DNA of 35,511 bases from an uncultured bacterium. GTDB taxonomy: Bacteria; DRYD01. Positions 1-35,511 of this stretch are shown here, piece after piece. The DNA lies in NCBI GenBank assembly GCA_937139605.1, contig CAKZQG010000041.1, forward strand, positions 1-35,511, in the 5' to 3' direction. How positions within the stretch are numbered: the stretch's first letter is position 1; each line of letters opens with the position of its first letter. Position numbers and translations under genes: made by a program. Below the pieces are notes generated by a model. That model was not told the origin of the DNA. It was given only the letters and a program-made list of their open reading frames with translations, and searched no databases.

Positions 1-193
1 TAATGTTGGTGTAAGCGATTTTGTATTTAGGGGTGTTATTTGGTGGAGGTGTTATTGGAGGGATTATTGGGGTATCGCTTCCTCCTCCTCCAAAGAATGG
101 TAGCTGACAACTTACCACCACCATCGCCACCACTATAAATAATGCTATTATTAAACTTAGCAATTTGGATTGAGTTTTATTCTTTTTAATCAT
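1..193 (-). CDS. N-terminal part of a lipoprotein, truncated by the window edge
   Basis: Reading the minus strand from ATG at 193-191 gives 64 residues with no stop before the edge. The start is well supported: GGAGGGA lies at 207-201. The product begins with a basic n-region (MIKKNKTQSK), a hydrophobic core (LLSLIIALFIVVAMVV) and a lipobox VVSC, so Cys31 would be lipidated after signal peptidase II cleavage. The mature N-terminus is a flexible Gly/Pro tether (FFGGGGSD, then IIPPITPPPNNTP) before KYKIAYTNI, where a folded domain probably begins. Function cannot be judged because the body of the protein lies outside the window. It was not visible as a full-length gene because it is partial. 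Confidence 0.85.
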   Translation of the reverse strand, partial: MIKKNKTQSKLLSLIIALFIVVAMVVVSCQLPFFGGGGSDTPIIPPITPPPNNTPKYKIAYTNI

Positions 194-349
194 TTATGTT
201 TCCCTCCTTTTGGTTTTATTTTTAAAGAGGATCCTTATTAAAAAATTTAATTAATAACTTTTAAATTCCTTTTTAAAGCTTTATTTATTTTGTTAAAAAT
301 TTTTTAAATTTTTTTTAAATTTTTATTAATTTTTTTTTGGGGTTTTTTG

Positions 350-1140
350 TTTTCTTTTAGGTTTGGAATTTTTTTGTTATCAGATTTAGATTTTTATATT
401 ATGCGTAGATTTTTTTATGCTTATTTTTTAGTTAAGCTCAGCTTTTTAGTTAGCTTTAAATTTTTCCTAGAGTTCCGGTTTTTTTGAAGTTCAGTTTTCT
501 CCTTAGGATCAGTTTTTTAATTGGCGTGTTTTTTTTCCATTTTAGGATCAGTTTTTTTTCATTAGGTTAAGATTTTTTCCTTAGTATGGTTTTTTCCTTT
601 TAGGTTCAATTTTTTCTTCTCAGGATCAAATTTTTTCATTAGACTTAGATTTTTCATTAGGTTTAGATTTTTCAGTTAGAGGCAGGTTTTTCATTAGGTT
701 CAGTTTTTTCTCTTAGGCTTAGTTTTTTTGGTTTGTTCATTAGGTTTATTTTTTTCTCCTCAAGCTTATTTTTTAGGTAGGTGTTTTTTATTTTAGGCTT
801 AGGTTTTTTCTTTTAGGCTCAAATTTTTTTCCTTAGACTAGTTTTTTCCATTTGAGGTTTGGTTTTTATCTTAGGAACAAATTTTTTAGACTTAGACTAA
901 AATTTCTCGTTAGTTTTAGATTTTTTACCTTAAGCTAAGATTTTTTAGTTAGAGTTAGTTTTTTTCATTAGATTCATTTTTCCCCTTAGGCTTATTTTTT
1001 TAGGTAGGTGTTTTTTGTCTTAGAATTAGTTTTTTCTTTTAGATTCAGTTTTTCACTTAGGTTTGGAATTTTTCTTTTGAGATTTTTCTCTTGAGATTTT
1101 TCTCTTAGATAGAGATTTTACCTTTAAGGCTCAGATTTTT
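350..1140 (-). repeat. Degenerate ~19-bp T-tract tandem repeat array (left array)
   Basis: By eye this contains roughly 35 head-to-tail copies of a unit near TTAGGTTTAGATTTTTTC (plus strand), 17-22 bp long, each with a 5-8 base T run. Clear consecutive copies lie at about 637-720. Variants replace the GGTTTAG part with GGCTTAG, GGATCAG or GACTTAG. Unit lengths vary and are not multiples of three, and stops occur in all frames, so it is not coding. A higher-order duplication is visible: 764-789 and 990-1016 are the same 26-base element (one T inserted), about 226 bp apart. The A-rich form of the unit is on the minus strand, pointing away from the decayed genes to the right. Bases 194-349 between this and the lipoprotein are only A/T runs. 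Confidence 0.85.
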
Positions 1141-1226
1141 ATCTATGCTTTTGATTTTTTTACGGTTTTTTCTGCACTTTTTCTTTACAATTTTTTTTCT
1201 CTATAGTTTAGCTTTCTATTTTTTAT

Positions 1227-1559
1227 CTATCCTTTTATTATTTTATATAGCTCTTTATAAGGGATGTCTTCTTCTAATATTTCCTTTAACTTTATCAATT
1301 GGTATCCATAGTTAATTTTCTCTATTGTAGTTATAAATTCTACCCATTATTTTTTTAATTTTACCTTTAGTAATGAATATACTGTCTCTTTTAAAGCATT
1401 TATTTTTAGCTGTTTTAATTGTTCATCTTTTTGTTCTAATTTTTCTTAGTATTTTTTCATTTCTTCTTTGTGTGTTTCCAACTCCTCTTGGTATCTTTTC
1501 TTTTTATCTTCAAAGATTGATTTAGCTATATATTGTATTAACAGATTATCTTTATACAT
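1227..1559 (-). pseudogene. C-terminal remnant of an Rpn-type PD-(D/E)XK nuclease/transposase, copy 2
   Basis: The minus strand from 1559 to a TAG at 1229-1227 reads as 111 codons in one frame. It starts with MYKDN-LLIQYIA-KSIFED, then a Lys/Glu/Gln-rich helical stretch, and ends near KLKEILEEDIPYKELYK. Two in-frame TAA stops break it, at 1448-1446 and 1349-1347. The opening block is nearly the same as the tail of the neighbouring remnant (MYKDN-PLIQYIA-ETIFED near 1914), so this is a second, independent tail of the same family without its catalytic N-terminal part. Such charged, coiled-coil-prone tails are common at the end of Rpn/PDDEXK-family proteins. It is most likely a fossil of a tandem duplicate. 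Confidence 0.7.
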
Positions 1560-1638
1560 CCTCTTTATTTTTTCTTTTTTGTCTACCCTTATTTTACACA
1601 TTGCTTAAAAGTTAAACAAAATTTAAAATAATTAAAAT

Positions 1639-2574
1639 TTAAATAAATTGATTAATTTGGTTTAAGTATTCTTCTTTTGGTAATTCTAATTCTAATATTT
1701 TTCTTATTTTATTCAATGTAGAGATGTCTTCTATTTTCTGTATTTTTTAAAATTATATGATCTATATTTTTTCTTATCTTTATCCTTAATAATATCTCTA
1801 TTATTTCTCTCTCTTTTCTATTTCCTTTTGTTTTAATTGTTCTTGGTATTTTTTTAATTCATCTTCAAATATTGTTTCTGCTATATATTGTATTAACGGA
1901 TTATCTTTGTACATCCTCTTTATCTTTTCTTTATCTTTTCTTTCTCTTTTTTATCTATCCTTAACATCTTTAAAACTTCACCATTGATACTTTAGATCTC
2001 TTTAAATACATTAACTACTTATCATTTTCAACAATATCTCCTCTTTTTCCTTATATATCCCTTTCTTTGTCTTCTCTTCTACTAAGTCTATCATTTCTTT
2101 GAGTTTATTTAAATTATAATTGCTTGTATAACTTTTTATTAGCTCTATTAACCCTAAATAATCTCTTTTTCTTATTATTTCCCTTATCTCTTCATTTAAT
2201 AAATTTATTACCATTACCTCTACTTTTATAAAATCTATTCCCTTTTTATTCTCTTTCTTCATCCCTTCTTTTACCTTGTAATAAAATACCCCTTTACTTC
2301 TCGAATACCTTTTATCTATACTTAATATCATACTTAATACCGGTAAATTGTATTCTTTTTTTATTAAAATATTATACATCACAGCTTTTAATATGCTCTC
2401 TTTATTAAGTTTTGTCTGAAACTCTATGTTTAATAAGTAATATTGATTTTTAATTTTTAATTTGATAACAAAATCTGGAATAATTATTTTCGGATGTTGC
2501 TCTTTTATTTTTATCACTTTTATATCTGTTATATTTTGTATTTTAAATAAATCAGACAATAGTTTAGCTGGGGT
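1639..2574 (-). pseudogene. Decayed Rpn-family PD-(D/E)XK nuclease/putative transposase, copy 1
   Basis: The longest intact piece is 2559-2011 on the minus strand (182 codons). It has no ATG start: it opens at TTG, and a TAA lies five codons upstream at 2577-2575. It keeps the nuclease core of the family: PD at residues 28-29 (IIIPDF), then NIEFQTK with Glu46 and Gln48, matching the D...E-x-Q signature of Rpn (recombination-promoting nuclease) proteins. The usual N-terminal segment before the core is missing. After the stop at 2011 the C-terminal part continues in shifted frames: MYKDN-PLIQYIA from 1914, more stops near 1815, then LNKIRKILELELPKEEY ending at a natural-looking TAA at 1641-1639. 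I infer a gene broken by a lost start, frameshifts and stops. The family is described as transposase-like or DNA-cleaving. Confidence 0.75.
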
Positions 2575-2734
2575 TTAAAAACGTTCGTAAAATATGTTTT
2601 TTAAATAATAATCTATATCCTGTTAAATTTTTATTCTCTAATGTTTTTTTTGAATTTTGTCTTTTTGAGATTTTTATTTATTTTTTAGTTTTTCCCTTTT
2701 GATCAAAAATAGTAAAAAAGTAAGCATTAATAAA

Positions 2735-3350
2735 AAAATGAGTTCTAAGGGAAAAGCTAAACTTTAGAAAAAAAACTGAGTATGCAAAAAACTAAACTTG
2801 TGAGAAAAACTAAGCCTGAGATAAAAACCTAAGTTTTACAAAAAAATCTAAATCTATAGAAAATCTTAGCTTCAGAAAAAAAATGATAGAAAATCTGAAT
2901 CTAAGAGAAAAATTCCAAATCTAGGATAAAATCTAAACCTAATAAAAAATCTGGATCCCTGAGAAAAATCAAAACCTGATAGAAAATTTGAATCTAAAAA
3001 GAAAAATCTAACCTAAGAGAAAAGTGTAACCTAAAATAAAAAGCTAAACGCAAGAGAAAACCTGAACCTAATAAAAAAAACAAACTCAAGAGAAAAATCT
3101 AAACCTCAAGAGGAAAAACTTAAACTCAAGAGAAAAATCTAAACTCAAAAGAAAAATCTAAACTCAAAAAAAATTAAACTCAAAAAAAATCAGACCCAAG
3201 GGAAATACAAATTCAGGAGAAAAATTCCAAACCCAACGGAAGAACTCAAACGAGATGAAAATCTGAACCTGAAAGAGAAATTACAAATCCAACTGAAAAA
3301 TTTGAACCCAAGAGAAAAATAAAATCTGAAAAAAACTAAACTTTAGATAA
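2735..3350 (+). repeat. Degenerate ~19-bp A-rich tandem repeat array (right array, inverted relative to the left array)
   Basis: About 30 copies of a unit near GAGAAAAATCTAAACCTAA lie head to tail on the plus strand. Good consecutive units run at about 3089-3166, with lengths 20, 20, 19 and 19. This consensus is the reverse complement of the left array at 350-1140, so the two arrays are divergent around the decayed Rpn genes. TAA/TGA stops occur in all frames and unit lengths are not multiples of three, so it is not protein coding. No unit is internally palindromic and no unique spacers alternate with exact repeats, so it is not a CRISPR array. The gap 2575-2735 holds only AT-rich sequence with no gene. 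Confidence 0.85.
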
Positions 3351-3399
3351 AAAAATAATAAATAATAGAAATAAAAGAATTTTTTTAATTTATTTTTAT

Positions 3400-4070
3400 A
3401 GTTATTTTTTTTTATCAATGAGTTTTACTTCTATTTTTGTGATTTTTTTTTGTTTTTTAGTTTTTAGGGGGTTTTTTGAGTTTTTTGTCATATTTCCCTT
3501 TTAAATTACTTTTTAGCAAATTTATTTTACTTTTTCTTTTGTTTTTCCTTTCTTTTGCTTTTCTTTTTCCTTTATGAAGCTATTTTTTGTTAATATTTTT
3601 ATTTTCCGTTTGGACTTATTTTTTTAGAGTTATTTTTTGTCAATTGGTTTTAGTTTTTTAAACTACTGTATTTTTTCAATTTAGAATTTGTTTTTTAACA
3701 TTTTTTTTATTTTTTTCTTTGGGCACTTTCTTTTCTTTTAGAGTTAGTTTTTTATAAATTGGATTTAATTTTTTTACTCGGTAGTTATTTTTTATTTAGA
3801 GTGTATTCTTTGCAATTAGTTTTATTTTTTCTTTAATAAGATTTTACTTTTAGATTTATTTCTTTATCAATATTTAATCTTTTATACTGGGGGGTGTTGT
3901 TTTTATTTTAGAAAATTTTGTTTTTCATTTAGAATTGTTTTTTAGTAATTATGTTACATTTTTTAGGTATTCTTTTTTTCTTAAATTTACTTTTTAAAAT
4001 AATCACTTTCATTTTTTTATTGATTTTATTTTTTTTGTTATTTATTTTTTTCTTTTTTTCATTTTTTTTC
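3400..4070. repeat. T-rich degenerate repeat field with a ~114-bp higher-order period
   Basis: This stretch is strongly T-rich on the plus strand. Blocks starting at 3621 and 3735 align over about 70 bases (TTTTAGAGTTA, then a T run, CAATTGG/AAATTGG, GGTTTTAG/GGATTTAA, ACTACTG/ACTCGGT, and so on). That gives a period of 114 bp, and a shorter related block begins near 3577. The units differ from the 19-bp arrays to the left but share the short-word-plus-T-run style. From 4070 to 4325 only near-homopolymeric T-rich sequence follows; the open frame there would encode an 83-residue run of Phe, Leu and Val and looks like a composition artefact. I see no gene here. Confidence 0.65.
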
Positions 4071-4390
4071 TAGTTGGTTTGTTTCTTTATTTTTGTTTTA
4101 TTTACTGTTGATTTGACAGTTTTCTTTGTGTTTATTTTTTCTTTTGATTTAATTTTGCTCTATGTTTTATTTTTTCCTGTTTGTTCCAATTTTTTCTTCT
4201 TGGTTTTATTTTCCTTTTTATTTCATTCTTTTCTATTTTTTTATCTTTATTCTTTTTGTGTTTGTTTTTTTGTTTATTTTATTTTTTCTTTTATATTATT
4301 TTTTTATGTTTTGTTTATAGGATAACAAAAAAATATGTAGAATAATAATAAGAGAAAAATAAAATAAAGATGATAATAAGAATGTAATTA

Positions 4391-4422
4391 CCGCTAAGTG
4401 GAAGCGGAATATAAATATCCAC
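4391..4422 (+). ncRNA. Potential H-type pseudoknot in the rpsB 5' leader
   Basis: A GC-containing island sits in an otherwise A-rich leader. Stem 1 pairs CCGCT (4391-4395) with AGCGG (4403-4407). The loop bases GTGGA (4398-4402) pair perfectly with TCCAC (4418-4422) downstream. Loop 1 is two A residues and loop 3 is ten A/T bases, which is the geometry of a classical H-type pseudoknot. The rpsB Shine-Dalgarno (AGAGG, 4436-4440) follows 13 bases later. Autoregulatory S2-binding leaders upstream of rpsB are known in other bacterial groups; this one may be an analogue. The pairing is seen directly; the function is inferred. Confidence 0.5.
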
Positions 4423-4444
4423 AAGTAAAAAATAAAGAGGAAAT

Positions 4445-5146
4445 ATGGTTGCAACTATAAAAGATTTATTAGAAAATGGTTGTCATTTTGGACACCCTAC
4501 TAAGAAATGGCACCCTAATATGAAAAAGTTTATATTTACTAAACGTGGGGGAATATATATAATTGACTTAGCTAAAACCTTAAATCAATTACAAAAAGCA
4601 TATAACTATTTAAAAGAGCAAGCTGCTAATGGAGCAGAATTCCTAATAGTAGGTACTAAAAGACATACCAGAGATATCATTAGAAATGAGGCTAAAAGAG
4701 CTAATATTCATTATATAGTTGAGCGTTGGATTGGTGGCTTATTTACTAATTTCAGTATAATTAGAAGTAGAATAGATTATATGCTACAACTCGAAAAAAT
4801 GGCAAATGAAGGAATCCTAGAACAATTACCTAAAAAAACCGCTAAAAAATACTATAAAGAACTCCAATACTTACAAAACCAATATGAAGGACTTAGAAAT
4901 ATGTATAAAATCCCCGATGTTTTGATAGTAGTAGATGTAAGAAGAGAAGATATTGCAATAGCAGAAGCTAATAAAATGGGGATCCCTATATTGGGGATAG
5001 TAGATACAGACGGGAACCCCGATATAGTTAGCTTACCTATCCCAGCTAATGATGATGCACTAAAATCTGTCCAATTTTTAACAGCTAAAATAGCAGACGC
5101 TATATTTGAAGGTAAGAACGCTTACCAAAGTACTGTCGCCGTATAA
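4445..5146 (+). CDS. rpsB: 30S ribosomal protein S2
   Basis: This protein of the small subunit body helps dock S1 and mRNA. At 233 residues it is close to the bacterial norm (about 230-260). The sequence is unmistakable: LLENGCHFGHPTKKWHPNMK near the N-terminus, FTKRGGIYIIDLAKT, GTKRHTRDII and ERWIGGLFTNF in the middle, PDVLIVVDVRRE around residue 158, then GIPILGIVDTDGNPD and PIPANDDALKSV in the C-terminal core. AGAGG at 4436-4440 supports the ATG. A possible regulatory pseudoknot lies just upstream. The usual partner tsf (EF-Ts) does not follow; a small membrane protein and gyrB do, so this rpsB is uncoupled from its common operon. Confidence 0.98.
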   Translation: MVATIKDLLENGCHFGHPTKKWHPNMKKFIFTKRGGIYIIDLAKTLNQLQKAYNYLKEQAANGAEFLIVGTKRHTRDIIRNEAKRANIHYIVERWIGGLFTNFSIIRSRIDYMLQLEKMANEGILEQLPKKTAKKYYKELQYLQNQYEGLRNMYKIPDVLIVVDVRREDIAIAEANKMGIPILGIVDTDGNPDIVSLPIPANDDALKSVQFLTAKIADAIFEGKNAYQSTVAV

Positions 5147-5216
5147 TATATAAAAATTAAATAATATTTAATACCTAAAATAATGTAATTTAAAAAGAAA
5201 AACTTTATTTTTATTA

Positions 5217-5230
5217 AAAAAACGTTTTTT
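5217..5230. other. 14-bp perfect palindrome after rpsB, possible weak terminator
   Basis: AAAAAACGTTTTTT is a perfect palindrome in the gap between rpsB and the next gene and is followed by more T-rich sequence. As RNA it could form only a weak A-U hairpin, so termination is doubtful. It could equally be part of an AT-rich promoter for the downstream gene. I see no better terminator in this 104-base gap. Confidence 0.2.
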
Positions 5231-5250
5231 ATTAAGGTTTTTTATATCAT

Positions 5251-5463
5251 ATGGATGATAGGATATTCTGGATAAGTCTTATTATCTCAGTTGTTAGTGG
5301 CTTAATAATTGGTATAATTGTGGGATTATTTTTGCCATTAACTGCAGGAGTTTTTATAACTGCTCTTATCGGAGCTTTCTTAGGAATGATAATAGGCATT
5401 ATTATCGGCACTATTTTGAAATTAAAAAATTCCCAATCTAAAAAAGATAAATATAAATTATAA
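5251..5463 (+). CDS. Small glycine-zipper membrane protein, function unknown
   Basis: This 70-residue protein is almost entirely two hydrophobic helices, about residues 7-31 and 34-58. Both are rich in small-residue spacing (SGLIIGIIVG, then GAFLGMIIGIIIGTIL), the pattern of tight helix packing seen in glycine-zipper proteins. It ends in a basic, soluble tail (KLKNSQSKKDKYKL), which by the positive-inside rule would be cytoplasmic, giving an N-in/C-in hairpin. No clear Shine-Dalgarno precedes the ATG. It sits 104 bases after rpsB and 50 bases before gyrB. Composition and lack of internal stops support a real gene, but no function can be assigned. Confidence 0.6.
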   Translation: MDDRIFWISLIISVVSGLIIGIIVGLFLPLTAGVFITALIGAFLGMIIGIIIGTILKLKNSQSKKDKYKL

Positions 5464-5513
5464 ATTAAATTATAACAAATTTATAAAAATTAAAATTAAA
5501 AGGTTTATTTTTT

Positions 5514-7454
5514 ATGACTTTGGTAAATAAGAAAATAACTGATAGCTATAGCGGAAAAGATATAAAGGTATTAAAAGGGCTGGAGGCTGTAAGACAGCGC
5601 CCAGCTATGTATATAGGATCCACTGATAAAAAAGGATTACATCATCTAATAAATGAAGTAGTAGATAATAGCATAGATGAAGCGGTAGCTGGATATTGCA
5701 ATTATATCAAAGTAATTATTACAAAAAACGGGGAATGTATAGTAGAAGACAACGGAAGAGGAATCCCTGTTGATATTGTTGAATCCGAGGGGAAACCAGC
5801 TTTAGAAGTAGTTCTTACTACTCTCCATTCTGGTGCTAAATTCTCTAATAAAGTTTATAAAATATCTGGCGGATTACACGGGGTAGGAGTATCTGTTGTT
5901 AATGCCTTATCTTCTTATTTGAAAGCAGAAGTTCATAGAAATGGCTATATCTATTATCAAGAATATGTAAAAGGAAACCCAATTAATCCTGTTACTAAAA
6001 AAGGAAAAACTAATAAAACAGGAACTATAATAACCTTTAAACCAGACCCAGAAATATTTAAAACTACTGAATTCGATGATGAATATATATTAGAAAGACT
6101 AGAAGAATTAGCTTTCCTTAATCCATTTATTACCATAGAGTTTATTGATGAAAGAAAAAATATAAAAAAAATAATAAATTACCCCGGCGGTCTAATAGAT
6201 TTCGTTAAAACTATACTGCAACATAATAACTTAAATGAATTATATGAAATAGTTTATATAAAATCCAGTAACCAAGATTTAATTCTTGAAGCTTCTTTTG
6301 TACATACTGATTCTGAGATAGAATTAATAAAATCATTTGCAAATAATATTAACACAGTAGATGGTGGGGTTCATGTTAGTGCGTTTAGGCAAGCTTTTAC
6401 TAAAGCTGTTAATAATTATTTACCCTATTTTTTAGAAAAACTAAAAGAAAAAGATATAAACTTATCTGGGGATGATATTAGGAATTCAATGGTATATGTT
6501 ATTTCAGTAAAAGTACCTAACCCACAATTCGAAGGCCAAACCAAGGCAAAATTAGTTAATACTGAAATAAAATCTGTCTTAGAGAATCTAATTTATAATG
6601 AAATAAAGAAAGTATTTGATACTAAACCTGAAGTAATAGAAAAAATTATAAATAAAGCTATAATAAGTTATAAAGCGCGCTTAGCAGCTAAAAGAGCTAA
6701 ACAGATAGTTTTAACTAAAACTAAAACAGAGTTATTATATACTGTTGCGGGCAAATTAGCTGATTGTATATCCAAAGAATTTGAAAAAAGGGAATTATTT
6801 ATAGTAGAAGGAGATAGTGCAGGGGGATCTGCTAAAGCTGGCAGAGATAGAAATACCCAAGCAGTGCTGCCATTAAAAGGTAAAATTATAAACGTAGAAA
6901 AATCTAATATAGACAAAATATTACAGAATAATGAAATAAGGAGTATAATAGCTGCTTTGGGTTGTGGGATTGATTATGAAGATAAACATTTGGATATTTC
7001 TAAACTAAGATATTCTAAAATAATAATAGCAACAGATGCTGATATTGACGGTTACCATATCAGAACACTCTTATTAGCTTTTTTCTTTAAATATATGAAG
7101 CAATTAATATATAAAGGGCATATTTATTTAGCTCAACCCCCGCTATTTAGAATCATGACTAATAATCAATCTTTTTATGTATATAACGATAAAGAATTAA
7201 ATAAAGTTATAAAAAATTTAAAAGAAAATAGTTATAAAATCCAGAGATTTAAAGGGTTAGGTGAAATGAACCCTAATCAGCTCTGGGAAACTGTTATGAA
7301 TCCAAAAACTAGAATATTAAAGAAAGTATCTTTATTAGATGCTGAAAAAGCTCATAATATCATTAATATACTTATGGGAATTGAAGTAGAAAATAGAAAG
7401 AAAATTATTCTGGAAAACGCTAATCAATTCTCTATTGAAGAACTTGATTTATAA
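5514..7454 (+). CDS. gyrB: DNA gyrase subunit B
   Basis: This is the ATPase subunit of the type IIA topoisomerase that introduces negative supercoils with GyrA. The GHKL ATPase domain shows INEVVDNSIDEA (Glu48 catalytic, Asn52 Mg-binding), EDNGRGIP (from residue 78) and GGLHGVGVSVVNALS (from 119). The transducer domain follows. The TOPRIM domain has EGDSAGGSAK with Glu432 and ATDADIDG with Asp508, Asp510 and Asp512. The C-terminus has RFKGLGEMNP. At 646 residues it has the short architecture of Bacillus-type GyrB, without the ~170-residue insert of E. coli. ParE is the alternative; overall similarity and single occurrence favour GyrB. No dnaA, dnaN or recF lies beside it, so it is not in the classical origin cluster. 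The weak AAAGG ribosome site fits the ATG at 5514. Confidence 0.93.
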   Translation: MTLVNKKITDSYSGKDIKVLKGLEAVRQRPAMYIGSTDKKGLHHLINEVVDNSIDEAVAGYCNYIKVIITKNGECIVEDNGRGIPVDIVESEGKPALEVVLTTLHSGAKFSNKVYKISGGLHGVGVSVVNALSSYLKAEVHRNGYIYYQEYVKGNPINPVTKKGKTNKTGTIITFKPDPEIFKTTEFDDEYILERLEELAFLNPFITIEFIDERKNIKKIINYPGGLIDFVKTILQHNNLNELYEIVYIKSSNQDLILEASFVHTDSEIELIKSFANNINTVDGGVHVSAFRQAFTKAVNNYLPYFLEKLKEKDINLSGDDIRNSMVYVISVKVPNPQFEGQTKAKLVNTEIKSVLENLIYNEIKKVFDTKPEVIEKIINKAIISYKARLAAKRAKQIVLTKTKTELLYTVAGKLADCISKEFEKRELFIVEGDSAGGSAKAGRDRNTQAVLPLKGKIINVEKSNIDKILQNNEIRSIIAALGCGIDYEDKHLDISKLRYSKIIIATDADIDGYHIRTLLLAFFFKYMKQLIYKGHIYLAQPPLFRIMTNNQSFYVYNDKELNKVIKNLKENSYKIQRFKGLGEMNPNQLWETVMNPKTRILKKVSLLDAEKAHNIINILMGIEVENRKKIILENANQFSIEELDL

Positions 7455-7489
7455 AAAATCTTATTTAATCTTTTAATTAATTTAAATTA

Positions 7490-10400
7490 ATGATAAATAA
7501 AGTAGTAAATAAAGTAAGTAGTGAATTTTATAGTGAGAAATTCTATAATTTAATCCAAGAAATAAAGGATGTTTTTCAAGCAGATGAAGTTTATATTCTG
7601 GAATTTGATGATTTCAGTATTACCTGTGTTATCCATTTAGGATTAGATTCTAATTGTGTTAGTTATCATAAATATATTTCAGATAGCATAGAGAGAGTAG
7701 CTTTTGAAGAAAATATCCCAATAGTTATTTGGGATTCTACTAAGGATCCTAGAATCTTATCTACCCCGTTTTCTATGGAATATTATACTCTATTAGCTAT
7801 GCCTATTTCTTTTAAAGACAAAACCTTAGGTACTATTACTATTAAAAGAAAAAAAGAAATAAATAACAATGATATTAATTTGTTAAAAAAATATATAGAT
7901 AAATTGGTGTTATTATTAAATGAATTTGATGATAAAGATCAAACAAAGAATATTTATAATATAATTTCTCAGTTTTTTATTAATTTTAAAGAGTACAGTA
8001 ATTATGATATTGTTAATTTTATAGAATTAATAAAAGAAGTATTTGCTAAAAATGGGTATGAATTAACAGATTTATCTATTTTATCTCAAAGCGGAAAATA
8101 TTATGGGAATTTACCTTGTTATATAGATAATTGGAATAATTTAAGTAAAGTTTGCCCAGCCTTTTATAAGGATTCTCCTTATAGTAGTACTTTGTGTAAG
8201 CACGCTAAAATTAGAAACTACTACTGTAAATTAATGAAACTTAAAAAAAATAATATCATTTTCTCCTTTGTAGATTATAATAATAAGTATAATAATATTT
8301 CATTTTTATTAGAAAGAATATTAGAGCTTTACGAACTCTATAAAAATCAATTATCTTTTGTAATTTATTCCAAATTCTTTGAAATTATATCTAATCTACT
8401 AAATAAAGAATATATTACTTTAGATAATGTATTTAATAATTTTGCGGAATTATTTTTTGAATTGTATAATTCTTCTGCTATTGTTTTTAAAACTATAGAT
8501 CTTGATAAAAATGAAATTCTTTCTGAGTATGTTATTATTAATCCGAACTTTTCTATCTATTCTAATTTGATACATAATTTCCAAAATTTATCTAAAGAAT
8601 ACTTTTATAATAAAAATCTTAAATTAGATAAAAATTGGTTTAATAGTTTTAGTAGTACTTTTTCAATTACTTTTAAAAATAAAAATTTTCTTTATTTATT
8701 AGACGTAATTTTTATAAATAGAAATGTTAAGATAATAATAGAGGAGATTTTTAAACTAAAACACGTCTTAGCATCTATTATATTTATTGTGGATTATCTT
8801 AATTCTATCTATACTGAAATTAATAACCTAAAATTGGAAACAAAAAATTTGTACTTAACTAAAAAGAAATTAGAAGATAATCTAAGGAATTATGAAAACA
8901 AAATAATGGATTTAGAATTGAAGATTGTTTTTGAATTATTTGTTGAAAAAGTTTTAAAGGATATTGATGAATGTAATAATTATAACGAATTAGAGCAAAA
9001 ATTAGTAAAGATTTTAGAAGAATTAGATAATATAACAGATTTTAAAATAAATTCTGCTTTGATTATTATCTGGAATAAAGTACTTCAAAGACTAGATAAA
9101 TTAATTACTTTTAATATATCTGAGCATTCTAAAAGTCATATCACTGAAATAATTGATAAAATCTCAGATAGCGATAACTTTATAAAATATTTTGAAATCT
9201 TTAGTGAATTTAAATTAATAAAATCTAACTCAAATGAATTTTATTTTATAAAAGACTTAGTTAAAGGTAGAGTTAATACTATTATTAATATTCCTATTTA
9301 TTTTAATAACGAAGTATTAGGTACTATTTTAATAAATTCTATTAACAAAATAGAAGAACTCAATAGTAGCGAACTAAATATTTTAAAAATATTAGCAAGT
9401 GAAATAGCCAAATTCATTTACCGATTTAAAAATGAGAAATCCTTAGTTAAATTTAGAAATGTCCAAGGAGTTATTATTGAGTTATTTAATTATATCTCTA
9501 AATTCGAAAAGAAATTAAATATATTTGAAGATATTTATTCATTCTTAGATTTAATTTTTAAGAATACTGGATTTAGATATAGTTTTATTTATTATAGTTA
9601 TAAACGTGATAATTCTAATGTATATTTTAAATTGAATCAAAATTTACTAGAAAATTCTTCTGTTTTTAACTTAATTGATAATTTCTCTTTATCTCTTAGA
9701 GATTTAGAAAAATTAGCTGATAAAAGTAATATTATAATCCAAAGGAAAGATATCCATAAATTATCTGATGATTCTTTATCTTTATTTATAAAGAAAATAT
9801 TTTATGATAACCACGAAATCCAAAATATCCTTATTCTTCCTATAAGTAGCTATGCACTCTTTAATAGCCATTATGAATATAAATATGTTTTTATTGTATT
9901 CTTATCTAAAGATATAACAATCTTAGATACTGATATCTTACATTTTGTTTACAGAATACCATCTATAATTTATAATAATACTTTTTTAAGATATATTAAT
10001 GTTAGAGATAAAGAGATTCTTCAGGAAATGTTTGAAATAATGAAAGAAGGAATTATAGCATTTGATTTAGAAAAAAATATCATTTTAATTAATAAAAGCG
10101 CTCTTGAAATATTAGGATTTAATATAAATGATTATACTCAAATAAACTATAAATACAAAATTGATGATTTAATTTTAGACAGAAATTCTGCTCTTTATTT
10201 CGATTTAAATCAAATAGATAAAATACTCTATAATTACCTTAATCCTAATAATAAAAATTTATCTGATAACATAATAAATAAGGAAACTTCCTATGAGATA
10301 GGTAATAATTTTAAATATCTTGAATATTTTATTTCTTACATAACTATAGAAGAAAGCGATATTATAGGATACCTTTTAGTTATTAGAGATATAACTGAAA

Positions 10401-11092
10401 AAAAAGAAATAGAAAAAGAAAAAGACGATTTTATTGCATCTATTTCTCATGATATTAAAACACCCTTAACTACTATGAAAGGATATATAACTGCTTTGCT
10501 TAGATATTCTGATAAAATAGCTGATGAGCAACGTGATTCTTATCTTAGAGTTATTAATTCTGAAATAGATAGAATTAATAGGATGCTTAATAACTTAATG
10601 GATCTAAGAAGATTAGAAGGTAATGTTCTTAAAGTTAATCTATCTAAATTTGATTTAATTAAAGTTATTAAAAAAGTAGTTAATATTTTTGAACTAAGTT
10701 ATGTTAGGTATGAATTTGAATTAATTTCTGATGAAGAAAGTGTCATAGTTAATGCTGATAAAGATAAAATTGAACAAGTTTTACATAATCTATTATCAAA
10801 CGCTGTAAAGTATTCCCCTACTGGTGGAAAAATTACCATTTCTGTTAAAAAAACTAAAAAGGAAGTTATTGTGGGGATTTCTGACCAAGGGATGGGGATC
10901 CCTGAAGAAGAAATTTCCAAAATCTTTGATAAATATTATAGAACTACTGAGGCTACTAAACATAAAAAAATATCCGGTAAAGGCTTAGGACTATATATAA
11001 CAAAAAAATTAATAGAATTACATAATGGAAAAATCTGGGTCGAAAGTGAATTAAATAAAGGATCTACCTTCTTCTTCTCTTTGAAACTATGA
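7490..11092 (+). CDS. Large cytosolic multi-GAF/PAS sensor histidine kinase
   Basis: A 1200-residue sensor with no transmembrane segment. Order by eye: a GAF domain around residues 20-145; a Cys-containing module around 195-260 (Cys210, Cys222, Cys236, Cys246); a long poorly conserved region with a coiled coil at about 440-485; a second GAF near 490-665 (NIPIYFNNEVLGTILI from about 598); a third GAF-like region near 690-840; and a PAS domain from about 850 (EGIIAFDLEKNIILIN). The kinase core follows: DFIASISHDIKTPLT with phospho-acceptor His987, N box NLLSNAVKYSP near 1100, G1 DQGMGIP, then GKGLGLYITKKL. A separate response regulator is expected, but none is adjacent. The gene starts 35 bases after gyrB without a clear ribosome site, and its stop overlaps nadE by four bases. 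The signal is unknown; multiple GAF domains suggest a small molecule or redox cue. Confidence 0.9.
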   Translation: MINKVVNKVSSEFYSEKFYNLIQEIKDVFQADEVYILEFDDFSITCVIHLGLDSNCVSYHKYISDSIERVAFEENIPIVIWDSTKDPRILSTPFSMEYYTLLAMPISFKDKTLGTITIKRKKEINNNDINLLKKYIDKLVLLLNEFDDKDQTKNIYNIISQFFINFKEYSNYDIVNFIELIKEVFAKNGYELTDLSILSQSGKYYGNLPCYIDNWNNLSKVCPAFYKDSPYSSTLCKHAKIRNYYCKLMKLKKNNIIFSFVDYNNKYNNISFLLERILELYELYKNQLSFVIYSKFFEIISNLLNKEYITLDNVFNNFAELFFELYNSSAIVFKTIDLDKNEILSEYVIINPNFSIYSNLIHNFQNLSKEYFYNKNLKLDKNWFNSFSSTFSITFKNKNFLYLLDVIFINRNVKIIIEEIFKLKHVLASIIFIVDYLNSIYTEINNLKLETKNLYLTKKKLEDNLRNYENKIMDLELKIVFELFVEKVLKDIDECNNYNELEQKLVKILEELDNITDFKINSALIIIWNKVLQRLDKLITFNISEHSKSHITEIIDKISDSDNFIKYFEIFSEFKLIKSNSNEFYFIKDLVKGRVNTIINIPIYFNNEVLGTILINSINKIEELNSSELNILKILASEIAKFIYRFKNEKSLVKFRNVQGVIIELFNYISKFEKKLNIFEDIYSFLDLIFKNTGFRYSFIYYSYKRDNSNVYFKLNQNLLENSSVFNLIDNFSLSLRDLEKLADKSNIIIQRKDIHKLSDDSLSLFIKKIFYDNHEIQNILILPISSYALFNSHYEYKYVFIVFLSKDITILDTDILHFVYRIPSIIYNNTFLRYINVRDKEILQEMFEIMKEGIIAFDLEKNIILINKSALEILGFNINDYTQINYKYKIDDLILDRNSALYFDLNQIDKILYNYLNPNNKNLSDNIINKETSYEIGNNFKYLEYFISYITIEESDIIGYLLVIRDITEKKEIEKEKDDFIASISHDIKTPLTTMKGYITALLRYSDKIADEQRDSYLRVINSEIDRINRMLNNLMDLRRLEGNVLKVNLSKFDLIKVIKKVVNIFELSYVRYEFELISDEESVIVNADKDKIEQVLHNLLSNAVKYSPTGGKITISVKKTKKEVIVGISDQGMGIPEEEISKIFDKYYRTTEATKHKKISGKGLGLYITKKLIELHNGKIWVESELNKGSTFFFSLKL

Positions 11093-12975
11093 TTATTTCT
11101 TTATCCCAACTAAAATTCTCTAACGCTAATATTAATCATAATTTTAATAAAATTATTCAAAATCTCGAAAAATTTTATCAATCTGATATTATAATTTTTC
11201 CTGAGCTATTTTTGATAGGGTATTTACCAGCTGACTTGTTATTCCAATATAAACACACCGTTAATTTGAAAATAAATGAACTAAAAAGTATCATAAAGAA
11301 AAAAAAACTAACTGACAAAATCTTTATCCTTGGAGCACCATTATATAAAGATAATAAAATCTATAACTCCGCTTTCATTTTCTTTAATAACAAAATTTAT
11401 AATTATAACAAGATTTTTTTACCTAATTATGGAGTATTTGATGAAAAAAGATATTTTCATCAAGGTGATAATTTTATTATTATTAAAGTTTGTAATCAAA
11501 AAAGACTAAATAAATTTAAACTAAAAGATTTTAATATAGCTGTTTTAATATGTGAAGATATTTGGGATGATTTTTCTCCCGTATATTTTCTTAAATATAA
11601 ATATAATATTTTAGTTTTTATAGTTATAAACGCTTCGCCTTTTGAAATTGATAAACAAAGTAAAAGATTAAATATCCTTAAAACTAAAGCTAACCAAACT
11701 AATTCGTTTTTTATTTATGTAAATAATTTAGGTCTATTTGATGATGTGATATTTGATGGGAACTCCCTTGTTATTGATAATAAAGGAAATATAATAAATA
11801 ATTTAACCCCCTTTAAAGAAGAAATCTTTCATTTTGATTTATCTTATTACCTTATTAATTCAAACCATAATTATTATAACAGTAAGTTTAGCCAATCTGA
11901 TCTGAAAAAAATCTTTAAAAATAAAACCAAAGATTACTTAAATTTTTATAAAAATTTTACTACAAAATTTGTTGATTTTGAAATTAAAATAGATTCTAAT
12001 GAATTAAAAATTAAAATAAACAACGCCTACAGCATAAATAATAGAATAAAAGATAGTCCTAATGATGATAATTATTTTAATAGTAATCATTTAGAAGATC
12101 AAAAATATGAAATCATATATAATGCATTAGTTTTTTCAATAAGAGAGTATTTTAGAAATAGTGGTTTTAATAAGGCAGTTATAGGCCTTAGTGGGGGAAT
12201 CGATTCTGCTGTTTGTCTAGTTTTAGCTAAAAAAGCTGTTGATAATGTAATCCCTATTATAATGCCTACTAAATTTAATAAGCAATCATCTATAGATGAT
12301 GCTATTAAGCTTTGTAATAACTTAAATATAAATTACTTTATAATTAATATTAACGATTTTTATTTTAATTTAAGAAATATTTTATTAAAAGGCTTTAATT
12401 TTAGTGATGATTTTGATTTAGCTGATGAAAATTTACAAGCAAGAATTAGAGCTATCATTTTAATGTATTATGCTAATAAAAATAATGCTTTGGTTGTTGC
12501 TACTTCTAATAAAAGTGAAGTTAGTATGGGATATTTTACATTATATGGAGATTCTATTGGTTCTATTGCTCCTTTGAAAGATTTATATAAATTCCAAGTA
12601 TATGGATTAGCTAATTATATTAATAAAAAATATGATAATGTTATCCCTATTGAAATAATCCAAAAAGAACCATCAGCTGAATTACGAGAAAACCAAAAAG
12701 ATGAAGATGATATCCCTAAGTATTATGTCCTTGATAAAGTCCTATACTATCACTTGGAAAAAAAATTGGATTATAATCAAATTAAAAATATCTTAAAAAA
12801 TCAAAATATAGATTTAACAAAAGATTTATATTTAAATATAATGAATAGAATTTATAAAAACGAGTATAAAAGGTATCAAACGCCGTTAGGTTTTAAAATC
12901 TCTGAGCTTTCATTTACCAAAGAACGAAGAGTTCCTATCCTTAATTCTTTTACTAACGATTTATTAGTCAATTGA
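11089..12975 (+). CDS. nadE: Glutamine-dependent NAD+ synthetase
   Basis: The enzyme converts deamido-NAD+ to NAD+ using ATP and ammonia released from glutamine, the last step of NAD biosynthesis. The N-terminal half is a nitrilase-type glutaminase with the Glu-Lys-Cys triad visible: Glu39 (IIIFPELFL), Lys108 (YNKIFLPNYGVFDEKRYF) and Cys155 (AVLICEDIWD). The C-terminal half is the synthetase: the pyrophosphate-binding GLSGGIDSAV at 366-375, DENLQARIRAIILM, ATSNKSEVSMGY, and KEPSAELRENQKDEDDIP. At 628 residues it fits the two-domain class. The ATG overlaps the kinase stop (ATGA, 11089-11092), so the pair is translationally coupled. It converges on the minus-strand methyltransferase gene, with only 24 bases between their ends. 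Confidence 0.96.
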   Translation: MIISLSQLKFSNANINHNFNKIIQNLEKFYQSDIIIFPELFLIGYLPADLLFQYKHTVNLKINELKSIIKKKKLTDKIFILGAPLYKDNKIYNSAFIFFNNKIYNYNKIFLPNYGVFDEKRYFHQGDNFIIIKVCNQKRLNKFKLKDFNIAVLICEDIWDDFSPVYFLKYKYNILVFIVINASPFEIDKQSKRLNILKTKANQTNSFFIYVNNLGLFDDVIFDGNSLVIDNKGNIINNLTPFKEEIFHFDLSYYLINSNHNYYNSKFSQSDLKKIFKNKTKDYLNFYKNFTTKFVDFEIKIDSNELKIKINNAYSINNRIKDSPNDDNYFNSNHLEDQKYEIIYNALVFSIREYFRNSGFNKAVIGLSGGIDSAVCLVLAKKAVDNVIPIIMPTKFNKQSSIDDAIKLCNNLNINYFIININDFYFNLRNILLKGFNFSDDFDLADENLQARIRAIILMYYANKNNALVVATSNKSEVSMGYFTLYGDSIGSIAPLKDLYKFQVYGLANYINKKYDNVIPIEIIQKEPSAELRENQKDEDDIPKYYVLDKVLYYHLEKKLDYNQIKNILKNQNIDLTKDLYLNIMNRIYKNEYKRYQTPLGFKISELSFTKERRVPILNSFTNDLLVN

Positions 12976-12999
12976 TTTATTAATTATTTGATTTATTAG

Positions 13000-14196
13000 T
13001 TATTTAAAAATTTGGAATGCAAAGAATTTTAAGTATTTAGTTTCTTCCATAGCAAAATTTATTGGATGATCAAAAGATTGCTGACCTTTGTATATTAGTT
13101 TCCCTTTTATGTTTAGTTTTTCAAATAATTGTAAGAATATCTCATAGAAATTGTTTTCTTTTATTTTTTGGGAACATGAAGAAGTTAATAAATAACCCCC
13201 ATTTTTTACTAATTTTAATCCATGCAAATTAACATCTTTATATGCTTTTATTGCGTTATCTATTTTATCTTTAGTCTTTGTAAAAGATGGCGGATCTATT
13301 ATAACTATATCAAATTCTTTATTTAAATTAGTAAATTCTCTTAACTTAGAAAAAGCATTATCTTTATGAAAAATGAATTTATTCTCAAAATTATTTAATT
13401 TCGATTGTAGTTGAATAATATTTTTAGCGAATTCTGATTCATCTACAAACTCTACAAACTTTGCTTTATATTTTAATGCATACATCCCAAAAGCCCCAGT
13501 ATAACTAAAACAATCTAATACAGTTTTGTCTTTAGAAATATTCTTTAAAAATCTTCTATTTAAATATTGATCATAATAAAAACCAGTTTTTTGCCCATTT
13601 AATGGATCTATTAAAAATATTATTTCATCTATTAAAACTTTAAAAGGTAAATCTATTTTGGAATATATAAAACCCCTTGTTAAATCTAAACCTTCTAATT
13701 TCCTTAAATTACTATCTCCTCTTTCTATTATTACATTAACATTCAATTCATTTATTAAAACTTTTATTATTTCATTTTTTAATGTGTTAATACCTTTAGT
13801 TAAGAACATACAAACTGCTATTAATTTATTATGTTCTAAATCTTGAAAAAGATCTATTATTAATCCTGGTAAAAAATCTCCTTCTGAATAAACTAATCTA
13901 AAATTATTATTACTAAAAAATAATCTCTTTTGATTATATAATTCTATTAATTTGTTTTTAAAGAAGTTGTAATCTATGTTAGTATCTTCAAATGATAGAA
14001 TTCTTAATTTAATTTTTGATTTGGAGTTGAAATAGGCTTTAGCTGCGAACTGATTATCTAAATAAAGGCTAACAATGTCTCCATCTTGGATAGTAGGGTC
14101 TATTGATTTGATATCTTCTGAAAAAGCCCATAAATACCCTATCTTTAATTTTTGATAAAACTTTGGTTTTATTTTTATCTTTTTTGTATTTATCAT
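13000..14196 (-). CDS. rlmI: RlmI-like 23S rRNA (cytosine-C5) methyltransferase
   Basis: A class I SAM methyltransferase of the PUA-containing RlmI/YccW family, expected to methylate a cytosine of 23S rRNA (position 1962 in E. coli). Residues 1-70 form the PUA region (LWAFSEDI, DGDIVSLY). An RlmI-type EEHD-like middle follows, with the family signature DPLNGQKTGFYYDQ at 197-210. The Rossmann core has VLDCFSYTGAFGMYAL from 226, DPPSFTKTK at 301-309 and TSSCSQ from 338, where Cys341 is the likely catalytic nucleophile. Length 398 fits the family. AAAGGAT precedes the ATG, and the fluoride-channel stop lies four bases upstream, so it is the last gene of a minus-strand group. Confidence 0.88.
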   Translation of the reverse strand: MINTKKIKIKPKFYQKLKIGYLWAFSEDIKSIDPTIQDGDIVSLYLDNQFAAKAYFNSKSKIKLRILSFEDTNIDYNFFKNKLIELYNQKRLFFSNNNFRLVYSEGDFLPGLIIDLFQDLEHNKLIAVCMFLTKGINTLKNEIIKVLINELNVNVIIERGDSNLRKLEGLDLTRGFIYSKIDLPFKVLIDEIIFLIDPLNGQKTGFYYDQYLNRRFLKNISKDKTVLDCFSYTGAFGMYALKYKAKFVEFVDESEFAKNIIQLQSKLNNFENKFIFHKDNAFSKLREFTNLNKEFDIVIIDPPSFTKTKDKIDNAIKAYKDVNLHGLKLVKNGGYLLTSSCSQKIKENNFYEIFLQLFEKLNIKGKLIYKGQQSFDHPINFAMEETKYLKFFAFQIFK

Positions 14197-14200
14197 ATTA

Positions 14201-14584
14201 TTATCCTTTTATTTTTTTAGCTAATAAATACCCAATAAACGTTGATATTAAACATAAAGAAATATTTAAAAATACATTTATTCCAGCTTTAAAATATTGT
14301 TTTTTTATAATAAAAACAAGTGTTTCATAGCTAAGAGAAGACATTGTAGTAAAACTTCCAGAAAATCCTATTGCAATAAAAATTTTTCTTAAAGATGTAG
14401 GTGGTAATTTTTCTAAAATTAATCCCATAAAAAATCCTAATATAAAAGACCCTATAATATTTACTATTAATGTACCAATAGGAAAATAATTTCCAAATAG
14501 TTTAGAAAAATAAATACTTACTAAGTATCTTAATATTGCTCCTAATGCTCCACCAATTGCTAAGATAATATAACTCATTAGCAT
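14201..14584 (-). CDS. crcB: Fluoride-specific ion channel (CrcB/Fluc)
   Basis: A 127-residue, four-helix membrane protein that acts as a dual-topology dimer exporting fluoride. Family motifs are clear: GGALGAILRYLVS near the N-terminus, GTLIVNIIGSFILGFFMG around residues 37-54 with the pore Asn, and GFSGSFTTMSSLSYE around 73-87, corresponding to the central Na+/Phe-box region. Two starts are possible (MLMSY or MSY); AAAGAG lies six bases before the first, which I chose. It sits between the UDP-sugar dehydrogenase (35-base gap) and the rRNA methyltransferase (4-base gap). The short leader leaves no room for a fluoride riboswitch, so expression is likely constitutive with the operon. Confidence 0.93.
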   Translation of the reverse strand: MLMSYIILAIGGALGAILRYLVSIYFSKLFGNYFPIGTLIVNIIGSFILGFFMGLILEKLPPTSLRKIFIAIGFSGSFTTMSSLSYETLVFIIKKQYFKAGINVFLNISLCLISTFIGYLLAKKIKG

Positions 14585-14618
14585 TACATACTCTTTGAAA
14601 TTAAACTACGAGCTTAAA

Positions 14619-15935
14619 CTAGACTTTAAATACATTTGGATAACTTTTTTTTATTAGGTTTCTTGTATCTATTACTAATTTAGAATTTTTTGCAATGAAA
14701 TCTGGATCATATACACTATGATCAGTTATAATCATTACGATATCGTATTTCATTAGATTTTCTTTAGTTAGCTCTATTGATTCTTTTTTAAGATTATATT
14801 TTCTAAATTTAGGGGATTTAGGGATATAAGGATCATTATAATCTACAAAACAATTGTAATCATTTTCTAAGATGTCAATAATTTTTAAGGCAGGGGATTC
14901 TCTTGCATCATCTACATCTTTCTTATACGCTAATCCCAAAATTAAGACTTTAATACCGTATATAGATTTATTAAATCTATTTGAGATATCAATAGTTTTT
15001 TGGATAACATAGTAAGGCATATGGGTATTAATTTCTCCAGCTAACTCTATGAATTTAGTATTAATATCATATTCTTTAGCTTTCCATGTTAAATAAAAAG
15101 GATCAATGGGGATACAATGTCCTCCTAAGCCAGGGCCTGGATAAAATGCTTGGAACCCAAACGGCTTTGTTTTTGCTGCCTCTATTACTTCCCATATATC
15201 TATCCCCATTTTATCAAATACCATTTTTAGTTCATTTACTAACGCTATATTAACTGATCTATAAATATTTTCTAATAGTTTTGCAGCTTCTGCTACTTTC
15301 GGAGAAGATACTTCTACTACTTTATCTACTACTAAACTATATAACTTTGATATTAAATCTAAAGATTCTTTGTTTATTCCACTTACTACTTTCGGAACTT
15401 CTCTAAAACTAAATTTCTTATTACCAGGGTCTTCTCTTTCTGGAGAAAATCCTAAATAAAAATCAACACCAGCTTTTAATCCACTTTCTTCTAAAATATT
15501 TTTTAAATCTACTTCTGTGGTTAATGGATAAGTAGTAGATTCTAAGATTACTATATGGTTTTTTCTTAAATATTTTGAAATTGTTTTTGCAGTATTAAAA
15601 ACATAGGTCATATCTGGGTTCCTATGTTTATCTAATGGAGTAGGCACACAAATTATTATAAAATCCACTTCCTTAAGCAAACTAAAATCATCTGTAGCTC
15701 TAAAATAATTAGATATCTCTTTTATTATTTCATCTTTTATATATTTTATATAACTTTGTTTATTATTTAGTAGTTCTATTTTAGTTTTATCTATATCAAA
15801 ACCAATAACGTTTATATTATTTTTACAAAAATTAATAGCTAAAGGTAATCCTACATACCCTAAGCCTATAATCCCTACTATTATTTCTTTATTTTCTATT
15901 TTTTTTATTAACTCTTTTATATCTTTTTGTTGCAT
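14619..15935 (-). CDS. UDP-N-acetyl-D-glucosamine/mannosamine 6-dehydrogenase (WbpA/WecC family)
   Basis: An NAD-dependent four-electron dehydrogenase that makes a UDP-HexNAc uronic acid for surface polysaccharide. The N-terminal Rossmann motif GIIGLGYVGLPLA starts at residue 21. CVPTPLDKHRNPD follows at about 96-108, ESTTYPLTTE at 132-141 and FSPEREDPGN at 163-172. The central helix EAAKLLENIYRSVNIALVNE follows. The catalytic loop GLGGHCIPIDPFYLTWKAKEY contains the nucleophile Cys274. The C-terminal domain has LILGLAYKKDVDDARESPAL. GHCIPIDPFYL-W fits the UDP-GlcNAc/ManNAc group better than UDP-glucose dehydrogenase, but the substrate is inferred. At 438 residues it is complete. It heads the minus-strand group with crcB and rlmI. 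No glycosyltransferase of the same pathway is beside it. Confidence 0.88.
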   Translation of the reverse strand: MQQKDIKELIKKIENKEIIVGIIGLGYVGLPLAINFCKNNINVIGFDIDKTKIELLNNKQSYIKYIKDEIIKEISNYFRATDDFSLLKEVDFIIICVPTPLDKHRNPDMTYVFNTAKTISKYLRKNHIVILESTTYPLTTEVDLKNILEESGLKAGVDFYLGFSPEREDPGNKKFSFREVPKVVSGINKESLDLISKLYSLVVDKVVEVSSPKVAEAAKLLENIYRSVNIALVNELKMVFDKMGIDIWEVIEAAKTKPFGFQAFYPGPGLGGHCIPIDPFYLTWKAKEYDINTKFIELAGEINTHMPYYVIQKTIDISNRFNKSIYGIKVLILGLAYKKDVDDARESPALKIIDILENDYNCFVDYNDPYIPKSPKFRKYNLKKESIELTKENLMKYDIVMIITDHSVYDPDFIAKNSKLVIDTRNLIKKSYPNVFKV

Positions 15936-16090
15936 ATTTGTTCTCTAATTTACTATCCAGTTTATATAAAACTATTTATTATAACTTTTGAATCTATAAC
16001 TTTTAAATTTATAATGCACATCATAATTGATTATTTCAACTTTTATTTTCCTATCCCTTTCAAAAATACTAAACACAGATATTTTGCTAT

Positions 16091-16120
16091 AAGCTTAATT
16101 ACATTAAGCTTAATTACATT
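16091..16120. repeat. Exact tandem duplication of a 15-bp word
   Basis: AAGCTTAATTACATT occurs twice in direct succession (16091-16105 and 16106-16120) in the 452-base gap 15936-16387, between leuC and the UDP-sugar dehydrogenase. It lies about 155 bases upstream of the dehydrogenase start, on the promoter side. It could be a duplicated regulatory word or simple slippage. The rest of the gap holds no gene I can support. Confidence 0.6.
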
Positions 16121-16286
16121 TTTTCTTTGATTGTTATCCTTATTAGAGTATATATTTTTTCTTAATGATATCAATAAGGGAAGTTCAAGTTCAAAAACTC
16201 TAAGAGCCAAAATAATCTTATTTTCTTATTATTGCTTACAAAAGCGGTATTTTAAAAATTCATCTTACTTTAGTAATGCGTTTTAT

Positions 16287-16331
16287 TTCCACACTTATTA
16301 AATTTTTAACTTGATTTTAACATAAGTGGAA
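16287..16331. other. Imperfect inverted repeat downstream of leuC
   Basis: TTCCACACTTAT (16287-16298) faces ATAAGTGGAA (16322-16331). The arms pair over ten bases with a two-base bulge and a 23-base AT-rich loop. For the minus-strand leuC transcript, which ends at 16388, this lies 57 bases past the stop. It may be a terminator-like or 3'-end hairpin, although no clean T run follows on that strand. It could also belong to the promoter of the UDP-sugar dehydrogenase. Confidence 0.35.
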
Positions 16332-16387
16332 TTAATTAAGCAATTTCCTATTCTTATTTTTTTATGGTAGTTTTTTTATATATTTTT

Positions 16388-17785
16388 TTATGATAGTAAT
16401 TCTCTGTAATCTACGAAATGGCCGTATATGGCTGTAGCAGCAGCCATAGCAGGACTAACTAAATGTGTTCTTCCTCCTTTTCCTTGTCTATTTTCATAGT
16501 TTCTATTAGAAGTGGATGCACATCTTTTACCGGGTTCTAATATGTCAGGGTTCATTCCTAAGCACATAGAACACCCACTTTCTCGCCATTCAAAACCCGC
16601 TTCTTTGAATATTTTATCTAACCCTTCTTTTTCTGCTAATAATTTAACTTGGGTAGAGCCAGGAACAACCATTGCTCTAACATGTTTATTAACTTTTTTA
16701 CCTTTAACAATTTCAGCAGCTACTCTTAAGTCTTCTATTCTTGCATTGGTACAAGAACCAATAAAAACTCTATCTATTTTTATATCTGTTATTTTAGTAC
16801 CTGGTTTAAGATCCATATACTCTAAAGCTTTAATAGCAGCTTTTTTTTGATTTTCATCTTTAAATTCATCAGGATCAGGAACAACTCCATTTACACTTAC
16901 TACTTGTGAGGGGTTAGTACCCCAAGTTACTTGCGGATCTAAATTAGAGACATCTATTTCAATAGATTTATCATACTTAGCGTTTTCATCTGTTTTTAAA
17001 GATTGCCAATAATTTAAAGCTTTTTCCCATTTTTTCCCTTTTGGAGCAAACGGTTTATCCTCTAAGTATTTAAAAGTTGTATCATCAGGGGCTATTAATC
17101 CCGCTCTTCCTCCTGCTTCTATACTCATATTGCTTATAGTTAATCTCCCTTCTATGCTTAATTCTTTTATAACATTTCCTGTGTATTCTATTACATATCC
17201 GCTTGCTCCATTAGTTCCTATTTTCCCTATTATATATAAGATTATATCTTTAGGATAGATAAATTTAGGTAAATTCCCAGTTATTTTTAGTTCCATAGTT
17301 TTAGGTTTTCTAAGTTTTATTGTTTGAGTAGCTAATACTAATTCCACTTCGGATGTACCTATTCCGAAAGCTAAGGCACCTAAAGCACCATGTGTTGAAG
17401 TATGGGAATCCCCACATACTATTACCATCCCTGGTTGTGTTAATCCTAATTCTGGTGCTATCACATGTACTATCCCTTGATATATGCTATCTATTCCAAA
17501 AAATAAAATATTATTTTCTTTACAGTTTTTTTCTAAAGTTTCTATTTGTTTTTTAGCTATTGGGTCTTCTATTGGCAAGTGTTTTGGGGTAGTAGGAACA
17601 TTATGATCACATGTTGCAACTGTTAGATCTGGGCGTCTAACTTTTCTACCTTTTAATCTTAAGTTCTCAAAAGCTTGAGGTGAAGTAACTTCGTGTATCA
17701 AATGTAAATCAACATATAATCCATAAAACCCATCTATTTCATAAATAACATGATTTTCCCAGATTTTTTCAAATAATGTTTTCAT
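16388..17785 (-). CDS. leuC: 3-isopropylmalate dehydratase large subunit
   Basis: The enzyme isomerises 2-isopropylmalate to 3-isopropylmalate in leucine biosynthesis through a [4Fe-4S] cluster. The three cluster ligands are in place: Cys345 ([13 protein letters not shown]), Cys405 and Cys408 ([12 protein letters not shown]). Other landmarks are CDHNVPT at 59-65, [26 protein letters not shown] from 123, and [27 protein letters not shown] near the end. Its 465 residues and the long single-chain layout match the bacterial LeuC type rather than the shorter archaeal or homoaconitase-like type. GGAGGG lies upstream of the ATG. The small subunit gene leuD, normally adjacent, is absent from both sides, as are leuA and leuB, so it must be elsewhere or lost. 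Confidence 0.95.
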
Positions 17786-17832
17786 AAATTTTCCCTCCAG
17801 TTAATAATATTCTACATTTATTGATGTTTATA

Positions 17833-19047
17833 TTAATTTTTATTTTTTATAATTTCATAAATTAATGTTAAATAATCTTTTAAGTGTCTGGTGATTAAAA
17901 ATCGGTGTTTAACGATATTATAAGCGTTTTGTCCCATTTTTAGTCTTAGTTCTTTATCGGCTAGTAGTTGTCGTGCTCTAAATGCTGCTCCTTGATATGT
18001 ATTTACTAAGTATCCATTTATCCCATCTATTATTTGTCTTTTAATTCCTCCAGTGTTTCCTCCTATTACTGGTTTTAGTTTAAACATAGCTTCTGATACT
18101 ACTAATCCAAATCCTTCTCTTATTGATTTTTGAAATACTACTGTTGCTGCTCTTTGGAAAGCATTTATTTCTAAATGACTATCAGGAGGTAAATTTAATA
18201 TAAATACATTTTTATCTTCTGCAGTTTGGTTTAGTACTTCTTTATATACTTCTTCTCCTTCGGGATCATCTGCTGCAAATGACCCCACTAAAATTAATTG
18301 ACAATCATATTTTTTCCTTATTAGCTTATAAGCATTATATACTCCTATTGGATCCTTTAATCTATCAAACCGTGATACTTGTAAAAGTATTGGTTTTTCA
18401 GGATCTACTGAAAATTTATTTAGGGTTTGAAAAATAAAATCTTCTTCTAAAGATATATTCTTAGGATGTAAAGGGTCTATGGATGGAGGAATTATATAGG
18501 TTGGGATTTTTATGCCTTTATATATAAATTCTGGCATATGAAAGATTGCGGCATCGTATGAATTTATAAATAATTCTATTAGATTCCAAGCTTTGGGACT
18601 TGGAGTAGATGTATCTATATGGCATCTCCATATCCATTTTTGATTTTCTTGTTTTTTTACTATTAAAGCTAAAGGTTGGGGATCATGAATAAATACTATA
18701 TCATAGTCTTCTGTATTTATTTCATTAAGGTTTTCATAAGTGGTTCTTAAATATAGATTTATTTCTTCGCTTTCTATATCTTCATCGGACGGTAAGTGTA
18801 GTAAGTTATGAAGTTTTTTGGTGAATTTAAAAAAATTATAGCTCCCTTTAAATATTTTCCAATCAGTTTTTATTCCTAAGCTGTTCATTAAGGGGATTAA
18901 TCTAGAAAGTATTTCAGCTACTCCTCCTCCTTTGTTTGTACTATTTACATGTAAAACTCTTATATTTTTTAATTGTTTTGCTATTATTTCTAATTCAATT
19001 AGAGTTTCTTTACCTATGAATTGTTCGTAGTCTTTTAAGTTTATCAT
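17833..19047 (-). CDS. treT: TreT-like trehalose synthase, GT4 glycosyltransferase
   Basis: The family is retaining GT4. The closest recognised group is trehalose glycosyltransferring synthase, which joins NDP-glucose and glucose to trehalose. Seen in the sequence: VNSTNKGGGVAEILSRLIPL from residue 35, the TreT-like IWRCHIDTSTPSP at 139-151, IPPSIDPL at 186-193, LLQVSRFDRLKDP at 221-233, and the GT4 E-x7-E motif EGFGLVVSEA with Glu311 and Glu319, followed by VIGGNTGGI. At 404 residues it has the usual length. The upstream gene ends within the first bases of this one (stop overlaps start at 19044-19047), so the two are coupled. Trehalose could serve as a compatible solute. The precise donor and acceptor are inferred. 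Confidence 0.82.
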   Translation of the reverse strand: MINLKDYEQFIGKETLIELEIIAKQLKNIRVLHVNSTNKGGGVAEILSRLIPLMNSLGIKTDWKIFKGSYNFFKFTKKLHNLLHLPSDEDIESEEINLYLRTTYENLNEINTEDYDIVFIHDPQPLALIVKKQENQKWIWRCHIDTSTPSPKAWNLIELFINSYDAAIFHMPEFIYKGIKIPTYIIPPSIDPLHPKNISLEEDFIFQTLNKFSVDPEKPILLQVSRFDRLKDPIGVYNAYKLIRKKYDCQLILVGSFAADDPEGEEVYKEVLNQTAEDKNVFILNLPPDSHLEINAFQRAATVVFQKSIREGFGLVVSEAMFKLKPVIGGNTGGIKRQIIDGINGYLVNTYQGAAFRARQLLADKELRLKMGQNAYNIVKHRFLITRHLKDYLTLIYEIIKNKN

Positions 19048-19661
19048 TTTGTTAGCACCTCCAGAATTAATTCTTTTATTTCGTATAGGTTTAGCGCATA
19101 TACATCTATTTTATTGATTAGTTCTGCTTTGTTATACTGTCCGATTAAATTCAAGAATTCTGAGTAATCATTAATTGCTTTTTTATTATCTACTTTTGAA
19201 GTTATTAAATGGTAAAATATGGAGTTTATACTAGATTTTTTTATACCATCTATTAGTTCCTCTAAGTTAGTAGCTTTTAAATTAGTATGAAATATATTCC
19301 TTTGAATGCTAAGAAAGAGAAAAGGTTCTGATAATGTTTTTGTATCTTGTTCTTGGTATCTGCTTATTATATCTATTAAATCTTGTCTTAGTTTTTCTAT
19401 ATCAAAGTAATCTGTAGGATCTATTGAAGATATTTCTTCCCCTATTTGGTAATATCCATTTTTATAAAACCAATATGCAAAACTATTTGTGTATATAGAT
19501 GGAACTGAATGATAATTAAATATATTAATATAAAAGTGATATAATAAAGAATTTGGAGGTATAATTTTTAGTCCTATTCTAAAGTCGTAAATAGTGGTAG
19601 CAGATATTTTGGTATATGTAGGGATCCAAAATTCTGTTTTAAATTTGAAAACTGTTTTCAT
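19044..19661 (-). CDS. DUF5752-like partner of the TreT glycosyltransferase
   Basis: A 205-residue soluble protein. Features that recall the DUF5752 family (from memory, not searched) are FLFLSIQRNIFHTNLKATNLEELIDGIKKSSINSIFYHL around residues 114-152, and an acidic, aromatic-rich helical part (NSFAYWFYKNGYYQIGEEISSIDP) at about 58-81 that such proteins usually carry near the C-terminus. Family members are often encoded next to TreT-type glycosyltransferases; here the reading frames overlap by four bases (ATGA-type). A regulatory or structural role in sugar synthesis is plausible but unproven. GGGGAG precedes the ATG. The gene is divergent from uvrC. Confidence 0.65.
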   Translation of the reverse strand: MKTVFKFKTEFWIPTYTKISATTIYDFRIGLKIIPPNSLLYHFYINIFNYHSVPSIYTNSFAYWFYKNGYYQIGEEISSIDPTDYFDIEKLRQDLIDIISRYQEQDTKTLSEPFLFLSIQRNIFHTNLKATNLEELIDGIKKSSINSIFYHLITSKVDNKKAINDYSEFLNLIGQYNKAELINKIDVYALNLYEIKELILEVLTK

Positions 19662-19707
19662 TTTTTCTCCCCTTTTTTATATTTTAAGTTCTTATATTTT
19701 TAACTTT

Positions 19708-19720
19708 TCCTAAAATAGGA
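19708..19720. promoter_or_regulatory. Short dyad in the divergent treT-operon/uvrC promoter region
   Basis: TCCTA-AAA-TAGGA is a perfect 13-base dyad, 46 bases upstream of the minus-strand DUF5752-like start and 125 bases upstream of uvrC. Its position in a 183-base divergent intergenic region fits an operator, but it is short and the background is AT-rich, so chance is possible. Confidence 0.3.
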
Positions 19721-19844
19721 TTTATATTTTATTTTTTATTATCCTTTTTAAAATATAAAAAAATAAATATTAAATAAAACATTAAAAGGAGTTATTTAAA
19801 AGATATTAAAATAATTTAATGAGTAAAGTATTATTTATAAAGTT

Positions 19845-21572
19845 ATGGGATTATTAAGAGATGAGATAAAAGGTTTTCCGGAGTTACCGGGGGTTTATTT
19901 TTTCATTGATAATAAAAACAATATAATATATATAGGAAAAGCTAAGAATATAAAACAAAGATTACTTCAGCATTTAAATCAATCTAAGGAACTGTTGAAA
20001 AAGGTATCTAGGATAGAATATAAAGTATTAAATTCGGAATTAGAGGCACTAATAACTGAAGCTATTTTAATTTATAAATATAAACCGTTTTATAATATTC
20101 AATTTAAATATCAAAAGCCTTTGAAGTATATAGTTTTGATTAATAAAGATGGGGTTCCTTATTTTGATGTTGCTTCAACTTTAAATGAAGATATCTCTTT
20201 CTTTGTTGGCCCATTCTTAAATATATACAACTTTGAAAGTATAAAAAAAACCTTAGGAAATTTATTCGGAATTAGACTTTGTAAATATAATTTTAATAGA
20301 TATAAGCCTAATTTATGTATGTATTATTATTCTAATTACTGTAGTGGGATTTGTCAAAATAAGATAGATCTTAAGCAATATTTTGAAAATCTTGAGTTTG
20401 CTATTAAATTTTTATCTAAAGATAAGCATTCTATACAAAACTATATAACTGAGCTCTATAGACAATTAGAAATTCTAAAAGAAAATTTGGAATATGAGAA
20501 AGCTATTGTTTTAAGAAATAAAATAAAAACACTAGAAAGATACTTATCAAATTATATTGAGGATGTAGAGAGATATTATATATACTTTTCAAGTTTTTCT
20601 GATGATATTATTTTTGTTGCTTTATCTAAGCTATATTCTAATGGATTAACTAATATTTTAAAAGATACTCAGATTTTTGAATTGAAAAACATTAAAGATC
20701 TTTCTAAAGAACAGATCCTATTAACTACTATTTTAGAATATATTCCTAATACTAATAATCTTAAGGAAATTAAGACAAATTTTTATAGCGAAAATTTAGT
20801 TAAGATTTTGGAAAATTTTAATAATAATGAATCTAAATTTTTGGAATATTTTAAATTTTTAGAAAATTCTCAAAAATCTTATGATTTAAATAATATTAAT
20901 TTTAAAATAATTGGTTTAAAATTAGCTGCTTTAGATCAAAAAGAAGATAAAGAAACAATTGATTATTTAGAAAATTTAATTAGGAATGTGTATTTAAAAA
21001 ACCAAAAATTTAATAAAGAAAATATAATAAGGGATTTAGCAAAAATCTTAAATTTAAAATCAATAAATAGGATAGAGGCTATAGATGTTAGTCATTTTTA
21101 TGGAGAAAATGTTTATGGCGCTTTGATAGTTTTTGAAAAAAATAAACTTAAAAAAGAAAAATATAGGATTTTTAAATTAAATAATAAATTCGACGATATC
21201 TCTAATATCAAAGAACTACTTGAAAGAAGAATTAAATATTTAATTAATTTTGAACAATATAAAGATAAGAGTTTGAATTTATTTCCACAAGTTATATTGA
21301 TAGATGGGGGGAGAAACCAGTTAGTTGCTGCATATCAAGTACTTTCTAATTACCCCCAACTACTGCCTATTAAATTATTATCAATTGTTAAACCCGATGA
21401 TAAAATTCTACTTTTAGATCTTAATTATAATCACTTAAAATACGATATTCTTGAATTAGATTTAAAAAGAACTAATATTAACTTGTGGAATTTTTTAAGA
21501 ATGTTAAGAGATCAAGCTCATAATTACGCTAACTCTAAAAGAATCAAATACTCTAAACTATTTTCTCTATAA
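19845..21572 (+). CDS. uvrC: UvrABC excinuclease subunit C, lacking the C-terminal HhH module
   Basis: UvrC makes both incisions in nucleotide excision repair. The GIY-YIG nuclease is at residues 14-90: GVYFFIDNKNNIIYIGKAKNIKQRL. The four cluster cysteines are conserved as Cys146, Cys158, Cys166 and Cys170, with spacing 12-8-4 as in E. coli UvrC. A UVR helix hairpin (YEKAIVLRNKIKTLERYL) sits around 218-235 and would bind UvrB. The RNase H-like/EndoV-type nuclease follows: EAIDVSHFYG, QVILIDGGRNQLVAA and RDQAHNYANSKR. The protein ends directly after this block (KYSKLFSL), where other UvrC proteins continue with a tandem helix-hairpin-helix domain for DNA binding. The ATG at 19845 lacks a good ribosome site; AAAGGAG at 19785-19791 is too far away. 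It is divergent from the treT operon. Confidence 0.92.
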   Translation: MGLLRDEIKGFPELPGVYFFIDNKNNIIYIGKAKNIKQRLLQHLNQSKELLKKVSRIEYKVLNSELEALITEAILIYKYKPFYNIQFKYQKPLKYIVLINKDGVPYFDVASTLNEDISFFVGPFLNIYNFESIKKTLGNLFGIRLCKYNFNRYKPNLCMYYYSNYCSGICQNKIDLKQYFENLEFAIKFLSKDKHSIQNYITELYRQLEILKENLEYEKAIVLRNKIKTLERYLSNYIEDVERYYIYFSSFSDDIIFVALSKLYSNGLTNILKDTQIFELKNIKDLSKEQILLTTILEYIPNTNNLKEIKTNFYSENLVKILENFNNNESKFLEYFKFLENSQKSYDLNNINFKIIGLKLAALDQKEDKETIDYLENLIRNVYLKNQKFNKENIIRDLAKILNLKSINRIEAIDVSHFYGENVYGALIVFEKNKLKKEKYRIFKLNNKFDDISNIKELLERRIKYLINFEQYKDKSLNLFPQVILIDGGRNQLVAAYQVLSNYPQLLPIKLLSIVKPDDKILLLDLNYNHLKYDILELDLKRTNINLWNFLRMLRDQAHNYANSKRIKYSKLFSL

Positions 21573-21708
21573 TTAATTTATTATTTTTTATTTCCTTATT
21601 TTATTTCTCTATTTATATTTATCTCTTTATTTTTTAGTAAAAAGGATTTTATTTTTAGCAATTTTAAATATATATTGTAGAAAATAAAAAATAGTTTAAG
21701 AAATTAGA

Positions 21709-21734
21709 ATACTAACAAAGATAAATATTAGTAT
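21709..21734. promoter_or_regulatory. Inverted repeat upstream of the AAA-nuclease trio, candidate operator
   Basis: ATACTAA (21709-21715) and TTAGTAT (21728-21734) form a perfect dyad with a 12-base AT-rich spacer, 29 bases upstream of the first AAA-nuclease start and 14 bases before its GGGGGT ribosome site. Arm spacing of about two helical turns centre to centre fits a dimeric regulator. As RNA it would be a weak hairpin. It may control the whole three-gene unit. Confidence 0.4.
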
Positions 21735-21762
21735 CCTTAGAGTAATTGGGGGTATTAAATCT

Positions 21763-23301
21763 ATGAAGAGATTGCCAATAGGGATAAGCGACTTTAAAGA
21801 ATTAATAACAAATAATTACATATATGTAGATAAAACCAAATATATATATGAATTATTAAGTAGTTGTAAATATGTGTTTTTAAGTAGGCCAAGACGTTTC
21901 GGAAAATCACTGTTATTATCTACAATAGAATATTTACATGAAGGTCAAAGAGAATTATTTAATGGATTGTATATAGAGAATAAATGGAACTGGAGTGAAA
22001 AATATCCAGTAATAAAAATAAACTTTGCAATAGATATAAAAACAAGTAGTGAAATATATGAGGTAATAAGGAACGAGATAAGGTTGAATTATAAGAGAAT
22101 GGAAATAGGGAAGGAAAGGGAAGAGAAGCATGTAGGGTTAATGTTACAGAATTTAATAATAGAAGTAAGTGAAAGATATAATAAGCAGGTAGTAGTGTTA
22201 ATAGATGAATATGACAAGCCGATATTAGATTTAATAGAAGATAAGAATCAAGCCGAAGAGGTGAGGAAGACATTAAAGAGTTTCTATTCAGTATTAAAGG
22301 TGTTAGATAAATATATAAGATTTGTGTTAGTAACGGGAGTAAGTAAATTTGCAAAAGTATCATTGTTTAGTGGGTTAAATCAGTTAGAGGATATTTCATT
22401 AAGCAAGGAATACGGAGATATATGTGGATATACGCAGCAAGAGTTAGAATATTATTTTAAAGAGTATTTAAAAGGAATAAATATAGAAGAGGTAAAGGAA
22501 TGGTATAATGGGTATAATTTTTTAGGTAGTAGGGTATATAATCCGTTTGATGTGTTATTATATTTAAAGAAGAGGGAGGTAAGGAATTATTGGTATGAGA
22601 CGGGAAGAACGGAGTTCTTATTTAAAATAATAAAACAAAAGAACTTTGATTTACCATATTTACATAAGAAATATTATACAAGCGAGATATTGGAGAAGTT
22701 TGACATAGAGTATATAAGTATAGAAGCATTAATGTTTCAAACAGGGTATTTAACTATAAAGGAGGAGTATAAGTATGAAAATGAAGAGGTTTTGTATTCA
22801 TTAGATTACCCGAATAAGGAAGTAAGAAAATCATTTAATAGTGAGATATTATTTTATATAACGGGGGATTATCAAATAGATAGGACAACATTAATAAATA
22901 TAGCATTTAAAAAAGAAAATCTACAAGAGATAAAAAAACAGATAGAGGTGTTTATAAGTACAATAAGTTATGAAGTATTAAAAAATGAGTATGTATATGC
23001 AGCAGCGATATATGGATTAGTATATGCAACGGGATATAATGTAATAATAGAAGATAATACATCAAAAGGGAGGATAGATTTAACAATAGTAGTGGATAAA
23101 AAAGTAGTGTATATAATAGAGTTTAAAGTGCTAGAGAATGAAAGAGAAAAAGGGAAGGCGTTAAAACAGATAAAAGAAAAAGAGTATCATAAGAAGTACT
23201 TAAATTGCGAGAAGATATATTTAGTGGGGATAGAGTTTGATAAGGTAAAAAAGGAGTTAATTAATTTTGAGTATGAGATAATAGGTGGTGTTGGAAAATG
23301 A
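21763..23301 (+). CDS. AAA-ATPase with C-terminal PD-(D/E)XK nuclease, paralogue 1
   Basis: A 512-residue fusion of an AAA-ATPase-like domain (PF09820 type) and a PDDEXK_9 nuclease (DUF1703/PF08011 type). Function is unknown in the family; DNA processing, defence or mobile-element roles are suspected. The N-terminal signature LPIGISDFKELI is followed by the P-loop SRPRRFGKS (41-49, Lys48). Walker B is VVVLIDEYDKPI with Asp148 and Glu149. VTGVSKFAKVSLFSGLNQL is the sensor-like strand. The nuclease has RIDLTIVV (Asp439) and IIEFKV (Glu453, Lys455), followed by the conserved KALKQIKEKEYHKKYL helix. GGGGGT lies before the ATG. It is first of three tandem paralogues, and its stop overlaps the next start (ATGA, 23298-23301). 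The middle block matches paralogue 3, the C-terminal block paralogue 2. Confidence 0.9.
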   Translation: MKRLPIGISDFKELITNNYIYVDKTKYIYELLSSCKYVFLSRPRRFGKSLLLSTIEYLHEGQRELFNGLYIENKWNWSEKYPVIKINFAIDIKTSSEIYEVIRNEIRLNYKRMEIGKEREEKHVGLMLQNLIIEVSERYNKQVVVLIDEYDKPILDLIEDKNQAEEVRKTLKSFYSVLKVLDKYIRFVLVTGVSKFAKVSLFSGLNQLEDISLSKEYGDICGYTQQELEYYFKEYLKGINIEEVKEWYNGYNFLGSRVYNPFDVLLYLKKREVRNYWYETGRTEFLFKIIKQKNFDLPYLHKKYYTSEILEKFDIEYISIEALMFQTGYLTIKEEYKYENEEVLYSLDYPNKEVRKSFNSEILFYITGDYQIDRTTLINIAFKKENLQEIKKQIEVFISTISYEVLKNEYVYAAAIYGLVYATGYNVIIEDNTSKGRIDLTIVVDKKVVYIIEFKVLENEREKGKALKQIKEKEYHKKYLNCEKIYLVGIEFDKVKKELINFEYEIIGGVGK

Positions 23302-24827
23302 AGAGATTGCCAATAGGGATAAGTGATTTTAGAGAGTTAATAAAGGGAAATTATGTGTATGTAGATAAGACGAAGTATATATATGAGTTAGTAAGTAGTT
23401 CGAAGTATGTATTTTTAAGTAGGCCAAGACGCTTTGGCAAGTCGTTATTATTATCTACAATAGAATATTTATATGAATCTAAAAGAGAATTATTTAATGG
23501 ATTGTATATAGAGAATAAATGGAACTGGGATGAAAAATATCCGGTAATAAGAGTGGATTTTTCAGTGGATATAAGAGAGTATAAGGGAGTATATAATAGG
23601 ATAGAAGATGAACTAGAGATTAACTATAAGAAATATAAGATAAAAGAAGATAAAAAGAAAGATGGAATAAGGAGATTTAGAAAATTAATAATGGATTTAA
23701 GTGAGAAGTATAATAAGCAGGTAGTGGTATTAATAGATGAGTATGATAAGCCGATATTAGATCTAATAGAAGATAAGAAACAAGCAGAAGAAGTAAGAAA
23801 AATATTAAAGGAATTTTATTCAGTGTTAAAAGGGTTGGATAAATATCTAAGATTTGTGCTAGTAACGGGGGTAAGCAAATTTGCAAAAGTATCATTATTT
23901 AGTGGATTAAATCAATTAAAGGATATCTCATTAGATAAAAGGTATGGGGATATATGTGGATATACTCAAAGTGAATTAGAGAATTATTTTAAAGAATATT
24001 TAAGAGATGTAAATATAGAAGAAGTAAGAGAATGGTATAACGGATATAATTTTTTAAGCGATAAAGTATATAATCCATTTGATGTGTTGTTATATTTGGA
24101 TAAAAAGGAGATAAGGAATTATTGGTACGAAACGGGAAGAACAGAGTTTTTATTTAAAATAATAAAACAAAGGAACTTTGATTTACCATATTTGTATAAG
24201 AGATATTATACGGAAGAGATATTAGAGAAATTTGACATAGAGTATATAAGTATAGAAGCAATAATGTTTCAAACGGGGTATTTAACAATAAAAGAGATAG
24301 AAAAGTTAGGGGCAAGAGAAGTATATACATTAGATTATCCAAATAGGGAAGTAAGAGAAGCATTTAACAATGAGTTATTATTTTATATAACGAGAGATTA
24401 TAAACAATATATAACAAAACCATTAGAATTGGCATTAATAAAAGAAAATCTGGAAGAAATAAGAAAGCAAATAGAAGTGTTTATAAATTCAATAAGTTAT
24501 GAAGTATTAAAAAATGAGTATGTATATGCAGCAGCAATATATGGATTAGTATATGCAACGGGATATAATGTAATAATAGAAGATAATACAAGTAAAGGGA
24601 GAATTGATTTAACAATAATAGTAAATAAAAAAGTAGTGTATATAATAGAGTTTAAAGTGCTAGAGAATAAAAGAGAAAAAGGGAGGGCACTAAAACAGAT
24701 AAAAAATAAAGAGTACTTTAAAAAATATCTAAATTATGAAAGGATATATTTAGTGGGGATAGAATTTGAGAAGATAAATAAAAATTTGGTTAATTTTGAG
24801 TATGAAGTAATAGGAGGTAAAAAGTAA
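23298..24827 (+). CDS. AAA-ATPase with C-terminal PD-(D/E)XK nuclease, paralogue 2
   Basis: Same fold order as its neighbours, 509 residues: SRPRRFGKS P-loop at 41-49, LIDEYDKPI Walker B, VTGVSKFAKVSLFSGLNQLKDIS, and a nuclease with Asp437 (KGRIDLTIIV), Glu451 and Lys453 (IIEFKV). All expected catalytic residues are present. The region between the P-loop domain start and Walker B (about residues 92-135: EYKGVYNRIEDELEINYKK onward) is unrelated in detail to paralogues 1 and 3, while the last third is nearly the same as paralogue 1. The ATG overlaps the preceding stop and GGTGTTGG lies close upstream. The stop (24825-24827) directly abuts the GTG of paralogue 3, so translation is probably coupled along the whole set. 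Confidence 0.9.
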   Translation: MKRLPIGISDFRELIKGNYVYVDKTKYIYELVSSSKYVFLSRPRRFGKSLLLSTIEYLYESKRELFNGLYIENKWNWDEKYPVIRVDFSVDIREYKGVYNRIEDELEINYKKYKIKEDKKKDGIRRFRKLIMDLSEKYNKQVVVLIDEYDKPILDLIEDKKQAEEVRKILKEFYSVLKGLDKYLRFVLVTGVSKFAKVSLFSGLNQLKDISLDKRYGDICGYTQSELENYFKEYLRDVNIEEVREWYNGYNFLSDKVYNPFDVLLYLDKKEIRNYWYETGRTEFLFKIIKQRNFDLPYLYKRYYTEEILEKFDIEYISIEAIMFQTGYLTIKEIEKLGAREVYTLDYPNREVREAFNNELLFYITRDYKQYITKPLELALIKENLEEIRKQIEVFINSISYEVLKNEYVYAAAIYGLVYATGYNVIIEDNTSKGRIDLTIIVNKKVVYIIEFKVLENKREKGRALKQIKNKEYFKKYLNYERIYLVGIEFEKINKNLVNFEYEVIGGKK

Positions 24828-26363
24828 GTGAAGAAATTACCAATAGGAATAAGTGATTTTAGAGAACTAATAGAGGGTAATTATGTGTATGTAGATAAAA
24901 CGAGATATATATATGAATTGTTAAGTAGTTCGAAATATATATTTTTAAGTAGGCCAAGAAGGTTTGGAAAGTCGTTATTGTTATCAACAATAGAATATTT
25001 ATATGAAGGGAAAAGAGAATTATATAAGGGATTGTACATAGAGGATAAATGGGATTGGAGTGAAAAATATCCAGTAATAAGAGTAAACTTTGCAATAGAT
25101 ATAAAAACAAGTGGTGAAATATATGAAGTAATAAAGAATGAAGTAAGGTTAAATTATAAGAGAATGGAAATAGAGAAGGAAAAGGAAGAAAATCATGTAG
25201 GGTTAATGTTACAGAATTTAATAATAGAAGTAAGTGAAAGATATAATAAGCAGGTAGTAGTGTTAATAGATGAATATGACAAGCCAATATTAGATGTAAT
25301 AGAGGATAGAAAACATGCAGAAGAGATAAGAAAAACATTAAAGAGTTTCTATTCAGTATTGAAGGCATTAGATAAATATATAAGATTTGTGTTGGTAACG
25401 GGGGTGAGTAAATTTGCGAAAGTATCTCTTTTTAGTGGGTTAAATCAGTTAAAGGATATATCATTAGATAAAAGGTATGGAGACATATGCGGATATACGC
25501 AAGAAGAATTAGAGAATTATTTTAAAGAGTATCTGGATAATGTAAATATAGAAGAAGTAAAGGAATGGTATAATGGATATAATTTTTTAGGTAGTAAGGT
25601 ATATAATCCCTTTGATGTGTTGTTATATTTAGATAAGAAAGAGATAAGGAGTTATTGGTATGAGACGGGAACCCCAAGTTTTTTAATAAAGTTAATAAAA
25701 CAAAAGGAGTATAATATAGTGGAATTAGAAGGAATAAAAGCGGATGAGAGTTTATTAAATAAATTTGATGTAGAAGAAATAGAAATAGAAGCGATAATGT
25801 TTCAAAGTGGATATTTAACCATAAAGGATTATAAGGTAAGTGAAAATGGGATATTGTTTGAGTTAGGATTTCCGAATAAAGAGGTAAGAGTATCATTTAA
25901 TAGAGATATATTGTATAATTTAGTAAAACAGAAATCAAAGGTAAATGTAATAGCAGAAAAAATAATAGAGATATTAAAAACAGAAAAAATAGAGGAGTTA
26001 AAGGAACAAATAGAGATATTAATAAGTGCAATAAGTTATATGTATTTAAAGGAAGAATATAGTTATGTAATAGCAGTATATAGTATGTTATATACAACGG
26101 GATTGAATGTAATAATAGAGGATAACACATCAAAAGGGCGGATAGATATGAGTGTGATAGTAGATAAAAAATTAGTGTATATAATAGAGTTTAAAGTGCT
26201 AGAGAGTAAAAGAGAAAAAGGGAGGGCATTAAAACAAATTAAAGAAAAAGAATACTTTAAAAAATATTTAAATTATGAAAAAATTTATCTATTAGGGGTA
26301 GAGTTTGATAAAAATAATAAAGGATTAGCTAATTTTGAATATGAATTAATAAATAGAGATTAA
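24828..26363 (+). CDS. AAA-ATPase with C-terminal PD-(D/E)XK nuclease, paralogue 3
   Basis: 511 residues, with a GTG start directly after the TAA of paralogue 2 and TAGGAGGT at 24811-24818 as ribosome site. P-loop SRPRRFGKS at 41-49, Walker B LIDEYDKPI, and nuclease residues Asp440 (KGRIDMSVIV), Glu454 and Lys456 (IIEFKV). The middle segment before Walker B is near identical to paralogue 1. The central segment after the GT/YET motif (TPSFLIKLIKQKEYNIVEL onward, about residues 280-415) diverges from the other two, which carry a TEFLFKIIKQ-NFDLPYL version. This variable block sits between ATPase and nuclease, where a partner- or target-recognition surface could be. Intact active sites suggest it is functional. 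The prepilin-like gene follows after 52 bases. Confidence 0.9.
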   Translation: MKKLPIGISDFRELIEGNYVYVDKTRYIYELLSSSKYIFLSRPRRFGKSLLLSTIEYLYEGKRELYKGLYIEDKWDWSEKYPVIRVNFAIDIKTSGEIYEVIKNEVRLNYKRMEIEKEKEENHVGLMLQNLIIEVSERYNKQVVVLIDEYDKPILDVIEDRKHAEEIRKTLKSFYSVLKALDKYIRFVLVTGVSKFAKVSLFSGLNQLKDISLDKRYGDICGYTQEELENYFKEYLDNVNIEEVKEWYNGYNFLGSKVYNPFDVLLYLDKKEIRSYWYETGTPSFLIKLIKQKEYNIVELEGIKADESLLNKFDVEEIEIEAIMFQSGYLTIKDYKVSENGILFELGFPNKEVRVSFNRDILYNLVKQKSKVNVIAEKIIEILKTEKIEELKEQIEILISAISYMYLKEEYSYVIAVYSMLYTTGLNVIIEDNTSKGRIDMSVIVDKKLVYIIEFKVLESKREKGRALKQIKEKEYFKKYLNYEKIYLLGVEFDKNNKGLANFEYELINRD

Positions 26364-26377
26364 TATTTAATATTAAA

Positions 26378-26401
26378 ATAATAATCAGGATAATAATCAG
26401 G
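26378..26401 (+). repeat. 12-bp tandem repeat carrying the ribosome site of the prepilin-like gene
   Basis: ATAATAATCAGG occurs twice head to tail (26378-26389, 26390-26401). The second copy runs into GGGGAT and so forms the strong Shine-Dalgarno region CAGGGGGAT for the ATG at 26416. The copies are exact. Copy-number change would not shift a reading frame but could affect leader length or give an alternative ribosome site. Confidence 0.5.
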
Positions 26402-26415
26402 GGGATAAGTAAAAT

Positions 26416-29400
26416 ATGAAAAATGTAAAGCCTATTAAATTTATTAAATTAAAAAGTCTTTATTTTTTTAAAGATGGATTAAGTTTAAACGGATTGAGTT
26501 TATTAGAAATGATTGTAGCTATATCTATTATGTTAATATTTTTTGCGATTAGTGTTGGATCTTTTATGTTTTTTTATTATAATTTCCCTGTTTCAGGAAA
26601 ATATAAAGAAACGTCTATATTTAGGACGGTTTATTTCGAATTATCTCGAGCTATTAGAGAAGCTACTACAGTTAAACAAATCTATAACACATACCCTAAT
26701 AAAGCTATATACTTAACAGTTGATAATTATATATATGCTTATAAATTGGATACTAATACTAAAAAGCTTTACAAATCAATAGATGGAGGACATACCTTTT
26801 ATCCTTTACCTAACGCATATAACATTAAAGATATTAATTTTAAAAATAAATCTTCAATAGTTTATGTTTATTTTTATACAGAATTTAATAATATAAAAAA
26901 AGAGCACGCATTTTTAGCTAAAATCAGAAAAGAAATTAAAAATAACGCCTATTTTATTATCTCAGGGATAAACCCTACTACTAATTTAATTGAATATTCA
27001 ATTAGTAACTCTGAAAATTTATTCCCTAATTTTACTAATTTAAATGCTTCTAATACTAATAATGCTTTTAATATTGATACTAAATTAGGGTCTTATAATA
27101 TAGTTTTTTCTAAAATAAGACCTGCTACTTCTTATTATTATCTTTTTAAATCTTATAAAAATACATTTACTTCTAACTGGAATTATAAAGACTTAGATAA
27201 TACTAACCCTTATTCTTATTCTGTTCCTTCTACTGCTAACTCTTTAGGAAGTAGAACTAAAATTTTAACAGTTGGAAACTATTTATATACTTGTTATGTT
27301 AATAACACAGAGTTTCTTTATGATCCTGCTGATGGACAGTTTAAACGGTATAGTGTTTTGTATTTTGCTTATAGGAAATTGGATAGCGTTTATAAAGGAA
27401 ACTGGGTTAAACTAGAAGTTTTCAGATTCCCTTTTATTTATACTTTTAATGGAAGAAATTATAATGTAGTAATAAGGTATCCGAGATTAACTTATTCTTT
27501 ATCTGTTTCTAATAGATTCTTTATTGTTTTTGCCACTGAAAGAACAGGGGGATCTAATAATAGTATAAATTCAGTTAATGATATGTATTTAGCTTATAGT
27601 TCTGATGCAATTAACTGGAGTGTTATTAACTTGGATAAAAAATTAATGGGAGCTACTGAAAATAATTTATATCCAAGAATCCCTATAGTTTTAATAGGTA
27701 ATATAGCTAATACACCTAATACTATACATTTTATTTTTTATAATAATACTACTTCTGCTCCTTATGCAAACGATATTTGTTATTTTTCTACTAATGATTT
27801 AGTTAATTTTTCTGCCATTCAATCCTTAAATGATCAAGCTTATTATCAGAATAATTCAAGACCAATAACAATAAATACATTTAGAGACTTAGATGCTTAC
27901 TTTTATAATAACTCTATTAATATTGTAGTTAGTATAAGAGGTCAAGCTAATGGAGCCTGGAACGGTAATAGAGATAAATTAGTTTATCTTAGGAAATCTA
28001 CTTTTAATAATAGAACTGATTACAATTTTTATCCTACAGGTAATAATGATAATACTTTTAATAGTTGTTCAATTTTATTAACTCCAAAAACTTATTCTAC
28101 TGATAATTTAGGAGAAGTTCATATAGTTGCTTATTCTTCTACTGATGGGAGGATAATTTACTTAAGAAGTACCTTTACTGATTCTTTAAATCCTACTATT
28201 GGTTTTACTGCTTTTACAAATACTTTAACTACAAATACTTTCCCATTTTTAGATATAATTTATTCTATTCCTGCAATTGCTAATACTGTTTATATACATG
28301 TTTTAGGGTATAATATAACTTTAAGTGATTTAGATTATTTTAGAATAACTTCTAATTCTGCTGGAGTTTCTTTTAGTAGAGTAAATAATAATACTATTGA
28401 TGATAATATAAATGTAGCAAGTAGTAGTGTTGATAATCAAAGGATATTTACTGAAAATAAGAATAATGGAAGAATACCTGGGATTACTGTGGATTTAAAT
28501 AATAATTTACATATGATAACTTATGATTTAACTGATTCTTCCTTAGGTGAAGTTATATATTTAAATGCTAACGGAACTCTAACTAATACTGGCAGATTTG
28601 ATACATTGTTAATAGATGATGGGTTTCCTTATTTTAAAAGCATTAATTATGACAAAGATAACACTAATGAAGTAGTTAGTTATTATGATTATGATACTAA
28701 TAGTACTCCTGGGTTACCTCCCACTGGAAGATTAGCTGATTTGAAATTAAATATAAATGGATGGATAACAAGGATAGATGGACATAGAAGATTTGATACT
28801 AATACTGCTAATAATAATATGTTTTCTACTGTTGGTGCTTATCCTTGTGGATTTTATAACGATGTTAAATTAGTTAATAACTATATTTATGTAGCATATT
28901 CTGAAAGACAAACAACCAATAGATTAAGGTTAAAATTAGCTATTTCAAAGGACTTAGGACAAACATGGGAATACCAGTATACCGATACTTCTACTGCTAA
29001 TCATGCAAGAAATATTAACTTGGAAATAACTAACAATGGAATATACATAATTCATACTACCAATACTAATACTAATAATTTAAGAATAACTTATAAAAAT
29101 TTTGGTTCATTATTATGGAATACAATACCTTTTAATACAGTATCTGCTAATTATTTAAGAAATTTTAAAGATAAAAATAATAATATCCATATTTTAGCTA
29201 TTAACTCCACAACTAATACAGCTAATTATATTTTTTATAATACTTCTACTAATACGATAAATAATGAAATTTTAAATACTCAATATTTATCATCAGGGAT
29301 AACGGGATTTGGAAGTTATGGAGATATAAAAGTAGATGATAATTTAAATGTTTATATAGCTATAAATACAAGGAGAGGATTAACTAATGGGAATGATTTA

Positions 29401-29508
29401 TTAATAAAAAAAGGTAATGCTTGGCAACCCCCTATAAGATTACCTAATAATACCAACCCTATTAACTATTTTCTTAATTCTATTAGATTAGATATTGGTA
29501 GTTTTTAA
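26416..29508 (+). CDS. Giant prepilin-like protein with Asp-box (sialidase-like propeller) motifs
   Basis: Residues 21-50 form a class III/type IV prepilin leader: N-G26|LSLLEMIVAISIMLIFFAISVGSF. The Gly before the cleavage site and Glu at mature +5 are both present, so PilD-type cleavage and assembly into a pilus or pseudopilus is expected. A short GLSL repeat at 21-24 precedes the true site. Most pilins are 120-250 residues; this one is 1030. The body is Asn/Thr/Tyr-rich beta sequence with Asp-box motifs typical of BNR/sialidase propeller blades: SIDGGHTF at 121-128, SSDAINWS near 396, and SKDLGQTWEY at 844-853. I infer a pilus-tip or surface-tethered propeller, perhaps for adhesion or glycan binding. 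No other pilin, ATPase or peptidase gene is in the window. The ribosome site lies in a 12-bp tandem repeat. Confidence 0.75.
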   Translation: MKNVKPIKFIKLKSLYFFKDGLSLNGLSLLEMIVAISIMLIFFAISVGSFMFFYYNFPVSGKYKETSIFRTVYFELSRAIREATTVKQIYNTYPNKAIYLTVDNYIYAYKLDTNTKKLYKSIDGGHTFYPLPNAYNIKDINFKNKSSIVYVYFYTEFNNIKKEHAFLAKIRKEIKNNAYFIISGINPTTNLIEYSISNSENLFPNFTNLNASNTNNAFNIDTKLGSYNIVFSKIRPATSYYYLFKSYKNTFTSNWNYKDLDNTNPYSYSVPSTANSLGSRTKILTVGNYLYTCYVNNTEFLYDPADGQFKRYSVLYFAYRKLDSVYKGNWVKLEVFRFPFIYTFNGRNYNVVIRYPRLTYSLSVSNRFFIVFATERTGGSNNSINSVNDMYLAYSSDAINWSVINLDKKLMGATENNLYPRIPIVLIGNIANTPNTIHFIFYNNTTSAPYANDICYFSTNDLVNFSAIQSLNDQAYYQNNSRPITINTFRDLDAYFYNNSINIVVSIRGQANGAWNGNRDKLVYLRKSTFNNRTDYNFYPTGNNDNTFNSCSILLTPKTYSTDNLGEVHIVAYSSTDGRIIYLRSTFTDSLNPTIGFTAFTNTLTTNTFPFLDIIYSIPAIANTVYIHVLGYNITLSDLDYFRITSNSAGVSFSRVNNNTIDDNINVASSSVDNQRIFTENKNNGRIPGITVDLNNNLHMITYDLTDSSLGEVIYLNANGTLTNTGRFDTLLIDDGFPYFKSINYDKDNTNEVVSYYDYDTNSTPGLPPTGRLADLKLNINGWITRIDGHRRFDTNTANNNMFSTVGAYPCGFYNDVKLVNNYIYVAYSERQTTNRLRLKLAISKDLGQTWEYQYTDTSTANHARNINLEITNNGIYIIHTTNTNTNNLRITYKNFGSLLWNTIPFNTVSANYLRNFKDKNNNIHILAINSTTNTANYIFYNTSTNTINNEILNTQYLSSGITGFGSYGDIKVDDNLNVYIAINTRRGLTNGNDLLIKKGNAWQPPIRLPNNTNPINYFLNSIRLDIGSF

Positions 29509-29541
29509 TTTTTAATATTTATATAATATTTTTTTAATTTT

Positions 29542-32500
29542 ATGTATTTTTTATATACTTTAAAATCTATCAATTTAGTTTTAGATAAACTTAAAAACTG
29601 TAAAACAATTAAAAATTATAAAAATAAAAATATTTCTGTTAATGAAATTGTTAATAAAAATGGGGTATGTGAGGATTTTTTTATTTTAGTTTTTTCTAAT
29701 GAAATCCTTGTCCAAAATTATTATAACTTTATTAATTTTTTAGAAAATAAAATAGAAAACAAAATTAATAGTAATTTATTTTTGAATTATCTAAGGAGAT
29801 TTTTTGATTTATCAGAATTTTATATTAATAAAGATTTTTTTAGGGATTTACCTGTTTTAACTTATCATAACTTAAATAATTTAATTTATATTTTACAAAA
29901 TCTATATGATACTAAAAATAAGGAGTTATTAAAAAAAGTTGTAAGTGTTAAAGATAGATATGGAATTTATGATTTTATTAAAATTTTAGAGGAGTATGGT
30001 TATAAAAGGGTGGGGCTTATTAGCCAATATTTTGAATATAATACAAGAGGCAATATAATTGATGTTTTCCCTTATTTAAGCGAGTATCCTGTTAGAATTG
30101 AATTTGAAGATGATTATATTGAATCTATTAGATATTTTGATAAAGATGAATTTATTAGTATAAAAAAGATTAACAGCTTCGTTTTATTACCAAAAAATCA
30201 AGAAAATATTTTAGATAATTATAAAATATTTGATTATTTTACTAGAAAGCTAAATTTTATTACAGATTTATCTCAAGAATCATTTGGAAATAGATTATAT
30301 TTTATTTTAAAAAATGAATATAATTTATCTCATGAATTTACCAAAGATTTTTTAAGTAATGTTAAGATTTTTCATATAGATGAGTTTATAAAACAAGAGT
30401 TTAGTAATTTACCTGACTTATCTTTAAAACAAAGTATATTAAATGAATATATCTATAAAAAATTTAAGGGATATAAGATTATTTTATTTTCTAAAACTTT
30501 ACAAGATTTTATAAAAATTGATAGTAATTATGTAGATATTAGCATTGAATTAATAGAAAATGATGAGTTTGTTGGTGGATTTGTGGATAATAATTATAAG
30601 ATTATTATCATAACTGATGCTGATGTTAATGGATTAAGTAATAATTGGATTACAAAAGATTTAAAAAGAGATTTTGTTATAGATATAGATAAATTTGAAG
30701 AAGGGGATTTGGTTGTAGTAGATAACTTAGGGATCGGGATTTATTTAGGGATAAAAAATATAGAGATAAAACCAGGATATCATAAAGATATGGCTTTAGT
30801 TTTATTTAAAAATAATAAAAAAGTATATCTTAACATAGAAAACGTTTATATCCATAGATATATAGCTTCTAAAGAAATAACGGAGAAATTAAAGGAAAAA
30901 ATTCTATCAAGACCTTCTTTATCTGAATGGAATAAAAAAATAAGGGAATTATATATTCAAACAAAAGATTTAGCTGAGACTATTTTAAAGATAAACGCTA
31001 ATAGGTTAAATACTAAAGCAATTAGTTTTTTTAAGACTGATTTAGAAGATTTTATCTCTAAGGATTTTGTTTATAAAGAAACTCCGGATCAATTAAAAGC
31101 TATAAATGAAGTGTTAAAAGACTTGGAATCAGAGATTCCAGCTAATAGGTTAATAATAGGTGATACGGGATATGGAAAAACAGAAGTTTTGATAAGAGCG
31201 ATAGCTCGTGTTATCTCTAATAAATATAAAGTCTTATTTATTGTACCTTCTACCGTTTTAGCTTATCAACACTATATTACCTTATATAATAGGTTTAATA
31301 AATATTTACCAGATTCAATTAGATTATATTGTTCTATTGAAAAGGACTCTAACAAAAACTTAAAAGATTTTATAGAAAAAGAAAATGTATTGGTTTTAGT
31401 TTCTACTAATTTAGATTTAGATAAATTAAGAGATATAGCTAATAGAGTTGGCTTAGTTATAATAGATGAAGAGCATCTTTTAGGGGTATTATTTAAAGAA
31501 AAAGTGAAAGAAATATTTGTAAAATCTCATATATTAATGGTAAGTGCAACTCCTATCCCCAGAACTTTATTTTTATCTCTAAATTCTTTAATAGATACGA
31601 CTGTAATTTCTACTCCGCCTGTTAATTATAAACAACCTTTTGTATTTTTATTTTATTTTAGTGATAGAAGAAATGCTTATGAGATTTTATTATCTCTTAT
31701 TTACAGACATTTATTTAATGATTCTAATTTACCCAATTCTAAGCAGCAGATTTATTACATTAATAATAATATAGATGAACTTTATTTAATTTATCGGTAT
31801 CTTTTAGAGCATTTTGATAAGAATAATATTAAAATAAGGATGAATATTTTACATTCTAAGTTATCTCGGAATTTAATTGAAAAAATTTTTATAGATTTTA
31901 TTAATAAGAAGTATGATATAATTTTATCTACTACATTAATGCAATCGGGGTTAGATAACCCTAATGTTAATGTAATGATAATAGATAATTCTCATTTGTT
32001 GGGTTTAAGTCAGATCTATCAGTTAAGGGGTAGGGTTTCAAGACAAGGTACTCAAGGATATTGTTATATATTATTTCCTCAAGATTTAGTTAATACCAAG
32101 ACATTTGAACGGATAAGTTTCTTTGAAAAAGAGAACTTAACTAATTATGATGTAGTTTTAAAGGACTTAGAATTGAGAGGTCCTGGGACTTTATTATCTA
32201 AAAAACAATCGGGTTATATCGATAAAATCGGAGTTATACAGTATCTAAAATTATTAAGTAGTTATATTAATAATAGTAATCAAGATGGTTCTAATTTCCC
32301 TGAAGTAATTACTGATTTACCAATGTTTTTAGATGAAAGCCCGTATAAAAATATCTTATATAGAAAACTAATTTTAGCTAATACTTTAGAACAATTTGAA
32401 TCAATTAAAAATCAGATAATAGATATCTATGGTAAAAAATTATCAAAGAATACTAAAAACCTATTGTTTGCTATATATAATAGAATAAAGTATAAAGGTA

Positions 32501-32583
32501 AAGCTAAAAAAATTTTTATTAAGCTAAAAAATAATAATAAAAATAATTATAATGATGATGAGTATGAAGTATATTTTGAATGA
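29542..32583 (+). CDS. mfd: Transcription-repair coupling factor Mfd
   Basis: Mfd removes stalled RNA polymerase and recruits UvrA. The N-terminal UvrB-like part is divergent and short; YGYKRVGLISQYFEYNTRGNIIDVFP and YPVRIEFEDDYIESIRYFD (around residues 152-205) are the recognisable core. The RNA-polymerase-interacting domain starts near 386 (EEGDLVVVDNLGIGIYLGI). The translocase has DQLKAINEV, Walker A GDTGYGKTEV (540-549), DEEHLLGV (642-649), SATPIPRTL, then TTLMQSGLDNPNVNVMII and GLSQIYQLRGRVSRQ, and the TRCF-specific DLELRGPGTLLSKKQSG. At 1013 residues it is shorter than typical Mfd (about 1150), mostly in the N-terminal modules. RecG is the alternative, but UvrB homology and the RID argue for Mfd. 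No clear ribosome site. It pairs functionally with uvrC at 19845. Confidence 0.9.
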   Translation: MYFLYTLKSINLVLDKLKNCKTIKNYKNKNISVNEIVNKNGVCEDFFILVFSNEILVQNYYNFINFLENKIENKINSNLFLNYLRRFFDLSEFYINKDFFRDLPVLTYHNLNNLIYILQNLYDTKNKELLKKVVSVKDRYGIYDFIKILEEYGYKRVGLISQYFEYNTRGNIIDVFPYLSEYPVRIEFEDDYIESIRYFDKDEFISIKKINSFVLLPKNQENILDNYKIFDYFTRKLNFITDLSQESFGNRLYFILKNEYNLSHEFTKDFLSNVKIFHIDEFIKQEFSNLPDLSLKQSILNEYIYKKFKGYKIILFSKTLQDFIKIDSNYVDISIELIENDEFVGGFVDNNYKIIIITDADVNGLSNNWITKDLKRDFVIDIDKFEEGDLVVVDNLGIGIYLGIKNIEIKPGYHKDMALVLFKNNKKVYLNIENVYIHRYIASKEITEKLKEKILSRPSLSEWNKKIRELYIQTKDLAETILKINANRLNTKAISFFKTDLEDFISKDFVYKETPDQLKAINEVLKDLESEIPANRLIIGDTGYGKTEVLIRAIARVISNKYKVLFIVPSTVLAYQHYITLYNRFNKYLPDSIRLYCSIEKDSNKNLKDFIEKENVLVLVSTNLDLDKLRDIANRVGLVIIDEEHLLGVLFKEKVKEIFVKSHILMVSATPIPRTLFLSLNSLIDTTVISTPPVNYKQPFVFLFYFSDRRNAYEILLSLIYRHLFNDSNLPNSKQQIYYINNNIDELYLIYRYLLEHFDKNNIKIRMNILHSKLSRNLIEKIFIDFINKKYDIILSTTLMQSGLDNPNVNVMIIDNSHLLGLSQIYQLRGRVSRQGTQGYCYILFPQDLVNTKTFERISFFEKENLTNYDVVLKDLELRGPGTLLSKKQSGYIDKIGVIQYLKLLSSYINNSNQDGSNFPEVITDLPMFLDESPYKNILYRKLILANTLEQFESIKNQIIDIYGKKLSKNTKNLLFAIYNRIKYKGKAKKIFIKLKNNNKNNYNDDEYEVYFE

Positions 32584-33364
32584 AGGAACTACTTTAAAAA
32601 ATAAAAAACTTTTAAAAGATGATCATATTTTATTAAAAAAAATAAAATTTGAAATAAATTATTTTATAAAAAATCAAAAAAATTATTTGCTAAATATCTA
32701 TTTAGCTAAGTTATATAAATTTTATAAAGATAATAATCAACAAAATAAGTTTTTTAAATATATTAATAAAAAATTAAAAGCTTTAGAAAATTTAAATTCT
32801 TTAACTAAGTTAGTTTTTTATAAATATAAGTTAATTTTTTATTTGTTTTATAAAGAAGTTTTTAATATTAAAGGAATTTCAGAAAGAAAAAGAATTTTGG
32901 AAAGAAATTTTTATAAAGATTTAAAAAATATTTTTTCTTTGATTATTAATTATATTTTAAATTTATTAAAAGAGGTGGTTATAATTTCATATGATCTTAA
33001 GGCTTATGAGTTTATTTTTTCTTTTAAGTTAAATAATGGTTTGGTTGATTTTGAAGAAAGAGCTTGTGAAAAATTGGCTAAGAAAAATGATTTTAATATA
33101 ACTAAATTAAAAAAATTGCTATACCTTATTTTTTTAGTTTATAGGGAATTACATTTTTTAGATAAAATAGATTTACAAGATTTTAAAAATATTACAAATC
33201 TTAAATTATTTTTATTTTATATAGGTTTTTTTAAAGAGTATCTTTATTATTTAAATTATCAAAATAATAATAACTATAATGATTATAATGTTGATTCTTA
33301 TGAAAATGTTTATCAAAATCTTATTAATAGTTTTATATCTATCATAGATGAAATAATTAAGTGA
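32552..33364 (+). CDS. Unrecognised 270-residue Lys/Phe/Tyr-rich helical protein
   Basis: I do not recognise this protein. It is basic and helical (LAKLYKFYKDNNQQNKFFKYINKKLKALENLN), with three aromatic, hydrophobic helices around residues 86-100, 128-150 and 187-200 that are not clean membrane segments. An Asn-rich patch (NNNNYNDYNVDSY) lies near 235-247. It starts at one of four Met codons (32552-32566), all inside the 3' end of mfd; the overlap is 32 bases, so translational coupling with mfd is likely. Codon use is the same AT-rich style as the neighbours. No catalytic motif is seen. It may be lineage-specific. Confidence 0.6.
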   Translation: MMMSMKYILNEGTTLKNKKLLKDDHILLKKIKFEINYFIKNQKNYLLNIYLAKLYKFYKDNNQQNKFFKYINKKLKALENLNSLTKLVFYKYKLIFYLFYKEVFNIKGISERKRILERNFYKDLKNIFSLIINYILNLLKEVVIISYDLKAYEFIFSFKLNNGLVDFEERACEKLAKKNDFNITKLKKLLYLIFLVYRELHFLDKIDLQDFKNITNLKLFLFYIGFFKEYLYYLNYQNNNNYNDYNVDSYENVYQNLINSFISIIDEIIK

Positions 33365-33461
33365 TTTAGTATTAGTTATTTAGAATATTTAGAATATTTA
33401 AAAGTAGGAAATTAATATAAAAGTATATAATAAAATAATATAAAAGGGGATAGGTTATTAA

Positions 33462-33470
33462 ATGAATTAA
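33462..33470 (+). other. Minimal ATG-AAT-TAA ORF behind a strong ribosome site, upstream of the exported protein
   Basis: A strong Shine-Dalgarno (AAAGGGGAT, 33443-33451) is placed correctly for ATG at 33462, but that frame reads only Met-Asn-stop. The next gene starts at 33485 with no ribosome site of its own. Either ribosomes reinitiate 14 bases after the two-codon ORF, or one base was lost or gained here: the codons between (GAA TTA AAA AGC AAA TTA AAA) are open in the frame of the main gene and would extend its N-terminus by a basic segment. Confidence 0.45.
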
Positions 33471-33484
33471 AAAGCAAATTAAAA

Positions 33485-35335
33485 ATGAGGGTATTGAAAC
33501 TATTATTTATTTATATTTTTATTTTGGTGTGTTTTGTTATTTTTTCTTTAATAGAAGTTTTAGCAGGAGTTGATTTAATTGAAAAAAAAGAAGGAAATTT
33601 TATAGTTTATTATTCTAAAATAAATAAAACTCTTAATAAGGTTTTTTATATTCATAAAAATTATTATTCAAAAGATATTATTGATGTTTTAGATTATTTT
33701 AGTAAAAATGTAGATAATTATCAGGATATTAAATATGTTTATGATGATTATAGGGGTGTTTATACTATATTTTTAAAAGGGAAAAGGTTAGTATCTATTG
33801 ATAAGAGATTATCTTTTTTAAGTGGGTATTCTTCTAAAGAAGGATTATTAAATAGTTATTTAATTTTATTAAGGAATTATGTTGATTTAATTCCACCTGT
33901 ATTTTTTGAAAAGAATTACTTGTTAGCTTTGGTTAATAAAGAGTATTATATAAAAATAGCTAATAGGAAGGGTGTGTCTTATAATGTGTTTGCTGATGAT
34001 AATTTAGCTGTTAGTTTAATTAATAATAATTTATTAAAAATAACTCCTATGAAAGTTGGAAATTATTCTTTAAAAATAGTTGCTAATAATAATAATAGTG
34101 TTTTTGAAGATGAATTAATAATAGATTCTAAAATCCCTGTTTTTGATGTATTATTTAGTAATTATTTTATTTCTTATTCTACTGATTTTAATTATTTAAA
34201 AAAGGTTAATTGGTTTGATTCTCTTATTTTACCTAATATAAAATTTAATTATCTAAATAAAGTTGATAATAACAATAACGATAATAATAATAATTTTATT
34301 AAATTAGATTATAGCTATGATTTTAAAAATAATAAATTAGTATATAGGATATTTCCTAAAAAACAAAATTTTAATAAAGATTTTTATTATTTGAATACTG
34401 AGAAAGTTGTTTTAAATTTTGAAAAGAGGGATATATATAATCCTATTGGGTTTGATTATTTAATAATAACGAATAATCCTGAGAAAATAAAAGATGAGGG
34501 GTTATTATATGAGAATTATTTACAAGCTGATTCTGATTATTTTATTTGGTTTCATCATTTATTCTTAAATAATAAATATTTTATTATACAGCTTGATAAT
34601 GAAAATAATTTTAAAGTAGATATAAATTATTACTTAGATTATGAAATATCTTTTAATGAAATACAAAGTGGGATTAATGCTTCTTATTATTTTTTTGATT
34701 TTTTGAATAATAATAGATTTATTAGATTAAGTATGAGTCCTAAATCTAGCATGTTTTTATTTTGTAATAATCTTAAAAAAGATAATATATTATCTGGTTT
34801 TGCTTATTTGAAAGCTAATAATCCTTTAAAAATTAAAATATATGCTATTAATAATAAGTATCAATTTAATAAGGAATTACCATATCTGGATAATGATAAT
34901 TCTTTAAGATCTACTGGAAAATTTGATAAACCTTTTATTCAAAAGGATATTACTTTTTATTTATCTAATCAATTTTATTCTCTTAGGATTCCTATAAAAG
35001 AGGAGGAATTGAAGTTAGCTAATTTTAATAATGCTAATAATGTTAGTAGTTTAAATTATTCTAATTATGGGGTGGTTTATAAGATAAGACTAAATATTAT
35101 AAATAATACTGCATTTAAGCAGAAGGTATTTTTATATGGTTCTAGTGTATCTGGTTATACTCCTTTTGTCTTTTTATATAAAGGAAATATTTTTAGAGCT
35201 GATTCTGGGATGTATAAAAATTTACTTACTTTTTATTTAGAACCTAATGAAGAAATTAATGAAAATATCTATTTTCTTATAACTCCTGGTCTATTTTATC
35301 CTATTGAATTAGAATTAACTACTAATAAATTATAA
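33485..35335 (+). CDS. Large exported protein of unknown function
   Basis: 616 residues. The N-terminus is a signal peptide (MRVLKLLFIYIFILVCFVIFSLIEVLA|GVD, type I-like cleavage) or a membrane anchor. The mature part is Asn/Asp/Tyr-rich and mainly beta in appearance. Around 176-212 it reads like an Ig/cadherin-type repeat (NLAVSLINNNLLKITPMKVGNYSLKIVAN), suggesting a two-domain or multi-domain periplasmic or surface protein. A hydrophilic linker DNNNNDNNNN is at about 260-269. The C-terminal third repeats beta-strand-like patterns (NYGVVYKIRLNIINNTAFKQKVFLYG). No enzymatic motif is seen. It begins 120 bases after the preceding gene and has an unusual start region (see 33462-33470). I cannot assign a family. 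Confidence 0.65.
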   Translation: MRVLKLLFIYIFILVCFVIFSLIEVLAGVDLIEKKEGNFIVYYSKINKTLNKVFYIHKNYYSKDIIDVLDYFSKNVDNYQDIKYVYDDYRGVYTIFLKGKRLVSIDKRLSFLSGYSSKEGLLNSYLILLRNYVDLIPPVFFEKNYLLALVNKEYYIKIANRKGVSYNVFADDNLAVSLINNNLLKITPMKVGNYSLKIVANNNNSVFEDELIIDSKIPVFDVLFSNYFISYSTDFNYLKKVNWFDSLILPNIKFNYLNKVDNNNNDNNNNFIKLDYSYDFKNNKLVYRIFPKKQNFNKDFYYLNTEKVVLNFEKRDIYNPIGFDYLIITNNPEKIKDEGLLYENYLQADSDYFIWFHHLFLNNKYFIIQLDNENNFKVDINYYLDYEISFNEIQSGINASYYFFDFLNNNRFIRLSMSPKSSMFLFCNNLKKDNILSGFAYLKANNPLKIKIYAINNKYQFNKELPYLDNDNSLRSTGKFDKPFIQKDITFYLSNQFYSLRIPIKEEELKLANFNNANNVSSLNYSNYGVVYKIRLNIINNTAFKQKVFLYGSSVSGYTPFVFLYKGNIFRADSGMYKNLLTFYLEPNEEINENIYFLITPGLFYPIELELTTNKL

Positions 35336-35464
35336 ACTATTTTAAATATTATTTCTTTGTTATTTTTGATTTATTTTATTTTAATTTTATTTCAATTTTA
35401 TTTTAGAATTTTTTTATTATTCTTTTGTTAAAATTTTTTAGTTTTTTTATTTTTTAAGAAAATA

Positions 35465-35508
35465 TTTTTGAAGTTGTATATTAGAATTTTTGAAGTTATA
35501 TAAAAGAA
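35465..35508. repeat. 22-bp tandem T-tract repeat at the right window edge
   Basis: TTTTTGAAGTTGTATATTAGAA (35465-35486) shares 19 of 22 bases with TTTTTGAAGTTATATAAAAGAA (35487-35508). The preceding 100 bases (from about 35340) also alternate T runs with short words such as TTTTAGAA. This resembles the style of the arrays at 350-4070 and may be the beginning of another array outside the window. No gene lies in 35336-35511. Confidence 0.5.
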
Positions 35509-35511
35509 TGT

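What the first reader, a model, noticed from the sequence alone, without database searches (positions are those of the whole stretch)
21763..26363. Three coupled AAA-ATPase/PD-(D/E)XK nuclease paralogues form a possible undescribed system
Three full-length paralogues with intact P-loops, Walker B motifs and D...E-x-K nuclease residues lie head to tail, joined by a 4-base overlap and a zero-base junction, behind one dyad and strong ribosome sites. All three remain intact, while the Rpn genes 20 kb away have decayed. Retention of three different versions suggests a hetero-oligomer or a recognition repertoire. The family is known but its function is not.
Basis: partly seen in the sequence, partly recalled or inferred. 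Interest (0 to 1): 0.7.

Follow-up and report, generated by a model that had tools for sequence, protein, structure and literature searches.

The report
Shuffled ATPase-nuclease gene repertoire
Three adjacent bacterial genes belong to a large scattered family of ATP-driven DNA-cutting proteins whose two most variable segments are swapped between copies like interchangeable cassettes, which suggests a repertoire of receptors, perhaps against viruses, rather than one three-part machine.

Summary
In detail: three intact head-to-tail genes, each PF09820 (AAA-ATPase_like) plus PF08011 (PDDEXK_9), the "DUF1703" family. The "three coupled subunits" reading does not hold. The genome has 6 intact copies, 8 broken ones and several contig-end fragments. 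The trio is absent at the matching places in the sister genome, and most relatives elsewhere are lone genes with no recurring neighbour.

New here:
(1) Both predicted models match STAND NTPases (archaeal SSO1545 and PABY2304, CED-4, resistosomes) joined to a PD-(D/E)XK nuclease.
(2) Co-resident copies share a conserved chassis (dN/dS 0.10-0.17) with two hypervariable cassettes, VR1 (aa 85-140) and VR2 (aa 285-400). These are exchanged independently, in this genus and in several unrelated lineages, isolates included. All six intact copies have a different VR1 x VR2 combination.
(3) All eight broken copies carry ~30-bp palindromic inserts that occur almost only inside this gene family.

Most likely mechanism (inferred): each gene is a single-protein STAND-type receptor-nuclease, and recombination shuffles its specificity. 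Anti-phage function is plausible but untested; neighbourhood and PADLOC evidence do not support it. The family and its recombination were known (Cardinium). In the library searched I found no report of the cassettes, the STAND assignment or the palindromes.

The parts
21763..23301 (+). T1: STAND-like AAA-ATPase + PD-(D/E)XK (PF09820 + PF08011), 512 aa
23298..24827 (+). T2: same family, 509 aa; starts on the ATGA overlap with T1; AF2 model pLDDT 89
24828..26363 (+). T3: same family, 511 aa, GTG start, zero-base junction with T2; AF2 model pLDDT 92
23301..24371 (+). T2 residues 2-358: part that aligns with STAND NTPases, read as NBD, helical and winged-helix domains
   Evidence: 2fna Z 16.3 (281 aligned), 2qen Z 16.3, CED-4 Z 14.1
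23421..23444 (+). T2 Walker A, family form RPRRFGKS
23550..23717 (+). T2 VR1, hypervariable cassette 1 (aa 85-140; two helices between strand 2 and Walker B)
24150..24497 (+). T2 VR2, hypervariable cassette 2 (aa 285-400; end of the STAND module plus linker)
22015..22185 (+). T1 VR1 (same type as T3; about 91% nt identity over this stretch), limits approximate
22618..22968 (+). T1 VR2 (type of T2, C4 and C28 copies; closest to the C4 copy), limits approximate
25080..25250 (+). T3 VR1 (type of T1), limits approximate
25683..26036 (+). T3 VR2 (type of the C2 copy, 89-96% nt; about 55-75% to T1 and T2), limits approximate
24510..24785 (+). T2 PD-(D/E)XK nuclease domain with D437, E451, K453
   Evidence: CidB nuclease Z 13.3

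Best explanation
T1-T3 are three members of a multigene repertoire of single-protein receptor-nucleases. Each has a STAND-type NTPase switch (shown as fold similarity of predicted models) followed by a PD-(D/E)XK nuclease (shown by sequence and fold). The chassis is conserved; two cassettes, VR1 in the nucleotide-binding domain and VR2 at the end of the STAND module and linker, differ sharply between co-resident copies and are exchanged independently by homologous recombination (shown). Inferred: the cassettes carry specificity for a trigger; trigger binding lets the ATPase switch oligomerise, and the nuclease then cuts nucleic acid. Also inferred: the trigger is a phage or mobile element and the outcome is defence. 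Tandem and dispersed copies, including broken ones, form the pool from which new combinations arise (shared cassette types shown, donor role inferred). T1-T3 are adjacent because of repeat recombination, not because they are subunits of one machine (inferred from junctions and tree).
For: Domains. Models and STAND/nuclease fold. Mosaicism in G000: PHI 0.296 against 0.491 +/- 0.005 in permutations, 0/2000; VR1 T1=T3 91% nt and T2=C2 copy 91%, VR2 T2=C28 copy 92-93% and T3=C2 copy 89-96%, with other types down to 41-60%. In G001, 6 VR1 and 4 VR2 types give 15 combinations in 28 intact copies, with VR1-VR2 identity correlation 0.04; the same nearest neighbour for VR1 and VR2 in 1 of 28 copies, PHI 0/500. 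Pairs such as chassis 74-89%, VR1 31%, VR2 97%. The same in unrelated lineages: a Chlorobiaceae MAG and the isolates Methylotuvimicrobium buryatense and Halovibrio variabilis, and G056. Selection: chassis dN/dS 0.10-0.17, closest same-type VR2 pairs 0.05-0.06. T3 keeps T2's secondary structure in both VRs. No partner gene: no Pfam family in more than 2 of 118 neighbours. Broken copies hold the same cassette types in other combinations.
Against: No functional data. PADLOC has no convincing model for these proteins, and neighbours are not visibly enriched in defence genes (a few of 118 near against a few of 71 far). There is no LRR/TPR-type sensor, so the recognition role of VR1/VR2 is inferred from variability alone. 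Variability could equally reflect insulation of self-oligomerisation between paralogues, or DNA-target recognition. G000 and G001 are draft metagenome-type assemblies, so chimeric assembly of repeats is a general worry, though intact frames, 75-85% paralogue identity and the same pattern in isolates argue against it.
Confidence: 0.5

Rival explanations
1. Selfish gene family: the copies spread and recombine because they are repeats, and perhaps because their nuclease provokes conversion (homing-like). Variable regions are places that tolerate divergence; the host gains nothing.
For: 19 PF09820 matches in G000 and 32 in G001, 0 in most other relatives; scattered single genes with no partner; copies on 62 plasmid and 33 phage-like records; 8 broken copies; odd third-position G content, about 0.19 against 0.05-0.10.
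Against: Chassis dN/dS 0.10-0.17 across all intact copies; same-type VR2 pairs as low as 0.05, so cassettes are constrained, not just tolerant; all 28 scored full-length G001 copies are open.
Confidence: 0.25
2. Hetero-oligomer: T1, T2 and T3 are co-translated subunits of one complex, with paralogue-specific interfaces in VR1/VR2.
For: Head-to-tail coupling; the three differ mostly in the VRs; STAND proteins oligomerise (general knowledge).
Against: No orthologous trio in the sister genome; trio members are not each other's nearest relatives; the T1/T2 junction recurs at a pair whose first gene is broken; most relatives are lone genes.
Confidence: 0.08
3. Recombination or DNA-transfer nucleases comparable to Rpn (YhgA-like), acting in genome rearrangement rather than defence.
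For: Same nuclease superfamily; family copies lie at a synteny break between uvrC and mfd.
Against: No Rpn Pfam match; the fold is a STAND switch, not a minimal nuclease. Rpn itself is now reported as anti-phage toxin-antitoxin (PMC10327210).
Confidence: 0.1
4. Secreted effectors towards a eukaryotic host, as proposed for Cardinium DUF1703.
For: Siozios 2019 predicts secretion of the Cardinium paralogues (PMC6387759).
Against: T1-T3 begin directly with the family motif MKxLPIG and show no obvious signal peptide by eye; the family also occurs in free-living thermophiles and chemolithotrophs. Secretion was not predicted with a tool here.
Confidence: 0.03

Closest known systems
DUF1703 / PF09820-PF08011 family (Knizewski 2007, PMC1913061; Cardinium expansion, Siozios 2019, PMC6387759)
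   Same: Same two domains, same variant Walker A RPRRFGKS; lineage-specific expansions with intragenic recombination already reported in Cardinium and a midge Rickettsia.
   Different: A text search of the Cardinium paper for hypervariable or variable regions found none. Here recombination is resolved into two cassettes on a conserved chassis, the ATPase is placed in the STAND class by structure, and palindromic elements are found in the copies.
STAND NTPases of the archaeal type (SSO1545 2fna, PABY2304 2qen) and Avs/NLR receptors
   Same: Residues 2-358 match 2fna and 2qen at Z about 16; CED-4, Apaf-1, NRC4 and Avs5 also match, Avs3 in the T2 search.
   Different: No C-terminal TPR/LRR/WD40 sensor; the nuclease follows the STAND module directly and variability sits inside the switch itself.
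Type I restriction specificity subunit HsdS (TRD shuffling; general knowledge)
   Same: Two variable segments on a conserved frame, exchanged by recombination among copies.
   Different: No homology; here ATPase and nuclease are in the same chain, and what the segments recognise is unknown.
DGR-diversified NACHT/STAND sensors (PMC10907252)
   Same: Diversified putative sensors tied to STAND switches.
   Different: Diversity there comes from reverse-transcriptase mutagenesis; here from cassette exchange between paralogues.
Rpn nucleases (PMC10327210)
   Same: PD-(D/E)XK superfamily, variable segment, multi-copy, anti-phage.
   Different: Different Pfam family, no ATPase, variable C-terminal antitoxin translated from within the gene.
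Rickettsia palindromic elements (comparison for the inserts; general knowledge)
   Same: Small palindromic inserts in coding genes, some in frame.
   Different: Only about 30-32 bp, with a 4-bp TATA repeat, and nearly confined to one gene family.

Membership tests
[quoted passage not shown]
   219-228 bits against cut-off 26.1, all three proteins
DUF1703 (PF09820 + PF08011) | C-terminal PDDEXK_9 domain with D...E-x-K | tested here: met
   60-67 bits against cut-off 25.5; D437, E451, K453 invariant in 82 homologues
STAND NTPase | NBD-helical-winged-helix module like Apaf-1/CED-4/archaeal STAND | tested here: met
   Two predicted models, Z 16 to 2fna/2qen and 12.5-14 to CED-4/Apaf-1/NRC4; fold evidence on predictions only
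STAND NTPase | C-terminal superstructure-forming sensor repeats | tested here: not met
   The chain ends in the nuclease at residue about 509; Pfam shows no repeats and the models none. So it works like a STAND switch but is not a canonical repeat-sensor STAND protein.
Known anti-phage defence system | Match to a PADLOC model | tested here: not met
   Only marginal Cas4_II hits, E 0.004-0.013
Known anti-phage defence system | Location among defence genes | tested here: not met
   No visible enrichment near against far; output is truncated, so only a coarse test
Known anti-phage defence system | Protects cells from phage | not testable with these tools
   Needs a bench assay
Rpn (YhgA-like) nucleases | Match to an Rpn Pfam model | tested here: not met
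   Only PF09820 and PF08011 match
Fixed three-gene system | Trio conserved in relatives at the same locus | tested here: not met
   Absent after uvrC and before mfd in G001; G000 copies form one clade
HsdS-like TRD repertoire (works like) | Two variable segments recombining independently on a constant frame | tested here: met
HsdS-like TRD repertoire (works like) | Variable segments determine target specificity | not testable with these tools
   Needs cassette swaps

The most novel reading that the evidence does not exclude
A bacterial innate-immune receptor family built like a combinatorial repertoire: STAND-nuclease receptors whose two specificity cassettes are reshuffled by recombination among dozens of co-resident copies. 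Some copies are parked as a silent archive by tiny palindromic elements that insert at fixed sites of this family, so that inactivated copies still feed the expressed set. Consistent with this, four of the eight broken copies have no lesion other than the palindromes, and copies sharing the same frame-breaking element keep dN/dS 0.10-0.15 at dS 0.5-0.9. Translational bypass of the elements is also not excluded.
Probability: 0.15. Interest if true: 0.88.

Novelty: new variant of a known kind. Interest (0 to 1): 0.62.

Why it matters
DUF1703 proteins occur across many bacterial phyla, sometimes in dozens of copies, and no function was found in the literature searched. Showing a STAND-type switch, a nuclease and two recombining specificity-like cassettes turns "function unknown" into a direct test: swap a cassette and see whether the trigger changes. 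If true, bacteria would have another way, beside DGRs and restriction-specificity shuffling, to diversify receptors by recombination. The palindromic elements confined to the family are a separate oddity worth study.

Tried and rejected
PADLOC and NCBIfam gave no named system. A sequence search of the PDB with an 82-sequence profile found no relative. Conserved neighbour or partner gene: none among 118 neighbours. Defence-island enrichment: not seen. An orthologous trio: rejected. Shared flanks as evidence of a transposon around the genes: only some copies share flanks (C2/C28 upstream with lipoprotein-like repeats; C28/C9 1.3 kb downstream), so segmental duplication is likelier than a defined element. 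Palindromes in IMG/VR viral contigs: 16 pattern matches, none with an inner stem, none in a family gene, so chance. Rfam: no match for the palindromes. Element model in G002, G050, G056: no match. Copies of the pCALNI01 plasmid were too few or too similar to test shuffling. VR1 cassettes shared between G000 and G001: none above 40%. Searches with literal PD-(D/E)XK terms were not accepted.

Full report
1. Observation. The window is a whole contig (C41, 35,511 bases) of a 1.88-Mb assembly, 88.5% complete, in 45 contigs. All have PF09820 and PF08011, the DUF1703 architecture of Knizewski 2007, whose variant Walker A RPRRFGKS is found here. The upstream dyad is ordinary for the AT-rich gap.

2. 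The trio is part of a large family. The genome has 19 PF09820 matches and 22 PF08011 matches. Six full-length copies are intact (T1-T3 and copies on C4, C2 and C28), eight are broken, and the rest are cut by contig ends or are fragments. The one held genome of the same genus (G001, MAG RSWP7, JAPYWL01) has 32 matches, 28 full-length intact copies in the tree set, and tandem arrays of up to five in a row. Most other genomes in the relatives sample have none.

3. The trio is not a conserved unit. All six intact G000 copies form one clade (100/100) apart from G001's; T1 is nearest a C4 copy and T3 a C2 copy. In G001, uvrC has no family copy after it, and the pilin-like/mfd block has one copy in the opposite orientation. 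The T1/T2 junction is about 95% identical to that of a C4 pair whose first gene is broken, and three of the four junctions of the G001 C73 array are nearly identical to each other. In 80 loci from the genome collection most copies stand alone within about 8 kb. Of 118 immediate neighbours no Pfam family matches more than two, and PADLOC matches are no commoner near than far.

4. Two hypervariable cassettes. Identity along the gene drops in the same two places in G000 and G001, aa 85-140 (VR1) and aa 285-400 (VR2). In G000 the cassettes follow different partners: for VR1, T1 goes with T3 and T2 with the C2 copy; for VR2, T1 goes with the C4 copy, T2 with the C28 copy and T3 with the C2 copy; PHI is far below all 2000 permutations. 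Four VR1 and two VR2 types give six different combinations in six copies; in G001 six and four types give 15 combinations in 28 copies, with no correlation between VR1 and VR2 identity. VR1 and VR2 have the same nearest neighbour in only 1 of 28 copies. Examples: chassis parts 79/74/89%, VR1 31%, VR2 97%. Unrelated lineages show the same: a Chlorobiaceae MAG array (VR1 98%, VR2 71%, first chassis part 80%), the isolates Methylotuvimicrobium buryatense (chassis 87-96%, VR1 34%) and Halovibrio variabilis (chassis 92-99%, VR1 54%, VR2 98%), and G056 (VR1 25%, VR2 96%, chassis 81-96%). The isolates and the modest paralogue identity argue against assembly chimeras. The chassis is under purifying selection (dN/dS 0.10-0.17), and the closest same-type VR2 pairs more so (0.05-0.06).

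5. Fold. AlphaFold2 models of T2 (pLDDT 89.1) and T3 (92.3) are confident and keep the same secondary structure in both VRs despite different cassettes. Residues 2-358 match archaeal STAND ATPases 2fna and 2qen at Z about 16 and CED-4, Apaf-1 and NRC4 at 12.5-14; the C-terminal part matches the CidB nuclease at Z 12-13. VR1 is a pair of helices between strand 2 and Walker B; VR2 covers the end of the STAND module and the linker. Whether VR1 and VR2 touch in space could not be checked.

6. Mechanism. The most likely reading is a STAND-type switch that, on meeting a trigger, oligomerises and activates its nuclease, with VR1/VR2 setting the trigger. Fold, cassettes and selection are shown; trigger, oligomerisation and outcome are inferred. 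Defence is the commonest role of such designs, but neither PADLOC nor neighbourhood supports it here. The strongest rival is a selfish, recombining gene family.

7. Palindromic elements. All eight broken copies carry small palindromes of the form TATAACGA-stem-GTAT-stem'-GA(A)GTTATATGAAA, 30-32 bp plus a 4-bp TATA-like repeat, at fixed sites. Inner stems differ between element types with compensatory changes (covariation score 0.381 against 0.164 shuffled, 0/500). An exact pattern has 27 matches in the genome, 26 inside family copies and none for the reversed control. A covariance model gives 38 hits, all in family copies, four of these at contig ends identified as family fragments; only the 150 best candidates were scored. 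In G001 two of three hits are in family copies; one of these genes stays open with an in-frame insert. Four of the eight broken copies have no other lesion, and segments downstream of a shared frame-breaking element keep dN/dS 0.10-0.15. This fits recent spread of elements into diverged working copies, by conversion or site-specific insertion; bypass is not excluded. Element-free T1-T3 are thus part of the minority still fully open. Broken copies carry the same cassette types as intact ones in other combinations, so they could act as donors.

8. Novelty. The family, its ATPase and nuclease, and paralogue recombination were known. I found no report, in the open-access library searched, of the two cassettes, the STAND assignment or the palindromes; absence there is not proof of absence.

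Noticed in passing
L047, L052-L057 (G000 contigs C4, C33, C5, C9, C45, C6); none in the window's trio: About 30-bp palindromic elements with compensatory stems and a 4-bp TATA-like repeat, 38 of 38 model hits inside copies of this gene family; they are the only lesions in four of eight broken copies.
   Followed up: partly
L069:6620-6649 and L061:5801-5830 (G001): The same kind of element in two G001 family copies; in one (L069) it is in frame and the gene stays open, adding 12 residues after GLYI.
   Followed up: partly
L077:2977-3012 (G001:C100:10976-11011): A single degenerate element outside any family copy, the only exception found.
   Followed up: no
window 21763-26363: Third codon positions are unusually G-rich and C-poor (G about 0.20-0.23) compared with the other window genes tested (0.05-0.10); G001 copies show it too (mean 0.18 against 0.06-0.08).
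   Followed up: partly
window 26416-29508: A 1030-aa protein with a type IV pilin-like N-terminus and no Pfam match, kept next to mfd in G001 (69% identity).
   Followed up: no
window 300-4300: Repetitive low-complexity stretch around an Rpn-like remnant (open frame 2011-2574), with many short Lys/Asn- or Phe/Leu-rich frames.
   Followed up: no
L050 and L049 flanks: Family copies on C2 and C28 share about 1.2 kb of upstream sequence coding for lipoprotein-like repeats; C28 and C9 share 1.3 kb downstream.
   Followed up: partly
L231 (Calditerrivibrio plasmid pCALNI01): Several family copies on one 58.7-kb plasmid, two of them nearly identical.
   Followed up: partly
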